The translations under genes and the position numbers were made by a program. The notes below the pieces were generated by a model. That model searched no databases. It was not told the DNA's origin and saw only the letters and a program-made list of their open reading frames with translations. From Chryseobacterium oryctis (lineage in GTDB: Bacteria > Bacteroidota > Bacteroidia > Flavobacteriales > Weeksellaceae), in the NCBI RefSeq assembly GCF_025971925.1, contig NZ_JAPDHV010000001.1, positions 62,001 through 126,000 of the forward strand: a stretch of 64,000 bases of DNA, in the 5' to 3' direction. This document shows positions 1 to 64,000 of this stretch, piece after piece. The first letter of the stretch is position 1, and the number at the start of each line of letters is the position of its first letter.

Positions 1-1
1 C

Positions 2-400
2 AATGGAATACATTTGCTTATTTTTAAAAACAACGCATACTACTCTTTTAATATAAATTCAAATACAGAAACAATACTTGGAGGTTATATTCTTCCTGTA
101 ATAAGTGGAAAATTGATAAGTGATAAATTAACTAATGATCTATATATGATATATAACGATGGTGGAGAATATTATAAAAATACAACATTAGTCACTCCAA
201 ACTCTTATCAATTGCCTTATATTAAGGACTTGTTTGTCTTAGGTAATAATATTTACATGATAAAATACAAATTTGAGTTAGGATATAATGCAAAAGTACT
301 TATCAATGGTGTAGCCTCTCAAGACATAAGTGGTACATTTCAGAATGGAAACCCATATTATACTGGAACATTCAATTCAATTTATGTAGTAGAAAACTAA
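2..400 (+). CDS. C-terminal part of a propeller-repeat lipoprotein (partial)
   Basis: The reading frame is open from base 2, before the first possible start at 14, so the gene is cut by the window edge and only its C-terminal part (about 132 residues) is visible. It holds three copies of the repeat seen in the next two proteins: an (N/D)-(I/L)-Y strand, a short linker, then an aromatic-K-N turn (for example FKNNAYYSF, DLYMIYNDGGEYYKN, NIYMIKYKF). The end resembles both downstream paralogues (KVLINGVASQDI against KVYINNTEVL). It is therefore the first of three tandem paralogues. By analogy the missing part carries a lipoprotein signal and about four more repeats. Function is unknown; a surface or periplasmic beta-propeller is inferred. 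Confidence 0.75.
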   Translation, partial: NGIHLLIFKNNAYYSFNINSNTETILGGYILPVISGKLISDKLTNDLYMIYNDGGEYYKNTTLVTPNSYQLPYIKDLFVLGNNIYMIKYKFELGYNAKVLINGVASQDISGTFQNGNPYYTGTFNSIYVVEN

Positions 401-406
401 AAAACA

Positions 407-443
407 TCAAAAATCTGCAACCTTTTTATTTACTTGCATCTTA
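407..443 (+). promoter_or_regulatory. ECF-type promoter copy 1, before the second propeller lipoprotein
   Basis: The 37 bases match positions 1501-1537 at 35 of 37 sites although both lie between genes. The element has a TGCAACCTTTT block (416-426) and, 15 nt after AAC, CATCTTA (437-443), 19 nt before the ATG at 463. An AAC-containing -35 with a CGTC/CATC-like -10 is the usual shape of ECF sigma promoters; the Bacteroidota housekeeping element TAnnTTTG is absent. Control by the ECF factor encoded at 2629-3723 is inferred. Confidence 0.55.
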
Positions 444-462
444 CTATTATAATTAATCTTCT

Positions 463-1497
463 ATGAAAAAAAAATTACCTTTTTTATTTATATTTATAAT
501 CTTAATTTCCTGTAGACAAAACAATGAAGAAAATTTAGAAAAAAACACCAATGCAATAGATTTATATGTTGCAGGAGCTGAGAATAATAAAGCATGCTAC
601 TGGAAAAACAATCAACAAAACTATCTTTCAGGAGGTGATGATATAATTTCGGCAAATATCACTTTTGAAAACAATAATATTTATCTTACAGGATATAATC
701 AGTTTACAGATGATTTAAAGTTTTTTTGGAAAAACAATGTAAAATATGATATAAGACAATATTTAAATATTTCTTCTAATTTATATTTAAAAATCAGCAA
801 TTTTACTGTAAAAAACAATGATATCTACTTTACTGGTGTTGTGGAAAATCCATCTCCAGCAACATCAAATGATAAATACGAGCATTCTTATTGGAAAAAT
901 GGGGTAAAAACAGTTTTAAACAAATCAGCGAACAAAAATGACGAAGATTTCAGAGTAGGTTCTATTTGCATATACAATTCTAAAGTATATACAATTGGAA
1001 GAAAAACAATAAACAATGTTTTGTATGACGGATATTATGAAGGAATTATTTTCCACGAAATTATACCTGTCTTAAACTCTTCACTGGATAGAATTTGTAA
1101 TTTAGCAACAAACGATAACAATCTTTATGTTTCAGGTCAAAAAAATGGGTTAGCTTTTTATAAAAATCTCTTAACTGGTATTGAAACTCAGCCTAGTCAA
1201 ACTTCACAATTATTTTCTTTTCCTACTATAATTCTTAACGGGAATGATGTTTACACAGTACAATACCAGGGATATTATAAAAACAATGGCACTTATACTC
1301 CCATCACCATCGATCCTGATTACCAATTATGTTCAAAGATGATTATTCTCAATCAAAACTTCTATACAATCAGAATATTTGATTCTAATTACACAGGTGG
1401 AAAAGTTTATATAAACAACGTTCAAGTCATGCATCTTCCTGCTGCACAATTAGGAGTCAAACAAGTATTAACAGATCTTTTTGTAAAAAATAATTAA
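463..1497 (+). CDS. Seven-repeat beta-propeller-like lipoprotein
   Basis: The 344-residue protein starts with a lipoprotein signal: a lysine-rich start, a hydrophobic run and the lipobox LISC near residue 17, so it should be lipid-anchored in the envelope. The mature part contains seven spaced copies of an (D/N)-(L/I/V)-Y-x-x-G strand followed by an aromatic-W/Y-K-N turn (DLYVAGAENNKACYWKNN, NIYLTGYNQ, DIYFTGVVE, KVYTIGRKT, NLYVSGQKNG, DVYTVQYQG, NFYTIRIFD). Seven such four-strand units suggest a seven-bladed beta-propeller (inference). The downstream neighbour is a paralogue with the same repeat plan, and the upstream promoter is a near copy of that gene's promoter. I recognise no characterised family; ligand and role are unknown. 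Confidence 0.8.
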   Translation: MKKKLPFLFIFIILISCRQNNEENLEKNTNAIDLYVAGAENNKACYWKNNQQNYLSGGDDIISANITFENNNIYLTGYNQFTDDLKFFWKNNVKYDIRQYLNISSNLYLKISNFTVKNNDIYFTGVVENPSPATSNDKYEHSYWKNGVKTVLNKSANKNDEDFRVGSICIYNSKVYTIGRKTINNVLYDGYYEGIIFHEIIPVLNSSLDRICNLATNDNNLYVSGQKNGLAFYKNLLTGIETQPSQTSQLFSFPTIILNGNDVYTVQYQGYYKNNGTYTPITIDPDYQLCSKMIILNQNFYTIRIFDSNYTGGKVYINNVQVMHLPAAQLGVKQVLTDLFVKNN

Positions 1498-1500
1498 ACC

Positions 1501-1537
1501 TCAAAAATCTGCAACCTTTTTATTTATTTGAATCTTA
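1501..1537 (+). promoter_or_regulatory. ECF-type promoter copy 2, before the third propeller lipoprotein
   Basis: This is the second copy of the element at 407-443, differing at two positions. It holds TGCAACCTTTT (1510-1520) and AATCTTA (1531-1537), 16 nt before the ATG at 1554. It begins only 3 nt after the previous stop codon, so gene plus promoter seem to have been duplicated as one unit. No copy precedes the sigma gene at 2629, which is probably read through from here. Confidence 0.55.
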
Positions 1538-1553
1538 TAAGAAAATAATAATT

Positions 1554-2624
1554 ATGAAAAATCTTATTTTACCATTTATCTTATTACTCACATTTATGTT
1601 TTCTTGCAGGGAAAATAATATTGATGAAATACTTGAACAAAAATTGAATTCAGTAGATGTATATATTGCAGGAAAAGAAAATAATACTGCTTGCTATTGG
1701 AAAAATAATATTAAAACAAACTTAACTAATGGAACAGGAATAACCGCAAGAAAAATTATTGTTGAGAATAATGATGTTTACGTTTTTGGTACAAGTGATG
1801 TAACTCCATCTAATTTTTATCTTTGGAAAAATAATGTAAAAATAAACATTAACCAGTATATAGGAACGAATTTAAATACAACAAATCCAGCAGATGATTT
1901 TCACAACATTGATGATTTTCTAATAAATCAAGGGAATATTTATCTTTTGGGATATGTACGAAGTCCTATTATCTCAGTACCACCAAGCGGAACTCAATCG
2001 TATACGCGTGAGCTTTGTTATTGGAAAAACGGAATAAAAACAGTATTATTCACTGAAGATCCTTCTTTTTCTTCACCTTTTATTACTACAAGAAATTTTA
2101 CAATTCATAATGGAGATGTATATATTCCCATCAATAAAGGACTTAATAAAATCGTAGATCCTCCATACGAGGTAGGTTATTTTGTAAACAGTACTTATCA
2201 TATGGTTTCGTCTTATTCTGACCAAAAAAGTTTTAGACACATTTCAAAAGGCTCAAACGGTGTATATTTATCAATGTATGATAACAATACAGGTAATACA
2301 TACTATAGAAATCTTATAACTAATACCAATAATTATTTTTCTCAAACGATAAAAGGGAAATTTAATCTTGACGGAAATGATATTTATGACTTCAGCAACG
2401 GGGAACATTTCTTTAAAAATGACATCAATACTCCCCTCATCTATGTCTCAGGATTTAATCATATTGAAGACTTAACAGCACTTAATCAAAATGTTTATCA
2501 AATTAGATCTAAATCTATTAATGATAAGAAAGATTCTTATAAAGTTTACATCAACAATACCGAGGTTCTGCATATTAGCTCCGTAAATGGATTATTTACT
2601 TCAGTCTTCGCCAAACAAAACTAA
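1554..2624 (+). CDS. Seven-repeat beta-propeller-like lipoprotein, paralogue
   Basis: The 356-residue lipoprotein has a signal ending in the lipobox MFSC (Cys near residue 18). It is paralogous to the preceding gene over its whole length: both begin the mature part with a (D)VY/LY-x-AG-x-ENN-ACYWKNN blade. The same seven repeat starts are visible (DVYIAGKEN, DVYVFGTSD, NIYLLGYVR, DVYIPINKG, GVYLSMYDN, DIYDFSNGE, NVYQIRSKS). The stop lies only 4 bases before the sigma factor start, so the two are almost certainly co-transcribed. That coupling, and the ECF-like promoter, suggest the lipoproteins are part of the sigma factor's own regulon. A sensor or ligand-binding role is inference. Confidence 0.8.
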   Translation: MKNLILPFILLLTFMFSCRENNIDEILEQKLNSVDVYIAGKENNTACYWKNNIKTNLTNGTGITARKIIVENNDVYVFGTSDVTPSNFYLWKNNVKININQYIGTNLNTTNPADDFHNIDDFLINQGNIYLLGYVRSPIISVPPSGTQSYTRELCYWKNGIKTVLFTEDPSFSSPFITTRNFTIHNGDVYIPINKGLNKIVDPPYEVGYFVNSTYHMVSSYSDQKSFRHISKGSNGVYLSMYDNNTGNTYYRNLITNTNNYFSQTIKGKFNLDGNDIYDFSNGEHFFKNDINTPLIYVSGFNHIEDLTALNQNVYQIRSKSINDKKDSYKVYINNTEVLHISSVNGLFTSVFAKQN

Positions 2625-2628
2625 TTAA

Positions 2629-3723
2629 ATGTCAAAACTCAACTGGCAAAAGATATACAGTGATTACTCCCCAAAACTTTTGGGGATTTGTCGCAGATAC
2701 ATACAGGATATTTACACCGCTGAAGATATTATACAAGAAAGTTTTATCACTGCAATCCAAAAAAGCAATCAACTTGAAGATGAAAAAGCACTCTTTAGTT
2801 GGCTAAAAAAAATTGTAGTGAATAATGCTTTACAGTATTTACGTAAAAATAATAAAGATATTTTCATAACAACAGAACCTTCAGAACTTCCAGATACATT
2901 TTCAGAGATGGAACCAACTTCTTTAGACAGCAAAAAACACATTCTCATATATGATTTTACGAGGGAAGAACTTCTCTTATCTATCGATAACCTTCCTACT
3001 CATCATAAATCTGTTTTCAATCTATATTTCATTGAAAATTATTCTCACGCGGAAATTTCAACGGCATTAGGAATATCTGTCAATACTTCAAAATCTCATT
3101 TAATGAGAGCCAAAAAATTTATTCAAAATTATTTACTAAAGAATGTAGTTAAGCCAAATACTCCCAAGAAAAAAACATCACAACTTCTTGTCTTTTTCGG
3201 ATTTGGCGGATTACTTTGGGCACAAACATTTCAAAGCAAATTTTCAAACTTTACAATTTCGCCTTCCAAAACCTTAGAAATCCCTTTGGATATTAAAACG
3301 AGTAATGTATCTTTTTCAAATCAAATATTGAAAAATAAAATTATTATCGGAGCTACTTTTTTAGCAATTATCATTATCTCCATCTTTTTATTAAGTCCAA
3401 AAAATTCTTTTTTCAAAAGAAATAATTCAACATTTTCACAGGACTCAGTAAAAGAAAATGCAAATAATAAAACCGAAAATAAGCTTGAGGAACAAGAAAA
3501 AAAATCTATTATAAATTCAAAAGACAGTTTTATTAATCCAAATCAAACAACTGATACTAATAAAAATTTTCCAGAAATAGAAACTTTACCAGAAAAGGAC
3601 GTTCTAAACACTAAGAAAAATTCAAAAAAAATAATTCTCAAGGACTCCATAAAAGAAGTTCCACAAAAAATAATTGTAGTTAAGAAGATCATTCAGAGAG
3701 ATACTATATTTATAGAACAATAA
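2629..3723 (+). CDS. ECF-type sigma-70 factor with C-terminal membrane segment and tail
   Basis: The first ~172 of 364 residues form an ECF sigma factor: region 2 at about 10-74 (YSPKLLGICRRYI, AEDIIQESFITA, FSWLKKIVVNNALQYLRK) and region 4 at about 115-170, with an HTH around HAEISTALGISVNTSKSHLM. ECF proteins usually end there. This one continues for about 190 residues: a short hydrophobic patch (186-199), a strong transmembrane helix at about 236-256 (IIIGATFLAIIIISIFLL), then a hydrophilic Lys/Asn/Glu-rich tail ending IIQRDTIFIEQ. With one helix the tail would be periplasmic and the sigma domain tethered to the inner membrane. It may be a fused anti-sigma or membrane-release device (inference). 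It follows the lipoprotein by 4 bases and precedes the barrel gene by 14. Confidence 0.9.
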   Translation: MSKLNWQKIYSDYSPKLLGICRRYIQDIYTAEDIIQESFITAIQKSNQLEDEKALFSWLKKIVVNNALQYLRKNNKDIFITTEPSELPDTFSEMEPTSLDSKKHILIYDFTREELLLSIDNLPTHHKSVFNLYFIENYSHAEISTALGISVNTSKSHLMRAKKFIQNYLLKNVVKPNTPKKKTSQLLVFFGFGGLLWAQTFQSKFSNFTISPSKTLEIPLDIKTSNVSFSNQILKNKIIIGATFLAIIIISIFLLSPKNSFFKRNNSTFSQDSVKENANNKTENKLEEQEKKSIINSKDSFINPNQTTDTNKNFPEIETLPEKDVLNTKKNSKKIILKDSIKEVPQKIIVVKKIIQRDTIFIEQ

Positions 3724-3737
3724 AACTAATCAGAACC

Positions 3738-4631
3738 ATGCTATTAAGAAGAATAATTTTCTTTTTCTCCGTTATCTTACTAAATTTCTCTTTTGCACAA
3801 AAAAGAAAAAAATTAGATACTGTTTATGTATATGAAAAAGTTACTATCTATGACACTATTTATTTAGAAAAACCTTTAAAATTAAAATCAAATAATTATA
3901 TTTTTTCTCCATCAAAAATAATTGCGAAGGAAATCAAAGACATCTATAAGGAAAATATTGAAAAAAAAGAAATTGAAGAATTAGTCCGAAAAAAAATAAA
4001 TAATAGATTTCAATATGGCATTGAAGCCGGATTTGGCTTCAAAAATACCAATTGGGGAGGAGAACTATTTCGAAAGAAACAACAATTTGGCGAACACATT
4101 GGTGCTTGGATTTCTAAAAGTCTTTCCTTTACACCCAATCTATCTTTACAATTTTCTGCAGATGTTTATCGCTGGAGCTCAACTTTCGACCTTGACGGAA
4201 CAAAAGAAGATACTTTCTTAAACGGATTTTACTTTACAGAAGATAATCAGCCTTTATTATTTCAAAGGTTTAATAATAAACATTTCGAATATGCTCTACA
4301 ATTAAAATTATTATACGAATGGAAAAACATACGACCATTTACAGGGGTTTTAGCAAATCATAGTGCATACAAAATGCAGTTTTTAGTTCCCGAAGATAAC
4401 GTTTTGGATAAACTTGATGATTTTAAAAACAAAGAGATTAATATAGGATTCTCACTAGGAGTTCAATACATTTTTTTAAAACGCTTTATTGTTTCTATTG
4501 AATATCAACAGTATAAAATGAAGAATATTTCGTTAAAAAACAGCAATTTTGATTTTGACATTTTTAAGACTAATAATAACTTTGCGGAACGAAAAATCAA
4601 TTTTGGAATATCTTATATTATATCCAAATAG
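3738..4631 (+). CDS. Secreted, probably outer-membrane beta-barrel protein
   Basis: The 297-residue protein has a Sec signal (hydrophobic core, then FSFAQ around residue 21). A periplasmic linker follows with a VTIYDTIYLEK motif, a coiled-coil-like charged stretch (about 65-90), and from about residue 93 a region of alternating beta strands with aromatic ends (FQYGIEAGFGF, IGAWISKSLSF, LSLQFSADVYRW, FEYALQLKLLYEW, IGFSLGVQYIFL, KINFGISYII). This fits an outer-membrane beta-barrel of PorT-like type. Its DTIYL motif echoes the DTIFIEQ end of the sigma factor 14 bases upstream. In many Bacteroidota an ECF gene is followed by a protein combining anti-sigma, membrane helix and barrel; here the membrane helix sits on the sigma factor instead. 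Function is inferred. Confidence 0.7.
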   Translation: MLLRRIIFFFSVILLNFSFAQKRKKLDTVYVYEKVTIYDTIYLEKPLKLKSNNYIFSPSKIIAKEIKDIYKENIEKKEIEELVRKKINNRFQYGIEAGFGFKNTNWGGELFRKKQQFGEHIGAWISKSLSFTPNLSLQFSADVYRWSSTFDLDGTKEDTFLNGFYFTEDNQPLLFQRFNNKHFEYALQLKLLYEWKNIRPFTGVLANHSAYKMQFLVPEDNVLDKLDDFKNKEINIGFSLGVQYIFLKRFIVSIEYQQYKMKNISLKNSNFDFDIFKTNNNFAERKINFGISYIISK

Positions 4632-4656
4632 AGGTTTTCTAAAACAACTATAAGTA

Positions 4657-5622
4657 ATGATTTATTTCAAATTTCCATTCGACGAAAAGCTATATTCTGT
4701 AGACAAAAAAAACAATCAAAAAGCAATTAACTTTTATTCTTTTGACGGTATAAAACAAGTTAGTTTTGATGGAAATATTGTTGAAATAAATTCCGAAGAT
4801 TTTCAAAAAACTGATTTCAACTCTTTACCTGAAGATAAAAATGGATTTATCCCTGAAACAAAAGAAGAATACCTGAATAAGATTGAAAAAGTAATTGAGA
4901 TTATTAAACAAAATAATCTCCCAAAAATGGTATATTCCAGAAGAAAAATTTTCTCAGATTTTAATGAAATTGATTTAAAAGAAAGCTTTTCTAATTTATG
5001 TAAATCGTATCCAAATGCTTTCAGATATATCTTTATTGACGGTGAAAATTCCTGGATGGGAGCTTTTTCTGAAGTTTTAGGAAAATTCAATAAAATAACT
5101 CATGAGTTTGAAACAATGAGCCTCGCAGGAACACTTCCTGTTTCAGAAAATTGGTCTGAAAAAGAAATTGAAGAACAAAAACCAGTCTCCTCTTATATTC
5201 GAAATATTTTAAATAATTATTCAGAAAACATTTATGAATCTGAAACTCGCGACCATATTTCGGGAAATATTAAACACTTAAGAACAGATTTTAAAACAAA
5301 GATAAATGTAAAAGATGTGGATAAAATAATTCTCGATTTGCATCCTACACCCGCTGTTTGCGGAATTCCGAAAGAGTTCTGCAAAGAAAATATTGAAAAG
5401 CTGGAGAAATTCTCACGAGAATTATATGCCGGATATATTAAAATTGAAACAGAAGAAAGCATCCAATATTTCGTAAATCTACGTTGTGCCAAGTTATATA
5501 AAAAATCCGTTCATTTGTTTGTAGGAGGAGGAATTACAGCTCAAAGCAATCCTGAGAAAGAATGGACTGAAACTGAATTGAAATCTGAGGCTGTTTTAAA
5601 GAACCTCAAAATTATCAAATAA
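4657..5622 (+). CDS. menF: Isochorismate synthase (chorismate-binding family)
   Basis: The protein converts chorismate to isochorismate, the first committed step to menaquinone, in the cytoplasm. The 321-residue product has the chorismate-binding domain in its C-terminal two thirds: MVYSRRKI, SLAGTLPV, the signature PTPAVCGIPKE (a Cys where Gly is usual), ELYAGYIKIE, VNLRCAKLY, and the terminal GGGITAQSNPEKEW with following acidic and Lys residues. It is shorter than E. coli MenF, having a reduced N-terminal part, which I believe is common in flavobacteria. The other menaquinone gene here, menC, lies 23 kb away. A siderophore-type EntC role cannot be excluded, but no siderophore genes are nearby. 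Confidence 0.85.
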   Translation: MIYFKFPFDEKLYSVDKKNNQKAINFYSFDGIKQVSFDGNIVEINSEDFQKTDFNSLPEDKNGFIPETKEEYLNKIEKVIEIIKQNNLPKMVYSRRKIFSDFNEIDLKESFSNLCKSYPNAFRYIFIDGENSWMGAFSEVLGKFNKITHEFETMSLAGTLPVSENWSEKEIEEQKPVSSYIRNILNNYSENIYESETRDHISGNIKHLRTDFKTKINVKDVDKIILDLHPTPAVCGIPKEFCKENIEKLEKFSRELYAGYIKIETEESIQYFVNLRCAKLYKKSVHLFVGGGITAQSNPEKEWTETELKSEAVLKNLKIIK

Positions 5623-5793
5623 TCATTTTCTAATTCTTTCTATTTTCTATTTTAAGTTAAATTAGCATTTTAGATTTAAAGAAAACATTATTTCACAAAT
5701 AAAAACACAACATAAACAACAAAATATTAGTAGACTTGTATTTTTTAGCACAGTATTTGATATTTCAGTATCTATCAAGAAAAAATTTCAATC

Positions 5794-6363
5794 ATGTATA
5801 CTGTTCTATTATTAATACTTTTACTGTTACTGCTCATCTACATATTATATATTAATTTTGAAAAACAGTATGCGGGAAATTTCCCAAAACTTTTTCAGTC
5901 CCCTTACAAAAACACTAACAATATAGCACACCAGAGAATTTATATTAATAGTTTCATTTTACAAAAAGGTCAACAGACTAAAATAACACAAGAAAAAACT
6001 GTCAGTACTATTTCTAAAGAAGTTGTGGAAAAAATACTTAATGAACTTGATATTTTTGAAAACAACGGTGAATATCTTACAAAAGGTATTACACTTGGAA
6101 ATCTTGCAAGAAAAATCAATACAAACACGGCTTACTTATCAGAGGTTATTAATATTTATAAAGGGAAAAATTTCACTTCCTATCTAAATGATTTGCGTGT
6201 AGATTATGCTATTCATAGATTTTCTGAAGATAAAAAATTTCGTTCATACAAGCTGACTGTTATCGCAGAAGAGCTTGGATACAACAACGAACAAGCTTTT
6301 TCGACAGCATTCAAGAAGAGAACAGGAAATAGCCTTTCAATTTATTTAAAGGAAATAAACTAA
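5794..6363 (+). CDS. Membrane-anchored AraC-type HTH protein
   Basis: The 189-residue protein opens with a leucine/isoleucine-rich transmembrane helix (about 3-21). A linker of about 55 residues follows, then an AraC-family DNA-binding domain (about 85-187) with two HTH units: LGNLARKINTNTAYLSEVIN with FTSYLNDLRVDYAI, then LTVIAEELGYNNEQAFSTAF with RTGNSLSIYLKEI. Similar flavobacterial regulators usually have a long periplasmic or TPR sensor before the helix. Here it is absent and there is no upstream in-frame sensor sequence, so this is a short form or remnant. It stands alone on its strand, with a terminator after the stop. The target is unknown. Confidence 0.8.
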   Translation: MYTVLLLILLLLLLIYILYINFEKQYAGNFPKLFQSPYKNTNNIAHQRIYINSFILQKGQQTKITQEKTVSTISKEVVEKILNELDIFENNGEYLTKGITLGNLARKINTNTAYLSEVINIYKGKNFTSYLNDLRVDYAIHRFSEDKKFRSYKLTVIAEELGYNNEQAFSTAFKKRTGNSLSIYLKEIN

Positions 6364-6383
6364 AAAACTTACTTATAAAACAA

Positions 6384-6411
6384 AAAGACCTCTTTCAAAT
6401 GAAAGAGGTTT
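6384..6411. terminator. Bidirectional hairpin between convergent genes
   Basis: AAGACCTCTTTC and GAAAGAGGTTTT form a stem with a short AAAT loop followed by T-rich sequence. It sits about 20 bases after the HTH gene stop and 25 bases before the end of the minus-strand small membrane protein, so it can serve both. Confidence 0.7.
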
Positions 6412-6435
6412 TATATGTATTAAATCTAATTAATG

Positions 6436-6633
6436 TTATTTCTTTTTTACTCCAATTTTACTCCATGTATCCATAACAAAAAGTAAAATAAGACCAATAA
6501 CCGCAGAAGCGATCGAGAAAACGAATTTCAAGTTATCTTCTGAAAGAATATCAGATTGCCAATCTAAAGCATAAAGATTAATTGCTATAAAAACGATGAA
6601 CAGTACTAAAAATACTTTATAAAACTTCTGCAT
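6436..6633 (-). CDS. Small two-helix membrane protein
   Basis: The 65-residue protein has two predicted transmembrane helices: residues about 5-22 (YKVFLVLFIVFIAINLY) and about 38-56 (FVFSIASAVIGLILLFV), and a short basic tail. Its start lies 5 bases after the marC stop on the same strand, so the two are probably co-transcribed. I recognise no family. It could be a partner of the MarC protein, but only position supports that. Confidence 0.65.
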   Translation of the reverse strand: MQKFYKVFLVLFIVFIAINLYALDWQSDILSEDNLKFVFSIASAVIGLILLFVMDTWSKIGVKKK

Positions 6634-6638
6634 AACAC

Positions 6639-7241
6639 TTAAAAATTAATGTAATTCTGCACCAATTGAGCAAAATTAGCGGTAAATAATTTAATTGAAA
6701 TTGCTAAAAGAATAATCCCGAAAACTTTTTGCAAGATAGACAATGTTGCTTCTCCCATTTTCTTTTCCAACCATTTAGCAGATTTCAGCACCAAATATAC
6801 GAAAATTGTATTGAGAACGATTCCAAAAATGATATTAATATCATGAAATTCAGCTCTCAGAGACAACGTTGTAGTCAAAGTACCAGCACCTGCTACCAAT
6901 GGAAAAGCAATCGGAACAATAGAGGCAGACCTCGCCTCAGAAGTTTTATTGATTTCAATTCCCAAAATCATTTCGATAGCAATAATAAAAATAACGAATG
7001 CCCCCGCAATCGCAAAAGAATTTACATCAACTCCTATTAATTTAAGAATTTTATTTCCTACAAATAAGAAAACAATCATGATTGCTCCTGCGGTAATAGA
7101 AGCTCTTCCAGCTTCAATTTGCCCAAATTTTTGCTGTAAACTAACTACAATAGGAACAGACCCAATAATGTCAATTACCGCAAATAGAACCATAAAACAG
7201 GTAACAATTTCTTTTATTGAAAAATCGTTGAAAACTTCCAT
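6639..7241 (-). CDS. MarC family integral membrane protein
   Basis: The 200-residue protein has six hydrophobic segments and the length and pattern of the MarC/NAAT family: an N-terminal CFMVLFAVIDIIGSVPIV segment, a mid-protein IVPIAFPLVAGAGTLTT motif, and a C-terminal ILLAISIKLF helix. MarC was once linked to multiple antibiotic resistance, but that was withdrawn for E. coli; the real substrate is unsettled. It is transcribed with the small membrane protein downstream and has a good -7 promoter element 24 bases upstream. Identity is firm, substrate unknown. Confidence 0.88.
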   Translation of the reverse strand: MEVFNDFSIKEIVTCFMVLFAVIDIIGSVPIVVSLQQKFGQIEAGRASITAGAIMIVFLFVGNKILKLIGVDVNSFAIAGAFVIFIIAIEMILGIEINKTSEARSASIVPIAFPLVAGAGTLTTTLSLRAEFHDINIIFGIVLNTIFVYLVLKSAKWLEKKMGEATLSILQKVFGIILLAISIKLFTANFAQLVQNYINF

Positions 7242-7264
7242 ACCTCTATAAATTAAGAATTTCG

Positions 7265-7272
7265 CAAAAATA
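7265..7272 (-). promoter_or_regulatory. Bacteroidota -7 promoter element for marC
   Basis: Read on the minus strand this is TATTTTTG, an exact match to TAnnTTTG, placed 23 bases before the marC ATG. No clear TTG -33 box is seen at the usual distance. Confidence 0.45.
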
Positions 7273-7286
7273 TGAAAATAAAATAA

Positions 7287-9020
7287 TTATTTGCTAATTT
7301 TAGAATATAAATTAACAATATCGTTTAAAAGCTCACTTAGGCCTTCAGAAGACTTTACAGGAGCAAACTTTTCAATTTGAATTTTTTGTAATAGATTTCT
7401 GTATTCGTCAGCGACGGTTGCTCCTTTGTAATTTTCAAGAAAAACTTTAAAATCTTTATCTGAGCTCTGGAAATACTGGCTTCTTACTTCAGAATCAAGT
7501 TCTTCTACAGTTACAAAGAATTTATCGTAATCTTCTTTACTCTTTAAACTTTCAAGATAACTAAAATAATCTGAAATGTCAGTTTTTAACCTTTCTCTAA
7601 TCTCATTTTCAGTTTCAGCAACTGAACCTAAGGATGGTCTCAAAGATGTATTTTCCTTAACTATAATACGTTTTTTTTGCCAATTTTTAAATAAAAGATA
7701 CGCAATAAATAAACCTGAAAGAATACCAATATTTACTATTAAGACATTCCAGTTAAATTTATTTTTTTCTTTTACTTTAAACGATGTTGTCTTTAAAACC
7801 GGAGTATTTACAGTTTCTAAAAAGTTATTTGTATACTCATTTACTTTTTCAACTGCAGTGCGTGATTCTAAAATTTGATCATGAGAAAAAGCATTTAAGT
7901 CTAAAATTTCATGTCCTAAATCAACATATTCTTTATTTGTAGGATTGAAGAAAGCAAACTGTTCTGTCTTAATAGCAATTTCACCGGCTTTTTTAGGAAT
8001 TACAATATAGTTAGCTAGAATTTCACCTTTAATTCCGGTAGTTCCCGGTTTCACTCTAGAGGTAATTTTTGGAGCATAGAAGTCATAATCCGGAGAAGAC
8101 TCAAGCCCAGGTAAATGCATATCCGACAAATTACCTTCTCCTGTTACTTTTACCACTACATTAATAGGTTTTTTAACCTCAACTTTCTCTTTTGAAGCAT
8201 TATAAATACTTACATTAAAATCACCTACAGCATTTTTAAAATATTCAGGAGAACCTTCCGGTAATTTTCTTACATTAAGTTTTACTTTATTAGAGAGAAT
8301 TTTACTTTTATTAGCATAAGAACTTACAGAAGCTGAAACTGCAGGAACTTCAACATACCCAGCTTCGTTAGGAAAAATCATAAATACTGCTAAAATCTGA
8401 GAAGACATATTTCCAGAAGGGTTAATTTCAGATTTTGCAAAACTTACGGGGTGTACATTGATATTATCCTGTTTAGGAAGATGGATATTTTTCACTTTTC
8501 TGAAATTATCCATATTTTTAGAATAAGCTCTCAATACAGCAATAGTAGGCTGATCCTGATAAATATCTCTATCTTCAATTTCCATTCCAAGATAAAGATC
8601 ATTAATAATATTATTTGCAACAGATTTTTTCTCTATATCCCTTACATTAATATCAAATGGTTCTGTTTTATAAATTTTATTATTAACAGTAACCAAAACC
8701 GAACCTATTTTGATTTTACCTTTATGCTTTGGTTCTAGAGCAATTCTTGATACTTTTTGGCTAACGACTGTATTAGTTTCTGGATCTACGAAAGTATTGG
8801 TAACAGAACCGCTACCAATCATATTAAACTTTGACAAATCTGGAAGCTGAAATCCTGTTTGCTGAACCAAATCCCCACCGTTCATCTCCAACACAATGGT
8901 AAGATTTACAATTTCTTTGCCTTTATAGTCATTTTTATCTGCTTCTAGGGAAAGGCTTACCTGTCCGTAAGAAATTACAGAAGACAGAAGTAATAATATG
9001 TAAATCAATTTGTGCTGCAT
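7287..9020 (-). CDS. batD: BatD-like aerotolerance protein
   Basis: The protein of about 577 residues has a signal peptide (IYILLLLSSVISYGQ), a long periplasmic beta-sandwich-rich part (about 20-430) with the BatD pattern (VSLSLEADKNDYKGKEIVNLTI, GGDLVQQTGFQLPDL), one transmembrane helix near 435-455 (LIVNIGILSGLFIAYLLF) and a cytoplasmic helical tail. BatD belongs to the Bat (Bacteroides aerotolerance) system with MoxR, BatA, BatB and BatC; its biochemical role is unresolved. It is the last gene of the minus-strand operon from 15108. I prefer the Met whose ATG overlaps the batC stop (TGATG); an in-frame ATG two codons upstream at 9026 is the alternative. Confidence 0.88.
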   Translation of the reverse strand: MQHKLIYILLLLSSVISYGQVSLSLEADKNDYKGKEIVNLTIVLEMNGGDLVQQTGFQLPDLSKFNMIGSGSVTNTFVDPETNTVVSQKVSRIALEPKHKGKIKIGSVLVTVNNKIYKTEPFDINVRDIEKKSVANNIINDLYLGMEIEDRDIYQDQPTIAVLRAYSKNMDNFRKVKNIHLPKQDNINVHPVSFAKSEINPSGNMSSQILAVFMIFPNEAGYVEVPAVSASVSSYANKSKILSNKVKLNVRKLPEGSPEYFKNAVGDFNVSIYNASKEKVEVKKPINVVVKVTGEGNLSDMHLPGLESSPDYDFYAPKITSRVKPGTTGIKGEILANYIVIPKKAGEIAIKTEQFAFFNPTNKEYVDLGHEILDLNAFSHDQILESRTAVEKVNEYTNNFLETVNTPVLKTTSFKVKEKNKFNWNVLIVNIGILSGLFIAYLLFKNWQKKRIIVKENTSLRPSLGSVAETENEIRERLKTDISDYFSYLESLKSKEDYDKFFVTVEELDSEVRSQYFQSSDKDFKVFLENYKGATVADEYRNLLQKIQIEKFAPVKSSEGLSELLNDIVNLYSKISK

Positions 9021-9766
9021 CACCAATCTTTCTCGTTGCTCTCAGGCATCGAATAAGAATTTTTATTTAAAATTCTTCTGGCGGTTTCTCTTTCTTTATC
9101 GCTTACTTTATTTAAAATTGCGTTTTCAAGATCTTTAGGCATTTTGCCCTCATTATTCTGATTTTGATTAGGCTCATTTCCTTGTTGACTTTCACCTTGG
9201 TTTTGCTTTCCATTACCCTGATCTTGGTTTTTATCTTTAGGATCACCTTTTTTATCATCATTCTGTTTTTGGTCTTTGCCACCGCCTCCTTTTCCTGAGT
9301 TATTTTGTTGGTCTTTCTTTTGTTTATTTTCTTTTTCCTTCAATTTAGCAATTTCGTAATTTTTTCTTGTTGCTTCGTTGCGAGGATCTTGTTTAAGGGA
9401 TTGCTTATAATAATTTGCAGCTTCTTCAGGTTGATTCAACTGCATATATGCATTACCCATATTATGAAGAGCAGCTGCTTTATCAGGGAGTGTTTGAGCT
9501 AATTTTTGAGCTCTCTCAAATTCTGTTTTAGCCTCTTCATATTTTTTGCTTTTGTATAATGCATTACCCAAATTATAATGAGCCGTAAATTCTTTTCTAT
9601 TAGATTTTATAGCTTCATAATATTTAGCAGATGCCCCATCATAATCTTTACCTTCAAATTTTTGGTTTCCCTCAAATACTAATGTACGATAGTTCTCCTG
9701 CCCAAATAAAACATTTGAGAAAGAAAAAATGAACATTAACGATAAAAATATGATTTTATTATTCAT
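9020..9766 (-). CDS. batC: BatC-like TPR protein
   Basis: This is a secreted or membrane-tethered TPR protein of the Bat operon, about 248 residues. It has a signal peptide (IIFLSLMFIFSFSNVLFGQ), three or four TPR units at about 25-145 (YYEAIKSNRKEFTAHYNLGNALYKS, AALHNMGNAYMQLNQPEEAANYYKQ), then a highly charged Lys/Gln/Asn/Gly-rich low-complexity stretch (about 150-210). I chose the ATG at 9766 because an upstream in-frame start at 9856 would add a poorly conserved 30 residues before the signal and would run through a -7 promoter-like element. The stop overlaps the batD start. The TPRs probably scaffold the BatA/BatB complex (inference). Confidence 0.85.
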   Translation of the reverse strand: MNNKIIFLSLMFIFSFSNVLFGQENYRTLVFEGNQKFEGKDYDGASAKYYEAIKSNRKEFTAHYNLGNALYKSKKYEEAKTEFERAQKLAQTLPDKAAALHNMGNAYMQLNQPEEAANYYKQSLKQDPRNEATRKNYEIAKLKEKENKQKKDQQNNSGKGGGGKDQKQNDDKKGDPKDKNQDQGNGKQNQGESQQGNEPNQNQNNEGKMPKDLENAILNKVSDKERETARRILNKNSYSMPESNEKDW

Positions 9767-9772
9767 ACACTG

Positions 9773-9780
9773 CAAAATTA
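9773..9780 (-). promoter_or_regulatory. Possible internal -7 promoter element for batC-batD
   Basis: The minus strand reads TAATTTTG, matching TAnnTTTG, only 6 bases before the batC ATG, in the 99-base gap that is the largest within the Bat gene run. If used, it would give an almost leaderless batC-batD transcript. There is no clear -33 TTG, so support is weak. Confidence 0.3.
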
Positions 9781-9865
9781 TTTCTTTATTTGTTAAGAAA
9801 TATTTTTTATTTGTTAAAATTCGGTTAAAATACTTCATTAAAACCGAAATAAACAAGCATTAATA

Positions 9866-10879
9866 TTAAACATTAAAGTCTCTTTTTGGATTAATAAGAA
9901 AAATTAAAAAGAAAAAGAAAATCGACACAGCCAAAAAGTATTGATAATAATGATTGGCATTTTGAGATTTCACCAAAGTTTCAGATGAAGATTGTTTCTT
10001 ATTTAACGCATCAATTATTTTATTTGGAGCCTCATTAACATTATTTCCATCTATATAACTTCCTCCTGTTGCATCTGCCATTTTCTTCAAAGCTTCAGTT
10101 TGTCTTTTAGATATAACAGTTTGTCCACTCATATCTGTTTTATAGCCCATCAGTTGTCCAAAAACATATTCCGGAACAGGAGCCCCTTCATCAGAACCTA
10201 TTCCAACCGAAGTTACCATTATCCCTTCTTTCTTAGCTAATTTTATAGCAGCATTATCATTACTTTCATTATCTTCCCCGTCACTTAACAATACTATTTT
10301 TTTGGAATCTTTATTTACATTTTTGAATTTATCGGCTGCTGCTTGCATTGCCTTCAAAAAATCTGTCCCTTGTATCTGCATCGAGTTGGTTTCAATTGCT
10401 CCAATGTAGGTTTCTGCAGAACTATAATCTGTCGTCAAAGGCATGATTGATGTAGCTCCTCCTGCAAAAATGATAATTCCCACTTTATCATTCTTCAATT
10501 TCTGCATGGTATTTATCATCAAATTTTTTGCTTCTACCAATCGACTTGGTTCAATATCTTCAGCATTCATTGAATTTGAAACATCCAATACGAAAATTAC
10601 ATTATTTAGTTTCTGATTGGTCTTAATTTCTTCCGAACCATTCAATAAATCTATAATCGAAAAAATTAAAAATAAAGTTCCTAATAAATATAGTGAAGGA
10701 AAAAATTTTGTAAACCAAGATCTTTTTTCAAATAATTCTTCGTGAAACTTAGAATCCGCAAAAACACCCCTTTTTCTTTTTTTCCATTTTAAATAACGAA
10801 TCAAAAGAAAAGACAACAGCGGCAAAAGCAACAGCAATAATAAGTACCAATAATTCCCTAAATACCAATCTGTTACCAT
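9866..10879 (-). CDS. batB: BatB-like VWA domain membrane protein
   Basis: This 337-residue protein has two N-terminal transmembrane helices (about 8-26 and 57-78), a von Willebrand factor A domain (about 90-285) with an intact MIDAS (DVSNSM near 100, TDYSSAE, LLSDGEDNESND) and a C-terminal helix (YYQYFLAVSIFFFFLIFLI). The VWA domain should face the cytoplasm and bind a divalent metal and a protein partner. Its start shares one base with the batA stop, so the two are translationally coupled. MoxR-type ATPases pair with VWA proteins as chaperone-like complexes, and one is encoded at the head of this operon. Confidence 0.9.
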   Translation of the reverse strand: MVTDWYLGNYWYLLLLLLLPLLSFLLIRYLKWKKRKRGVFADSKFHEELFEKRSWFTKFFPSLYLLGTLFLIFSIIDLLNGSEEIKTNQKLNNVIFVLDVSNSMNAEDIEPSRLVEAKNLMINTMQKLKNDKVGIIIFAGGATSIMPLTTDYSSAETYIGAIETNSMQIQGTDFLKAMQAAADKFKNVNKDSKKIVLLSDGEDNESNDNAAIKLAKKEGIMVTSVGIGSDEGAPVPEYVFGQLMGYKTDMSGQTVISKRQTEALKKMADATGGSYIDGNNVNEAPNKIIDALNKKQSSSETLVKSQNANHYYQYFLAVSIFFFFLIFLINPKRDFNV

Positions 10880-11871
10880 TAACTTAAAATTTTATATAAA
10901 ACCCATCTCAATAAAGCATCAAAAATCAACATTCCTAATGCTATCCAAAGGAAAATTTTAAAATATTCCTGATAATTATATAGTTTAGAAACCTTTACAT
11001 CAGATTTTTCCAATTGATTGATTTCATTGTATACTTCCTCAAGACTACTATTTGATGTCGCTCTAAAGTATTTCCCGCCTGTCATCTGGGCAACTTCTCT
11101 TAAAATAGGCTCATCTATTGTCACCTCAGTCTCTGTGAAAACTAAGTCTCCAAAAATATCGGTCTGAGTTGGCATTAAAGCGTAACCATTCGTTCCAATA
11201 CCGATAGAATATACTTTTATTCCGTTATTTTTTGCCAATTCTGCGGCAACTTGAGGAGGCATGGCATTTTCGATTGTATTTACACCATCAGTCATTAAAA
11301 TAATGATTTTACTCTTTGCTTTGCTATTTCTAAGGTGATTTACCGCAACAGAAAGTCCTTCTCCAATTGCAGTTCCCGGCTGAAGTTCCAACGGATTAAG
11401 ATTTTTAAGTTCCTCAATAACAACCTGATGATCAGAAGTTACAGGAACTTTAGTAAAAGCCTCTCCCGAGTATGTAACTAGTCCTAATCTGTCATTCGGA
11501 CGTTTGTCTACAAATTTTATAGCTATATCTTTAAGAGCCGTTAAACGATCTGGTGACAAATCTTTAGCAAGCATACTCAGCGAAACATCCACAGAAAGCA
11601 TAATATCAATACCTTTTGTATCATCCCTATCTTGAGAAATGGTAAAAGTTCGAGGTCGTGCCATTGCTATGATAAGTGCAGAAAGTATAATGTACTTCGA
11701 TATTTTCAATAAAAAAAGTACAGGTAAAATTCCGCTACCGGTATTCATATTTTTTACCGTAGGAACTTTTATTCCTTTTCTTTTCTGCTTATTTATATCC
11801 CTAAAAAAAAGTGGGATAAACAATAGAAAAAGAGCTAAAAACCAAGGACTATAAAACTCAAAATTAAACAT
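10879..11871 (-). CDS. batA: BatA-like VWA domain membrane protein
   Basis: The 330-residue protein follows the BatA plan: N-terminal helices (FYSPWFLALFLLFIPLFF and ILPVLFLLKISKYIILSALII), a VWA domain at about 85-290 with MIDAS residues DVSLSM, TSDHQ and MTDGVN, and a C-terminal helix (YFKIFLWIALGMLIFDALL). It overlaps the upstream gene by 8 bases and batB by one, which shows tight coupling. BatA and BatB are paralogues that probably act together in the inner membrane. Confidence 0.9.
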   Translation of the reverse strand: MFNFEFYSPWFLALFLLFIPLFFRDINKQKRKGIKVPTVKNMNTGSGILPVLFLLKISKYIILSALIIAMARPRTFTISQDRDDTKGIDIMLSVDVSLSMLAKDLSPDRLTALKDIAIKFVDKRPNDRLGLVTYSGEAFTKVPVTSDHQVVIEELKNLNPLELQPGTAIGEGLSVAVNHLRNSKAKSKIIILMTDGVNTIENAMPPQVAAELAKNNGIKVYSIGIGTNGYALMPTQTDIFGDLVFTETEVTIDEPILREVAQMTGGKYFRATSNSSLEEVYNEINQLEKSDVKVSKLYNYQEYFKIFLWIALGMLIFDALLRWVLYKILS

Positions 11872-12760
11872 CCTTTCTCAAGTTTTCAAATTCCAGATCT
11901 TTGGAAGATCTTTTTACAAAATCTTTGATATCTGCCAAATCTTTTTCCATTGTATCTTTATCAGGAAAAGTTTTGGCAAATTTCACCAAATCTCCCCTTA
12001 AAAATACATCTTCTACCACTTTTTCGTTTTCTAGAGAAATTGTATTATTCTTTTTCATTAAATCTATCAAATCATCCGTTAATAAAACATCGGCAGGTAA
12101 ACGATATTGCTTTGTAATGAAACTACGGGAAATATCAATCAATTCAACATAAAACGAACGATAATTTCCTGCTTCAATATATTTTTTCTTTTTAAGAGAA
12201 TCTAATTCTTTCAATGTTTGATTGGTTGCCACAACAGGTGAGTTTTTTGCCTTTCTCCCCCACTTCAGGAACATAATAATAGCGATAATCAAAGCAATAA
12301 GTGCAATTGCAGCTAAGATATAAAACTTGTAAAGCTCCCAATAATCTGTTACTTCAAGTTTCACTTCTTTATTTTTCATGATATCATTAATCGTATCTCC
12401 TTTTTGAGCCGTATTAATAACATCTACTTCGTAAGGAATTGTTTTTAAAACTTTACTTCCGACCTTAAACTCCAATTCCGGAATCGTAAATTTTCCTTCC
12501 TCGTATACCGCAAACTCTATTCTTCTGTAATATATATCAGGATTTTGAGCGATACTGTCTTTTATTTCTTCAAAATGAAAAGGCAACAATTCATTTTGAG
12601 GAGCTGCAGAAACTTTTTCATCACGAAGATTATTAATCGTCACAACGAAACTGTTCACTTCTCCCAAAGCAATGGTTTTCTTCTCGATTGTAGAAGAAAG
12701 TATCTGTGCAAAAGCATTTGTACAGATTATAAAACAAAATATAAATAGTAATTTTTTCAA
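11864..12760 (-). CDS. Bat operon membrane protein with periplasmic and cytoplasmic domains
   Basis: The 298-residue protein has a signal peptide (LLFIFCFIICTNAFAQ), a periplasmic beta-sandwich domain (about 20-120, ITINNLRD-type strands as in BatD), one transmembrane helix at about 148-168 (ILAAIALIALIIAIIMFLKW) and a cytoplasmic helical domain with RSFYVELIDISRSFITKQYRLPADVLLTDDLI. That cytoplasmic part resembles the DUF4381-type proteins found between DUF58 and VWA genes in MoxR operons. It lies 8 bases after the DUF58 gene and overlaps batA. Its exact role is unknown. Confidence 0.75.
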   Translation of the reverse strand: MKKLLFIFCFIICTNAFAQILSSTIEKKTIALGEVNSFVVTINNLRDEKVSAAPQNELLPFHFEEIKDSIAQNPDIYYRRIEFAVYEEGKFTIPELEFKVGSKVLKTIPYEVDVINTAQKGDTINDIMKNKEVKLEVTDYWELYKFYILAAIALIALIIAIIMFLKWGRKAKNSPVVATNQTLKELDSLKKKKYIEAGNYRSFYVELIDISRSFITKQYRLPADVLLTDDLIDLMKKNNTISLENEKVVEDVFLRGDLVKFAKTFPDKDTMEKDLADIKDFVKRSSKDLEFENLRKDV

Positions 12761-12768
12761 CTTTTCAA

Positions 12769-13632
12769 TTATTTCTTTTGAAAATAATTATACAATAATT
12801 TTGAATAATCTTCGCCTGTATTAATGTTCATGAAACTTGCAGAACTATTGGCAAAATCTTCTTCCAAAGCTCTCATTTTCTTCTTTTGCACTTCTGCAAA
12901 AGTATATCTCCATCTTGCACTGGATGTATTTGCCCAAACTTGCCTTCCTGTTTCTGCATCATATAATAAAGTATAACCTACATCCGGAATTTCATTGTCT
13001 TTCTCATCATAAATCCTCATTCCCAAAAGTTGGTGTTTTTTAGATGTTACTCTCAACATTTTAGAGTCATATTCATCTTCAAAATCAGAGAATAGAAAAA
13101 CTAAAGATTTTCTTTTAAAAATACCCATCATATATTCCAGTGCTTTATCAATTTTAGATTCTGCAGGAACATAATCTGCCGTGAGAATATTACTTATAAT
13201 AGAAAGAATATGCTTTCTTCCCTTTTGAGGCGGAATAACTTTGTAAACTTTATCTGCAAATAAAATCAGTCCCACTTTATCGTTGTTTCCAGCAGCTGAA
13301 AATCCCAAACTTGCAGCAATCTCAGCAACATATTCTCTTTTCAACTGAACTTTCGTTCCGTAATCCATCGAAGCAGAAATATCTACCAACAACATCATCG
13401 TGAGCTCTCTCTCCTCCTCCATTACTTTTACGAATGGTTCACGGAATCGAGCTGTTTTATTCCAGTCGATTCTACGAATTTCATCACCAAATTGATACGG
13501 ACGGACTTCCGAAAAAGTCATTCCCTGACCTTTAAAAGCACTGTGATATTGTCCCATTAAAGAAGCCTCCGTTTTCTTTCGAGTACGGATTTCTATTTGC
13601 TTTACTTTTTTTACAATATCTTTTATTTGCAT
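12769..13632 (-). CDS. DUF58 family protein of the MoxR/Bat operon
   Basis: The 287-residue cytoplasmic protein carries the DUF58 signature PYQFGDEIRRIDWNKTAR (about 45-63) followed by a VWA-like region with a MIDAS-type motif LLVDISASMDYG (about 80). DUF58 proteins are nearly always encoded next to a MoxR ATPase and VWA proteins, as here, and are thought to be clients or adaptors of the ATPase. No transmembrane segment is seen, so this is the short soluble class. Confidence 0.9.
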   Translation of the reverse strand: MQIKDIVKKVKQIEIRTRKKTEASLMGQYHSAFKGQGMTFSEVRPYQFGDEIRRIDWNKTARFREPFVKVMEEERELTMMLLVDISASMDYGTKVQLKREYVAEIAASLGFSAAGNNDKVGLILFADKVYKVIPPQKGRKHILSIISNILTADYVPAESKIDKALEYMMGIFKRKSLVFLFSDFEDEYDSKMLRVTSKKHQLLGMRIYDEKDNEIPDVGYTLLYDAETGRQVWANTSSARWRYTFAEVQKKKMRALEEDFANSSASFMNINTGEDYSKLLYNYFQKK

Positions 13633-13648
13633 AAATTAAAGATAAAAT

Positions 13649-14104
13649 TTAATTAAATTCAATCGAAACATTAAACCATTCATCATCAAACTTCGGACTG
13701 TATTTTTTATAGAAATTAATTGCCGGTTCATTCCAATTCAACACCTGAAAAACCATTCCGCTATACTGATTTGATTTTCCATACTCCAATGTTGCTTCAA
13801 ATAACTTCTTACCGATTTGTTTTCCTCTCAACTTTTCGGTTACAACCAAATCTTCAAGATATAATCTTCTCCCTTTCCAGGTTGAATATCTGTCATAATA
13901 CAATGAAATCCCAACAATTCCCCCTTCATATTCCGCTACAAAAGCTCCCCAAACCGGAGACTTTCCGAAACCATCTTCAATAAACTGCTCTAATGTTAAA
14001 GTAACTTCATGTAAAGCCTTTTCATAATCAGCCAATTCTTTGATAAGCTCCAACATAGAAGCACAATCTTCCTGAACTGCTTTTCTTATTATAACTTCAC
14101 TCAT
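13649..14104 (-). CDS. GNAT family N-acetyltransferase
   Basis: The 151-residue GNAT protein has the expected core: IRKAVQEDCASMLELIKEL at the N-terminus, VGISLYYDRYSTWKGRRLYLEDLVV (strand 4), the acetyl-CoA loop EKLRGKQIGKKLFEA (about 92-106, R-G-x-x-I-G type) and NWNEPAINFYKKY near the end. This pattern resembles the spermidine/diamine acetyltransferase subgroup, but the substrate is not certain. It sits between moxR and the DUF58 gene, with its start sharing a base with the moxR stop, so it is co-expressed with the Bat system. Confidence 0.88.
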   Translation of the reverse strand: MSEVIIRKAVQEDCASMLELIKELADYEKALHEVTLTLEQFIEDGFGKSPVWGAFVAEYEGGIVGISLYYDRYSTWKGRRLYLEDLVVTEKLRGKQIGKKLFEATLEYGKSNQYSGMVFQVLNWNEPAINFYKKYSPKFDDEWFNVSIEFN

Positions 14105-15108
14105 TACGGAGCCTGAATTTTTGTTAAAATTCTACTGATTATTTCTTCTGTTGAAATTTCTTCTGCTTCAGCTTCGAAAGTAAGACCTATTCTATGTCTT
14201 AATACATCTTTAGCCAACTCCTTCACATCTTCAGGAATCACAAACGCTCTGCCTTTCAAGAAAGCATAAGCTCTGGAAGCAATTGCTAAATTGATTGAAG
14301 CTCTAGGAGAAGCACCAAAACCTATATAATTTTTAAGTTCAGAAAGACCATAATTTTCAGGATAACGGGTTGCAAAAACCATATCCAGAATGTATTTTTC
14401 AATCTTTTCATCAAGATAAATCTGATTAATCAATTCTTTAGCGTCAAGAATATCCTGAAGAGAAATGACTGGTTTTATTTCAGGTTGATGAGAAGTAGAG
14501 ACCATTCTCATAACCATTCTTTCATCCTCAAATTTTGGATAATCTATGGTACATTTCAACATAAAACGGTCACTTTGCGCCTCAGGTAAAAGATATGTGC
14601 CTTCCTGATCAATCGGGTTTTGAGTTGCCAATACCAAGAACGGTTTTGGAAGCTTCATTGTTTCATCCCCAATTGTCACCTGTTTTTCCTGCATTACCTC
14701 CAAAAGAGCAGACTGCACTTTCGCCGGAGCACGGTTGATCTCATCTGCAAGAACAAAATTGGCAAACACAGGACCTTTTTTTATAGAAAAATCATTGTCT
14801 TTAACATTGTAAATCATTGTTCCTACAACATCTGCAGGAAGCAAATCCGGTGTAAACTGAATCCTTGAGAATTCACCATGAACAGCTTCGGCCAAAGTTT
14901 TAATGGCTAATGTTTTTGCCAAACCCGGAACACCTTCCAAAAGTACATGACCATTCCCTAAAAGACCTACCAAAAGGCGATCTATCATATACTCCTGACC
15001 AATAATAACTTTGTTGATTTCCTGTCTAAGAAGAGAAAATAAGTAATTTTTTTCCTTTACTTTTTCTGTCAATTGTCGAATATCTTCCGCTTGATTTATC
15101 TCTGACAT
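14104..15108 (-). CDS. MoxR family AAA+ ATPase
   Basis: The 334-residue ATPase has Walker A EGVPGLAKT (about 58), Walker B FVLADEINRAPAK (about 120), sensor 1 LATQNPIDQEGTY and the C-terminal lid typical of MoxR proteins (FGASPRASINLAIASRAYAFL). MoxR ATPases work with VWA-domain proteins as chaperones for complex assembly. This is the first gene of an eight-gene minus-strand run (moxR, GNAT, DUF58, membrane protein, batA, batB, batC, batD) with very small gaps or overlaps. I see no clear TAnnTTTG element in the 250 bases upstream. Confidence 0.93.
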   Translation of the reverse strand: MSEINQAEDIRQLTEKVKEKNYLFSLLRQEINKVIIGQEYMIDRLLVGLLGNGHVLLEGVPGLAKTLAIKTLAEAVHGEFSRIQFTPDLLPADVVGTMIYNVKDNDFSIKKGPVFANFVLADEINRAPAKVQSALLEVMQEKQVTIGDETMKLPKPFLVLATQNPIDQEGTYLLPEAQSDRFMLKCTIDYPKFEDERMVMRMVSTSHQPEIKPVISLQDILDAKELINQIYLDEKIEKYILDMVFATRYPENYGLSELKNYIGFGASPRASINLAIASRAYAFLKGRAFVIPEDVKELAKDVLRHRIGLTFEAEAEEISTEEIISRILTKIQAP

Positions 15109-15308
15109 ATCTTAATTTAAAATAATTTGTAAATTTCCAATAAATACTTACATTAATCAACACAATCAATGCCATATTTGAGTTAAAATTTGTTAAATAA
15201 TCAACCTTTAATTCGAGATTTAAAATCACTGAAAACTTAAAACTCAAGATGATTATTATTATTTTTCATAAAAATATATAAATTTTAGCTTAATCCCCTG
15301 TTCAAAAA

Positions 15309-15339
15309 TTGTCATTTCCAGTTTATTAAACTATTTTTG
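15309..15339 (+). promoter_or_regulatory. Bacteroidota promoter for the DinB-like gene
   Basis: TTG at 15309-15311 and TATTTTTG at 15332-15339 are separated by 20 bases, a full -33/-7 match, ending 20 bases before the ATG at 15360. It probably drives the plus-strand run to 22038. Confidence 0.55.
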
Positions 15340-15359
15340 GTGATTAAAATTTTTGCAAA

Positions 15360-15830
15360 ATGAATTATCATTTTCAAGCCCACAGACAGGTAAGAAGAAA
15401 CCTTTTGAATATACTACAGAATACTTCTCACGAAGATCTTTTATTTATTCCGGACGGTTTTAATAATAATATTTACTGGAATATTGCACATACTGTTGCA
15501 ACACAGCAGCTTTTACATTATTATTTAAGCGGAAACCCTTTCAGAATCGATAAATATTGGATTGAAACGTATAAAAAAGGAACATTACCCAATTTGAATG
15601 TCCAAAAATCAGAAGTTGAAGATTTAGAATTTTTATTGACTGAAACTTCCAAGATTTTAATGAAAGATTACGACAGTGATTTCTTTTCAGATTACACGCC
15701 TTACACCACAAGTTTTGGCATGGATTTGAAGAGTATTCAGGACGCCATTATTTTCAACAATATGCATGAAAGTTTGCATTGTGGATATATCATGGCACAA
15801 AAAAGAGCAATTTTAGGAGAAAAATATTAA
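15360..15830 (+). CDS. DinB family protein
   Basis: The 156-residue protein has the DinB/YfiT four-helix plan with the spaced histidines that bind metal: YWNIAHTVATQQLLHYYL (His near 40) and the C-terminal NNMHESLHCGYIMAQKRAI (His near 137 and 141). DinB-like proteins are metal-dependent transferases or of unknown role; the substrate cannot be told from sequence. It ends one base before the rlmB start, so it is the first gene of that transcription unit. Confidence 0.82.
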   Translation: MNYHFQAHRQVRRNLLNILQNTSHEDLLFIPDGFNNNIYWNIAHTVATQQLLHYYLSGNPFRIDKYWIETYKKGTLPNLNVQKSEVEDLEFLLTETSKILMKDYDSDFFSDYTPYTTSFGMDLKSIQDAIIFNNMHESLHCGYIMAQKRAILGEKY

Positions 15831-15831
15831 G

Positions 15832-16584
15832 ATGACAGATAAAAAAGACGATTTTATTTTCGGACTTCGTCCTGTAATAGAAGCTATAGAAGCGGGAAAA
15901 ACGATTGACAAGATCTTTGTACAAAATGCATTACAAGGTCCTATTTATGCTGAACTGAAGGCAATTTTAGCTAAAAATAAAATTCGTCCCAATTATGTTC
16001 CGGTTGAGAAACTCAACCGTTTTACAAGAAAAAATCACCAAGGTGTTGTAGCTTTTATTTCTGATGTTCCGTTCCATAAAGTCGAAGATATTGTTCCTCA
16101 ATTATTTGAAGAAGGTAAAATTCCTTTTTTATTGATTTTGGACAGGTTAACAGATGTAAGAAACTTTGGAGCAATATGCAGAACAGCAGAATGTGTAGGA
16201 ATTGATGCTGTAATTATTCCTGAAAAAGGGGCTGCCCCCATAAATTCCGACGCTATAAAAACTTCAGCAGGAGCACTTTACAATGTGAAAATATGTAAAG
16301 AACCCAATTTAGCACATGTTGTGGATTTTCTTCAACAAAGCGGAATTTCTGTTTTTGCGGCAAGTGAAAAGGCTCAGAAATTAATTTATGACGTTGACTT
16401 TAAAGAACCTTGTGCCATAGTAATGGGTAATGAAGAAACAGGAATTTCTAAAGAAGTTTTGCATCATGCAGACGAAAAAATAAAACTACCAATTGAAGGT
16501 AAAACCCAGTCTCTAAACGTTTCAGTGGCTTGTGGAGCTATTTTGTATGAAGCTGTAAGACAGAAGCTATCTTCAAATCTATAA
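15832..16584 (+). CDS. rlmB: 23S rRNA 2'-O-methyltransferase, TrmH/SpoU family (RlmB-like)
   Basis: The 250-residue SpoU-family enzyme uses S-adenosylmethionine to methylate a guanosine 2'-hydroxyl in 23S rRNA. It has the N-terminal substrate-binding domain (FIFGLRPVIEAIEAGKTIDKIFV) and the trefoil-knot catalytic domain: LDRLTDVRNFGAICRTAECVG (motif 1), IVMGNEETGIS (motif 2) and LPIEGKTQSLNVSVACGAILYE (motif 3). All three motifs are intact. The name follows the family; another rRNA or tRNA target is possible. Confidence 0.9.
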   Translation: MTDKKDDFIFGLRPVIEAIEAGKTIDKIFVQNALQGPIYAELKAILAKNKIRPNYVPVEKLNRFTRKNHQGVVAFISDVPFHKVEDIVPQLFEEGKIPFLLILDRLTDVRNFGAICRTAECVGIDAVIIPEKGAAPINSDAIKTSAGALYNVKICKEPNLAHVVDFLQQSGISVFAASEKAQKLIYDVDFKEPCAIVMGNEETGISKEVLHHADEKIKLPIEGKTQSLNVSVACGAILYEAVRQKLSSNL

Positions 16585-16637
16585 TTTATAAAGCAAATTG
16601 CTTTACCATTTAAGTAATATAAAATTTAAAAAATCAA

Positions 16638-17687
16638 ATGAAAAACATAGCAGCGTTTGCGCTTATATCATCAATAGCTCTTGTATCTTGTAAAAAAGAA
16701 ACAGCAACCGTAACAAAAGTAGACCCGAAAACAGGAAAAACAGTAACCGTAGAAGTTCCTGCTGATTCTGTTATCAAAGTGGAAGAAAATCCGGCAATTA
16801 AAGACTCTTTAGGAATCGTAACTCAGAGTTTCAAACTGGAAAAAGGAAAAACATATCCTTTAACTACGTATCAAAGAGATACTAAAACAATGACAGATCC
16901 TGAAGGAAAAACCATCAACGGAACAAGTGAATCTACAGACGAAATGTCTTTTACTGTAAACGACATTAAAGGAAATGTATATGATATGACCCTTAATCTT
17001 GTTTCTAAAAGAAGTTCTCAATCTGCACAAGGAAAAACTATTGTAGTAGACACCAAACAACCACTTCCTAAAGAAGAAGATCTAAAAATGATCTGGAACA
17101 TCAACAAAGCTCTTGTAGGAAACAAGTTAGCCATGAAAATGGACACTAAAGGAAATGTAATTTCTATTACAGGTTTCGATGCTGTTTACACCAAAGTTTC
17201 AGCTGCTGTAGGCACAATGGTAAAAGATGCTAACCAAAAAGCAAGTATTGTTGCAAGCCTTAAAGAAAGTTTTAACGAAAAGGTTTTAAAAGACCAATTC
17301 AATAAAAACCTTACAATTATTCCTAAAAAAGGAGTGAAAGTAGGCGAAAAATGGTCAAGTTCTGAAAACGCAGATCCAAGTGGTTCTGTAAAAGTAACGT
17401 CAAACTATGTTTTGAAAAGTTTAGGAAACGGAATTGCTGAGATCTCTGTAACAGGAGGAATTCCTAAAAAAACCGAGAAAAAAACTCAGGGACCGATTAC
17501 CCATAGCTTAAGTAGTGAACTTGTACAAAACGGTACAATTAAGTTCGATCAAAGTACAGGATGGATTACCAACCAGAATATCAATGTAAAAACAACACAG
17601 ATTGAAACCATTTCAGACGGAAAACAATCACAATCTATGAAAAGCGTTTCAAACTCTTCTGTAATGGTAAATCCTTCTGCAAAATAA
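16638..17687 (+). CDS. DUF6263 family lipoprotein
   Basis: The 349-residue lipoprotein has a signal ending in LVSC (Cys about 18). A mature Lys/Thr-rich stretch precedes a beta-rich domain with repeated strands (EKGKTYPLTTYQRDTK, MSFTVNDIKGNVYDMTLNL, VKVTSNYVLKSLGNGIAEISV). It fits a flavobacterial lipoprotein family of unknown function, I believe DUF6263. It lies 53 bases after rlmB and 26 before the DUF4834 gene. No catalytic motif is visible. Confidence 0.7.
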   Translation: MKNIAAFALISSIALVSCKKETATVTKVDPKTGKTVTVEVPADSVIKVEENPAIKDSLGIVTQSFKLEKGKTYPLTTYQRDTKTMTDPEGKTINGTSESTDEMSFTVNDIKGNVYDMTLNLVSKRSSQSAQGKTIVVDTKQPLPKEEDLKMIWNINKALVGNKLAMKMDTKGNVISITGFDAVYTKVSAAVGTMVKDANQKASIVASLKESFNEKVLKDQFNKNLTIIPKKGVKVGEKWSSSENADPSGSVKVTSNYVLKSLGNGIAEISVTGGIPKKTEKKTQGPITHSLSSELVQNGTIKFDQSTGWITNQNINVKTTQIETISDGKQSQSMKSVSNSSVMVNPSAK

Positions 17688-17713
17688 TGTTGAAGATTTT
17701 AAATTAAAAAATT

Positions 17714-17941
17714 ATGAAGTACATTCTTGAGTTAGTACTCTCGGCTATTATTATTTTTTTTGTTTGGAATATTTTAAAGAGAATTTTCTTTAAATCATTC
17801 TACAGCTACCGATTCAATAATCATCAAAACAATAAAAAGCAGGACAATAATAGCTCGAATAAGAATATCAATCAGAATCTGAAATGGGACGCAGAAACTG
17901 TGGACTATGAAGAGGTAAAAGAAAATAATGATAAAAGGTAA
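17714..17941 (+). CDS. DUF4834-type small membrane protein
   Basis: The 75-residue protein has one N-terminal transmembrane helix (about 3-22, ILELVLSAIIIFFVWNILKRI) and a hydrophilic Asn/Lys-rich tail ending in KWDAETVDYEEVKE. The helix followed by a tail with an acidic DYEE(V) end fits the DUF4834 family of Bacteroidota. In other flavobacteria this gene often lies beside the YfhO-type gene that follows here. The function is not known. Confidence 0.7.
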   Translation: MKYILELVLSAIIIFFVWNILKRIFFKSFYSYRFNNHQNNKKQDNNSSNKNINQNLKWDAETVDYEEVKENNDKR

Positions 17942-17971
17942 TATTTCCGAAAATAAAAGATAATAACCAGC

Positions 17972-20677
17972 ATGGCTAAGAATAAAAACTTAATTTATAT
18001 TGCAATTTCTTTAATTGTATTTATAGTTTTAGCATTTTTATACTCATCTCCTGTTTTTTCAGGAAAACAACTTTTCCAGCACGACATTGTTCAGTACAGA
18101 GGAGGCGCAAAAGAACTCCTTGATTATAGAGCAACCAACGGAAAAGAAACCTATTGGAGTGATTCCATGTTTGGAGGAATGCCAACTTATCAAATGGGGA
18201 GTCGATTCGAAGGCGATATCATCAAAAAAATTGATGGCTATCTGAACTTCCTTCCAAGACCCGTTAATTATCTTTTCTTATTATTTTCAGGATTTTTCCT
18301 TTTAGGAATGGTTGCCGTAAGAAACTGGAAATATGCACTTTTGGGAGCCACATTTTTCGGACTTTCAACCTATTTTTACATCATTATTGCGGCAGGGCAT
18401 AATGGTAAAGTAAATACTATTGAATATTTCGCACCGCTTTTAGCCGGAATTTTACTGGTTTATATCAGGAAAAAATATATTTGGGGATTCATTGTCACTA
18501 CCCTATTTATGGGACTTCAGGTAGCAGCGAACCATCCTCAAATGACCTATTATCTGTTTATTGCTTTAGGATTTTTATTTTTGTCGGAATTAATCAGAGT
18601 AATTCAGAAAAAAACAGAGCTTAAACATTTCCTTATTTCATCCGGAATCATTGCAGCTTCATGTCTAATTGGGGTTGGAATGAACTCTCAAAGAATCATG
18701 GCAAATTCTGAATATGTGAAAGAAACCGTTCGTGGAAAACAAATATTAACGAATGATAGCCATACTTCAGGAAAATCCGGAATGGATAAAGAGAGTATGC
18801 TTATGTGGAGCTACGGAAAATTAGAAACTTTAAACTTATTCATTCCAAGATTAATGGGAGGCGGAAGCCAAGAACCTGAAGGAAAAGAAATGATGAACAG
18901 AGTTCAGGAACTGGTTCAGGAAAACGTTTCCAGCCAAGCTGAAATGGATAGAATTTCTAAAGGCTTCAGCGGAGTGACGTATTGGGGAGACCAACCCGGA
19001 ACTTCAGGACCTGCTTACCAAGGAGCAATTGTTTGCTTTTTAGCTGTTTTAGGGTTCTTTTTTGCATGGAAAAAATACCGTTATTGGATTTTAGGAGCCT
19101 CTATTTTAACCATTCTTTTGGCTTGGGGAAGCAATTTTATGCCCTTATCCGATTTCTTTATAGACTTTGTTCCGTTTTATAATAAATTCAGAGCACCTTC
19201 TTCTATTTTGGTTGTGGTGGAATTATTATTCCCTCTTATTGCGATTGTAGGTTTATATAGATTTTACACAGACGAAAAACTATCAGAAACTTATAAAAAA
19301 AATACTTTGATTGGAGTTTCCTCTGTCACTCTTATCTCAATAATTATTTTAATTATATTTCCAAAAGAAGGAGTAAATATAATCATTGGATTACTAGTAC
19401 TTCTTCTTATATATTTGATATATAAAAGAAAAGTAAATAAACAATTATCAAAGGAGGCAAAGGGAATTAGTTCATTGAATATTATTTCACTTTTCATCTT
19501 AATCTTAATCCTTCAAATATTAAAAAATGATTTGTCACTTGAATTTTCAACTGCTTCAGAAAGACAATACTTTCCTCCTTTCTTGTTAGACTATTTGTCT
19601 GACGAAAGATTCAAAATGTTTAAAATAGATGCCATCAAAGCGTTCATCTATGTAGGAATTGCAGCAACTGTTTTATTCTTGAGCTTAAAGCAAAAACTTA
19701 ATCAAAACATTGCTTTGATTGTGATTGGAGTAGTAAGTTTATTTGATTTATGGACTGTAAACAAACGTTATCTAAATGACGAAAATTACGTTGATAAAAT
19801 CTTTGCTGAAAACCCTTTCCAAACAGAAAGCTCAGAATTATTGGTTGAAAAAGTTCAAGGAAATCCGAATTTAGAATCAATTTTATCAACAGTAAATATC
19901 AACAAAACGTTAGAAACAATTGCCGAAAAAGATAAGAAGCATTACAGAATTTACAATCAGACATTAGGCGTAACAAGCGAAACAAATACTTCTTACTTTA
20001 AAGCATCAATCGGAGGGTATCACGCCGTAAAACTAAGAAGATATGACGACCTATTAAACGAATACATTTCTAATATTGATAGTGTAAAAACTCCAAAAAT
20101 CCTGAATTTATTAAATGCCAAATACATGGTTTTCGGAGGACCAGACCAACCTCAGGTTGTGCCCAACCCGAATGCAAACGGAAATGCGTGGTTTGTAAGT
20201 GATGTAAAATTTGTAGATAGTCCGAATGAAGAAATAAAAGTAATCGGGGAAATTGACAATAAAAAAACGGCTGTAGTTGCAGCTTCTGATAAAAATTATT
20301 TTAATGGAAAGCAACTTCAGGCAGATTCTGCGGCTGTTATTAATTTAACGAAGTATGAACCTAATGAACTGGAATTCAAATCTCAGTCAAAGACACCACA
20401 ATTAGCCGTTTTCTCTGAAATTTATTATCCTCACGGATGGAAGGTATTCGTTGACGAAAAAGAAGTTCCTTACATTAAAGCTGATTATTTGCTTCGTGCA
20501 GTGCATGTTCCTGCAGGAAATCACAATATCAGAATGGTTTTCGAACCAGAAGTTATTGAAAAAGGAAGATGGATTTCTCTTATCAGCTTCGGATTATTCA
20601 TTGCATTGAGTGCATTTGGAATTTTCTGGATGAATAAAAAGAGGAAAGAGAAAATCTTGGCTGAACAAAAAGCGTAA
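17972..20677 (+). CDS. YfhO-type large polytopic membrane protein
   Basis: The 901-residue protein has about 12 or 13 transmembrane helices, a long extracytoplasmic region near the C-terminus (about 600-850) and a last helix near 870-890 (WISLISFGLFIALSAFGIFW). The N-terminal loop SPVFSGKQLFQHDIVQYRGG and the DSMFGGMPTYQ motif fit the YfhO family, GT-C-fold-like membrane proteins thought to transfer sugars in envelope glycan modification. A C-terminal YYPHGWKVFVDEKEVPYIKAD segment is also typical. A glycosyltransferase gene follows. Confidence 0.8.
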   Translation: MAKNKNLIYIAISLIVFIVLAFLYSSPVFSGKQLFQHDIVQYRGGAKELLDYRATNGKETYWSDSMFGGMPTYQMGSRFEGDIIKKIDGYLNFLPRPVNYLFLLFSGFFLLGMVAVRNWKYALLGATFFGLSTYFYIIIAAGHNGKVNTIEYFAPLLAGILLVYIRKKYIWGFIVTTLFMGLQVAANHPQMTYYLFIALGFLFLSELIRVIQKKTELKHFLISSGIIAASCLIGVGMNSQRIMANSEYVKETVRGKQILTNDSHTSGKSGMDKESMLMWSYGKLETLNLFIPRLMGGGSQEPEGKEMMNRVQELVQENVSSQAEMDRISKGFSGVTYWGDQPGTSGPAYQGAIVCFLAVLGFFFAWKKYRYWILGASILTILLAWGSNFMPLSDFFIDFVPFYNKFRAPSSILVVVELLFPLIAIVGLYRFYTDEKLSETYKKNTLIGVSSVTLISIIILIIFPKEGVNIIIGLLVLLLIYLIYKRKVNKQLSKEAKGISSLNIISLFILILILQILKNDLSLEFSTASERQYFPPFLLDYLSDERFKMFKIDAIKAFIYVGIAATVLFLSLKQKLNQNIALIVIGVVSLFDLWTVNKRYLNDENYVDKIFAENPFQTESSELLVEKVQGNPNLESILSTVNINKTLETIAEKDKKHYRIYNQTLGVTSETNTSYFKASIGGYHAVKLRRYDDLLNEYISNIDSVKTPKILNLLNAKYMVFGGPDQPQVVPNPNANGNAWFVSDVKFVDSPNEEIKVIGEIDNKKTAVVAASDKNYFNGKQLQADSAAVINLTKYEPNELEFKSQSKTPQLAVFSEIYYPHGWKVFVDEKEVPYIKADYLLRAVHVPAGNHNIRMVFEPEVIEKGRWISLISFGLFIALSAFGIFWMNKKRKEKILAEQKA

Positions 20678-20697
20678 AACAATATAATATTCGCTGT

Positions 20698-20734
20698 GTC
20701 ATTCTTCACTGCGCTTTGCTTCGTTCAGAATGAC
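20698..20734. repeat. Short interspersed inverted repeat (REP-like)
   Basis: GTCATTCT (20698-20705) and AGAATGAC (20727-20734) are a perfect 8-bp inverted repeat around a 21-base GC-richer centre (CACTGCGCTTTGCTTCGTTC). The base composition stands out from the AT-rich surroundings. Similar fragments occur many times between genes in flavobacterial genomes (from memory). Confidence 0.55.
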
Positions 20735-20745
20735 AATACTACAAA

Positions 20746-22038
20746 ATGGAACAAAAAAAAATATTAATCATCACCTATTATTGGCCTCCTGCAGGAGGTC
20801 CCGGTGTTCAGAGATGGTTGAAATTTGCAAAATATTTACCCGAATTTGGATGGAAACCGGTGATTTACACACCCGAAAATCCAAGTTATCCTTTATTGGA
20901 TGAAAGTTTGCTAAAAGATATTCCTGAAAATATTGAAATTGTAAGAACCAAAATCTGGGAACCTTATCAACTAGCTGAAAAATTAAACAAAAGCAATAAA
21001 AAATTCAAGGCGGGACAATTTGATGTAGGTAAAAATCAAAGTTGGAAATCAAAACTATCGATTTGGGTAAGAGGAAACTTTTTCATTCCTGATGCAAGAG
21101 TTTTTTGGGTAAAACCCTCTGTGAAATTCTTAGAAAAATATTTAAAAGAAAATAAGATTGATGTTGTAGTTACTTCGGGACCTCCTCATTCTTTACATTT
21201 GATTGGTCTCAGCTTAAAAAAGAAATTCTCTCACCTAAAATGGATTGCAGATTTTCGTGACCCCTGGACGGAAATTTCTTATTACAAACATTTAAAACTA
21301 ACAAAAAGTTCAGACAAAAAACATCGCGAATTAGAAAGTGCTGTTTTTAAAAAAGCTGATATTACTTTGGCAACAAGCTATACAGATGCACAAAACTTCA
21401 GTAAAAATGGAGCAAATGCCATCTGTATTACCAATGGTTTTGATGAATCTGACACAAGTAAAAATACAGTTGAACATTCACAAAATCCAAAATTCACTTT
21501 AAGTTATATTGGGGTTTTAGAACAACTTCGAAATCCCGAAAATTTATGGAAGGCTCTGGACGAATTAGTAAAAATAAATACCGATTTTGCAAAAGATTTC
21601 ACCTTAAAATTTGTAGGAAGAATTGATGACAAAATTCTACATTCTATTGAAAATTCATCCTTAAAAAATAACATCCAAAATCTTGGATATCTATCTCACG
21701 ACAAAGCCATTGAAGAGATGGCAAAATCTTCGCTTTTATTAATAACCAATTTTCCGAATGAATCTTCAAAAGGAATTATTCCCGGAAAAATATTTGAATA
21801 TTTAGCAACAGGAAAACAAATTATTTCATTTGGGCCAGACAAAGCTGATGTTTCAAAGATTTTAGATGAAACAAAAGCAGGAAAACATTTTGGTTATGAC
21901 GATTATCAGACAATTAAAGATTTTATTCTAGAAAAATTTGAATTGTGGAGAAACGGAAACCTTGATAAAAACACACAAAACATAGAGCAGTTTTCAAGAA
22001 AAAATTTAACTAAAAAGTTAGCTGAGATTTTAGGTTAA
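20746..22038 (+). CDS. Glycosyltransferase family 4-like protein
   Basis: The 430-residue GT-B fold enzyme has an N-terminal acceptor domain (ITYYWPPAGGPGVQRWLKFA, a Gly-rich loop typical of GT4) and a C-terminal nucleotide-sugar domain (FTLSYIGVLEQLRNPENLW, KFVGRIDD, NIQNLGYLSHDKAIEEMA, GIIPGKIFEYLATGKQIISFG) including the E-x7-E-like region at KIFEYLATGK. It should transfer a sugar to an envelope glycan or lipid. It follows the YfhO-type gene after 68 bases containing a repeat. Donor and acceptor are unknown. Confidence 0.87.
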   Translation: MEQKKILIITYYWPPAGGPGVQRWLKFAKYLPEFGWKPVIYTPENPSYPLLDESLLKDIPENIEIVRTKIWEPYQLAEKLNKSNKKFKAGQFDVGKNQSWKSKLSIWVRGNFFIPDARVFWVKPSVKFLEKYLKENKIDVVVTSGPPHSLHLIGLSLKKKFSHLKWIADFRDPWTEISYYKHLKLTKSSDKKHRELESAVFKKADITLATSYTDAQNFSKNGANAICITNGFDESDTSKNTVEHSQNPKFTLSYIGVLEQLRNPENLWKALDELVKINTDFAKDFTLKFVGRIDDKILHSIENSSLKNNIQNLGYLSHDKAIEEMAKSSLLLITNFPNESSKGIIPGKIFEYLATGKQIISFGPDKADVSKILDETKAGKHFGYDDYQTIKDFILEKFELWRNGNLDKNTQNIEQFSRKNLTKKLAEILG

Positions 22039-22084
22039 ATTCGTTTTAATTACAAAAGATTTTAACACATTAAAATATATTTAG

Positions 22085-22120
22085 GAAGGCTTCGACAGGC
22101 TCAGCCTGACTACGCTAATA
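22085..22120. repeat. GC-richer palindromic repeat fragment
   Basis: CAGGCT (22096-22101), C, AGCCTG (22103-22108) is a perfect palindrome inside GGAAGGCTTCGACAGGCTCA and the bases after it. This CTTCGACAGGCTCAGCCTGAC type sequence recurs in Bacteroidota intergenic regions (from memory). It lies between convergent genes and could help end transcription, but there is no T-run. Confidence 0.5.
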
Positions 22121-22175
22121 ATTAATCATTCAGTATTAGGATTATCATGCAGAGCTTGTCAAATTTTTTTTTAAA

Positions 22176-22814
22176 CTAAATCGTCCATTGGTCATTGATA
22201 ACCGCCACCAAATAATACTTTCCTTCAAACTCTTCAAAAACCAGACGAAGGGTTTTCCAGTCCATTTCGGCATTTGCTTCAGAACCTTTAATATAGTTTT
22301 CTGAAAAATCTGCATTTGGGTATATTTCTTTAAGATTATTCAACGAGTTTCCACCTCCCAGAAACTTATTGAAAGAAACCTGCCCTGTCACAAAATCCTT
22401 TGAATACACCCATTTTGTAAGATAATCATTAATTGTAGATTTGTACAAATCTCCCGAGCCATCCAATGTTCCCCAAGTAAAAACAGTCTTTGTTGGCTGA
22501 TATTTTATAAAATCTGCTTTTGAAAAAAGTTTATCCTCTTTCGGCTCTACAAAAGCATACATCGAAAATCTGACTCCTTTTTCAGGGTGTATAAATTCAG
22601 CTATTTTTTTATAATCTCTATCTTTCAATGCCAGTACAACCTCTTCATTAATTTGCTTTAAAACCACCTCTTTTCCAACAGTATTTTGAATTGCAATTGT
22701 ATCTCCTTCTTTCACCTGTTTTATTGAATCTATATTATTATCAATAACCTTTTCAGGATTCTTATTGCAGGCGAACAAACTTAAAATCAGTATTGAAACG
22801 AAAATTTTTCTCAT
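22176..22814 (-). CDS. Small lipoprotein of unknown function
   Basis: The 212-residue lipoprotein has a signal with lipobox LFAC (Cys about 16) and a mature alpha/beta domain. It includes LKDRDYKKIAEFIHPEKGVRFSMYAF near residue 70 and KTLRLVFEEFEGKYYLVAVINDQW at the end. The helix followed by IHPEKGVRFSMYA is a pattern I have seen in flavobacterial lipoproteins with a nuclear-transport-factor-2-like fold, so that fold is a guess. It stands alone on its strand, 116 bases from the divergent ypdA gene. Confidence 0.7.
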   Translation of the reverse strand: MRKIFVSILILSLFACNKNPEKVIDNNIDSIKQVKEGDTIAIQNTVGKEVVLKQINEEVVLALKDRDYKKIAEFIHPEKGVRFSMYAFVEPKEDKLFSKADFIKYQPTKTVFTWGTLDGSGDLYKSTINDYLTKWVYSKDFVTGQVSFNKFLGGGNSLNNLKEIYPNADFSENYIKGSEANAEMDWKTLRLVFEEFEGKYYLVAVINDQWTI

Positions 22815-22918
22815 ATTTTAAATATTATCAGATAAAAATTCATCAAAACTGATACCATAAAATATTTTTAATAGATAAGTTCTTTTATAGGTTCAAAATC
22901 GGGTTTAAAGGTTTTAAG

Positions 22919-22926
22919 TACATTTG
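22919..22926 (+). promoter_or_regulatory. -7 promoter element just before ypdA
   Basis: TACATTTG matches TAnnTTTG exactly and ends only 4 bases before the ypdA ATG. If transcription starts at the normal distance, the mRNA would have almost no leader. Confidence 0.5.
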
Positions 22927-22930
22927 CAAT

Positions 22931-23896
22931 ATGGAAATTTTGGATATTCTTATTATCGGAGGTGGACCAATCGGTCTGAATTGCGCTCTTGAAGCACAGA
23001 AAAATAATTTATCTTATTTAATAATTGAAAAAGGGACCATTGTTAATTCTCTTTACAATTATCCTTTGTATATGAGATTTTTTTCGACAGCCGAAAAACT
23101 GGAAATCGGAAAAATTCCGTTTATTTCAACAGCTCCCAAACCAGGAAGACAAGAAGCCTTAGAATATTATCAGGGAATTGCAAGGCAAAGGAATATCAAC
23201 ATCAATCTCTATGAAAAGGTTTTAAAAGTCTCCAAAAATGAAATGATTTTTGAAATTGAAACTTCAAAATCGAAATATTTAGCAAAAAATGTGATTATTT
23301 CCACTGGTTTCTATGATATTCCGAATGTAATGAATATTCCCGGAGAAAATCTGCCTAAAGTAAAACATTATTATACTGAACCCTATCCTTTTGCTCAACA
23401 AAAAGTCGTGGTAGTAGGTTCAAGCAATTCCGCGGTAGACGCAGCTTTGGAAACCTATAGAAAAGGAGCTGAAGTAATGATGATTATCCGTCACTCCGAA
23501 ATTTCTAAAAGTGTGAAATATTGGGTAAAACCAGATATAGAAAATAGAATTGAAGAGGGAAGCATTAAAGCAAGCTTTAATGCTGAAATGATTGAAATTA
23601 AAGAAAACTCTGTTATTTTTAAAGATGAAAACGGTACAATTCAGGAAATTGAAAACGATTTCGTTTTGGCAATGACAGGTTACCTCCCCGACTTCGATTT
23701 CCTAAAAAGTTCAGGAATTGAATTGCATGGAGAAAATCTAAATCCATTTTACAATCCCGAAACAATGGAAACAAACGTACAAAACCTTTATTTAGCGGGT
23801 GTTGTTTGCGGAGGAAAAGATACACATCTCTGGTTTATAGAAAACTCCAGAATTCATGCAAAAATGATTATAAAAGACATACTCAATAAAAAATAA
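22931..23896 (+). CDS. ypdA: YpdA-type bacillithiol disulfide reductase
   Basis: The 321-residue flavoprotein has an N-terminal FAD site (IIGGGPIGLNCALEA, residues 8-22), an NADPH site in the middle (VVVVGSSNSAVDAALETY, about 158-175) and a C-terminal FAD motif (LYLAGVVCGGKD). There is no CxxC, as in YpdA and unlike thioredoxin reductase. YpdA reduces bacillithiol disulfide with NADPH, and many flavobacteria make bacillithiol; bacillithiol synthesis genes are not in this window. The gene ends inside a bidirectional terminator. Confidence 0.87.
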   Translation: MEILDILIIGGGPIGLNCALEAQKNNLSYLIIEKGTIVNSLYNYPLYMRFFSTAEKLEIGKIPFISTAPKPGRQEALEYYQGIARQRNININLYEKVLKVSKNEMIFEIETSKSKYLAKNVIISTGFYDIPNVMNIPGENLPKVKHYYTEPYPFAQQKVVVVGSSNSAVDAALETYRKGAEVMMIIRHSEISKSVKYWVKPDIENRIEEGSIKASFNAEMIEIKENSVIFKDENGTIQEIENDFVLAMTGYLPDFDFLKSSGIELHGENLNPFYNPETMETNVQNLYLAGVVCGGKDTHLWFIENSRIHAKMIIKDILNKK

Positions 23897-23920
23897 AGCT
23901 GTAAAAATTACAGCTTTATT
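23892..23920. terminator. Perfect bidirectional terminator, ypdA / MFS
   Basis: AATAAAGCTGTAA (23892-23904) and TTACAGCTTTATT (23908-23920) pair perfectly around a 3-base centre. The ypdA stop codon lies inside the left arm. It separates two convergent genes and can end both transcripts. Confidence 0.85.
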
Positions 23921-23932
23921 ATATTTTCAATT

Positions 23933-25180
23933 TTAGTTTAAATATTTTTCCTCTTCAATCTCTAAACCATTTTTTCTATCTTTAAGCATCCAGGGTACTA
24001 CAAAATAAAATGCAATTGCTATAATTGTCGCCAAAATACCAGTTCCAATCCATAAAGCATTAAAACCAAAATTCTCCGCAAGTTTAGTTCCAATATAGGG
24101 AGTAACAATGAATGCTATGGAGAAAGAAATTCCGTTCAATCCCATATATGCACCTTTATTGTTTGCTCCGGAACGTAATGCTGTAATCGTAGCCATAAAA
24201 GGCAATGTCCAAATTTCTCCCACACAAAGCAAAGTCATAGAAACAACCAAAGTAATCATACTATAGTCAAACGCCAACATTGCATAAGAAACTCCACAAA
24301 TGAAAGTTCCTAAAAGAACAGTTTTTGCCAAGCCAAACCATTTCTCGGCAATTTGCACAAAACCCATTTCCAGCAATACAATCAGAATACCGCTATATCC
24401 TAAAATATAACCAATATTTTGCTGACTTAATTTAGCTGTGTCTTTGTAAAAGATTGTCAATGTACTTAGTAACTGAAAAAAGCAAATTGAAAACAACATG
24501 CACAATACACAATAAATCAAGAATTTACCATCTCTATACGGCGAATTTTCTTTTTTAATCGCTATCACTTCTTTTACTTTTTTAGCTTTTGCCAATTTAT
24601 TTCTTTTCCAGAAAAATCCGATATACATGAAGCCTGCCAACAAAGCCCCTAATCCATTACTGAAAAATAGAAATTCATAAGAAATCGCCGATAAAATCCC
24701 TCCTAAAGCAGGACCTATTGAAAATCCCAAATTCATAGCCATTCTGTTTAATGAAAACGCTCTCGTAATATTCTGAGGTTTAGCATATTTCGTAATCGCA
24801 ACCGAATTTGCAGGACGAAACATTTCACTTATAATACTTTGTACCAAAATGATACTCGCCAATCCAACCTCTGTTTTAAAAAAAGGAATTAAACAAAATA
24901 AAGGAGCACTCAACAATAAACTGAGATACTGAACTTTATACTCTCCAATTTTGTCAGTAATCATCCCTCCAATCCAAGAACCCAAAACTGAACCAATTCC
25001 GAAAAAGCTTAGTACAACCCCTGTATTTTCTAAACTAAATCGCAAATGGTCTGTCATATATACCCCTAAAAATGGGAGTACCATAGAACCAGCGCGGTTG
25101 ATAAGCATTACAATAGCCAACATCCAACTTTCCTGAGAAAGTCCTCTAAACGAGTTTATATATAGATTTATTAGTTTCAC
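23933..25180 (-). CDS. MFS transporter
   Basis: The 415-residue protein has 12 predicted transmembrane helices with the MFS loop motif between helices 2 and 3 (GSWIGGMITDKIGEYKV, about 68-84) and a repeated half structure. RAGSMVLPFLGVYMTDHL near the start and FSIGPALGGILSA in helix 5 resemble drug/H+ antiporters and MdtH-like proteins. The substrate is unknown. It is transcribed towards the ypdA terminator and stands alone. Confidence 0.85.
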   Translation of the reverse strand: MKLINLYINSFRGLSQESWMLAIVMLINRAGSMVLPFLGVYMTDHLRFSLENTGVVLSFFGIGSVLGSWIGGMITDKIGEYKVQYLSLLLSAPLFCLIPFFKTEVGLASIILVQSIISEMFRPANSVAITKYAKPQNITRAFSLNRMAMNLGFSIGPALGGILSAISYEFLFFSNGLGALLAGFMYIGFFWKRNKLAKAKKVKEVIAIKKENSPYRDGKFLIYCVLCMLFSICFFQLLSTLTIFYKDTAKLSQQNIGYILGYSGILIVLLEMGFVQIAEKWFGLAKTVLLGTFICGVSYAMLAFDYSMITLVVSMTLLCVGEIWTLPFMATITALRSGANNKGAYMGLNGISFSIAFIVTPYIGTKLAENFGFNALWIGTGILATIIAIAFYFVVPWMLKDRKNGLEIEEEKYLN

Positions 25181-25258
25181 AATTTTTCTATTTAATAATT
25201 TGTATTTGATTTGATTTTGTATCAGTCTAAATTTTAATTAAGAACTACAAAACAAAAA

Positions 25259-25286
25259 AACAGGACTTAAAAAATTAAGCCCTGTT
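25259..25286 (-). terminator. Terminator after glnS
   Basis: On the minus strand AACAGGGCTTAA and TTAAGTCCTGTT form a stem with one G-U pair, followed by a run of T residues. It starts 25 bases after the glnS stop. Confidence 0.75.
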
Positions 25287-25311
25287 CAATTTATATTGGT
25301 ATAAATAAGTT

Positions 25312-26985
25312 TTACTCCGGCTTATAAGAGTCTTTTAAAGTCACAGTACGATTGAACACCAAATTAGTGTCCGTAGAATCCTGATCCTTCGTGAAATACC
25401 CAATTCTCTGAAACTGAAGAGGTTCTCCTACAGCTACATCTTTTAAACTAGGCTCAGCAAACCCTTGAATTGTAGTTACAGATTCAGGATTAATGAAATT
25501 CAAGAAGTCTACATCTTTCTCTGCATCAGGCTGTTCCACTGTGAATAATTTATCATAATTTCTTACTTCCACAGGAATTGCATGTTTTGCAGATACCCAA
25601 TGAATTGTACCTTTTACTTTTCTCAAACTTTCCTCTGTACCACTTCCCGACTTAGACTTTTCATCATAAGTTGCATAAATTGTGGTAATGTTACCGTTTT
25701 CGTCTTTTTCCACTCTTTCTCCTTTAATGATATAAGCAGATTTTAAACGAACTTCACCACCTAATTTAAGTCTGAAGAACTTATTATTAGCCTCTTCCTT
25801 AAAGTCTTCACGCTCAATATATAATTCTCTTGAGAACGGAATTTGTCTTGTTCCTGCATTTTCCTGTTCAGGATTATTTTCAGTATCTAGCCATTCTTCT
25901 TGACCTTCAGGATAGTTTTCAATCACCAATTTTATAGGATCAACAACAGCCATTACACGTTTAGCAACTTTATTCAAATCTTCACGAACGCAGAATTCTA
26001 ATAATTGAAGTTCAATAAGATTTTCTCTTTTTGCAACACCTACTTTCTCAATAAAATTTCTAATAGAAGCAGGAGTGAAACCTTTTCTTCTCATTCCGGA
26101 AATTGTAGGCATTCTAGGATCATCCCATCCGTTCACTACATTTTCAGCGATAAGCCTTTGTAGTTTTCTTTTGGAAGTAATCATATAAGAAACGTTCATT
26201 CTTGCAAATTCTCTCTGCTTGTTTTTAACCTTACCTTCTTCATACACTTGATCTAAATACCAGTTGTACAACGGTCTGTGGTTTTCAAACTCCAAAGAAC
26301 ATAGTGAATGTGAAATTTGTTCAATATAATCAGATTCACCATGAGCCCAATCGTACATTGGATAAATTTTCCATGTTGTTCCTGTTCTATGGTGAGGTCT
26401 TTTCAAAATTCTGTACATAACAGGATCTCGCATATTCATGTTTGGCGAGGTCATGTCAATTTTTGCACGAAGAGACATAGAACCTTCTTCAAATTCACCA
26501 TTTTTCATCCTTTCAAATAAGTCTAATGACTCTTCAATAGGACGATTTCTGTATGGAGATTCAATTCCGGGTTCTGTCGGGTTTTTTCTTTGTTCAGTAA
26601 TAATCTCAGAAGGTTGTTCATCTACATAAGCTTTTCCTTCTTTAATCAACTGAACTGCCCAATCATAAAGCTGCTGGAAGTAGTCGGATGCATACAAAAC
26701 TTTATCCCATTTAAAACCTAACCATTCAACATCTTTCATGATAGAATCTACAAATTCCTGTTCTTCTTTTTCAGGATTCGTATCGTCGAAACGAAGGTTT
26801 ACGGGAGCATTGTATTTTTCACCCAAACCAAAGTTGATACAGATTGCTTTTGTATGACCTACATGCAAATAACCATTGGGTTCAGGTGGAAAACGGAAAC
26901 GGATTTGATCTCTTTTCAAACCGTTTGCCAAATCATCTTCGATAATTTGCTCAATAAAATTGAGTGATTTTTTTTCTTCTTCCAT
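25312..26985 (-). CDS. glnS: Glutamine-tRNA ligase
   Basis: The 557-residue class Ic aminoacyl-tRNA synthetase charges tRNA-Gln in the cytoplasm. It carries the HIGH-type motif PNGYLHVGHTKA (about 33-44) and the KMSKS-type loop MITSKRKL (about 270), with GlnRS rather than GluRS features: DDTNPEKEEQEF, DWAHGESDYIEQISHSLCSLEF and the two beta-barrel anticodon-binding domains in the last 220 residues. The length matches bacterial GlnRS. It has its own promoter and terminator. Confidence 0.95.
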   Translation of the reverse strand: MEEEKKSLNFIEQIIEDDLANGLKRDQIRFRFPPEPNGYLHVGHTKAICINFGLGEKYNAPVNLRFDDTNPEKEEQEFVDSIMKDVEWLGFKWDKVLYASDYFQQLYDWAVQLIKEGKAYVDEQPSEIITEQRKNPTEPGIESPYRNRPIEESLDLFERMKNGEFEEGSMSLRAKIDMTSPNMNMRDPVMYRILKRPHHRTGTTWKIYPMYDWAHGESDYIEQISHSLCSLEFENHRPLYNWYLDQVYEEGKVKNKQREFARMNVSYMITSKRKLQRLIAENVVNGWDDPRMPTISGMRRKGFTPASIRNFIEKVGVAKRENLIELQLLEFCVREDLNKVAKRVMAVVDPIKLVIENYPEGQEEWLDTENNPEQENAGTRQIPFSRELYIEREDFKEEANNKFFRLKLGGEVRLKSAYIIKGERVEKDENGNITTIYATYDEKSKSGSGTEESLRKVKGTIHWVSAKHAIPVEVRNYDKLFTVEQPDAEKDVDFLNFINPESVTTIQGFAEPSLKDVAVGEPLQFQRIGYFTKDQDSTDTNLVFNRTVTLKDSYKPE

Positions 26986-27024
26986 TAAAATTCGCTTTTA
27001 AATATCGTATTATACGACAATTTG

Positions 27025-27032
27025 CAAATTTA
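27025..27032 (-). promoter_or_regulatory. -7 promoter element for glnS
   Basis: The minus strand reads TAAATTTG (TAnnTTTG), 39 bases before the glnS ATG. Confidence 0.5.
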
Positions 27033-27146
27033 GGAAATTTTAAGTGTTCAACGAAATTATAGTTAAAAACTACAAAACCATTTCTAATTCAATATTTTTT
27101 ATTAACTTACAGAAAACTAACTACCACAACTCAAAAATAATCTAAT

Positions 27147-28277
27147 ATGGCTGTTTATATCCTAAGCAATCGTAAAATTATTCGTCATAAAGGCGAAAAA
27201 ATAGATTCATTTTCCAATGATGAATATTCAATTCCTAATTTCAGGATAGCAAAATGTGATTTTGATAACTATAAAGAACCGACTGCTGCTGCAAAAAAAA
27301 AGAAAGATTACACCAATCGAAATATTTTAAACTACAAACTATTTTCAGAACCGGAAAAACAAGGCTATCAAGATGTTTTTAATGTTTTATTAAACGAAAA
27401 AGGCATTAAAAAATCTACTTTAACAGCCAACAATCTAGGTGGAACTCAAAAAATGTTTTATGAATTGTATAAAAACATGTCTTCTACAAAAGACAGAAGT
27501 GATGTTTTGATATTTATTCATGGCTATGCCTATGATTTTGATGACGAATTAAAGGCAATAATTGATCTAAAGAAAATATTTATTGATAATTCTTCATCAC
27601 CAATTGAGCATATTTTATTTATAAGCTGGCCTGCTTCGAGCAGTATTGTGCCATTGACTTATTTTGATGATAAAGCATCAAGCATTAATTCAGGAGCTTC
27701 GTTAATGAGATTATTTTACTTTTACACTCAATTTTTAAAGGATATTTTTTCGAATCGAGACCTTGCTCCATGCAATCAGAGAATCCACATTATGGCACAT
27801 TCTATGGGCAACCGAGTACTCCAAAGTATGCTTTACAGTTTAAAAAAAGAAAATATTCTGAGAGTAATTGATCAGGTTTTATTGTTGAATTCTGATGTAA
27901 GCTATAAGGTTTTTGATGAGTCTGAAAACTCATTTAATAAACTTCCTTTATTAGCAAACCGTGTTTCTATTTATTTAAACAGAAAAGATGCAATTCTTGG
28001 AATCTCACAATTCACCAAAAACATTCTCACTCCTAGACTAGGAAAGAACGGACCAAGTAATATTGATCAATTTAAAGATATCGTATCGATCATCGATTGT
28101 ACTTTTATAGAAAATGACATTCTGAATTCCTTTAAATTTGAATTTGGAAATCATTGGGGTTACCTTTCCAGTTCACAGGCTCAAAATGACATATTCCAGA
28201 ATTTGTATGGTGTTGACAGGAATCTCATCACCAATAGAACAAAAAACAACGAAAATACTTTCACAATTATTTCTTAA
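27147..28277 (+). CDS. DUF900-like alpha/beta hydrolase
   Basis: The 376-residue protein has an alpha/beta hydrolase core: strand and oxyanion loop VLIFIHGYAYDFDDE (about 120-133), ILFISWPASSS, then the nucleophile elbow IMAHSMGNRVLQS (Ser about 219), and a likely catalytic His in FGNHWGYL near residue 335. HGY...SWP...AHSMGNR is the pattern of the DUF900 esterase-like group. There is no signal peptide, so it is cytoplasmic. The natural substrate is unknown. It stands alone, with a terminator 60 bases downstream. Confidence 0.8.
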   Translation: MAVYILSNRKIIRHKGEKIDSFSNDEYSIPNFRIAKCDFDNYKEPTAAAKKKKDYTNRNILNYKLFSEPEKQGYQDVFNVLLNEKGIKKSTLTANNLGGTQKMFYELYKNMSSTKDRSDVLIFIHGYAYDFDDELKAIIDLKKIFIDNSSSPIEHILFISWPASSSIVPLTYFDDKASSINSGASLMRLFYFYTQFLKDIFSNRDLAPCNQRIHIMAHSMGNRVLQSMLYSLKKENILRVIDQVLLLNSDVSYKVFDESENSFNKLPLLANRVSIYLNRKDAILGISQFTKNILTPRLGKNGPSNIDQFKDIVSIIDCTFIENDILNSFKFEFGNHWGYLSSSQAQNDIFQNLYGVDRNLITNRTKNNENTFTIIS

Positions 28278-28337
28278 CGGTAACTTAAAAACAGAGACCA
28301 AATAACGCCTTGTGTTAAAATTAAAAATCTATTAAAC

Positions 28338-28358
28338 AATGGCATAATGATTGCCATT
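28338..28358 (+). terminator. Weak hairpin after the hydrolase gene
   Basis: AATGGCA and TGCCATT flank a 7-base loop and are followed by a short T-run. Confidence 0.5.
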
Positions 28359-28716
28359 TTTCAATAAACAGAGAAATTAAATTATTCCTATTATGAAACA
28401 TATAAAAAAAAGGCTTACTTATATATTAGAATATATAAAGAAAGCAATTTTCGTAAAAGATGTGATTTAAACTGAATATTAACCTTCTAATATCAAATTA
28501 TCCGAACAAAAAACTACTAACTTTCAAAGATTCTCAATTAAAATAATTCAATAATCTAAGTTTTTGAATTATTTTGTTTTTTAGAGAAAACAAAATAAGA
28601 ATTAAAGACTATCGAAGGAAAACCTCCTATTGGATGTAACAATTGGAATAACACATCAATGTGTTGTATAGTATATGCTGAGATTCTCCTCCTCCATATT
28701 GCTAAACAGTTTCTAA
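28359..28716. other. Gene-free AT-rich gap
   Basis: I see no convincing gene here. A 25-codon open frame at 28394-28471 has a start but no supporting homology. The region between the hydrolase and the convergent menC may hold the menC 3' end and leftover sequence. No strong hairpin or repeat is seen. Confidence 0.4.
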
Positions 28717-29721
28717 TTACATTTTGAACCACAACAACTCATTTTTGAGCTCCAAACTTGATTCAAAATTATTGACAAACAAAGCTCCGGTTCCCAAACC
28801 TTGTGGCATGGAGCTTTTTTTTGTAAAAGTATATTGTGCAATTGCATTCAGCCCGATGTTACTTTCTAATGCGGAGGTAATCCACCAACCTATATTTTGT
28901 TCTTCAGCTAAAGAAATCCATTCATCGGAACCTGCAAAACCACCAACCAAAGCTGGTTTCAAAATGATATATTGTGGTTTTATAGTTTCTAAAAGCCTTT
29001 TCTTTTCATTAAAGTCAACAACCCCAATCAATTCTTCATCCAAAGCAATAGAAGTAGGAGTTTCAGCACATAATTCAGCCATATCAACCCATTTTCCAGC
29101 TTTAATCGGCTGCTCTATGGAATGAATACTTAAATCCGCTAGTTGTTGTAAAACACTTTCAGCTTCTTCTTTGCTAAAGCCTCCATTTGCATCAACACGA
29201 AGCTCTAGTTTCTCTTTTGAAAATTTTTGTCTTAATTTTTTAAGTATTTCATGTTCGGATTTCCAATCAACACCAATTTTTAATTTAATACAATGAAATC
29301 CTTTTTCCAGCTTATCCTGAATTTGCTCTTCCATATATGAGATATCTCCCATCCAAATTAATCCATTGATGACAATTGAAGCATTCCCTGCTGTAAATTC
29401 ACTAGGAAAATAGAAATTTTCACCATTTTTTAGATTTAAAAGAGCCTGTTCATACCCAAACCAAATTGACGGAAATTCTTTTAGTTCTTCTTTTAGAAAT
29501 TCAGAGTCTTTTTGAATATTATCACAAAGCCATTGCAGCTTTTGTTCATAATCTGGTCTATCATCAAAACTCAACCCTCTGAAAATTGCACACTCGCCTA
29601 TTCCTTTTCTTTCATTTTCATAAATTTCAAGGATAAAAGTTTCTTTAGTAAGCAAAACGCCTCGAGATGTTCCACTCGGGCGTTTGAATTGTAATAAATA
29701 TCTAAAATATTCTGCTTTCAT
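28717..29721 (-). CDS. menC: o-Succinylbenzoate synthase
   Basis: The 334-residue enolase-superfamily enzyme dehydrates SHCHC to o-succinylbenzoate in menaquinone synthesis. Active-site features are in order: the Lys pair in HCIKLKIGV (about 143), metal ligands DANGG (about 175), SIEQP (about 205) and ALDEEL (about 230), and the second base Lys in YIILKPALVGG (about 255). Lengths fit. Its ATG follows the fbp stop codon with no gap (TAA then ATG), so the two are translationally coupled although their pathways are unrelated. Confidence 0.9.
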   Translation of the reverse strand: MKAEYFRYLLQFKRPSGTSRGVLLTKETFILEIYENERKGIGECAIFRGLSFDDRPDYEQKLQWLCDNIQKDSEFLKEELKEFPSIWFGYEQALLNLKNGENFYFPSEFTAGNASIVINGLIWMGDISYMEEQIQDKLEKGFHCIKLKIGVDWKSEHEILKKLRQKFSKEKLELRVDANGGFSKEEAESVLQQLADLSIHSIEQPIKAGKWVDMAELCAETPTSIALDEELIGVVDFNEKKRLLETIKPQYIILKPALVGGFAGSDEWISLAEEQNIGWWITSALESNIGLNAIAQYTFTKKSSMPQGLGTGALFVNNFESSLELKNELLWFKM

Positions 29722-30738
29722 TTATTTTACGCTATCAATTCGCATAAATTCTTCCGCTTTTTCCACCATATCTACGCTTCCGCAGAAAAAAGGAATTCTT
29801 TGATGTAATTCCGTTGGTTCAACTTCCAAAATCCTTCTGAATCCGTCGGTCGCTTTTCCTCCCGCCTGTTCAGCTAAGAAAGCCATCGGATTACACTCAT
29901 ACAACAATCTCAATTTTCCGTTCGGAGCCTGAGAATAAGATGGATAAATATAAATACCTCCTTTCAGCATATTTCTATGAAAATCAGCAACTAACGAACC
30001 AATATATCTTGAAGTATAAGGTCTGTCACCTTCTTCCATTTGACAATATTTCAGGTAATTTTTTACTCCTTGAGGAAATTTAATATAGTTTCCCTCATTA
30101 ATAGAATAAATTTTACCCGTTTTTGGAAACCTCATATTAGGATGAGAAAGATAATATGTTCCTAATGAAGGGTCTAATGTAAATCCGTTAACACCGTTTC
30201 CTGTAGTATAAACAATCATTGTAGAAGAACCGTAAATAACATATCCCGCCGCAATTTGATTAACACCTTTCTGTAAGAAATCTTCTAACTGTACAGGTGT
30301 TCCGGGCTCTGTTACTCTTCTGTAAATAGAGAAAATTGTTCCTACAGAAACATTTACGTCAATATTTGATGAACCATCAAGAGGATCTATCAATACAACA
30401 TATTTACTCAAATGACCATTTTCTCCACATTTGATATCGATAAAGTCATCATTTTCCTCGGAAGCGATACCGCAAACAACCTCTCTTTGAGACAAAGCTG
30501 TAATAAAAATTTCATTAGCAATCACATCAAGTTTCTGCTGTTCCTCTCCCTGAACATTCTGGTTTCCTGCAGCACCTGTGATATCAACAATTCCCGCTTT
30601 ATTTACTTCCCTGTTTACCACTTTTGAAGCCAATCTTATTGCACTCAAAAGACGAGAAAATTCACCTGTAGAATATTGAAAATCGTCTTGTTTATCAATA
30701 AGAAACTCTCCTAAAGTTTGTAATGGCTGTTCTGACAT
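29722..30738 (-). CDS. fbp: Fructose-1,6-bisphosphatase, class I
   Basis: The 338-residue class I FBPase removes the 1-phosphate of fructose-1,6-bisphosphate in gluconeogenesis. It has the metal/phosphate site [14 protein letters not shown] (about 112-125) with upstream EEND (Glu ligand, about 94), plus [23 protein letters not shown] and [20 protein letters not shown] near the end, all conserved in class I enzymes. It is the first gene of a two-gene unit with menC. Confidence 0.94.
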
Positions 30739-31064
30739 ATTTTTTCTTTTTACGTTTTCCCCAAATTTCGGAAAATTTATTACATTAAAAAAACATTAAC
30801 AACAAAAGATTTTAAATACTGTTTATCAATAAGATATATATAATCCTTAAATTAACATCCTCCATTTTTTCAAAAAAAATCATCCCCAATTATTATCCTT
30901 TAGCAAAATTATCAATATCAAATCTATAAATCCTTTAAATTTTAATGAAATCTTAAGCCTACCTCTATCACTTACACTTTCATATCTCGCTTTAAATTAA
31001 TAATTTTGACACCCATAAAAAACTCACATGATATTTATCTAACAATTTTATTTTTAACAATTTA
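30739..31064. other. Divergent promoter region between fbp and the aspartate kinase gene
   Basis: About 325 AT-rich bases separate the two divergent genes. A TAnnTTTG element (31001-31008) points to the aspartate kinase gene. I find no gene, large repeat or riboswitch-like structure; a lysine riboswitch was looked for by eye and not seen. Confidence 0.5.
31001..31008 (+). promoter_or_regulatory. -7 promoter element for the aspartate kinase gene
   Basis: TAATTTTG matches TAnnTTTG and gives a leader of about 55 bases before the ATG at 31065. No -33 TTG is seen. Confidence 0.45.
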
Positions 31065-32303
31065 ATGAAAATTTTCAAGTTTGGTGGAGCATCAGTAAAG
31101 GATGCTGAAAGTGTAAAAAATGTGTCTATGGTTTTAAAAAGCCAAGGATTTACCAAATGTTTACTGGTAATTTCTGCAATGGGCAAGACAACTAATGAAT
31201 TGGAAAAAGTTGTGGAGCTTTATTTCAAAAAAGATAACTATCAAACTGAAATTGAGAAGATAAAACGAAAACACATCGAAATTGCAGAAGGATTATTTCC
31301 CGAAAACCACCCTGTTTTTGCAGAAATCAATTTATTTTTTGATGATATTGACTCTTTTTTAAGAAGAAACAAGTCTCCAAACTACAATTTTGTTTACGAT
31401 CAGGTTGTAAGCTGTGGAGAAATGATTTCTACTAAAATTGTAAGTGAATATTTAAATGAAATTCAGTTTACCAATCAATGGCTGGATTCCAGAGATTATA
31501 TAAAAACAGACAATTCTTACAGAGAAGGTGTTGTAAATTGGACAAAAACCGAAGAATTCATCAAAACTTTAAACCCTGAAGTATGCTATGTAACCCAAGG
31601 TTTTATCGGATCTGATGATAATAATTTCACTGTAACTCTAGGAAGGGAAGGTTCTGACTATTCTGCCGCAATTTTTGCATATTGCTTAAATGCCGAGGCC
31701 ATGACCATCTGGAAAGACGTTCCAGGAGTGATGACAGGAGATCCCAGAAAATTTGAAGATGTAACACTTCTTTCAAATATCTCCTACGAAGAAGCAATCG
31801 AAATGGCATATTACGGAGCAAGCGTAATTCACCCGAAAACATTACAGCCTCTTCAACAAAAAAACATTCCTTTTTATGTAAAATCTTTTGTAGATCCTAC
31901 AAAAGAAGGAACTAAAGTGGGTATTTCTGACAAAAACCAAAGTGAAGAATCATATATTTTAAAAGAAAATCAAACTCTTCTGAAAATATCAACAAGAGAC
32001 TTCTCTTTTATTGCCGAAGATCATATGAGCTTAATTTTTGGTTACCTTTCTAAATATAAAATCAAAGTTTCTTTGATGCAGAATTCTGCAATTTCATTAG
32101 CTTTATGTTTAGAAGATAAATTCAATCATGCAGATGAGCTTAATGATGAACTTCAAAAAGTATTTAAAACTGAAATGATAAAAAATGTATCTTTATTCAC
32201 AGTAAGAAATGCAAAAAAGGAGAACATCGATAAATTTTACCAAGAAAGAAGCGTTTTGATGGAGCAAATCTCTAAAAACACGCTTCAAATGGTAACACAA
32301 TAA
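31065..32303 (+). CDS. lysC: Aspartate kinase (monofunctional)
   Basis: The 412-residue enzyme phosphorylates aspartate at the start of the lysine, threonine and methionine pathways. The N-terminal motif KFGGASVKDAESV (3-15), TLGREGSDYSAA (about 190-201) and the WKDVPGVMTGDPR stretch are the substrate and ATP sites of the amino-acid kinase fold. The last ~110 residues look like the ACT regulatory domains. There is no homoserine dehydrogenase domain, so it is not a ThrA-type fusion. The olsF-like gene follows after 22 bases. Confidence 0.9.
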   Translation: MKIFKFGGASVKDAESVKNVSMVLKSQGFTKCLLVISAMGKTTNELEKVVELYFKKDNYQTEIEKIKRKHIEIAEGLFPENHPVFAEINLFFDDIDSFLRRNKSPNYNFVYDQVVSCGEMISTKIVSEYLNEIQFTNQWLDSRDYIKTDNSYREGVVNWTKTEEFIKTLNPEVCYVTQGFIGSDDNNFTVTLGREGSDYSAAIFAYCLNAEAMTIWKDVPGVMTGDPRKFEDVTLLSNISYEEAIEMAYYGASVIHPKTLQPLQQKNIPFYVKSFVDPTKEGTKVGISDKNQSEESYILKENQTLLKISTRDFSFIAEDHMSLIFGYLSKYKIKVSLMQNSAISLALCLEDKFNHADELNDELQKVFKTEMIKNVSLFTVRNAKKENIDKFYQERSVLMEQISKNTLQMVTQ

Positions 32304-32325
32304 AACTAATTGCGACTAAACACAT

Positions 32326-34167
32326 ATGAGTTTAATATCGAAAAATGATCTGATAAAAGCTTCCGGCTTAAGCAAAATAGGATTTCTAAAAAATCCCGTT
32401 GCATCAGCTGTAATGAGTATTGCTAAGATAAATGAAGTTAACAGATTATATGACAAGCTGAAAGATAAGGAAGGAAAGGACTTTTTCGACTCATTTGTGA
32501 GAGAAAGAAACTTGAGTTACATCGCCTTTGAAGAAGATTTGGCAAAAATCCCAAAAACAGGACCTTTTATTTTGGTATCCAACCATCCTCTTGGTGCTAT
32601 TGACGGAATTTTGATGTGCAAAATATTATCAGAAGTTCGCCCTGATTTTAAAGTAATGGGTAATTTCCTTTTGGAAAAAATAAAACCCATGGAACCTTAT
32701 GTAATTTCCGTAAACCCTTTCGAAAGCAGAAAAGACGCTTACAATAGTTCCTCTGGAATGCGTGAGACATTAAAACATTTGCAAAACGGAGGCTGCGTGG
32801 GCATTTTTCCTGCAGGAGAAGTTTCAAACAGAAACAATTCTTACGGTGAAATCTTAGATAAAGAATGGGAAAAACCGGCACTAAAGCTTATAAAAATGGC
32901 TAAAGTACCCGTTGTTCCTATGTATTTTCATGCAAAAAACAGTCGCATGTTTTATCAGGTGGCAAAAATTCATCCAAATTTACAAACATTGATGCTTCCT
33001 GCAGAAATGATGAATGATAGAGAAAAACCAATCAGAATCAGAATTGGGCGACCTATCACTGTAAAAGCAATGGATGAAACGGAAACCATTGAAGAATTGG
33101 GCGAGTTCCTTAAACGTAAGGTGTATATGATGAAATCCTATTACGAGAAAAGAAAATCATTGGCACAAACGATTAATCTTCAAAATTTATCATTAAAATT
33201 CCCTTTGCTTAAGGAAGAAAATATTGTCCAGAATATTATTGATGAAACTCCAAAAGAGGATATCCTTAAAGACATTAGTAAATTACGAGGAACAGACAAA
33301 ATGTTCTTCAGCAACGGAAATTACGAAGTTTATTTTACATCTTATGAAGAAATCCCATCTGTAATGAGGGAAATAGGACGTCAAAGAGAGCTTACTTTCC
33401 GTGCTGTAGGTGAAGGAAGTAACCTTCCTTTTGATTTGGATGAATATGATAAGCATTACCATCATCTTTTCCTTTGGGATAATGCAGCGGAAAAACTGGT
33501 TGGAGCTTACAGAATGGCTTTAGGTAAAGAGGTGATGAAAAAATTTGGAATAAAAGGCTTTTATACAAGTTCTTTATTTGAATTTGAACAAGATATTCAT
33601 CCTTTTTTCAGAAAAGTTATTGAAATGGGACGTGCTTACATTTGTCAAGAATATCAACAAAAGCCTCTTCCTCTTTTCCTTTTATGGAGAGGAATTGTAC
33701 ATGTTTGCTTAAGAAATCCTGACCATAAATTTTTGATGGGCGGGGTAAGTATTTCAAATAAATTCTCTGAATTTTCAAAGTCATTAATGATTGAATTCAT
33801 GCGTTCAAATTATTACGACTCAGCTGTAGCTCAATACATTACACCAAGAAACGAATTCAAGGTAAAACTTAGTGAAAGAGATAAAAGTTTATTTTTTGAA
33901 GAAGTTGAATCTGATTTAAATAAATTAGATAAAATCATTGATGACCTTGAACCTGAATTAAGATTACCGGTTTTAATAAAAAAATACATCAAGCAAAATG
34001 CAAAAGTTATTGCCTTCAACGTTGATCCGAATTTTAATGACGCGATTGACGGATTGATGTACATCAGAATAAGCGATCTGCCTGAAAATACGATAAAGCC
34101 AGTATTAGAAGAAATGAGTGAGCAAATAAGAAAAGAACAAGAAAATAATACAACTGAGAATCAGTAA
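32326..34167 (+). CDS. olsF: Bifunctional acyltransferase, OlsF-like (PlsC + OlsB-like domains)
   Basis: The 613-residue protein joins two acyltransferases. The N-terminal half (about 60-280) is PlsC-like, with SNHPLGAIDG (His 87 and Asp 93, so H-x5-D rather than the standard H-x4-D) and the glycerol-phosphate-type motif GIFPAGEVSNR. The C-terminal half (about 310-520) is GNAT-like, as in OlsB: RELTFRAVGEG, YDKHYHHLFLW and LVGAYRMALG. This order matches OlsF, which makes ornithine lipids in Serratia and Flavobacterium; related glycine or serine lipids are an alternative product. It should act at the inner membrane. It is co-transcribed with aspartate kinase. Confidence 0.82.
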   Translation: MSLISKNDLIKASGLSKIGFLKNPVASAVMSIAKINEVNRLYDKLKDKEGKDFFDSFVRERNLSYIAFEEDLAKIPKTGPFILVSNHPLGAIDGILMCKILSEVRPDFKVMGNFLLEKIKPMEPYVISVNPFESRKDAYNSSSGMRETLKHLQNGGCVGIFPAGEVSNRNNSYGEILDKEWEKPALKLIKMAKVPVVPMYFHAKNSRMFYQVAKIHPNLQTLMLPAEMMNDREKPIRIRIGRPITVKAMDETETIEELGEFLKRKVYMMKSYYEKRKSLAQTINLQNLSLKFPLLKEENIVQNIIDETPKEDILKDISKLRGTDKMFFSNGNYEVYFTSYEEIPSVMREIGRQRELTFRAVGEGSNLPFDLDEYDKHYHHLFLWDNAAEKLVGAYRMALGKEVMKKFGIKGFYTSSLFEFEQDIHPFFRKVIEMGRAYICQEYQQKPLPLFLLWRGIVHVCLRNPDHKFLMGGVSISNKFSEFSKSLMIEFMRSNYYDSAVAQYITPRNEFKVKLSERDKSLFFEEVESDLNKLDKIIDDLEPELRLPVLIKKYIKQNAKVIAFNVDPNFNDAIDGLMYIRISDLPENTIKPVLEEMSEQIRKEQENNTTENQ

Positions 34168-34203
34168 GTTTTTATGTTTTATTAAAAAAAGTATTATTAA
34201 TAC

Positions 34204-34235
34204 TTGCTTCATATTGTAAAAACTCACTACTTTTG
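34204..34235 (+). promoter_or_regulatory. Promoter of the first tRNA-Phe
   Basis: TTG (34204-34206) and TACTTTTG (34228-34235) are 21 bases apart, a full -33/-7 match, 31 bases before the tRNA. Confidence 0.6.
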
Positions 34236-34266
34236 CATCACTTTAAAACAACGAAGTAAAAAGAAT

Positions 34267-34339
34267 GGTTTCTTAGCTCAGTTGGTAGAGCAATGGATTG
34301 AAAATCCATGTGTCCCTGGTTCGATTCCTGGAGAAACCA
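34267..34339 (+). tRNA. tRNA-Phe (GAA), copy 1
   Basis: The 73-base cloverleaf has acceptor arms GGTTTCT/AGAAACC, D-loop AGTTGGTAGA, an anticodon stem ATGGA/TCCAT with loop TTGAAAA (anticodon GAA), T-loop TTCGATT with stem CCTGG/CCTGG and discriminator A. The 3' CCA is not encoded (CAA follows). The gene is followed by its own terminator. Confidence 0.96.
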
Positions 34340-34340
34340 C

Positions 34341-34366
34341 AAAACCACCTGTAAAAAGGTGGTTTT
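34341..34366 (+). terminator. Terminator after tRNA-Phe copy 1
   Basis: AAAACCACCT and AGGTGGTTTT pair around a 6-base loop and are followed by T residues. Confidence 0.8.
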
Positions 34367-34392
34367 TTCTTCAAAACTGTTGTTAAAAAAAA

Positions 34393-34423
34393 TTGCAAGG
34401 TTTAATTATTATTACTACTTTTG
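34393..34423 (+). promoter_or_regulatory. Promoter of the second tRNA-Phe
   Basis: TTG (34393-34395) and TACTTTTG (34416-34423) lie 20 bases apart. The -7 element and the following CGAAGTAAAAAGAATGG leader are nearly the same as in copy 1, so promoter and tRNA were duplicated together. Confidence 0.6.
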
Positions 34424-34452
34424 CACCACTTCAAAAACGAAGTAAAAAGAAT

Positions 34453-34525
34453 GGTTTCTTAGCTCAGTTGGTAGAGCAATGGATTGAAAATCCATGTGTC
34501 CCTGGTTCGATTCCTGGAGAAACCA
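34453..34525 (+). tRNA. tRNA-Phe (GAA), copy 2
   Basis: The 73-base gene is identical to copy 1 across the tRNA. Promoter and leader are near copies, but the terminator differs. Confidence 0.96.
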
Positions 34526-34526
34526 C

Positions 34527-34561
34527 AAAAAGACCTAAAATCTAAGATTTTAGGTCTTTTT
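34527..34561 (+). terminator. Terminator after tRNA-Phe copy 2
   Basis: AAAAAGACCTAAAATC and GATTTTAGGTCTTTTT form a long stem with loop TAA and a T-run. Confidence 0.85.
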
Positions 34562-34659
34562 TTATTAATCCATCCAACTTTTCAAACATTTTAAGTTGTC
34601 TTTAACACCTAATTATATTGAAATTAATTATATTCGCCTTTTAATTTTATTTAGAAGAA

Positions 34660-35832
34660 ATGAAGAAAATAATTTCTACTCTGTTTTTGTTTAGTGCAAC
34701 TGTTATTTTTGCTCAGGAAATTCAGTTTCAAGAACTACCATTCAAAGATTTGATAGCAAAAGCAAAAAAAGAAAACAAATTGGTTTTTCTAGATGCCTAT
34801 GCCTCTTGGTGTGGACCTTGCAAAATGATGGAGAAAAATATTTTCACAAAAAAAACAGTCAGTGATTATTACAATTCAAATTTTGTAAATGCAAGATTTG
34901 ATATGGAAAAAGGTGAAGGGAGAGAAATAGCTGCAAAATACGGAGTTCGCTCTTACCCTACTTATCTTTTTCTTAATGGTGACGGAGAATTGGTTTCTCA
35001 GAATTTCGGCTATATGGATGAAAGTCCGTTTTTGGCTATGGCCCAAGACGTAAATTCATCTAAAAATAAAAAAGGATCATTAAAAGAGCGTTTTGCCAAA
35101 GGTGAAAAAGACCCTGAATTTCTTATTAATATTATAAAACTAAATTCTTCTTCTGATTTTGATTTTGCTAAAAAAGCATCAGAAAGATATTTTGAAAACA
35201 AAAAAAATACCGACGAACTATCAAAAGATGATGTTGGTTATCTTTTATTTTTCATAAAATCAACGGAAGATTCAAACTATAAAACCTTTACTCAGAGAAA
35301 AAAAGATATCATAAAATACCTTCCTGAGGAAACATACAATCAGTTTGATTCGCAAATAAAATTATCCAAAATTGTACAGCAGTCGGTTGATGAAAAAAAT
35401 AAAAGAATCGACGAAGAGTTTTTTATGAAAAATGCTGAACCTTTGGTAGGAAAGCAGGAGGCATTTACAAAGCTTAACCAAATCAAATTAGGATTCTATG
35501 AACAATATGGCAACTACCCTGAATACGAAAAAGCAGCTCTTGAATATTACAAAAATTCAGACTCATTTGATACAAACGAATTATTAAAAGCGGCTTGGGT
35601 ATTTTCTGATAATGTAAAAAACATTACGTCACTGAAAAAAGCTGCTGAATGGGCAGAAAAATCAGTTATGAGAGGTGAAACTTCTGAAAACACATATATT
35701 TTGGCAAAACTTTACTTTCTAACAGGGAATAAAGAAATGGCAAAAACATATGCAGAGATGTCTAAAAATATGGCAACACGGGCAAATAAAGACGCTAAAC
35801 TAGCAAACGATTTGCTAAGCCAAATTAAATAA
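34660..35832 (+). CDS. Periplasmic thioredoxin-fold protein
   Basis: The 390-residue protein has a signal peptide (IISTLFLFSATVIFAQ) and a thioredoxin domain at about 25-140 with the redox motif WCGPC (50-54) and the cis-Pro region VRSYPTYLFL. After it comes a helical region of about 230 residues with TPR-like spacing (KAAEWAEKSVMRGETSENTYILAKLYF), which may bind a partner. It is probably a periplasmic disulfide or reductase factor. The next gene starts 12 bases downstream and encodes an outer-membrane protein, so the two form an operon. Confidence 0.82.
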   Translation: MKKIISTLFLFSATVIFAQEIQFQELPFKDLIAKAKKENKLVFLDAYASWCGPCKMMEKNIFTKKTVSDYYNSNFVNARFDMEKGEGREIAAKYGVRSYPTYLFLNGDGELVSQNFGYMDESPFLAMAQDVNSSKNKKGSLKERFAKGEKDPEFLINIIKLNSSSDFDFAKKASERYFENKKNTDELSKDDVGYLLFFIKSTEDSNYKTFTQRKKDIIKYLPEETYNQFDSQIKLSKIVQQSVDEKNKRIDEEFFMKNAEPLVGKQEAFTKLNQIKLGFYEQYGNYPEYEKAALEYYKNSDSFDTNELLKAAWVFSDNVKNITSLKKAAEWAEKSVMRGETSENTYILAKLYFLTGNKEMAKTYAEMSKNMATRANKDAKLANDLLSQIK

Positions 35833-35844
35833 AAAATCATAGGT

Positions 35845-36486
35845 TTGAAGTACAAATTTTTAACAAGTTTTCTTACTTTACTTTCATTAGGAACACTTAC
35901 AGCTCAAGAACAAGAGTTAGAAAAACAGGAAACAAACACGTTTATTAAAGGAAATGCACTCTTAATTCCTATCGGAGTTGTAAACGTAGGTATAGAACAT
36001 CAACTGAGTAAAAAATATACTTTACAGGGCGATATTTTAATTTCTCCCTGGAAATCTTTTGCCGGACATCCTCTACAATATTATTCAGCTTCTGTAGAAG
36101 GAAGGTATTATTTTGATGAAGCTTTTAAACATTGGTATCTAGGTGCCAACCTTTCATTTGCTGTGTTTAATGTTCAAAAGTGGAATTATTGGAAAAGTGG
36201 TTATTATGAAAATGAAGCCACTAAAGAATTATTTGAATATTCCAACATTTATCAAAAAGGATTTTCGATTTTAGTAGGAGTTACAGCTGGTTATCAATTT
36301 AAATTATCAGAAAATTGGAACATGGACATTTATGCAACTATCGGTTCTTCTCAGGGTTTTTACAAAGGCTATGACCGTACCACCGGAAAAAGATATGATA
36401 CTGATGGAAAATCAACTGGTTGGAATAAAAGCGGGGAAATTCTTCCCTATAGAGGAGGTATAATGATTTCTTATAAATTTAAATAA
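35845..36486 (+). CDS. DUF3575-like outer-membrane beta-barrel protein
   Basis: The 213-residue protein starts at a TTG codon (no ATG gives a signal peptide). It has a signal (FLTSFLTLLSLGTLTAQ) and an eight-strand-like barrel: NALLIPIGVVNVGIEHQL, YTLQGDILISPW, ASVEGRYYFDEA, WYLGANLSFAVF, ILVGVTAGYQF, MDIYATIGSS, with a terminal RGGIMISYKFK. This resembles the DUF3575 group of Bacteroidota outer-membrane proteins. The C-terminal Phe-Lys end is close to a typical barrel end. It is co-transcribed with the thioredoxin-like gene. Confidence 0.75.
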   Translation: MKYKFLTSFLTLLSLGTLTAQEQELEKQETNTFIKGNALLIPIGVVNVGIEHQLSKKYTLQGDILISPWKSFAGHPLQYYSASVEGRYYFDEAFKHWYLGANLSFAVFNVQKWNYWKSGYYENEATKELFEYSNIYQKGFSILVGVTAGYQFKLSENWNMDIYATIGSSQGFYKGYDRTTGKRYDTDGKSTGWNKSGEILPYRGGIMISYKFK

Positions 36487-36487
36487 A

Positions 36488-36694
36488 ATGAAACTATTCG
36501 GAAAAAATCATATCATAATTTCAGTCATTACCTTTGTTATTCTATTTTTGATGAACTATATAGGAAATGATTTACCAGACAAATTGCAAAGAGCTTTACT
36601 CACTGCTTTTGCTGGAGTTGTAGGTCTATCAATAGGTCTCTTCATTCTAAATAAAGGAAAAGATGACAAAAATCCGCCTCAAAAATTTGATTAA
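36488..36694 (+). CDS. Small membrane protein
   Basis: The 68-residue protein has two hydrophobic helices, about 9-25 (IIISVITFVILFLMNY) and 38-55 (LTAFAGVVGLSIGLFIL), and a charged tail. Its ATG starts one base after the previous stop, so it is translated in the same unit. No family is recognised. Confidence 0.65.
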   Translation: MKLFGKNHIIISVITFVILFLMNYIGNDLPDKLQRALLTAFAGVVGLSIGLFILNKGKDDKNPPQKFD

Positions 36695-36703
36695 AATACA
36701 ATA

Positions 36704-36736
36704 AAAAGGTCATTTGCAAGTTACAAATGACCTTTT
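36704..36736. terminator. Bidirectional terminator between convergent genes
   Basis: AAAAGGTCATTTG (36704-36716) and CAAATGACCTTTT (36724-36736) pair perfectly around a 7-base loop. It lies between the small membrane protein and the minus-strand NamZ-like gene. Confidence 0.85.
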
Positions 36737-36742
36737 AGTTTT

Positions 36743-37939
36743 TCAGTCTTGATAAACAACATATTTAGTTCTTATCTTTTCAAATTGGGCTAAATCGGAT
36801 TGCCAGGACTCCTTAATCTCTGAAAATGATTTACCCGCCATAATTTGTTTTCTCAACTCATCTGTCCCTGATAGTTTATCAAAAAATAAATTGGATAAGA
36901 AAAAATCTGATTGTGGATTTTTATAACTTTTATAAGCCTTAATCAGCCACTCTAAGTTTAACTCTCTTAAATCATTCGGATATTCCGAAAGATTTTCACC
37001 ATAACAAAGTTTTCCGTTTAAAAATGGGTCTTTTGCTCCAAAATTAGGTTTAGGTGTAAATTGATATGGCAAATTTGTCGTCCAAGGTGAGCCATAAATT
37101 TGAAAAGGCAAATCCGTTCCTCTTCCTACTGAAACCTGTGTCCCTTCAAAAAAACATAAACTCGGGTAAAGATTAATAGATTTGTCATTTGGTAAATTGG
37201 GAGAAGGCCTGTCTAAAATTGCATAACGTTGTTTTTTATGATAATCTTTCATTGGAACTAACGTATATTTTACCTGAACTCCATTTTTCAGCCACTTTTC
37301 GCCATTTACCATTTTTCCATACTCTCCTATTGTCAATCCGTACACAACAGGAACCTGATGCATTCCTACAAAACTTGTCCATTTTTTCTTTAAAACAGGT
37401 CCATCAATATATCCATCATGCGGATTCGGTCTATCTAAAACCATCACCTCAACATTATTTTCTGCTCCAGCTTCCATTAAATAAGTCAGAGTTGAAATAT
37501 AAGTATAAAATCTCACCCCAACATCCTGAATATCAAAAACAATCAAATCAATCCCTTTCAATTGTTCAGGTTTCGGTTTTTTGTTATTTCCGTAAAGAGA
37601 AATAATAGGAATTCCTGTTTTCACATCTACTCCGTTCTTCACCTTTTCTCCTGCATCAGCTTCTCCTCTGAAACCATGCTCAGGAGCAAAAATTGATTTT
37701 ATTTTGATACCGTTTTTCACTAAAAAATCAACCAGATGCGTTTTATCACTCATCAAACCTGTCTGATTGGTAACAACCCCAATTGTTTTACCTTCCAATA
37801 AAGGCAAATATACTTCCGGTTGATCTGCTCCCGTTTTAAAACTATCTATATTACCTGTTTGAGAATTATATTGATTGAATACTCCTAAAAAAATTAGGCA
37901 AATAAGAAGTAAATTTTTAATTTTGAAATCTAAATTCAT
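36743..37939 (-). CDS. namZ: DUF1343 protein, NamZ-like exo-N-acetylmuramidase
   Basis: The 398-residue secreted protein has a signal (LLLICLIFLGVFNQYNSQ) and the DUF1343 fold: GKTIGVVTNQTGLM, IKSIFAPEHGFRGEADAGE, ISLYGNNKKP, LIVFDIQDVGVRFYTYISTL and VMVLDRPNPHDG. NamZ proteins release terminal N-acetylmuramic acid from peptidoglycan fragments for recycling. I start at the ATG at 37939; the frame stays open 156 codons further upstream to 38407, but that part is the complement of the divergent permease gene. The start faces the next gene across a gap of only 4 bases. Confidence 0.85.
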   Translation of the reverse strand: MNLDFKIKNLLLICLIFLGVFNQYNSQTGNIDSFKTGADQPEVYLPLLEGKTIGVVTNQTGLMSDKTHLVDFLVKNGIKIKSIFAPEHGFRGEADAGEKVKNGVDVKTGIPIISLYGNNKKPKPEQLKGIDLIVFDIQDVGVRFYTYISTLTYLMEAGAENNVEVMVLDRPNPHDGYIDGPVLKKKWTSFVGMHQVPVVYGLTIGEYGKMVNGEKWLKNGVQVKYTLVPMKDYHKKQRYAILDRPSPNLPNDKSINLYPSLCFFEGTQVSVGRGTDLPFQIYGSPWTTNLPYQFTPKPNFGAKDPFLNGKLCYGENLSEYPNDLRELNLEWLIKAYKSYKNPQSDFFLSNLFFDKLSGTDELRKQIMAGKSFSEIKESWQSDLAQFEKIRTKYVVYQD

Positions 37940-37943
37940 AAGC

Positions 37944-39173
37944 TTGAAATTTCCTTTATATTTCTCTAGAAAAATAGCGTTTTCCAAAGATAACAAAAAT
38001 AACCTTTCAAGGGTTATCATCTTCATAGGCAGACTTTCTGTTGCTTTAGGGATAATTGTTTCCCTTATTACTGTATCCACAGGGTTTGGATCAAAAAAGG
38101 CAATTAAAGAAAGATTAGCAGATTTCAACGGACATATTACTGTAAAATCAACAAGATCAAATTCTTCATACAATACCTCAGTTTTAGATAACCAAGGTTT
38201 GAATATTCCTAAAATAAAAGAACTTCCCGATGTACAAAGTACACAAAAATATGCAACCGTTACTGGGATTATGCGTAATGAACATAGCTTTGCAGGAATT
38301 ATTTTCAAAGGAGTCGGGAAGGATTTTGACAGTGCAAGATTTAAAAAATTCCTAGTTGCAGGAACTACTCCCAAAATAGATGAAGTTGGATTTAATAATG
38401 GCATCACAATTTCTCAAAAAATTGCAAACGACCTTCATTTAAAGGTAAAAGACAGTATTGTAACAGTTTTTTCAAAAGCAGATCAGAAGCCTATCTACAG
38501 AAAATTTGAAGTGGTAGGAATTTACAAAACAGACATCAAAATGATTGATGAACAATTCGTAATCGGAGGAATCAATCATGTTAGAAAAATTCAAGACATG
38601 AAACCTGATGAAATTGGTGGAATTGATATTTTTCTGAAAAATGTAAATGACATCGACAAAGATTTTCCGGAAATTGAAAAGCTTGTTGGATATAAAAATT
38701 ATGCAGAAAAAGCCACTGAAAAATTCCCGCAAATCACAGATTGGATAAGTATTTTCGACACCAATATTGCACTGATTATCATTATAATGTTAATCGTTGT
38801 TGTCATCAACATTATTATGGTTCTTTTAATTCTTATCATCGAAAGAACAAATTCTATAGGTTTGCTTAAAACTTTGGGAGCTACCAATTCTCAAATTAGA
38901 GCTACTTTTATTAATTACACTTTAATTATTATGATTCCAGGTCTCTTATATGGAAACATCATTGGTCTTGGATTGATTTTGCTTCAGAAATTTTTCGGAA
39001 TTATCAAATTAAATCCTGAAAATTATTACGTAAGTACTGTTCCTGTTGATTTGAATCCTATTGCTATTATTTCAATTTCAGTAGGGATTTTATTAATTTC
39101 TGCTTTTGCATTGATTATCCCAAGTTATTTAATTAGTAAAATATCGCCTGTTAAGGTGATTAAATATAACTAA
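37944..39173 (+). CDS. FtsX/LolE-type ABC transporter permease
   Basis: The 409-residue protein has four helices: one N-terminal (SRVIIFIGRLSVALGIIVSLIT) and three C-terminal (IALIIIIMLIVVVINIIMVLLIL, YTLIIMIPGLLYGNIIGLGLI, IAIISISVGILLISAFALII) around a large periplasmic domain. That is the MacB/FtsX/LolE plan, closest to lipoprotein-releasing permeases. IVGLLKTLGAT-like NSIGLLKTLGATNSQIRA is the coupling motif. I use the TTG at 37944, giving LKFPLYFSRKIAFSK, the usual start of this family. An ATG at 37875 would overlap namZ. No ABC ATPase is adjacent. Confidence 0.85.
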   Translation: MKFPLYFSRKIAFSKDNKNNLSRVIIFIGRLSVALGIIVSLITVSTGFGSKKAIKERLADFNGHITVKSTRSNSSYNTSVLDNQGLNIPKIKELPDVQSTQKYATVTGIMRNEHSFAGIIFKGVGKDFDSARFKKFLVAGTTPKIDEVGFNNGITISQKIANDLHLKVKDSIVTVFSKADQKPIYRKFEVVGIYKTDIKMIDEQFVIGGINHVRKIQDMKPDEIGGIDIFLKNVNDIDKDFPEIEKLVGYKNYAEKATEKFPQITDWISIFDTNIALIIIIMLIVVVINIIMVLLILIIERTNSIGLLKTLGATNSQIRATFINYTLIIMIPGLLYGNIIGLGLILLQKFFGIIKLNPENYYVSTVPVDLNPIAIISISVGILLISAFALIIPSYLISKISPVKVIKYN

Positions 39174-39190
39174 GTAAGCTATAATTGACA

Positions 39191-39230
39191 TCAAAAAACT
39201 ATAGGAAAATAATTTTCTACAGTTTTTTGA
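39191..39230 (+). terminator. Terminator after the permease gene
   Basis: TCAAAAAACT (39191-39200) and AGTTTTTTGA (39221-39230) pair perfectly. The inner part (ATAGGAAAA against TTTTCTAC) pairs with mismatches. Confidence 0.7.
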
Positions 39231-39253
39231 TTTTTACAAAACTAAGTTGCTTT

Positions 39254-39449
39254 CTATGGCTTTGCTTCTTTAGTTGTTTCAGATGTTTTGGTTTTACAGT
39301 TTTTATGATTGTCACCACAAGATTTCTTATCTTTTAAAGAACATTCTTTATTGTTCTTACCTACAGAACACCCATCTGCTTTAGGCAACTTCCTGAGCAT
39401 AACTTACAGCGAATAAACTAATTGCTAAAATTGATACTAATTTTTTCTT
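39254..39449 (-). pseudogene. Decayed gene for a small secreted Cys-rich protein
   Basis: The minus strand encodes KKLVSILAISLFAVSYAQ, a textbook signal peptide, but the codon where ATG is expected (39449-39447) reads AAG, with no other start before an upstream stop. After the signal the frame ends at TAA (GAA GTT GCC TAA). The next frame, read from that point, continues as KLPKADGCSVGKNNKECS and then LKDKKSCGDNHKNCKTKTSE to a stop at 39254, with five cysteines in a Lys/Asp-rich chain. So the gene has lost its start codon and has a frameshift. A TATATTTG promoter element remains upstream. A single sequencing error cannot explain both changes. Confidence 0.7.
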
Positions 39450-39468
39450 GTTTAAATTGTTTTAGATT

Positions 39469-39476
39469 CAAATATA
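39469..39476 (-). promoter_or_regulatory. Leftover -7 element of the decayed gene
   Basis: The minus strand reads TATATTTG (TAnnTTTG), 19 bases before the position of the lost start. Confidence 0.45.
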
Positions 39477-39815
39477 TAAATTTCACAATAAGCTTGTTTA
39501 AAATTTTTTAGAAAAAGAGTTTACTAAAAATTAGCAACTTAAAGTCGAAAAAAAGAAGATTCAAAATAGAAATAGCAAATGCATAGCTGGATAGTTTCAA
39601 AACTTTATTAATAAGGTTCGGAAAACTAAATGTAGTTTGAATAAATCTACATTATTTAGCTTTCTCTATTTTGTTTCTAAGAAAAATAAAATTTAAATAG
39701 GTTCACCATAAATTAATTAATAAAAAAGAATTATTTCTATTTTAGATTACTTATCTTTAGATTGCGGAATCCGAAAAGCGTAAAGAGTAGGAAAAATAAA
39801 TCAACAATTTATATT
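39477..39815. other. AT-rich region upstream of the peptide gene
   Basis: About 340 bases hold no gene I can support. An in-frame non-ATG start for the peptide at 39762 would add an unlikely, poorly hydrophobic 18 residues. TATCTTTA near 39750 is a weak promoter match. Confidence 0.4.
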
Positions 39816-39953
39816 ATGAAAAATTTGAAAAAACTTTCAAGAAATGAATTAAAATCTGTAAATGGTGGATGTATGGCAGTGCAATGTACTTTCGATTCTT
39901 GTCCAGAAGGTAAAACTTGTATCACTACTACTTGTGGTATAAAGTGTAGGTGA
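39816..39953 (+). CDS. GG-leader peptide precursor with six-Cys core
   Basis: The 45-residue peptide has the leader MKNLKKLSRNELKSVNGG, which matches the double-glycine bacteriocin-like leaders of Bacteroidota, then a 27-residue core starting CMAVQCTFDSCPEGK and rich in Cys: six cysteines at core positions 1, 6, 11, 17, 22 and 26. The spacing is regular (gaps of 4, 4, 5, 4 and 3). Cleavage after GG by a C39-peptidase transporter is expected from the leader, but no such transporter is in this window. A good terminator follows. It may be an antimicrobial or signalling peptide with disulfides (inference). Confidence 0.75.
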   Translation: MKNLKKLSRNELKSVNGGCMAVQCTFDSCPEGKTCITTTCGIKCR

Positions 39954-39972
39954 TAAATTTACTAATTTATAT

Positions 39973-39993
39973 GGTCGCAAATGCGACCTTTTT
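39973..39993 (+). terminator. Terminator after the GG-leader peptide gene
   Basis: GGTCGCA and TGCGACC form a GC-rich stem (effective loop AAAT) followed by seven T residues. Confidence 0.9.
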
Positions 39994-40188
39994 TTGTTGT
40001 AATAACTTTCTTAACCGTTTCTATAATTGCTCTTATCTAAGTAAAATTTTATCTTCTATGTTCATCATATGATTTTTCATATTCTTTTTAAGCTTAATAA
40101 AAAGTTTAATTATATCTGCAGAAAAAAATGGAGTTTTAGTTTTATAAAATTTTAATTTAAAAATTATGTAGAAATAATTATAAAACAT

Positions 40189-40217
40189 TTGCAAGTTGTA
40201 TGATTTCCTTATCTTTG
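40189..40217 (+). promoter_or_regulatory. Promoter of the cysteine synthase gene
   Basis: TTG (40189-40191) and TATCTTTG (40210-40217) lie 18 bases apart, with the ATG 18 bases after the -7 box. This element decides the start: an in-frame ATG at 40200 lies inside the promoter. Confidence 0.65.
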
Positions 40218-40235
40218 CAGACTCTATTTAAGTTT

Positions 40236-41219
40236 ATGAAATACGCACAAAACATCCTAGAAACAATAGGAAATACTCCATTGGTAAAACTTAACAAAGT
40301 TTTAGGAGAAGATTTTCCTGCATTAGTTTTAGCAAAAGTAGAAACTTTCAATCCAGGAAACTCCGTAAAAGACAGAATGGCTCTTAAAATGATTGAAGAT
40401 GCCGAAAAAGATGGCAGATTAAAGCCAGGAGGTACTATTATTGAAGGTACTTCAGGAAATACCGGAATGGGATTGGCTCTTGCAGCAATTATCAAAGGTT
40501 ACAAATGTATTTTCGTAACAAATTCTAAACAATCAAAAGAAAAATGTGATATACTTCGTGCTGTAGGTGCAGAAGTAATTGTTTGTCCTACAGATGTAAA
40601 ACCAACCGATCCTCGTTCTTATTATTCGGTTTCTAAAAGATTAGCAACTGAAACAGAAAATGGCTGGTATGTAAATCAGTACGATAATTTATCAAACAGA
40701 CAAGCTCACTATGAGTCAACAGCTCCTGAAATCTGGGAACAAACTGAAGGAAAACTTACTCATTTTGTAGTTGGTGCAGGAACAGGGGGTACTATTACAG
40801 GTTGTGGAAAATTTTTCAAAGAAAAAAATGCTGATATTAAGGTAATCGGAGTTGATACGTATGGTTCTATTTTGAAAGAATTCCATGAAACGGGTGAACT
40901 TCATTACGACCACGCTTATACTTACATTACAGAAGGAATCGGAGAAGATATCATTCCTGAAAACTATGACATGTCAGTTATCGACCACTTCGAAAAAGTA
41001 ACAGATAAAGACGGAGCAATCTACGCTAGAAAATTAGCTAAAGAAGAGGGGATTTTCTGTGGATATTCTGCAGGAAGTGCTATTGCATCTTTGGTACAAA
41101 TGAAAGACCAATTCACGAAAGATGACGTAATTGTTGTACTTCTTCACGACCACGGTTCAAGATATGTTGGTAAGATTTACAATGATGATTGGATGAAAGA
41201 AATGGGTTGGTTAGATTAA
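40236..41219 (+). CDS. PLP-dependent cysteine synthase / cystathionine beta-synthase type
   Basis: The 327-residue fold-type II PLP enzyme has NPGNSVKDRMALKMI (PLP Lys in the SVKDR motif, about 43), the GTSGNTGMGLALAA substrate loop and the phosphate-binding GAGTGGTITG loop. The segment PTDVKPTDPRSYYSVSKRLA with NQYDNLSNRQAHYE makes it closer to cystathionine beta-synthase catalytic domains than to CysK, but it lacks the CBS regulatory pair. It forms cysteine or cystathionine from serine or O-acetylserine. I start at the second Met (40236). Confidence 0.9.
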   Translation: MKYAQNILETIGNTPLVKLNKVLGEDFPALVLAKVETFNPGNSVKDRMALKMIEDAEKDGRLKPGGTIIEGTSGNTGMGLALAAIIKGYKCIFVTNSKQSKEKCDILRAVGAEVIVCPTDVKPTDPRSYYSVSKRLATETENGWYVNQYDNLSNRQAHYESTAPEIWEQTEGKLTHFVVGAGTGGTITGCGKFFKEKNADIKVIGVDTYGSILKEFHETGELHYDHAYTYITEGIGEDIIPENYDMSVIDHFEKVTDKDGAIYARKLAKEEGIFCGYSAGSAIASLVQMKDQFTKDDVIVVLLHDHGSRYVGKIYNDDWMKEMGWLD

Positions 41220-41240
41220 TCAACTTTCATCATAAAAATA

Positions 41241-41269
41241 AAATCAGAGTAAGTTTTTTACTCTGATTT
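41241..41269. terminator. Bidirectional terminator
   Basis: AAATCAGAGTAA (41241-41252) and TTACTCTGATTT (41258-41269) pair perfectly with a five-base loop and flanking A and T runs, between two convergent genes. Confidence 0.85.
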
Positions 41270-41273
41270 TTTA

Positions 41274-41795
41274 TTATTTAATATTTTCTTTTAATGTTTT
41301 CGTCAACAAATTATAGTCTTTCTCACTCATTGATTTCTTAGGAAATAAATAATTTAAACTCCCAGATTGTAAAAATATATAATCATACTTTATCTCAATT
41401 TTAGTAAAATCCTTCCATTGAGTATACTCTTCTTGATAATCAATATTTACGATTAAAAAATTATCTGTTAATTCTAATTCAAAAAATGAATTATTTTCAA
41501 GAGAATTTAAATATTTTACAATCCCATTCTTCCACCGTACCGTCGTTATTACAGAAACAAAAAGCCTAAAAACACTAAAGAGGAATATTAACCCTATAAT
41601 ATAGTAAAAGCCTAAACTATTTAAACTAGCTAAATCATTAAAGTATATAATCGCGAAAATAAGACCTAAAATAATGATAAAAAATGTTTTATTTTTTGTT
41701 GTGGGAGAAAAGAACAAACTCGCTTGATTATCTCTAAAATATATTTCCTCAAAGTCAGTTCTATTGAATATCAATGGAATGATTATCTCATTCAT
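41274..41795 (-). CDS. YcxB-like membrane protein, copy A
   Basis: The 173-residue protein has a short N-terminal beta part (RTDFEEIYFRDNQASLFFS), two transmembrane helices (about 37-53 and 62-80), then a YcxB-like domain with TQWKDFTKIEI and YLFPKKSMSEKDYN. YcxB proteins are of unknown function. It is a tandem paralogue of the next gene: the last 18 residues are nearly the same and even the DNA of the last ~65 bases is almost identical, whereas the middle has drifted. It is transcribed after the second copy, 8 bases apart. Confidence 0.75.
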   Translation of the reverse strand: MNEIIIPLIFNRTDFEEIYFRDNQASLFFSPTTKNKTFFIIILGLIFAIIYFNDLASLNSLGFYYIIGLIFLFSVFRLFVSVITTVRWKNGIVKYLNSLENNSFFELELTDNFLIVNIDYQEEYTQWKDFTKIEIKYDYIFLQSGSLNYLFPKKSMSEKDYNLLTKTLKENIK

Positions 41796-41803
41796 AAACT
41801 ATT

Positions 41804-42334
41804 CTAATTAATTTTAATATTTTCTTTTAATGTTTTCATCAATAAATTATAGTCTTTCTCACTCATTGATTTCTTAGGAAACATATAGCTGTATTTACCT
41901 TCAAGAGTTATAAATTGGTTACCGCTGTCATAAAAATCAAAATCTTTCCATTCGCTTGTTTCTTTTTCACCATCAATATTTACAGTAAAAAACTGATTAT
42001 CAAATCTGATTTCATAGATTTTGCAGTTTTCAAGTTTACTCAGATAATTATTCACCTGTTTTTTCCATCTTGAAACTTTGTTGATACTTACCGAAAGAAA
42101 AACCGCACAAAGCAAAAACAAAAAACTTACAAAATATAAAATCCCGAATTTCTCTTTTGATAAATCATTTTTAAAACAGAATAAAATCAGCAAAATTACT
42201 CCTACAATAATAGTAGTAATTGTCTTTCCTTTTGTACCGGAAGAGAAAAATAAACTTCCTTGATTTCCGCTAAAATATATTTCCTCAAAATCTTGTCTTT
42301 TGGGTTTCAAAATAATGATTTTCTCTTCACTCAT
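41804..42334 (-). CDS. YcxB-like membrane protein, copy B
   Basis: The 176-residue paralogue has the same plan: DFEEIYFSGNQGSLFFSSGTK, two helices (about 35-52, 62-82), then SEWKDF and the end YMFPKKSMSEKDYNLLMK. It leads the two-gene unit. The tandem copy suggests a recent duplication with continuing exchange at the 3' end. I see no sign of function beyond the family name. Confidence 0.75.
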   Translation of the reverse strand: MSEEKIIILKPKRQDFEEIYFSGNQGSLFFSSGTKGKTITTIIVGVILLILFCFKNDLSKEKFGILYFVSFLFLLCAVFLSVSINKVSRWKKQVNNYLSKLENCKIYEIRFDNQFFTVNIDGEKETSEWKDFDFYDSGNQFITLEGKYSYMFPKKSMSEKDYNLLMKTLKENIKIN

Positions 42335-42482
42335 AATAATTCATTCTCTATAATCAACAAAACTAAGCGAAATAGTCTGAATTTAAAACAATATCTACAG
42401 TAAAACACAAAACATTTGATTTTTTTGAACACTAAAACATCTTCATATTTATTAGAACACAACAAAATCTTAAAAATAAGCC

Positions 42483-42490
42483 TATCTTTG
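42483..42490 (+). promoter_or_regulatory. -7 promoter element for the symporter gene
   Basis: TATCTTTG (TAnnTTTG) ends 15 bases before the ATG at 42506 and lies inside the longer open frame from 42416, so it decides the start. Confidence 0.5.
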
Positions 42491-42505
42491 ATTAAAAAGC
42501 GTCGA

Positions 42506-43705
42506 ATGCAAGAAGTGTTAAAAAACTATTCAGGAATTTTACTTTTACTTTTAGGAATCACCGTTGGAAGCATCATAGGAATTGTTGCTCCAAACGTTGT
42601 TAATTATATAAAACCTTTAGGAGATATTTTCCTGAATCTTCTTTTTGTAAGTGTAGTTCCGTTGGTATTTTTTGCTGTTTCCAACTCAATTGCTTCATTG
42701 GAACAGCAATCAAAATTTGGAAAAATAATGATAACAATGGTTTTCACTTTCTTATTTTTCATTTTAACGGCGGCCATTTTTACTATTTGTGCAGTTTATC
42801 TATTTCCTGTTTCAGGAGTTTTGGGTAGTAAAGAAATTGTAGAAGCAACAGCAGATAATGATAGTTGGGGTAATAGAATTGTAGGATTTTTTACAGTTGG
42901 AGAGTTTACTCATCTTTTTTCAAGACAAAATATGTTGGCTCTTTTAATTTTCTCTTTTATGACCGGTTTTTCAGCAAGAAAGGCGGGAGAAAAAGGACAA
43001 GCATTCAGATTATTTATAGCTTCAGGATATGAAGTGATGAAAGAATTACTTTTATTAATCATGAAAATAGCACCTATCGGTTTAGGAGCTTATTTTGCTT
43101 ATCAGGTTGCTACATTAGGTCCTCAACTTTTCGGATTTTATGCTAAACCTTTAGGATTATATTATATTGCAGGAATCATCTATTTCCTGGTATTTTTCTC
43201 ATTGTATGCATTTATGGCAAACGGACAAAACGGAGTTAAAAATTTCTGGACAAATGCTATATATCCTACTTTAACAGCATTAAGTACTTGTAGCAGTTTT
43301 GCGACCATGCCTGCCAATTTACAAGCTGCAACTAAAATCGGTATCCCTAGTCAGATTTCAAATCTTGTGATTCCTATCGGAACGACTTTGCACAAAAACG
43401 GCTCTTCTATGTCATCAATTATTAAAATATATGTCGCTTTTCTGATTATCGGAAGAGATTTTTTTGAACCAACCAATCTTCTTTTAGCTTTAGGGATTAC
43501 CATTTTTGTAAGTATTGTAGCAGGAGGAATTCCGAATGGCGGATATATTGGCGAAATGTTGATGATTTCAGTATATCAACTTCCACAAGAGGCCATTCCA
43601 GCTGTAATTATTATCGGAACATTGGTTGACCCTTTAGCCACTGTTTTAAATGCGGTTGGTGATATTGTTGCTGCAATGTTTGTGAATCGGTTTGTGAAGG
43701 TCTGA
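42506..43705 (+). CDS. Dicarboxylate/amino acid:cation symporter (DAACS)
   Basis: The 399-residue protein has about eight transmembrane helices plus the two re-entrant loops of the glutamate/aspartate symporter fold. Signatures are NLLFVSVVPLVFFAVSNSIA, STCSSFATMPANLQAA (the serine-rich hairpin 1), IPIGTTLHKNGSSMSSIIKI (the TM7/hairpin region, with Lys-Asn where NMDGT is usual) and GGIPNGGYIGEMLMI (hairpin 2). It takes up dicarboxylates or acidic or neutral amino acids with sodium or protons. I use the second Met because a promoter element overlaps the first. Confidence 0.85.
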   Translation: MQEVLKNYSGILLLLLGITVGSIIGIVAPNVVNYIKPLGDIFLNLLFVSVVPLVFFAVSNSIASLEQQSKFGKIMITMVFTFLFFILTAAIFTICAVYLFPVSGVLGSKEIVEATADNDSWGNRIVGFFTVGEFTHLFSRQNMLALLIFSFMTGFSARKAGEKGQAFRLFIASGYEVMKELLLLIMKIAPIGLGAYFAYQVATLGPQLFGFYAKPLGLYYIAGIIYFLVFFSLYAFMANGQNGVKNFWTNAIYPTLTALSTCSSFATMPANLQAATKIGIPSQISNLVIPIGTTLHKNGSSMSSIIKIYVAFLIIGRDFFEPTNLLLALGITIFVSIVAGGIPNGGYIGEMLMISVYQLPQEAIPAVIIIGTLVDPLATVLNAVGDIVAAMFVNRFVKV

Positions 43706-43767
43706 TTTTGATTAAAAATATCTATCTTAAATTTTTATCTCGCAGATTTTGCTAATTAAGCAGATGT

Positions 43768-44151
43768 TTACTCACTACGTTTTACAGGTTCAAGATTTTC
43801 ATATTCTTCGGAAGTGAAGAGCCTATAATGAACTTTAAAAGTTTTTCCCAAAGGAGTTTCCAAGGAAAAACCGCCAGGTCCGAAACCGTCTACAACATCT
43901 AACGTAAAGTGAGAATATTTCCAGTACTCAAACAAGTCACGATCTATCCAGAATTCATGCCCGTTGATGGTTCCAATCATCACATCGTTCATTCTGGGAA
44001 AGAAACCTCCTTTTTCAAAACATTGAGGCTGAGTTCCTTCACAACATCCTCCTGCCTGATAAAACATAAGTTCACCATATTTCTTCTCCAGCTCCCAAAT
44101 AACTTCAAGAGCTTTTTCTGTTGCTGAAAGTCTGGATATTTTAGGTTCCAT
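43768..44151 (-). CDS. DUF779 protein of the aldehyde oxidation module
   Basis: The 127-residue cytoplasmic protein has the DUF779 signature QAGGCCEGTQPQCF (residues about 33-46, three cysteines that could bind metal) followed by GTINGHEFWIDRDLFEYWKYSHFTLDVVDGFGPGGFSLE. DUF779 genes are nearly always next to an aldehyde dehydrogenase, as here. The role is unknown; a metal or cofactor helper is possible. It is the last of three minus-strand genes (aldehyde dehydrogenase, AdhP, DUF779). Confidence 0.9.
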   Translation of the reverse strand: MEPKISRLSATEKALEVIWELEKKYGELMFYQAGGCCEGTQPQCFEKGGFFPRMNDVMIGTINGHEFWIDRDLFEYWKYSHFTLDVVDGFGPGGFSLETPLGKTFKVHYRLFTSEEYENLEPVKRSE

Positions 44152-44177
44152 TATATTACTTTTTAATAAAGTTAAAA

Positions 44178-44207
44178 AAGTTCGGCGAAATAAATTTCGC
44201 CGAACTT
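44178..44207 (-). terminator. Terminator after adhP
   Basis: AAGTTCGGCGAAAT and ATTTCGCCGAACTT pair perfectly (14 bp, 2-base centre) and on the minus strand a T-run follows. It lies between adhP and the DUF779 gene, so read-through is needed to reach DUF779. Confidence 0.85.
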
Positions 44208-44225
44208 ACAACAATTCATTATAAT

Positions 44226-45263
44226 TTAGTTTGTATTACCCGCAATGTCAAGAACAATTCTGCCATCAATTTGCCCTTTCTTCATTTTATCAAAAACATC
44301 ATTAATGTCTTCCAGCTTTGCAGGTGTTACTGTTGCTTTCACTAGTCCTTCATTCGCAAAATCTAGTGCTTCCTGAAGATCTTTTCTGGTTCCTACAATA
44401 GAACCTCTTACTGTGATTCTTTTTAAAACGGTTTCAAAAATCGGCAGTTCAAAAGAACCAGGAGGAAGACCGTTTAATGCAATAGTTCCTTTTCTTCTCA
44501 AAACATCAATTCCTTGTTTAAAAGCAATTGGAGAAACTGCTGTAATTAATGCGCCATGCATTCCACCAACTTCTTTATGTAAATATTCTCCTGGGTCTGT
44601 ATTTTTAGCATTTACTACCAAATCTGCACCTAATTTTTTTGCCAACTCCAATTTATCATCTGCAACATCTATTGCAGCAACATGCATTCCCATTGCTTTT
44701 GCATATTGTACAGCAACGTGTCCCAATCCACCAATTCCTGAAATGGCAACCCATTCTCCTGGTTTTGTTTCAGTTTCTTTCAACCCTTTATACACGGTTA
44801 CTCCCGCACAAAGAATCGGGGCAATTTCTAAAAAGTTAACATTAGATTTTAAATGTCCTACATATCTAGAATCTGCAATTACATATTCTGCAAAGCCTCC
44901 ATCCACACTATATCCTCCATTTTTCTGAGCTTCACAAAGCGTTTCCCAACCCGTGATACAGTAATCGCAGCAACCACAAGCCGAATACAACCAAGGAACT
45001 CCTACAGCATCTCCTTCTTTTACCTGCGCTTCTGGTCCGCAGGCGACAACAATTCCTACACCTTCATGACCGGGAATTAACGGCATTTTAGGTTTTGCCG
45101 GCCAATCACCATCAACAGCATGTAAGTCTGTATGGCAAACACCACAGGCGATAACTTTTACCAATACTTCATATCTTCCCGGTTCTCTTACAGGAACTTC
45201 TTCTATTTTTAAAGGTTGTCCGTAGCCCTGAACGACTGCGGCTTTCATTGTTTTTGGAATCAT
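44226..45263 (-). CDS. adhP: Zinc-dependent alcohol dehydrogenase (AdhP type)
   Basis: The 345-residue medium-chain dehydrogenase oxidises alcohols, or reduces aldehydes, with NAD. It has the catalytic zinc ligands Cys in [15 protein letters not shown] (about 38) and HEGVG (about 61), the structural zinc cysteines [15 protein letters not shown] (about 92-106), and the NAD site [17 protein letters not shown] (about 170-186). The sequence fits the AdhP group (ethanol/propanol preferring). It follows the aldehyde dehydrogenase gene, with a repeat element in the gap. Confidence 0.93.
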
Positions 45264-45359
45264 AATTTAGTTTTTTTGAATTATTTTGGTTTTTGATTGA
45301 GCATTAACTAAAGCTTCTGATTAATCGAAAATTTTCAGAAACGAATAGATATTTGTTTC

Positions 45360-45485
45360 GCGTGAGGGATAGTAAGAGTGGCGAGGAACGAGCCAGTACG
45401 TAGCAAAGCGGAGTACCGAAACGAAGTGAAGATCTGAATAGCCCGACCGTTTTGCCCAGACCAAAGCCTAGGCAAACGGACACGC
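45360..45485. repeat. Structured intergenic element of flavobacterial type
   Basis: This 126-base GC-richer stretch sits in the gap between the aldehyde and alcohol dehydrogenase genes. Its ends GCGTG (45360-45364) and CACGC (45481-45485) pair, and inside CCGTTTTGCC (45447-45456) pairs with GGCAAACGG (45471-45479) with a bulged T. It contains GCGTGAGGGAT and AATAGCCCGACC, which I remember as parts of a highly repeated Bacteroidota intergenic element. It could be an RNA element or a non-autonomous mobile repeat. Confidence 0.6.
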
Positions 45486-45499
45486 CATAACATTAAAAA

Positions 45500-47029
45500 T
45501 TAAAAGAAACCTAATTTGTTTTTGTTGTAAGAAATCAACATATTTTTTGTTTGACGGTAATGGTCAAGCATCATTTTGTGATTTTCTCTACCAATTCCTG
45601 ACTGTTTGTAGCCTCCAAACGGCGCACCAGCAGGATAAGAGTGATATTGATTCACCCATACTCTACCCGCCTGAATCTGACGTGGTACGTTATATAATTG
45701 ATGAGCGTCTCTCGTCCAAACTCCAGCACCTAATCCGTAAATTGTATCATTTGCTATTTTAATAGCCTCTTCTTCATCTTTAAAAGTTGTAAACGCCAAT
45801 ACAGGTCCGAAAATTTCTTCTTGGAAGATTCTCATCTTGTTGTGTCCCTTGAAAATTGTTGGCTGGATATAATAACCGTCTTCCAAACCTTCTCCAACAT
45901 TATTTATGTCTCCACCCACAAGAACTTCCGCTCCTTCTTCTTTTCCTAGTTTGATATAAGAAAGAATTTTGTCTTTCTGGATCTGAGATGCCTGAGCCCC
46001 CATCATCACCGTCTTATCTAATGGATTTCCTACTTTAATTGCTTTTACTCTTTCTACCACTTTCGCAATAAAAGCATCCGCTATATCTTCCTGAACTAAT
46101 AATCTTGAAGGACAAGTACAAATTTCTCCCTGATTTAAAGCAAAAAGAACTGCTCCTTCAATAGCTTTATCCAAAAACTCGTCATCTGCATCCATCACCG
46201 AACTAAAGAAAACATTAGGAGACTTTCCTCCCAATTCCAACGTAACAGGAATGATATTTTCTGTAGCATACTGCATCACCAAACGACCTGTAGCTGTAGA
46301 ACCCGTAAATGCTGCTTTGGCAACTTTCGGATTAGTAACTAAAGCTCTTCCTAATTCAGCACCAAAACCGTTAACGATGTTCACTACTCCATTTGGAAGC
46401 AAATCTCCAATAACTTCCATTAAAACCATGATGGAAATCGGTGTACTTTCTGCCGGTTTCAAAACCACACAATTTCCTGCTGCTAAAGCCGGAGCCAATT
46501 TCCAAACTGCCATCAATAAAGGAAAATTCCATGGAATGATTTGAGCGATAACACCAAGTGGCTCATGAACGATTAATGAAACTGTATCTTTATCCAATTC
46601 ATTATGAGAGCCTTCTTCTGCCCTGATTACCGAAGCAAAATATCTGAAATGGTCGATTGCCAAAGGTAAATCCGCCGCTAAAGTTTCTCTTACTGCTTTA
46701 CCGTTGTCTATTGTTTCAACAGTAGCCAAATATTCCAGATTTTGTTCTATCCTGTCTGCAATTTTGATTAAAATATTACTTCTTTCCGTAGATGAAGTAT
46801 CTTTCCAAGTCTGAAATGCTTTTTCTGCTGCATTTACAGCCAATTCCAAATCTTCTTTCGATGAATGTGCTGCTTGAGTAAAAATTTTACCATCAACAGG
46901 AGAAATCACATCAAAATATTGTCCGTTTACCGGAGCTGTAAACTTGCCGTCAATATAATTATCATATCTGCTTTTGAATTCAGGCCATTGTAATAATGTC
47001 CCTGATTGTTGCTGTGCTGTAGTACTCAT
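45500..47029 (-). CDS. NAD-dependent aldehyde dehydrogenase
   Basis: The 509-residue enzyme oxidises aldehydes to acids. It has [14 protein letters not shown] (catalytic Glu, about 270), [12 protein letters not shown] (catalytic Cys, about 305), the cofactor site [28 protein letters not shown] and the end [18 protein letters not shown]. It resembles the ExaC/AldB group, which also has the DUF779 neighbour. It is the first gene of the minus-strand unit. The divergent AraC regulator and the two 12-base direct repeats upstream suggest regulated expression. Confidence 0.93.
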
Positions 47030-47089
47030 TTTATTATATTTTATTTGTTCTCTATTGCCAAATTACAGCTGATTATATGATTTGCATAG

Positions 47090-47122
47090 CACAATCGTAC
47101 AAAAAAACTTCACAATCGTACA
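47090..47122. promoter_or_regulatory. Two 12-base direct repeats, likely AraC operator
   Basis: CACAATCGTACA occurs at 47090-47101 and again at 47111-47122, start to start 21 bases, or two helical turns. It lies 60-90 bases upstream of the aldehyde dehydrogenase start and before the divergent AraC gene. AraC-type regulators often bind tandem half-sites at 21-base spacing, so it is the likely target of the regulator at 47209. Confidence 0.65.
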
Positions 47123-47172
47123 GATTAGTAATTTTATAATTTCATTAACAGTGACGTAAGTTGATTATTTTC

Positions 47173-47180
47173 TATATTTG
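47173..47180 (+). promoter_or_regulatory. -7 promoter element for the AraC-type gene
   Basis: TATATTTG (TAnnTTTG) lies 28 bases before the ATG at 47209. No TTG at -33 is visible. Confidence 0.45.
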
Positions 47181-47208
47181 AGTAAACAGACAATAAAGAT
47201 GTTTAGAT

Positions 47209-48132
47209 ATGAACAATAATAAATTTTTATTAGAAACTCCTGAATTAAAAGAGGAAAATCAACTATTTAATCTAATTGAAAATGAAACAAAATTCAATCT
47301 AAACAATTGTGAATTTAGTATATATGAGACTCATAAAGCTGCTTTTGGCGTAAAACTACATTTTGACACTATTGCTTTTACCGCAATGCTACGTGGAAAA
47401 AAACACATGAAGCTGGAAAATAAAACCAATTATTTTGATTACTTCCCGGGAGAAAGTGTTTTGGTTTCCCCTGGAGAAACGATGATTATAGATTTCCCCG
47501 AAGCCAATGAAACTCCCTCTCAATGTATTTCTTTAAGCCTAAATCCAGAATTCATTGAAAATTCTTTAAATAATCTAAATTACAGTTTTCCTAAAGTTGA
47601 TGAAACTTCTCAATGGAACATTCAGTTTGACGAATATTTCCTTTTTAATAACAAATCTCTTGCTTCTGCCACCAACAATATTATGAGAATTGCAATGGAT
47701 GACAATTCACAAAAAGATATTATGGCAGATTTTGCATTAAAGGAACTTTTAATACGATTGATGCAGACTCAGGCAAGAAGCATGGTGGAAAAGAACGTCG
47801 CAAAAAACAAATCAAGAATCGGTTTTGTGGTAGATTATATCAAGAAAAATCTTCATCAGAAACTTTCAATCGAAAATATTGCAAAATTGGCATATGTAAG
47901 CAAATCGAACTTCTTTAAAATGTTCAAAGATGAATTGGGTACTTCCCCAAATGAATTTATCTTGCAAGAAAGAATTAGCAAAGCAAAAGAATTGCTCGCT
48001 AGTCAAAACAGCATTAAAGAAACCGCTTATCAGACAGGTTTTTCGGATGCTAATTATTTTACACGAGTTTTTAAACAACTTGTAGGTGTTACCCCAAAAA
48101 GGTATCAGGATAAAGTAGCATTTCTTGATTAA
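47209..48132 (+). CDS. AraC family transcriptional regulator
   Basis: The 307-residue regulator has an N-terminal cupin-like sensing domain (about 40-180, with HFDTIAFTAMLRGKKHMKLE and FPGESVLVSPGETMIID) and a C-terminal AraC DNA-binding domain (about 205-300): KLSIENIAKLAYVSKSNFFK (HTH 1), GTSPNEFILQERISKAKELL, then SIKETAYQTGFSDANYFTRV (HTH 2) and GVTPKRYQD. It is divergent from the aldehyde dehydrogenase operon and so its likely local regulator. The ligand may be an alcohol or aldehyde (inference). Confidence 0.88.
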   Translation: MNNNKFLLETPELKEENQLFNLIENETKFNLNNCEFSIYETHKAAFGVKLHFDTIAFTAMLRGKKHMKLENKTNYFDYFPGESVLVSPGETMIIDFPEANETPSQCISLSLNPEFIENSLNNLNYSFPKVDETSQWNIQFDEYFLFNNKSLASATNNIMRIAMDDNSQKDIMADFALKELLIRLMQTQARSMVEKNVAKNKSRIGFVVDYIKKNLHQKLSIENIAKLAYVSKSNFFKMFKDELGTSPNEFILQERISKAKELLASQNSIKETAYQTGFSDANYFTRVFKQLVGVTPKRYQDKVAFLD

Positions 48133-48181
48133 TCTTATTTCTCAAGCCATAATTTAAAGTCCAGACTGTTTATACATTGAC

Positions 48182-48210
48182 CTCCAGAATTTTTTACTCT
48201 GGAGTTTTTT
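48182..48210 (+). terminator. Terminator after the AraC-type gene
   Basis: CTCCAGA and TCTGGAG pair around a 9-base loop, followed by TTTTTT. Confidence 0.8.
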
Positions 48211-48348
48211 ATAATAAGTTTTCAGATTATTGAAATAATATCATGACTCTAGAAAAAACATCCTGAATGGAGCAGTAAAAATCACCCTTTTGTGGTATTC
48301 TTAAGTAACTCATTTAGCTTTAATTTTATTAAAACTAAATAATTAATT

Positions 48349-49602
48349 ATGAAAACAAAAATTAAAAATTTAAAATGGAGTTTAGTAATTCTAATATTCT
48401 TATTAACTACGAGTTCTTTTTTCTCACAGAATTTTGTCGGAAAAATTTATGACCAGATGAGAGGTCAAAGCTTTTCATTTTTTGATAATGGTCTAGCTAT
48501 TCAAGATGGGAACCCTATGAACAGAGGTTTTGCCCAAAGAGATCCTTCTGGGTTGATGTTCATGAGATTACCCGCGATAAACCCCTACAGAAATGCTTAT
48601 TTTTTAGATTATTATGGTAACTTTATTGAGATAGATTATGTTCTGGGTACCAGAATAATCGGAAGGTATGATTTTGCACCTCCTCCTGCTCCTATAAATA
48701 ATTTCCAAATCCCTCAAACCAATCCTAACATTGGTATAATGACAGCTAATGGAAATATTAACCCTATTCCTGTAAGTTTGGTAAATCAAGATAAGCCATT
48801 TGGTGATATGATGATAACATCAGAACAAGTTGCTATAAATTGCTACAATCAATCATTACAACTCAATGGACAATTGGATCAAAATAAATTTGGTGATTGT
48901 ATGGTTACAAATATGTCAGGAAAAAAAGAGAATGCAGTTTACCAGTGTGTTAAAAATTCTGCAACTATAGAAGAACAGACATTATGTATGGTTAGTGTGA
49001 TGGGAGGTAATAAAGAACAACAGTATTCTCAAAAATTAATGAAATGTTATAAAGAATTTGGGGCTGACTATAGTAAATATCCTTTATGTTTAGCTGGGGA
49101 AGTTTCGGATCCAGAATTGCAAAAATTAGTTTCATGTGTAAAACAACAAGCTCAAACAGGTCAGGTTAATTTTATGAATACGGCTATGTGCTATGGAGCA
49201 AGTAAATTCAACCTTAATACTGAAGCAACTATAGCCGTTCAATGTGCTGCAACTTCAGGCGGACAGCCTTACGTTTTTGCAGGTTGTGCAGGTGGTCAGT
49301 TAACCGCTTTAGAATTAAACAAATGCTTAACACACGGCATCGGTGGAGATAGTGGCTGCTTTGGAAAAAATAACACTATTGTAAAAACATTAAATTCATT
49401 AGGCAATGAACTTAACAAACAATTTGGACCTAATAATGATATCGTTAAGAATTTCAATAATGCTGTTAATGACATCACCCATGGTCCTGGATATAACCAT
49501 GAAGCTGTAAAAATTTTACGTAATACAGGAAATGAACTAAAAAATGCAGGACAAAATATTGAAAGAGAGATAAAAAAAGTACTTCCTAGAATTAAGTGGT
49601 AA
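48349..49602 (+). CDS. Secreted protein with six Cys-pair repeats
   Basis: The 417-residue protein has a signal peptide (about 12-27, VILIFLLTTSSFFSQ), a Pro/Asn/Phe-rich region to about residue 150, then a part with 12 cysteines in six pairs. Each pair is C-x(10-18)-C at the ends of short units, for example CVKNSATIEEQTLC, CYKEFGADYSKYPLC, CAATSGGQPYVFAGC and CLTHGIGGDSGC. The tail is Asn-rich and helical (NELNKQFGPNNDIVKNFNNA). The even number of periplasmic cysteines suggests six disulfides. I recognise no family. It could be a surface or secreted protein; it stands alone with a terminator inside its stop region. Confidence 0.7.
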   Translation: MKTKIKNLKWSLVILIFLLTTSSFFSQNFVGKIYDQMRGQSFSFFDNGLAIQDGNPMNRGFAQRDPSGLMFMRLPAINPYRNAYFLDYYGNFIEIDYVLGTRIIGRYDFAPPPAPINNFQIPQTNPNIGIMTANGNINPIPVSLVNQDKPFGDMMITSEQVAINCYNQSLQLNGQLDQNKFGDCMVTNMSGKKENAVYQCVKNSATIEEQTLCMVSVMGGNKEQQYSQKLMKCYKEFGADYSKYPLCLAGEVSDPELQKLVSCVKQQAQTGQVNFMNTAMCYGASKFNLNTEATIAVQCAATSGGQPYVFAGCAGGQLTALELNKCLTHGIGGDSGCFGKNNTIVKTLNSLGNELNKQFGPNNDIVKNFNNAVNDITHGPGYNHEAVKILRNTGNELKNAGQNIEREIKKVLPRIKW

Positions 49603-49620
49603 AGAAATTCTTTACCACTT
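49594..49620. terminator. Perfect hairpin overlapping the stop codon
   Basis: AAGTGGTAAAGAA (49594-49606) and TTCTTTACCACTT (49608-49620) are perfect inverted repeats. The stop TAA (49600-49602) lies inside the left arm, so the last codons of the Cys-pair gene double as a terminator stem. The minus-strand HMG-CoA synthase ends 36 bases away. Confidence 0.75.
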
Positions 49621-49655
49621 AATTTATTTTTTACATTATCTAAACTTTTGGAATA

Positions 49656-50993
49656 TTATGATTGCTTATCTGAATAACTATAATACCTAGCTCCCTTCAA
49701 AACAGGGTTTTCTAATTCCACAGATTTTAAACCAAAACCTTTGTAATTTTCATTAACAGAGTTTTCCAATTGTTTTCTGTGAAGTTTTTCGTAAGTATCA
49801 AAATCAATGGCTTTTCTATTTTTTAAACTTTCAAAAAAATTCCATTTTGAAACTACATTTTTCCAGTTTTCTGAAACTTTCCCTGCAAAAACTTTCGATT
49901 TTGAACCACTTCCATATCCTAAAAATCCGATTTCCTGACCTTTCAATTCTTCATTTTCATTAAAAGAAGTCTGCAACGCCGAAAGCAAAGCCATAAAAAT
50001 AGAAGCTGTGTACATATTTCCTATTTCAGAAGATGCTCTCTGAGATTTTTCAATTTTTTCATTAATAAACTGAATATATTCCTCAGATTTTGCAACCGCT
50101 TTTTGTTCCTCAGGAGTTTCGTACGAAAGGCTGTTTTCTAAACTATAAATCTCCGTAAAAACTCTTTTCCCATGGAAAGCATAAGGAAGATGGAAAATAA
50201 GGTATTTCCAACATTCATAAGGTTTATTCTGTCCCGTAATTTCTTTATAATGAATGTACGCTTCTTTGATTCTATTCTGATAACATTGATTGGAATACTG
50301 CCCATCGAAAACAGGCTCATCTGTGAAAACTTCAATTTTTTCTGGATACGTTTCAGGAGCATTTGCCAAATCTTCTTTTTTATAATTTCTTCTTGGCTTA
50401 AAGAAATCGAAAACACTTTCTGTAGCAACACCCCAGTTATTTTCAATCTCAATTAAATCAGGTTTTGAAGAAACTAAAACAGCAACTGCACCTCCGCCTT
50501 GTGTATATTCTCCCGAGGAAGCCAATTCATATTTTGCATAATCACTTGCAATTACCACTGCTTTTTTATCGGGATTTACTCTTACAAAATCTAAAGAATT
50601 ATGCAAAGCATCAACCGCTCCCACACAAGCGAAAGTAATGTCAACAACATCACAATTTCTGAAACATCTTTCTCCAAATTCTTCCTCCAAGACAGTTTCA
50701 ACCATTTGCATCGCATACGAAGCTGTAGGTTTTGCTGCATCCAAAGCACTTTCGGTTCCCAGATATATCCTTGAAATTTCTTTTGGGTTGAGATTATAGT
50801 CTTTAATCAGTTTTAATAAAGCCTCTGCAGCAAATGTAGCAGCATCTTCATGCACATCAGCCAACGCCATTTTATGTAGTCCTAATCCTTTCTCCAGTTT
50901 TGCAGGTTCAATTCCTCTTTTTTCTGCCAAATCTTTTATTTCCAAATACAATGAAGGTACATAATAACTCGCCGCCTCAATTCCAAAAGTCAT
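49656..50993 (-). CDS. mvaS: Hydroxymethylglutaryl-CoA synthase
   Basis: The 445-residue thiolase-fold enzyme joins acetyl-CoA and acetoacetyl-CoA to form HMG-CoA, which feeds the mevalonate pathway used by flavobacteria for isoprenoids. Catalytic residues are in place: Glu in LGTESALD (about 80), Cys in DITFACVGAVDAL (about 122), and His in FHLPYAFHGKRVF (about 270). It also has the usual C-terminal GSGSKSKVF phosphate loop. It sits alone between a terminator and a convergent gene. Confidence 0.9.
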   Translation of the reverse strand: MTFGIEAASYYVPSLYLEIKDLAEKRGIEPAKLEKGLGLHKMALADVHEDAATFAAEALLKLIKDYNLNPKEISRIYLGTESALDAAKPTASYAMQMVETVLEEEFGERCFRNCDVVDITFACVGAVDALHNSLDFVRVNPDKKAVVIASDYAKYELASSGEYTQGGGAVAVLVSSKPDLIEIENNWGVATESVFDFFKPRRNYKKEDLANAPETYPEKIEVFTDEPVFDGQYSNQCYQNRIKEAYIHYKEITGQNKPYECWKYLIFHLPYAFHGKRVFTEIYSLENSLSYETPEEQKAVAKSEEYIQFINEKIEKSQRASSEIGNMYTASIFMALLSALQTSFNENEELKGQEIGFLGYGSGSKSKVFAGKVSENWKNVVSKWNFFESLKNRKAIDFDTYEKLHRKQLENSVNENYKGFGLKSVELENPVLKGARYYSYSDKQS

Positions 50994-51093
50994 AATATTC
51001 TAATTTTTATACGAATTTAAAAAATGTAACCATTTAATCATATATGAATATTACTTAATTTTCAAAAAAATTGGGGATTTAATTTATGAAAGC

Positions 51094-51124
51094 AAAAAAG
51101 CACCTCTTTTTGAAGTGCTTTTTT
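51094..51124 (-). terminator. Terminator after the M1 peptidase gene
   Basis: AAAAAAGCAC (51094-51103) and GTGCTTTTTT (51115-51124) pair; on the minus strand the hairpin is followed by T residues. It starts 6 bases after the peptidase stop. Confidence 0.8.
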
Positions 51125-51129
51125 GAGAT

Positions 51130-53643
51130 TTATTTAAAATTTTCAATTGCTTTGTTGATTAAGTCAACTTGCTTATTGATGCTTTCTGCATTTTGAGGAT
51201 TCTGTTTCAATAGGTTCATTTTTTTGCTTAAACCGTCTTTCAACATTTGAGAAATCATCATTTTAACTTGAGGATTGTCTCCCATTTGTCCTTTTGCATG
51301 ACCTAAAATTTTTGTAACACTTTCCGTTGCCTTTAAATTGTCTGAAGACATTATCCAGTTATACCCTTCCTCAGAAACTTTACCCAATTCAGGGTTTTGG
51401 AATTTAATAAATGGATAGAAAGCTGCAAACTGAGCAATATGAGGCATCTGAGAAGTTACTTTATTTTTTACAACAATTGGTAACATTTGCTCTACCAAAG
51501 ATTCTGAAGCTCCTTCTAAATCTATTTTATCACCTAAAGAATTTGCTTTTGACGGGTCAATTGCCAAAATTGCACCTACTGAATTTCCTTTTACAGAATT
51601 TGAAACAGCGTTTACTCCTTTTTCAAAAATAGGAAGGTATTTTTTATCCTTAGTTTTGGCTAAAGCAGAAATTGCAGCAGCCTGAACCAATGTTTTAGGG
51701 TCATTGGAAGCCAATTTTTCAACCTCCGAACCTAATGTTTTAAGCTGTTCTGCATTTGATAAATCCATTAGTTCTAGAGCTTTCATTCTTACTCTGAAGA
51801 AAGGATCTTTTAGTGCAGCAGCCAATAATTTAGTTGTTGCTGGATTTTTACCCACCTGTTCTTTTATTCCTTTTAATGCATTATATCTGCTCTTAAACTC
51901 TTTTGACCCTGTAAATTGCATCAAATATTGCTCTGGAGTCTTAGAATCTGTAATATCAGCTAATAGTACCCCATCTGAATTAATATTTACCAAATCTGCA
52001 TTTTTGGAAACATCAAAATTAAACGTATTCGCAGTTTGAGCATTTACCCAAACATTATATCTTTTAGGTTTTCCGTTTTCGTAAACATCAATTGCCAAAG
52101 GAAATTCAAATGGTAACTCTTGAGTCTGGTTGATGGTAACACTTACCTGTTTTTTTACCGGCTCAAAAGTATATGAATAATTGATTTTAGGATTTCCGCT
52201 TCCAAAGAACCATTGATTAAAAAACCAGTTTAAATCTTTCCCTGAAACTTTTTCAAATGATAATCTCAATTGATGAGCTTCAGCATTTTGATACTCGTAC
52301 GTTTTTAAATAATCATTCATTCCCGCGAAAAAGGCATCATCTCCCAAATAATTTCTTAACATATGAAGAATTCCTCCTCCTTTTTGATAGGTTACCAAAT
52401 CAAAAACATCTTCACGAGAATCATACCCAAATCTCACCAAATTTTTCTTAAAATCAGAAGGGTTGTGAATATACATATTCACATCTTCCATTTGATGATA
52501 ATCTGCCTGATCTTTTCCGTATTTGTATTCGTTCCAAAGGTATTCTGAATAGTTAGCAAAAGATTCGTTAACAGTAAGGTTACTCCAGCTTTCAGCAGTT
52601 ACCAAATCTCCAAACCAATGGTGGAACAATTCGTGTGCGATGGTATCTTCCCATTTATTTTCGTCGATTAATTGTCCTGATTTTTGCAAAATATCACTTC
52701 CGTGAAGCGTTGCCGTAGTATTTTCCATTGCTCCACTCACATAATCTCTTCCTGAGATCTGCGCATATTTTGCCCAAGGATAGTCATACCCAAGTTTTTT
52801 TGAGAAAAACTCAATCATTTCAGGAGTATTTCCATAAATCTGCTTTGCATACGGTTCGTATTCTTTTTCTATATAATAATCAACTGGGATATTTTTCCAT
52901 TTATCTTTAACAATAGCATATTCACCAACTCCCATGAAAAACAGATAAGTAGAATGTCTCTTATCCATCACCCAATGATCTGTTCTTAGCCCGTTTGCTT
53001 CTTTTTGTGAATTTTTTAAAACACCATTTGAAAGCGTCACATATTTATCAGGAACCGTCATATATATTTCCTGAGTTGTTTTTTGGTTCGGTTTATCAAT
53101 TGTAGGAAACCAAGCCGAAGAAGATTCAGTTTCTCCCTGCGTCCATAGCTGTGTTGGCATATCTGGATCTTTTCCTTGAGCATTAATGAAATACAAACCT
53201 TTGGCATCATTAATCGCTGCACTTCCCTGTTGTTTTACTTCATTCGGACGAGCAGTATATTTGATATAAACCGTATAATCCTGATTTTTTTGATATGTTT
53301 TATCTAAAGTAATTTTTAAAATATCATCTTTATAATCATATTTTAACGGAGATTTTTTACCATTTACATCTAACGCAACCTCATGAATCAACATTGCTTT
53401 TGCATCAAGAGTCAATTCGTTGGTTGGATAAAAATAAGGTGAAGCAGTAAGCCATTCTTCCCCATTCATTTGTTCCTTCTGATAATCGAAATTTACTTTA
53501 AGTTTTGTATGTTTCAGCTCCGTTACCTTTGCATGAGTAGCTCTGTATACCTTTTCTCTTCCCGAAGTTTCTGTCTGAGCAAAAACGTTTGAAGAAAAGA
53601 ATATTCCGCTCAATAAAGCAATTGACAAAATGATCTTTTTCAT
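51130..53643 (-). CDS. M1 family metallopeptidase (aminopeptidase N-like)
   Basis: The 837-residue secreted zinc peptidase has a signal (IILSIALLSGIFFSSNVFAQ), the exopeptidase motif GAMENTTATLHG (about 305) and the zinc site HELFHHWFGDL followed 18 residues later by Glu (VNESFANY), the HExxH-x18-E arrangement. Then come a Tyr-containing segment and a C-terminal HEAT-like helical region (about 580-830). It removes N-terminal residues from peptides in the periplasm or outside. It follows the small DUF2683-like gene by 2 bases, so they are co-transcribed. Confidence 0.92.
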   Translation of the reverse strand: MKKIILSIALLSGIFFSSNVFAQTETSGREKVYRATHAKVTELKHTKLKVNFDYQKEQMNGEEWLTASPYFYPTNELTLDAKAMLIHEVALDVNGKKSPLKYDYKDDILKITLDKTYQKNQDYTVYIKYTARPNEVKQQGSAAINDAKGLYFINAQGKDPDMPTQLWTQGETESSSAWFPTIDKPNQKTTQEIYMTVPDKYVTLSNGVLKNSQKEANGLRTDHWVMDKRHSTYLFFMGVGEYAIVKDKWKNIPVDYYIEKEYEPYAKQIYGNTPEMIEFFSKKLGYDYPWAKYAQISGRDYVSGAMENTTATLHGSDILQKSGQLIDENKWEDTIAHELFHHWFGDLVTAESWSNLTVNESFANYSEYLWNEYKYGKDQADYHQMEDVNMYIHNPSDFKKNLVRFGYDSREDVFDLVTYQKGGGILHMLRNYLGDDAFFAGMNDYLKTYEYQNAEAHQLRLSFEKVSGKDLNWFFNQWFFGSGNPKINYSYTFEPVKKQVSVTINQTQELPFEFPLAIDVYENGKPKRYNVWVNAQTANTFNFDVSKNADLVNINSDGVLLADITDSKTPEQYLMQFTGSKEFKSRYNALKGIKEQVGKNPATTKLLAAALKDPFFRVRMKALELMDLSNAEQLKTLGSEVEKLASNDPKTLVQAAAISALAKTKDKKYLPIFEKGVNAVSNSVKGNSVGAILAIDPSKANSLGDKIDLEGASESLVEQMLPIVVKNKVTSQMPHIAQFAAFYPFIKFQNPELGKVSEEGYNWIMSSDNLKATESVTKILGHAKGQMGDNPQVKMMISQMLKDGLSKKMNLLKQNPQNAESINKQVDLINKAIENFK

Positions 53644-53645
53644 TA

Positions 53646-53876
53646 TTATTTTTTAGAATTATTTTTAGTTAATATATCAAAAATATCATTGACCAATGTT
53701 TCATAATCCCCCTTCTTAAGCTGTTCTTTTGTTTTAGCAAAAGCTTTTTTGAGCTCACTTTCAGGATTATCCTCATCTATGATTTCTATAGAAGTCACCC
53801 CCTTTACCTGAAGCAATAATTCCTTCAGTTTTTCAGCATCAGTATTCTCTTCTATATTGATTTTAAGTGATTTCAT
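53646..53876 (-). CDS. DUF2683-like small cytoplasmic protein
   Basis: The 76-residue acidic/basic protein has a beta-alpha start (LKINIEENTDAEKLKELLLQ, VKGVTSIEIIDED) and a helical Lys-rich end (KTKEQLKKGDYETLVNDIFD). The pattern resembles the DUF2683 family, some members of which look like antitoxins, but no toxin gene lies beside it. Its stop is 2 bases before the peptidase start on the same strand. The name is tentative. Confidence 0.6.
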   Translation of the reverse strand: MKSLKINIEENTDAEKLKELLLQVKGVTSIEIIDEDNPESELKKAFAKTKEQLKKGDYETLVNDIFDILTKNNSKK

Positions 53877-53913
53877 GTTTAATGGGTAGAAAAATTAACC
53901 CTAAAGTTACAAA

Positions 53914-53940
53914 AAAAGTGAAGTTTTACGCTTCACTTTT
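53914..53940 (-). terminator. Terminator after thyA
   Basis: AAAAGTGAAG and CTTCACTTTT pair around a 7-base loop, and on the minus strand the stem is followed by TTTTTT. It lies between thyA and the next unit. Confidence 0.85.
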
Positions 53941-53957
53941 ATATTTCGATTATTATT

Positions 53958-54752
53958 TTAAACCGCGACAGGAGCTTTTATTCCCGGATGTGGATCATAG
54001 TTTTCCAGAGTGAAATCTTCAAAATCAAAATCAAAAATATTTTTAATTTCAGGATTCAATTTCATTGTAGGAAGCGGTCTTACATCTCTAGAAAGTTGTT
54101 TTTTCACCTGCTCAAAATGGTTATTATAAATATGAACATCGCCAAAACTATGTACATAATCTCCTACTTCCAAGTCGCAAACCTGTGCAACCATCATCAA
54201 TAACAATGCATAACTCGCAATATTAAAAGGTACTCCCAAGAATACATCTGCACTTCTCTGATACAATTGTAATGACAGTTTTCCGTCTGCTACATAAAAC
54301 TGAAACATTGCATGACAAGGAGCTAAAGCCATATTGGGAATTTCTGCCACATTCCAAGCTGACACAATAAGTCTTCTGGAATCCGGATTTTTTTTAATTT
54401 GATCAATCACTTCCGTAATCTGATCAACAATTTTCCCACCAGCTCCACTCCAACTTCTCCATTGTGCACCATAAACAGGACCTAAATCACCATTTTCATT
54501 TGCCCATTCATCCCAAATTGAAACTCCGTTATCTTTTAAGTATTTAATATTAGTATCTCCTTTTAAGAACCAAAGTAATTCGTAAATAATCGATTTCAAA
54601 TGCACTTTTTTAGTCGTAACCAAAGGAAAGCCCTTAGACAAATCATATCTCAACTGATATCCGAAAACACTTCTCGTTCCCGTCCCTGTTCTATCTGTCT
54701 TGTCTGTTCCGTTATCTAAAATATGTTGTAAGAGGTCTAAATAATTTTGCAT
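53958..54752 (-). CDS. thyA: Thymidylate synthase
   Basis: The 264-residue enzyme methylates dUMP to dTMP with methylene-tetrahydrofolate. It has the catalytic Cys in [13 protein letters not shown] (about 146), [19 protein letters not shown] (about 166-184), the dUMP-binding Arg pair [15 protein letters not shown] at the N-terminus, and the standard 264-residue length. An XRE regulator gene lies 12 bases upstream on the same strand, so they probably share a transcript. Confidence 0.96.
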
Positions 54753-54764
54753 AATTTGGCACAG

Positions 54765-55169
54765 TTATTTTTTTAAAACCCTTTTTAATTCTTCATTTTC
54801 TTTTTTCAGATACTCTATCATATTATCTTTTTGTTTCAAAAGCTCTGTATAAAGATTTTTTATTTCGATAAGATTTTCTCTATTTTCGGTATAAAAGTTT
54901 TCAACATATCCATTGCCAGAAGCATACTCTTCATTTGTATTATTAATATTGAAAATATGTCCTTTATCAATTTCTAACAAATCTAGTATTTCTTCTGTTT
55001 TTATTCCCAAAGCATTTGGTAAAAGCTTCAATTTATCTATTTCAAGATTTCTTTTTCCAGCTTCTACTCTTCCATATGTAGTCACATCCATTCCTAATAA
55101 ATCTGCTACTTCTTGCTTAGAAAGTTTTTTAGCAGTCCGAGTGGTAAATAGTTTATCCGAAAGTTTCAT
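54765..55169 (-). CDS. XRE-type regulator with coiled-coil tail
   Basis: The 134-residue protein has an N-terminal XRE helix-turn-helix (about 7-62, LSKQEVADLLGMDVTTYGRV) and a C-terminal coiled coil (about 96-132, KNLYTELLKQKDNMIEYLKK) for dimerisation. Its own promoter has a TATATTTG box and directly upstream a tandem 20-bp repeat and an 18-bp palindrome, good candidate autoregulatory operators. It probably also controls the divergent secreted peptide gene at 55326. It is in a unit with thyA. Confidence 0.85.
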   Translation of the reverse strand: MKLSDKLFTTRTAKKLSKQEVADLLGMDVTTYGRVEAGKRNLEIDKLKLLPNALGIKTEEILDLLEIDKGHIFNINNTNEEYASGNGYVENFYTENRENLIEIKNLYTELLKQKDNMIEYLKKENEELKRVLKK

Positions 55170-55180
55170 TTTTTTTATTA

Positions 55181-55188
55181 CAAATATA
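55181..55188 (-). promoter_or_regulatory. -7 promoter element for the XRE gene
   Basis: The minus strand reads TATATTTG, 11 bases before the XRE ATG. Confidence 0.5.
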
Positions 55189-55195
55189 ACTCTTT

Positions 55196-55235
55196 ATATT
55201 GTTTTAAAATTTATTATATTGTTTTAAAATTTATT
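55196..55235. repeat. Perfect tandem 20-bp direct repeat
   Basis: ATATTGTTTTAAAATTTATT occurs at 55196-55215 and again directly at 55216-55235, without a gap. Each unit holds the palindrome-like TTTTAAAA. It lies in the upstream part of the XRE promoter, at two-turn spacing, so a repressor binding two stacked sites is possible. Confidence 0.75.
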
Positions 55236-55248
55236 CAGATCTGAATAA
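55231..55248. promoter_or_regulatory. 18-bp perfect palindrome in the divergent promoter region
   Basis: TTATTCAGATCTGAATAA is a perfect inverted repeat centred near 55239.5, joined to the end of the second tandem repeat. It lies 42 bases upstream of the -7 element of the divergent gene and about 60 bases from the XRE start. It is the most likely operator of the XRE protein. Confidence 0.65.
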
Positions 55249-55289
55249 TATTTATTCACCTTTGATAGATATACTGATTTATTAATATA

Positions 55290-55297
55290 TATATTTG
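55290..55297 (+). promoter_or_regulatory. -7 promoter element of the secreted peptide gene
   Basis: TATATTTG matches TAnnTTTG and ends 28 bases before the ATG at 55326. Confidence 0.5.
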
Positions 55298-55325
55298 TCA
55301 TACAAATAACTAAAAAATATACAGC

Positions 55326-55592
55326 ATGAAAAAAGTATTATTATTATCAGCAATTAGTATTGTAGGACTAATGAGTGCTAAAAGTACTGAAGTAAAAAAT
55401 GTGAAAGAATTACCTGTACATGAAGCAAAAGTAAATGTATCTACCACAAGCAAAGCAATTATTGCAGAGCCAATCCGTATGACAACTTTTTGTGGTAAAT
55501 CTTATTGGACAGTTAATGGTTCACAAGAAGTTTTATACCAAGAATGGCTAGATATGAATGCTGAACTTTGCTCAGAAAATCCAATGGTATAA
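55326..55592 (+). CDS. Small secreted peptide with two cysteines
   Basis: The 88-residue protein has a signal peptide (VLLLSAISIVGLMSA, residues 4-18) and a mature part of about 70 residues with two cysteines (TFCGKSYW and ELCSENPM) that could form one disulfide. It is the first gene after the divergent XRE regulator with its palindromic operator, and precedes a GLPGLI gene. I find no family. Between this gene and the next lies a 13-bp perfect inverted repeat. Confidence 0.7.
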   Translation: MKKVLLLSAISIVGLMSAKSTEVKNVKELPVHEAKVNVSTTSKAIIAEPIRMTTFCGKSYWTVNGSQEVLYQEWLDMNAELCSENPMV

Positions 55593-55608
55593 CTATTGTA
55601 CAAACTAA

Positions 55609-55662
55609 TTATAATTCCGTAGGATCGATTTAATAACAAAATAAACTCTTACGGAATTATAA
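55609..55662 (+). repeat. Inverted repeat between peptide and GLPGLI genes
   Basis: TTATAATTCCGTA (55609-55621) and TACGGAATTATAA (55650-55662) pair perfectly around a 28-base loop, without a T-run. It could attenuate or process the mRNA, lowering the second gene relative to the first. Confidence 0.6.
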
Positions 55663-55712
55663 ATTTAGATTCTTATATATTTATCAATATTACAAAATAA
55701 ACATTGTATTGT

Positions 55713-56483
55713 ATGAAATACATATTAAATTTTTTTTTAATCTTTATATTTACATTTATCAAAAGTCAGGAAAACAAAACTCTTTCAGAACTAGAAGTAA
55801 AATATAATTTCACATATGTAGAAGATACCCTAAATAAAAATTCACTTGTTGGGGAGCCTATGATATTATTAACCAATGGAAAACAATCCACTTATTTTAG
55901 CGAAAACTATGTGAAGAACCTAGAATACCTAAAAAAGCAATTAGATGCACCTATTAATAAGGGAGAAATTCGTACAATTAATTTTGAAAATGCTCCGCGT
56001 AATAGAGTTAGACATAATGTCTATACAGAAAACAATGAAACTTTTATCTCCTATCGTATGGCAAGAGATACTTATACTTTCAAAAATACAGATGTTCTTT
56101 CTTGGACAATTGATAATAATGAGAAAAAAGAAATTTTAGGATACAAATGTGTAAAAGCTACTCTAAAATTAAATGCACAGGTATGGATAGCTTGGTTTAC
56201 ATATGACATCCCGATAAACGACGGACCATATAAATTCAAGGGTCTGCCTGGATTAATCCTAAAATTAAATGAAAAACATGGCTATTTTAATTTTGACGCA
56301 ATTTCCATTAGCAAGAGCAGTCAACCAATTGAATTTAAGAAAGGAATTATGGTATCTAAAGAACAATTTTTGAAAAAAAGAGAAGAATATATGAATGATC
56401 CTTCACAAGGAAGAATTAGCACCCAAGAATATAGAAAAAAAACAGAGGAAAATAAAAAAAAATATAACAATTCATTAGAATAA
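55713..56483 (+). CDS. GLPGLI family protein
   Basis: The 256-residue secreted protein carries the family-defining motif FKGLPGLILKL (about 183) after a beta-rich domain, and has a signal peptide (LNFFLIFIFTFIKSQ). GLPGLI proteins are common in flavobacteria, often near TonB-dependent receptors, but their role is unknown. I take the ATG at 55713; a TTG three codons upstream is less likely. The C-terminal 40 residues are Lys/Glu-rich and probably helical. It is downstream of the small secreted peptide and its hairpin. Confidence 0.85.
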   Translation: MKYILNFFLIFIFTFIKSQENKTLSELEVKYNFTYVEDTLNKNSLVGEPMILLTNGKQSTYFSENYVKNLEYLKKQLDAPINKGEIRTINFENAPRNRVRHNVYTENNETFISYRMARDTYTFKNTDVLSWTIDNNEKKEILGYKCVKATLKLNAQVWIAWFTYDIPINDGPYKFKGLPGLILKLNEKHGYFNFDAISISKSSQPIEFKKGIMVSKEQFLKKREEYMNDPSQGRISTQEYRKKTEENKKKYNNSLE

Positions 56484-56493
56484 TTCTTTTGAA

Positions 56494-56539
56494 AACGATT
56501 AAAAATTTTTAGTTTTAACTTTAGGGATTTTCAATCGTT
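56494..56539. terminator. Long imperfect hairpin between convergent genes
   Basis: AACGATTAAAAAT (56494-56506) and ATTTTCAATCGTT (56527-56539) pair at 12 of 13 positions, followed by T residues. It can end the GLPGLI and Gre-family transcripts. Confidence 0.65.
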
Positions 56540-56559
56540 CTTTTATCGGAGGATATAAC

Positions 56560-57000
56560 TTACCAAATCACCTCAATCAATTGCTGAATAGTATTAATCG
56601 TAAATGATTCTCCGGCTTTTTTTCCAAACATTGCTTTTGCCAAAGGAGATTCTTCAGAAATTGACATTATTTTTTTATCATTACATTTTATTTCACCCAA
56701 AGAAGCCGAAATATAAAATAAACCTTTATCGGTTTTCACCAAAGCTCCGTTTTTAACTCGCTCTGAAACTTCTACCGAAAGTTTATGAATTATATTTTGT
56801 TGATGTAAGGCTTCATTAAGCTGTCTTTGAAGATTATTAATCTCCTGTTGAAGCATTTCTCGTCCTGTTTCATACTTGTCTCCCATTGAACTTTTGGTAT
56901 CATTGTTTGAAGCTCTTGTTTCAGAAATCAGATTTTCAAAATTTTGGACCTTTTCATTTATTTTAGCCTTTAAAATACTCAATATCTCTTCTTTATTCAT
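56560..57000 (-). CDS. GreA/GreB family transcription elongation factor-like protein
   Basis: The 146-residue protein has a long N-terminal coiled coil (about 1-75, with EMLQQEINNLQRQLNEAL) and a C-terminal FKBP-like domain (ISEESPLAKAMFGKKAGESF, about 115-135) that are the Gre-factor domains. Gre factors restart stalled RNA polymerase by cleaving backtracked RNA. The coiled-coil tip is less acidic than in classic GreA, so it may be a divergent member such as the flavobacterial Rnk/GreAB type. Confidence 0.8.
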   Translation of the reverse strand: MNKEEILSILKAKINEKVQNFENLISETRASNNDTKSSMGDKYETGREMLQQEINNLQRQLNEALHQQNIIHKLSVEVSERVKNGALVKTDKGLFYISASLGEIKCNDKKIMSISEESPLAKAMFGKKAGESFTINTIQQLIEVIW

Positions 57001-57105
57001 CCCTCTTTTCTTAATTAAAAAGCGGACTAATGCCCGCTAAACAAATTTATCTTAAGTTCTTTTATTCTAATTCTTCAACCAATATTTCATAGTTTTCAAA
57101 GAAGT

Positions 57106-58452
57106 TCATTTTTCAAAAACTGCAAAGTCAGAAACTTTGAATTTGAAATTTTTATCATTCGTAAAGTCTCTTTTAGTGCCTTCAAATACGTTTTTGAAAC
57201 TTCCCGATAAATTTTCATCTTCAATACTGAAATCCACAGCTTCTTTCGACATATTCAGAACTACCAAAACCTCATCTTTACCATTTTTTCTTACATACGC
57301 TAAAATTTTATCATTAGCCGTCGTATTCAGCAAGTAGGTACGCACATTTGCATCACCTCCTTTCAATGCAGGATTTCTGGCTTTTAAGTTTAATAATATT
57401 TTATAAAAATCGGCATTCTGATAAGTATTTGTCCATTTGATGACATCTTTTTCAAAAAACTCAAGACGCTTCATATTAGGAAGTTCCTGCCCTGAATATA
57501 ATAATGGTACACCGTTCCAGGTTGCAGAAAATACAGCCATTGGTTTTGTGATTACTCCATATTTTTCGTATTCGGTTCCGTTCCAAGAATTTTCGTCATG
57601 ATTGGTTGTAAACCAAGCTCTCATTGAATTGTCTCCAATATTGGAATATTGAACTAACAAATCTTTCAAGCCTTGCAATGATTCATTTTTTTTATAATAA
57701 TCCGCAGATTTGTGCATCCATTTCCATGAATAACTTGCATCAAACACTTTTCCGTATTCCGAACTTTCTAATTCATCAAATTCGCCTAACCAAAAAAGAG
57801 GTTTTACTTTTTCTACTTCAGGACGAGCTTGTTCCCAAAAATCTACCTCAACCCAAGAAGCTAAATCACATCTAAAACCATCAATATCAGTTTCTTTCAC
57901 CCAAAACTTCATGGCATCAATCATTGCAAGACGCATTTCCTGATTTTTATAATCCAATTCGATGATATCATCCATTCCTGAAGCTATATGAAACTTTCCG
58001 TCCGGATCTTTCAGATAAAATTCAGGGTGAGTTTTCGTCCATACATGATCCCAACCTGTATGATTGGCAACCCAATCAATAATTACTTTAAATCCTAATC
58101 TATGCGCTTCATTCACCATATGTTTGAAATCATCTAATGTTCCAAACTCAGGATTGATAGAGGTATAATCTGCGGCAGCATAAGGACTTCCCATACTTCC
58201 TTTTTTGTTCTGCTGAGCAATTGGAGTAATTGGCATGAACCAAAGTGTTTTTACGCCCATTGATTTCAGTCTGGGCATCTCTTTCTCAAAAGCTTTGAAT
58301 GTTCCTTCCTTAGTATATTGTCTTACGTTAACTTCGTATATATTTGTTGTATGTTTCCAGTCTTTAGGCAAATCCGTCATCTTATTTGTATTTTGAGTGG
58401 TACAGGAAACAATTCCCAGACCAATAGCAGCTAACAAAATTATTTTTTTCAT
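57106..58452 (-). CDS. GH13 alpha-amylase family lipoprotein
   Basis: The 448-residue glycoside hydrolase has a lipobox (GIVSC), so it is envelope-anchored. GH13 regions are in order: DWVANHTGWDH (region I), DGFRCDLASW (nucleophile Asp, region II), WLGEFDEL (acid Glu, region III) and FTTNHDENSWNG (region IV). It should hydrolyse alpha-glucans or maltodextrins. I start at the second Met at 58452: a GTG at 58467 overlaps the -7 promoter element. It stands alone; no Sus-type transporter genes are nearby. Confidence 0.9.
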   Translation of the reverse strand: MKKIILLAAIGLGIVSCTTQNTNKMTDLPKDWKHTTNIYEVNVRQYTKEGTFKAFEKEMPRLKSMGVKTLWFMPITPIAQQNKKGSMGSPYAAADYTSINPEFGTLDDFKHMVNEAHRLGFKVIIDWVANHTGWDHVWTKTHPEFYLKDPDGKFHIASGMDDIIELDYKNQEMRLAMIDAMKFWVKETDIDGFRCDLASWVEVDFWEQARPEVEKVKPLFWLGEFDELESSEYGKVFDASYSWKWMHKSADYYKKNESLQGLKDLLVQYSNIGDNSMRAWFTTNHDENSWNGTEYEKYGVITKPMAVFSATWNGVPLLYSGQELPNMKRLEFFEKDVIKWTNTYQNADFYKILLNLKARNPALKGGDANVRTYLLNTTANDKILAYVRKNGKDEVLVVLNMSKEAVDFSIEDENLSGSFKNVFEGTKRDFTNDKNFKFKVSDFAVFEK

Positions 58453-58466
58453 TAAGCGATTTTTCA

Positions 58467-58474
58467 CAAATGTA
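58467..58474 (-). promoter_or_regulatory. -7 promoter element for the GH13 gene
   Basis: The minus strand reads TACATTTG (TAnnTTTG), 14 bases before the ATG at 58452. Confidence 0.5.
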
Positions 58475-58547
58475 ACGAATTGTCCCTAAAATAAAGAATC
58501 TTAAAATTGAATTTTTGTCTTGCAGAATCACTTTTAAACATAAAAAA

Positions 58548-58570
58548 AGCCCTGAATAAAATTCGGGGCT
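58548..58570 (-). terminator. Terminator after the pRiA4b-fold gene
   Basis: On the minus strand AGCCCCGAA and TTCAGGGCT pair with one G-U pair and a five-base loop, followed by TTTTTTT. Confidence 0.85.
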
Positions 58571-58588
58571 GATATTTTTCAGATAGTA

Positions 58589-59179
58589 TTATCTTTCGTC
58601 ATCGTTATCATCCTCATCATCGAAAACATCATCATTGTAATCATCGTCTTCATCATCAAAATTATCATCATCTTCATCTGCGAAGTTGTTGCTTCCGCCA
58701 AAATCATCATCAAAATTAAAATCGTCATCCAATAAAGGCATTACCGATTTCTTTTTAGATCCTGTACTGCTTTTGCTTGGAGCCTTCAAAGGTACATTTC
58801 CGAATCTGTAAACCGTGATTGGGTAATTAACTCCTTTCGTCTCGTCAATCACCTCAACAAGTTCGCAGAAAAACTCCCAAAGATCAAGAAGACCATATTG
58901 AAACTGTGCTTTATCACCTGCATTCTCAAAAGCTTCATCGATGTACACATCCGACATAATTTCTCCATCACCATCATCACTCATATCTTCCAACGGAACG
59001 CTTTTTACTATTGTTCCATCTTCTTCCAGTAAATTAAAAGTAGACAACTCATCGCCTTGCAGACTGAATGCACTTTTAATTCCTAAATGTAAGTTCCATA
59101 GCGTTTGTTTCCCTTTAACTTCGATATCACGGAAGATATCTTCTTTCGCATCTAATATTACGCGGATTTTGTAAACCAT
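58589..59179 (-). CDS. pRiA4b ORF-3-like protein with acidic tail
   Basis: The 196-residue protein has a pRiA4b ORF-3-like domain (about 1-135; IRVILDAKEDIFRDIEVKG, LWNLHLGIKSAF, FQYGLLDLWEFFCELVEV), a family found in IS1096 passenger proteins and in many stand-alone bacterial proteins. The last ~45 residues are an extreme Asp/Glu run, with very few other residues except Asn and Phe. There is no transposase, so it is not an IS. The acidic tail might bind a basic partner (inference). The promoter upstream is good. Confidence 0.75.
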   Translation of the reverse strand: MVYKIRVILDAKEDIFRDIEVKGKQTLWNLHLGIKSAFSLQGDELSTFNLLEEDGTIVKSVPLEDMSDDGDGEIMSDVYIDEAFENAGDKAQFQYGLLDLWEFFCELVEVIDETKGVNYPITVYRFGNVPLKAPSKSSTGSKKKSVMPLLDDDFNFDDDFGGSNNFADEDDDNFDDEDDDYNDDVFDDEDDNDDER

Positions 59180-59231
59180 ATCAGTTTTTAAATTACTTTT
59201 TTGCCTTTCTTATTATGATAAATCTCTGTTG

Positions 59232-59259
59232 CAAATATAAAATAAATGACATGTGACAA
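59232..59259 (-). promoter_or_regulatory. Promoter for the pRiA4b-fold gene
   Basis: The minus strand reads TATATTTG (59239-59232) with TTG (59259-59257) 17 bases before it, a -33/-7 match with slightly short spacing. It starts 52 bases before the ATG. Confidence 0.5.
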
Positions 59260-59312
59260 AAAAATATTTCATTATTTTTTAAAATATTTTTTTTTCTTAC
59301 ATTTTGCAAAAA

Positions 59313-60344
59313 CTATTTACTTTTTTCAAGCATAAAACTGAATTTAGTCCCTTCGAGATAGACACTCTCTACCGTAATATTTTCATTATGAGCTTCTAGA
59401 ATATGTTTCACAATGGCAAGTCCCAATCCCGAACCACCTTCTCTTCTACTTCTGCTGGTTTCGACACGATAAAATCTTTCAAAAATTCTTGGTAAAATTT
59501 CTGGTTTTATTCCCATTCCGTTATCTATAACCTCAATTAAAACTTTATTTTTAAGAACACTGGTTTTTACAATTACTTTAGCTTCCTGCCTGTTTGCATA
59601 ATGAATAGCATTGGAAATTAAATTAATAAAAACCTGAGAAATTTTTTGTTTATCCGCATCTACAAAAATCTGAGGATTAAGGGTCTGAAGCAGTAAAGTT
59701 GTATTATGTTTTTCTGCTTCAAGGTCGAGTAAATCAAAAATTTCTTTAATTAAAAGGTTCACATCAAACCTTGAAACTCTGAGATTAATTTCACCGGCTT
59801 CAAACCTGTTAATCATATCCAAATCTGTTACAATTGCAATTAATCTTTCAACAGATTTATCAATTCTTTCTAAATATTTGTCACGAATTGTGAGGTTATC
59901 TACTCCACCATCTCTCAATGTTTCAACATATCCCTGAATGGAAAACAATGGTGTTTTAAGCTCGTGAGAAACATTTCCGATGTATTCTTTTCGGTAGCTT
60001 TCCATTTCTTTCATCATGTCAATTTCTGTAACCTGCTGCTGATTGAGGTCTGAAAATCGTTCGCCCAATTCTTTAATTGTCATATTTTCATCATCAGAAT
60101 ATACTATTTCCTGAGGCAAAATCTGAGAAAGACCACGAACCTGCTTTTTCCCATAATAGTTGAAAAGCAATTCTAGAACAGTATAATTAATGATAAAAAT
60201 AAGAATAATGCATACAAACAACCCAAAATTGAAGAAAGGTGTATTGTCATAGATATCTTTTAGCCAATCAAAAGTGATAACTAAAAGGAACATCACCAAT
60301 GTAAGAAGACATGAGGCGATAAATGTAAGCCTGTAAAATTTCAA
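59313..60344 (-). CDS. PhoR-type sensor histidine kinase
   Basis: The 343-residue kinase has two transmembrane helices (about 5-26 and 38-60) with a very short periplasmic loop. A linker follows, then the phosphoacceptor motif GNVSHELKTPL (His 127), an N box with FINLISNAIHYANRQ (about 230-245), G1 VIDNGMGI, F box IFERFYRV and G2 GGSGLGLAIVKH. The tiny sensor loop means it probably senses through a partner or the membrane. It lies downstream of the response regulator on the same strand, 46 bases apart. Confidence 0.9.
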   Translation of the reverse strand: MKFYRLTFIASCLLTLVMFLLVITFDWLKDIYDNTPFFNFGLFVCIILIFIINYTVLELLFNYYGKKQVRGLSQILPQEIVYSDDENMTIKELGERFSDLNQQQVTEIDMMKEMESYRKEYIGNVSHELKTPLFSIQGYVETLRDGGVDNLTIRDKYLERIDKSVERLIAIVTDLDMINRFEAGEINLRVSRFDVNLLIKEIFDLLDLEAEKHNTTLLLQTLNPQIFVDADKQKISQVFINLISNAIHYANRQEAKVIVKTSVLKNKVLIEVIDNGMGIKPEILPRIFERFYRVETSRSRREGGSGLGLAIVKHILEAHNENITVESVYLEGTKFSFMLEKSK

Positions 60345-60390
60345 TTTTACAAATTTTAAATGATTTATATAAATTTAGGAAAATTGAGTA

Positions 60391-61068
60391 TTAAACAATA
60401 AGTTTATACCCAATTCCTTTTAATGTTTGGATTGTATTTATTCCTAGTTTTTCTCTTAATCTTCGGATATGAACATCAATAGTTCTCTCTCCTACAATTA
60501 CATCATTTCCCCAAACTTTTTCGAGAATTTCTTCTCTTTTGAATACTTTTTCTGTGTTTGATGCTAAAAGATAGAGCAAATCAAACTCTTTTTTAGGCAA
60601 TAAGAACACCTGCCCGCTCTTTGAAACTCTGAAATTATCTTTATCAATCACTAAATCTCCAATTTCAATAAGTTTAGTATTATCAGACACTTGTGAAGTC
60701 AATTGTAACAACGCATTAACCTTAGAAATAAGAATTTTAGGTTTAATAAGTTTCACAACGTAATCGTTTGCCCCAGCCTGAAACCCTGCCAATTGTGAAA
60801 ATTCTTCGCTTCTTGCAGAAAGAAAAACGATAAGTGTCTTCTGTAGCTCTTTGATTTTACGCAGTTCCTGACAAGTTTCAATTCCATCTTTTTCTGGCAT
60901 CATGACATCTAACAATATCAGATCCGGAATAATTTCTTTTGCCTTCTCAATACCTTCATTCCCGTTTGTGGCTGTGTAAATTTCGTAACCTTCTTTTTCT
61001 AAATTGTAAGACAGAATCTCTAAAATATCCAGTTCATCGTCTATTAAAAGAATTTTCTTTTGATTCAT
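60391..61068 (-). CDS. PhoB-type response regulator
   Basis: The 225-residue regulator has a receiver domain with acidic pair IDDE (about 10), phosphoacceptor Asp 54 in LLDVMMPEKDG, Ser 84 (LSARS) and Lys 106 in NDYVVKLIKP, where a Leu follows the Lys instead of the usual Pro. The winged-helix OmpR/PhoB domain (about 125-225) has PKKEFDLLYLLASNTEKVF and ERTIDVHIRRLREKLG with GIGYKL. It is first in the unit with the kinase. The TonB receptor gene is divergent, 195 bases away, and may be its target. Confidence 0.92.
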   Translation of the reverse strand: MNQKKILLIDDELDILEILSYNLEKEGYEIYTATNGNEGIEKAKEIIPDLILLDVMMPEKDGIETCQELRKIKELQKTLIVFLSARSEEFSQLAGFQAGANDYVVKLIKPKILISKVNALLQLTSQVSDNTKLIEIGDLVIDKDNFRVSKSGQVFLLPKKEFDLLYLLASNTEKVFKREEILEKVWGNDVIVGERTIDVHIRRLREKLGINTIQTLKGIGYKLIV

Positions 61069-61086
61069 TTTTAATTTTTACTGATT

Positions 61087-61094
61087 CAAAGTTA
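61087..61094 (-). promoter_or_regulatory. -7 promoter element for the response regulator
   Basis: The minus strand reads TAACTTTG (TAnnTTTG), 18 bases before the ATG at 61068. Confidence 0.45.
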
Positions 61095-61263
61095 ATAATT
61101 TTTGAATGACAGATTAACAAAACACCAATCGTTCATATAAAGTTAATAATAATATCCATTTATTAATATTTAGTTAAGAAAAAATTAAATTTTACTAAAC
61201 CAATTACCCCATCAAACTTTTATTCCTTTGCACCGAAAGAATCTAGTAAAAAGTAAGTAAATA

Positions 61264-63921
61264 ATGAAAATAAATAAACTGAGCATTGCAGTTTTATTTT
61301 TATCAGGGTCGGTGTTTTATGCTCAAGACACAAAACAAGATACTATAAAAAAAGAAAAAAAGATTGAAGGCGTAGTTATCCAAGGAAGCAGTAACAAGAA
61401 AACAGAAACTGCCGTTTTAGGAGAACAAAAAAAGGCTATCATTCAGAAACAAGCTGTGAGTGCTGAAGAAATTTCAAGAAAAGGAATCTCAAATGTTGAG
61501 CAGGGACTGACAAAAGTAACTGGAATCACGACTGTTGAAGGAAGAGGTCTTTTCGTAAGAGGTTTGGAGGAAAGATATAATTATTTATTAATTAATGGTC
61601 TTGGTTCTCCTTCTAATAACCCCTTCCAAAAAATTATCGCCCTAAAACAGTTTCCGACAGATGTTGTAGGTAAACTTAATATTTATAAAACATTCAACTC
61701 AAATCTTTACGGAGATTTTGCAGGTGCTACTTTCGATATTGAAACTTTAACGATTGACAAACCGTTTTCTAAAATAGAATTCAGTGTTGGAATGAATACA
61801 TTAAGCACTTTCAGAGATAATTTTAAGGTATCTGAAGGAGCTGAAGGAATGAAAGGTTATTTAGGATTGAATTCCCAAGACAGACGTTTACCAGAAGAAG
61901 TAAGACATTCTAGACCGAGTACGTATCGATTTAACGCCAATGAATCTTTAAATTCTTTCAAAGATTCTTGGAATGTTGATAACGTAAAATCTTTACCTAA
62001 CACAAGTTTAGGCTTTACTACTGCACAAAAAATAAAAACCGGAGAAAGTGGAACTTTAGGTGTTTTGTTCTCTTTAAACCAATCAACCAAATACGAATAT
62101 AAGGAAGGCGACAATAATCAATTCAGATCCTTACAAGGAACTAACGGAGCATCAAGCTATATTGATAATATGAACTTTCTAAACAGAAAACAATACACTT
62201 TAGAAACAGAGTCTTCTATTTTATTAGGTTTAGGATATAAAAACAAAGGGACAAATGTAAATCTTAATGCAATTTATTTACAAAGTGCAGACAATATCAT
62301 AGAAGATAATTTCGGGTATAAAGACGGACAAATACAAAATAAAAAATACGGTTTCTTTAGAACCAATCAGCTAGATATCTCCAGATTTTTGGATTTACAA
62401 CTTACTGCTTCTCAAAAAATAAATGAAAGACATCAAATCAAGGCAGGAGCAAGTTATGTAATCAACAATTACAGCCAACCAGACCGAAAAATCCTTGAAG
62501 GGCATAGAGAAGATCCTAATAATCTAGGAAACTATCTTCCGGGAAATAATGTATCAATGAGCTATGGAGGTAATAATCTTATCCGTCAGTATCTGGATGT
62601 AAATTCTAGATTCTATGGTTCTGCATTTGCTGAATATCAGCTGAATTTAGGAGAAAAGGGGGACAGAAAAGACTTTCCGTTACAAATCGCATTAGGATAT
62701 AATGGTTTTGCAGATTTAAGAAAGACATCTTATCGTTTTATTTTTGGGAGAAAGCATAACGACCCAAGTTCTTTTATAGTCAATGTAGACCAACCACAAG
62801 CTGTATTCAACCAAGCGATTTCTGATGGATATCTATATTACGAAGAAGGTTCAGACCCTTCACAATTCTTTAATAGCTTCTATCAGTTTGTAAATGGAGG
62901 ATATGCCAATATCAACTTTAAGCCAAATGATTCTTGGGATATTTTGTTAGGAGCAAGATATGAAAATGACATGACACTTATTAGATATTCTGAACTAAGT
63001 GCTTCAAACAAAACCAATATCGAAAAAAATAAAGACTACTTTTTACCATCTTTATCCATTAAAAAAGCGCTTAACAATAGAAATAATTTAAGATTTTCAT
63101 TCAGCAAAACAGTTACAAGACCCATCTTAATTGAAACAATGCCTATAAAATACATCAGCCCAGATAATGTAAATATTGTAGGTAATCAGGAAATACAAGC
63201 CAGTGATAATTATAATTTTGATTTGAAGTGGGAATATTTTCCGACAGGAAAAGAAATGTTTGCTGTAAATGTATTTGCAAAAAGAATTAACAATGCTATT
63301 GAACGTTCTTTAACACCTTCAGCAGATGCTACAGGATCTACGATAACATTCTTCAATGCAAAAAAGGCAGATTTATACGGAATAGAACTGGAAGGAATTT
63401 TAAGTTTAGGAAGAATCTCTGAATCTTTAAATCGTTTCACTTTAGGAGCTAATGCAACGATAATGCATACCAATATTGAAAGAAGTGAGAGACAATTGGA
63501 AATGGAAGAGCCAAGCTGGTTCAAAACTACCGGAGAGACACTTCGAAAAAGAGGATTACAAGGTGCCGCACCATATACCATTAATGCAGATTTGAAATAT
63601 GAGTATAAAAATGACAAAAACTTCACAAAAACTTTCTCATTAATATATAATGTTTCCGGAAGTAAAATTTACGCAACCGGAGGAGCAGGAACAGATAATT
63701 ATTTTGAAAAACCATTCCATCAACTAGACTTTGTACACCAAAACCAGATCGATAAAAACTGGAATGTAAAATTCGCAGTACAAAATATACTTAACAGTAA
63801 ATATAAAATTCTTTTAGGTGATAAAAACTACGCACCATTACGCCTTGAAGAAAACAATAATGTAATGACAAACTATTACAAGGGTGTTACTTTCAACCTT
63901 ACGTTAGGGTATACATTTTAA
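61264..63921 (+). CDS. TonB-dependent receptor
   Basis: The 885-residue outer-membrane receptor has a signal (LSIAVLFLSGSVFYAQ), a TonB-box-like early part (KKIEGVVIQG, residues 32-41), a plug domain (about 55-165 with ISRKGISNVEQGL, GRGLFVRGLEERYN) and a 22-strand barrel to the end, terminating in FNLTLGYTF, a good barrel end. There is no N-terminal carboxypeptidase-like domain, so it is not SusC-type. Ligand unknown. It is divergent from a PhoR/PhoB-type pair, which suggests control by it. Confidence 0.92.
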   Translation: MKINKLSIAVLFLSGSVFYAQDTKQDTIKKEKKIEGVVIQGSSNKKTETAVLGEQKKAIIQKQAVSAEEISRKGISNVEQGLTKVTGITTVEGRGLFVRGLEERYNYLLINGLGSPSNNPFQKIIALKQFPTDVVGKLNIYKTFNSNLYGDFAGATFDIETLTIDKPFSKIEFSVGMNTLSTFRDNFKVSEGAEGMKGYLGLNSQDRRLPEEVRHSRPSTYRFNANESLNSFKDSWNVDNVKSLPNTSLGFTTAQKIKTGESGTLGVLFSLNQSTKYEYKEGDNNQFRSLQGTNGASSYIDNMNFLNRKQYTLETESSILLGLGYKNKGTNVNLNAIYLQSADNIIEDNFGYKDGQIQNKKYGFFRTNQLDISRFLDLQLTASQKINERHQIKAGASYVINNYSQPDRKILEGHREDPNNLGNYLPGNNVSMSYGGNNLIRQYLDVNSRFYGSAFAEYQLNLGEKGDRKDFPLQIALGYNGFADLRKTSYRFIFGRKHNDPSSFIVNVDQPQAVFNQAISDGYLYYEEGSDPSQFFNSFYQFVNGGYANINFKPNDSWDILLGARYENDMTLIRYSELSASNKTNIEKNKDYFLPSLSIKKALNNRNNLRFSFSKTVTRPILIETMPIKYISPDNVNIVGNQEIQASDNYNFDLKWEYFPTGKEMFAVNVFAKRINNAIERSLTPSADATGSTITFFNAKKADLYGIELEGILSLGRISESLNRFTLGANATIMHTNIERSERQLEMEEPSWFKTTGETLRKRGLQGAAPYTINADLKYEYKNDKNFTKTFSLIYNVSGSKIYATGGAGTDNYFEKPFHQLDFVHQNQIDKNWNVKFAVQNILNSKYKILLGDKNYAPLRLEENNNVMTNYYKGVTFNLTLGYTF

Positions 63922-63951
63922 TCTTTTAACAAATAAATAAATCTAAATATA

Positions 63952-64000
63952 ATGAAAAGAAGAGTATTATCACTTTGTTCAATAGTATTAGTAGCAAGCT
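63952..64000 (+). CDS. Start of a probable lipoprotein gene (cut by window end)
   Basis: The frame from the ATG at 63952 reads MKRRVLSLCSIVLVAS and then is cut by the window end. The next codon starts with T, so a Cys is possible, which would complete a lipobox (VAS-C). It follows the TonB receptor by 30 bases and is probably co-transcribed. Its function cannot be told. Confidence 0.6.
   Translation, partial: MKRRVLSLCSIVLVAS

Follow-up and report, generated by a model that had tools for sequence, protein, structure and literature searches.

Dma proteins are recently described anti-sigma factors of Bacteroidota in which one chain runs from the cytoplasm to an outer-membrane barrel, as in Dma1 and Dma2 of B. 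thetaiotaomicron; the available part of that report says that what Dma2 senses is open and does not treat proteolytic release of Dma systems, the word being absent from it (PMC13088901). The available sections of two further sources describe IutY of Pseudomonas putida as an ECF243 sigma/anti-sigma hybrid (PMC5411451, PMC8999054), and one of them covers ECF48, ECF52 and ECF53 of Actinobacteria (e.g. SCO4117), which have a membrane-anchored C-terminal extension with a zinc-finger domain (PMC8999054). In its available text, 'certain members' of ECF240 carry an extension of unstudied mechanism, and the model given, SIO28919.1 of Chryseobacterium scophthalmum (PMC8999054, Table 2), may, matched by description only, be an orthologue of the sigma fusion analysed here. 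No description of a sigma/anti-sigma fusion of this kind in Bacteroidota was found in the open literature, in which the ECF240 Chryseobacterium extension is already listed.

The locus lies at the start of the stretch of Chryseobacterium oryctis DNA that was analysed (64,000 nucleotides, hereafter the window). The ORF list gives three propeller lipoprotein genes, a sigma fusion and a barrel gene in this order on the plus strand, and these five genes sit where the first-pass annotation had put them. Lipoprotein 1 is cut by the window edge, with its 3' part at positions 2-400 (complete at L009:9357-10400, 347 aa), and is followed by lipoprotein 2 (463-1497, 344 aa; a propeller by similarity to lipoprotein 3), lipoprotein 3 (1554-2624, 356 aa), the sigma fusion (2629-3723, 364 aa) and the barrel protein (3738-4631, 297 aa). 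A further short lipoprotein of 151 aa is encoded upstream of the window (L009:8852-9307). The sigma fusion is present in Chryseobacterium and some relatives (77 of 296 family genomes), and the layout was found again there, 26 of 29 non-redundant loci having a propeller lipoprotein gene within the sequence retrieved.

The sigma protein is a single ORF whose long frame is free of stops in 77/77 carriers, where it spans 353-412 aa with the barrel match separate and downstream; a sigma gene ending near residue 175 and followed by a separate gene was not found among them. Pfam places it with the ECF sigma factors through region 2 (PF04542, E 1.2e-12; residues 10-75, positions 2656-2853) and region 4 (PF08281, E 1.4e-13; residues 113-164, 2965-3120). 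Residues 236-256 (3334-3396) form a predicted single transmembrane helix, for which an approximate insertion-energy estimate (a hydrophobicity scale with weights of my own) favours insertion in 26 of 29 homologues. AlphaFold2 placed a helix at 232-255 with low confidence, in a poor model (whole-model pLDDT 47.6; below 50 for residues 255-364) that showed no packing of the linker on sigma, and a fold search with this model returned almost only sigma-factor chains and regulators and nothing beyond Pfam. The helix is followed by a variable K/S/N/E-rich tether (residues 257-338, 3397-3642; mean pairwise identity 12.5%) and by a C-terminal 18-mer, KIIVVKKIIQRDTIFIEQ (residues 347-364, 3667-3720), inside a conserved tail end. 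Pfam regions, helix prediction and frames together bear out the earlier description of a membrane-tethered ECF sigma factor with a separate barrel. A SieB hit over residues 229-346 (PF14163, E 7.6e-4, below cut-off) was discounted as reflecting the helix and low-complexity tether. From the 29-row sigma alignment L037, L040, L028 and L029 were removed because they duplicate L010, L012 and L027, and L025 and L032 are included with late starts, so that region 2 is partly gapped and identity slightly underestimated. In a tree of 22 sequences, the fused sigmas formed one group (97/99), with long branches and a sister that was not settled.

Region 4 is joined to the membrane helix by a linker (residues 183-216, 3175-3276) that consists of a hydrophobic helix, GFGGLLWAQ, and then TFQSKFSNFTISPSKTL, the anti-sigma motif of proteins with the Dma layout; conservation of this helix and motif is unusually high (0.63 over residues 183-213). 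A profile of the extension, run against 395 genomes of the order, recovered 20 orthologues and four other proteins at E<=1e-3, and 4/4 of the latter had the Dma layout and adjoined an ECF sigma and a lipoprotein gene. At phylum level the same profile also reached two unrelated proteins (E 9e-5 and 4e-4), so that values around E 1e-5 from it are weak evidence when taken by themselves. A linker-only model searched against 3628 ORFs ranked three of the four Dma-layout proteins 1-3 after the sigma fusions (E 0.0029, 0.016 and 0.042), the four loci being in that database because the extension profile had found them. In the reverse direction, the presumed anti-sigma of this genome took rank 5 and sigma fusions took ranks 6 to 25 (E 0.004 to 1.1), and 5 of 28 traced fusion ORFs scored at noise (ranks 159 to 1603). 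Direct comparison of the linker with the Dma-layout motif by hhalign gave 92.9% (E 3.7e-7), and 0/400 column permutations reached the real score (18.0 vs <=6.7).

Other proteins downstream of ECF genes in this genome, P0001 of L049 and a 179-aa protein of L045, did not match the linker (hhalign 0.5% each), although as single sequences these controls are weaker than a profile. L049 is this genome's own Dma-layout locus and has neither the linker motif (0.5%) nor the promoter described below, so both are common to some Dma-layout loci only. A full-length relative of P0001 was seen in 1 further genome of 60. The first-pass annotation was right to place the helix on the sigma factor and the barrel apart, but it missed the anti-sigma motif fused between region 4 and the helix. 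Because its linker carries the Dma-type motif, the sigma factor is, as judged by homology, joined in one chain with a Dma-like protein's inner half, the barrel being left separate, and the fused part looks like the sigma factor's own inhibitor and membrane anchor.

Set beside Dma1 and Dma2 by description, the locus has the same elements, namely an anti-sigma element, one transmembrane helix, a tether, an outer-membrane barrel and lipoprotein genes nearby; the cytoplasmic anti-sigma element is predicted from a motif common to three or four Dma-layout proteins, and the helix followed by a long disordered tether from predicted topology and low tether identity. Unlike in Dma, anti-sigma element, helix and tether sit on the sigma chain, which takes the place of a separate adjacent ECF21 sigma, and none of the 77 carriers has a C-terminal barrel on that chain. 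The four Dma-layout loci compared by sequence share the linker motif and have an almost identical promoter. As far as the available sources on IutY go, that protein likewise carries sigma, one transmembrane segment and a periplasmic portion on a single chain (here by predicted topology) and has an outer-membrane partner; in contrast to IutY, the partner here is the 297-aa barrel rather than a TonB-dependent receptor, Pfam found no FecR/STN-type domain at E<=1 in the sigma or barrel protein, a variable tether bearing an 18-mer makes up the periplasmic portion, and a Dma-type cytoplasmic motif is present. With ECF48, ECF52 and ECF53, as covered in the available text, the fusion shares a membrane-anchored C-terminal extension on an ECF sigma factor but not the zinc-finger domain: Pfam gave no zinc-finger match, and the only cysteine is residue 21, in sigma region 2.

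The barrel protein matched OMP_b-brl (PF13505) with E 5.7e-6 and 27.0 bits, under the cut-off of 28.7; its profile had 0 matches at E<=1 among PDB sequences, and hhalign detected no relatedness to the four Dma-layout barrels (3.8%). The 77 of 296 genomes with the sigma fusion were exactly those with a barrel match of 177 residues or more, none being discordant, while 57 sigma-less genomes had only a 3' barrel remnant at E<=1e-3; the division into long matches and remnants (<=106 residues) was my own, made from the match list. In related genomes such co-occurrence may reflect block inheritance. At the mature N-terminus of the barrel protein lies a conserved segment, DTVYVYEKVTIYDTIYLEK (residues 27-45, positions 3816-3872), which is better conserved than the barrel itself (0.75 vs 0.60), and identity was 75% in this segment vs 17% in its tether, compared with 66% in the sigma tail end vs 12.5% in the sigma tether (barrel rows L022 and L023, with starts called too late, were left out of the identity and permutation counts). 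The conserved sigma tail end resembles this segment: in a composition-matched control, 0/400 column permutations reached the best score and 1/400 the mean, so the common motif that the first-pass annotation had noticed in sigma tail and barrel linker stands above chance. Three divergent carriers (L022-L024) have no DT pair in the sigma 18-mer but retain it in the barrel. The regex for the DT motif was drawn up with the sequences already in view. From the resemblance of tail end and barrel segment I infer a periplasmic contact between the two 18-mers.

Ahead of the lipoprotein genes stands a promoter of two blocks, TGCAACCTTTTT-N9-CATCTTA. Putative promoters of this sigma factor lie on the plus strand at 416-443 (TGCAACCTTTTTATTTACTTGCATCTTA, starting 47 bp before the ATG of lipoprotein 2) and at 1510-1537 (one mismatch to the pattern), and that of lipoprotein 1 lies outside the window at G000:C11:61315. 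This genome had four matches with at most one mismatch, all in the island, and its other six, with three mismatches each, did not exceed the reversed control (10). Matches were found in 76/77 carriers vs 16/219 non-carriers, and within 6 kb of the sigma gene in 75/77 carriers. Fifteen matches lay away from the sigma locus in carriers, with six on the duplicated contig C2 of G206 omitted: in G261 a propeller gene on another contig has the promoter 43 bp upstream, in G151 the match precedes a lipoprotein-like gene (OmpA-like by eye), and matches without a clear target were seen among G012, G024, G047, G220, G254, G262, G268 and G290. The four Dma-layout loci, which belong to another family, have GCAACC-N15-CATCT before lipoprotein genes vs GCAACC-N14-CATCT here, and the reversed pattern gave 0 matches in 717 kb.

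The AlphaFold2 model of lipoprotein 3 (pLDDT 79.7, pTM 0.80) has seven blades by my count from the strand list, and its best VIA match was BtuG1 (Z 20.0, rmsd 3.9, 271 aligned), which for this protein supports the seven-repeat propeller proposed earlier. The fold is thus like that of the BtuG surface lipoproteins, but a shared fold shows no function: identity to BtuG1 is 13% over the aligned part and many unrelated propellers score Z 17-19. The lipoproteins vary or are missing across loci while the sigma-barrel pair is invariant. Because they also bear the promoter, the propeller lipoproteins look like an output rather than the signal source, and the first-pass annotation, which had the signal pass from them and the barrel to sigma, probably had their part in it the wrong way round. 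Most likely, the sigma factor turns on a set of propeller-shaped surface lipoproteins.

Computation supports the fusion, the anti-sigma motif, the two 18-mers, the strict co-occurrence and the promoter with its targets. The reading I favour, by a modest measure of confidence, is that of a Das/Dma relative whose two separate halves rejoin non-covalently, with release by proteolysis as for IutY. One chain would carry, in order, the ECF sigma, a short cytoplasmic Dma-type anti-sigma element, a transmembrane helix, a variable and probably disordered periplasmic tether and, at the very C-terminus, a conserved strand-forming 18-mer, and a second protein, the outer-membrane barrel, would present a similar 18-mer at its mature N-terminus on a variable linker of its own. 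At rest, the anti-sigma element would keep the sigma domains away from RNA polymerase, while pairing of the 18-mers in the periplasm would connect the membranes and shield the free C-terminus. Were the barrel missing, misassembled or bound by a signal, the sigma C-terminus would be exposed and trimmed, and the remaining stub would be cut within the membrane by an RseP-type protease, for which one M50 gene is present in the genome. The freed sigma would transcribe its own operon from the two-block promoters, so that propeller lipoproteins are made and readthrough adds further sigma and barrel protein. The signal is probably taken from a separate outer-membrane protein; by analogy, release would be proteolytic, and the signal would be outer-membrane damage as in Dma-type systems. 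The fuller version, that a Dma-type link from cytoplasm to outer membrane was severed within the tether, that its inner half became fused to sigma and that the ends rejoin through the similar strand-forming 18-mers, with loss of the outer-membrane partner as the signal that frees sigma, is held more tentatively, at somewhat under an even chance.

Among the alternatives, it is unlikely, though less so than for the others, that sigma works while tethered, with barrel and tail altering its conformation or position without proteolysis. Judged by size, similarity and reading, none of the operon genes was recognisable as a protease, and the unusual conservation of the linker would fit; against this, IutY, the nearest fusion to have been studied, depends on Prc and RseP (PMC5411451), and the M50 gene is there. 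About as improbable is that barrel and lipoproteins are only co-transcribed cargo and sigma answers something else through its periplasmic tail, as block inheritance of sigma and barrel and a contact read from sequence would allow; conservation of the barrel N-terminal segment nonetheless exceeds that of the barrel itself, its likeness to the sigma tail end stands above permuted controls, and sigma-less genomes retain at most a barrel remnant. I give a little less weight again to two membrane passes, in which LLVFLGFGGLLWA (residues 183-199) would also cross, leaving tail and 18-mer in the cytoplasm, where they cannot meet the barrel. This segment is hydrophobic, usually has lysines before it and resembles the end of a Bacteroidota signal peptide, but its estimated insertion energy is unfavourable in 29/29 homologues (favourable for the second segment in 26/29), an Arg lies inside it in L036, and in the Dma layout the motif after it sits in the cytoplasmic anti-sigma part. 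The joining of two genes by a frame error or by faulty gene calling can be dismissed, the long frame being open in every carrier.

For the split relative of Dma favoured here, the two halves are separate proteins, and this natural version makes it testable whether the membrane link itself is the sensor: either half can be deleted or truncated, or the two expressed apart, and the promoter described here supplies a reporter.

The window opens inside a lipoprotein-sigma-barrel operon on the + strand, the first gene of which encodes a short lipoprotein of 151 aa and lies upstream of the window (L009:8852-9307). It is followed, all on the + strand, by three propeller lipoprotein genes (the end of the first, which encodes 347 aa, at 2-400, then 463-1497 and 1554-2624), the sigma gene (2629-3723), the barrel gene (3738-4631), and a gene at 4657-5622 that presumably resembles isochorismate synthase. 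Spacing was tight, with 4 bp from the last lipoprotein gene to the sigma gene and 14 bp from there to the barrel gene. The short lipoprotein, a regulon member, gave a weak match to PrcB_C (PF14343, E 1.1e-4; at 22.7 bits it falls below the cut-off of 24). In several genomes, a gene resembling HTH regulators and three genes for small, secreted-looking proteins were inserted beside the island (L020:9964-11995, L027:9603-11945, L033:2817-5169, L011:8778-11122).

The first-pass annotation had read the sigma factor and its C-terminal extension as one protein, and this fusion proved real: using the sigma protein as query, a near-full-length match was found in 77 of 296 family genomes, every one with a stop-free frame. 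At 12 named loci, all from Chryseobacterium, the best segment was 52-64% identical to the fusion and the match ran almost end to end. One genome, G206, also has broken extra copies of the sigma gene; its 27.8 kb contig C2 (L028, L029) holds three additional island copies, in which the sigma gene is intact once and broken twice; these copies reflect either amplification or an assembly artefact. Across 29 non-redundant homologues, mean pairwise identity was highest in region 4 (0.77), followed by region 2 and residues 345-363 (0.66 each) and residues 183-213 (0.63); it fell to 0.32 in the helix (236-256) and to 0.125 in the tether (257-338). The long variable tether therefore closes with a short segment that is conserved like the sigma domain. 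Two hydrophobic stretches leave a protein that crosses the membrane twice as a live rival. On a hydrophobicity scale, membrane insertion was unfavourable for the first stretch (183-199) in 29/29 homologues and favourable for the second (236-256) in 26/29, and the predicted topology is most likely a single pass with the tail outside.

The barrel protein, searched in the same 296 genomes, gave a long match (at least 177 residues) in exactly the 77 sigma carriers. A further 57 family genomes, all lacking the sigma fusion, matched the 3' end of the barrel only (E<=1e-3), many with stops. In all four of these that were fetched (L079 from G197, L080 from G228, L081 from G219, L083 from G284), the barrel remnant was flanked by the usual neighbours of the island, and in G197, G219, and G228 a promoter match persisted 2 to 135 bp ahead of it. 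The island seems to have been deleted, or to be decaying, in part of the genus.

Within the barrel protein (27 rows), identity was 0.75 in the mature N-terminal segment, 0.17 in the following linker, and 0.60 in the barrel. The 18-mer that ends the sigma tail in the window, KIIVVKKIIQRDTIFIEQ, aligned without gaps to the 18-mer at the mature barrel N-terminus, TVYVYEKVTIYDTIYLEK, with 6 identities. When barrel N-termini were scored with a model of the end of the sigma tail, the best score exceeded 400/400 permutations and the mean exceeded 399/400. A regular expression drawn from the 18-mers, composed after the sequences had been inspected, matched only two kinds of protein among 3628 ORFs: 26 sigma tails, with 2 more that are fragments from broken copies, and 18 barrels. 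The DT pair was missing from the sigma end in the divergent loci L022-L024. Judged from these sequences, the barrel would be the other half of a split system, with a predicted contact between the two 18-mers.

The linker between sigma domain and helix is a putative anti-sigma element of the dual membrane-spanning (Dma) type. An extension profile built from 19 rows (A4) was run against 395 order-level genomes and, at E<=1e-3, hit 24, of which 20 gave orthologues. The remaining four matches (E 1.4e-5 to 5.1e-4) were proteins of 505-534 aa from another family; in each case a small lipoprotein gene and then an ECF sigma gene lie just ahead of the coding sequence. Their parts run from an N-terminal element such as NIDRLFQEKFKDFE(I/V)xP through a hydrophobic helix and a long low-complexity stretch to a barrel-like end, which is the Dma layout as described in PMC13088901. 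Given the low complexity of the tether, the linker was also examined on its own. With fusions excluded, a model of residues 183-235 ranked three of the four Dma-layout proteins first to third among the 3628 ORFs of the fetched loci, a ranking biased by the fact that the longer profile had brought these four loci into the set. The reverse model, built on the N-terminal 40 residues of these Dma-layout proteins, is free of this bias: it ranked its own four proteins 1-4, a presumed anti-sigma factor of C. oryctis (at L048) 5, and sigma-fusion ORFs 6 to 25, at E-values of 0.004 to 1.1, with many near-relatives among the matches and 5/28 traced fusion ORFs at noise. Aligning the linker and Dma-layout profiles with hhalign gave 92.9% (E 3.7e-7), and the real score was reached in 0/400 column permutations. 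Two results count against this reading: in 335 genomes of the phylum the extension profile picked up a pair of unrelated proteins (E 9e-5, E 4e-4), and the linker motif is absent from P0001, the 459-aa Dma-layout protein of C. oryctis itself. Outside the family, the overlapping samples of 395 genomes from the order and 335 from the phylum yielded no extension orthologue.

A nearly identical promoter ties the fused sigma factor to the four Dma-layout loci independently of the protein comparison. GCAACC-N15-CATCT precedes the lipoprotein genes at these four loci, and the fused-sigma island carries GCAACC-N14-CATCT; the reversed pattern did not match anywhere in the 717 kb of loci retrieved, and the forward pattern was absent wherever another ECF locus of C. 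oryctis had been fetched, L049 included. In this genome, the fuller element TGCAACCTTTTT-N9-CATCTTA (at most 1 mismatch) stands ahead of each of the three propeller genes, 42-47 bp from its first base to the ATG, and 56 bp ahead of the short lipoprotein gene. These four were its only matches at that threshold, every one inside the island; six further matches carried 3 mismatches, and the reversed pattern yielded 10. At 29 non-redundant loci, the element lay within 200 bp of 26/31 propeller genes and 9/10 short lipoprotein genes. It was present in 76/77 carriers compared with 16/219 non-carriers (Fisher p 2.5e-53, uncorrected for relatedness), and no more than 6 kb from the sigma gene in 75/77 carriers. 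The sole match in G012 lies elsewhere than at the sigma locus, a 3-mismatch copy stands ahead of the lipoprotein gene of G186, and in G261 a propeller gene on a separate contig has the element 43 bp upstream. Another possible target is found on a separate contig of G151 (L072:908-2894), where the element lies 67 bp ahead of a gene for a lipoprotein-like product of 639 aa that looks OmpA-like by eye.

By structural comparison, the lipoproteins have the fold of surface propellers of the BtuG type. Strong propeller matches (E below 1e-40) were found in 69/77 carriers and 1/219 non-carriers. Given the promoter ahead of the propeller genes and the 8 carriers that lack a strong propeller match, the lipoproteins look like the output of the system and not like a component that the switch requires.

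The component parts are of known kinds, and I found no description of a sigma fusion with a separate barrel in the open-access literature searched. Table 2 of PMC8999054 lists 'certain members' of ECF240, for which the model comes from Chryseobacterium scophthalmum, among the extensions whose mechanism is unstudied. These may be the same protein family, an entry that weakens a claim of first sight and leaves the claim about mechanism unaffected. Further ECF loci of C. oryctis were noted as well. L048:1633-6067 encodes another unusual regulator: an ECF sigma gene is followed by the presumed anti-sigma gene, the product of which has a TonB plug (PF07715, E 2.1e-13) as its C-terminal domain, with a gene for a 922-aa protein next. 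The Dma-layout locus L049:4194-6837 comprises a lipoprotein-like gene, a sigma gene, and the gene for P0001, whose 459 aa hold a helix, a tether, and a barrel (PF13568, E 4e-14). This locus has neither the promoter nor the linker motif of the fusion system.

Two precedents bear on how the split system may work. IutY combines a sigma factor and a membrane regulator in one chain that Prc trims and RseP cuts (PMC5411451), and in Phocaeicola, envelope stress is the likely route by which a toxin induces a sigma/anti-sigma pair that has a barrel end (PMC9308784). The split system can be read as joining both ideas through paired ends, trimming of an exposed C-terminus, and an M50 protease, of which C. 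oryctis has one. I infer that the similar ends of the sigma tail and the barrel would pair, that an exposed sigma C-terminus would invite trimming, and that the signal would most likely arise when the outer-membrane partner fails or becomes occupied.
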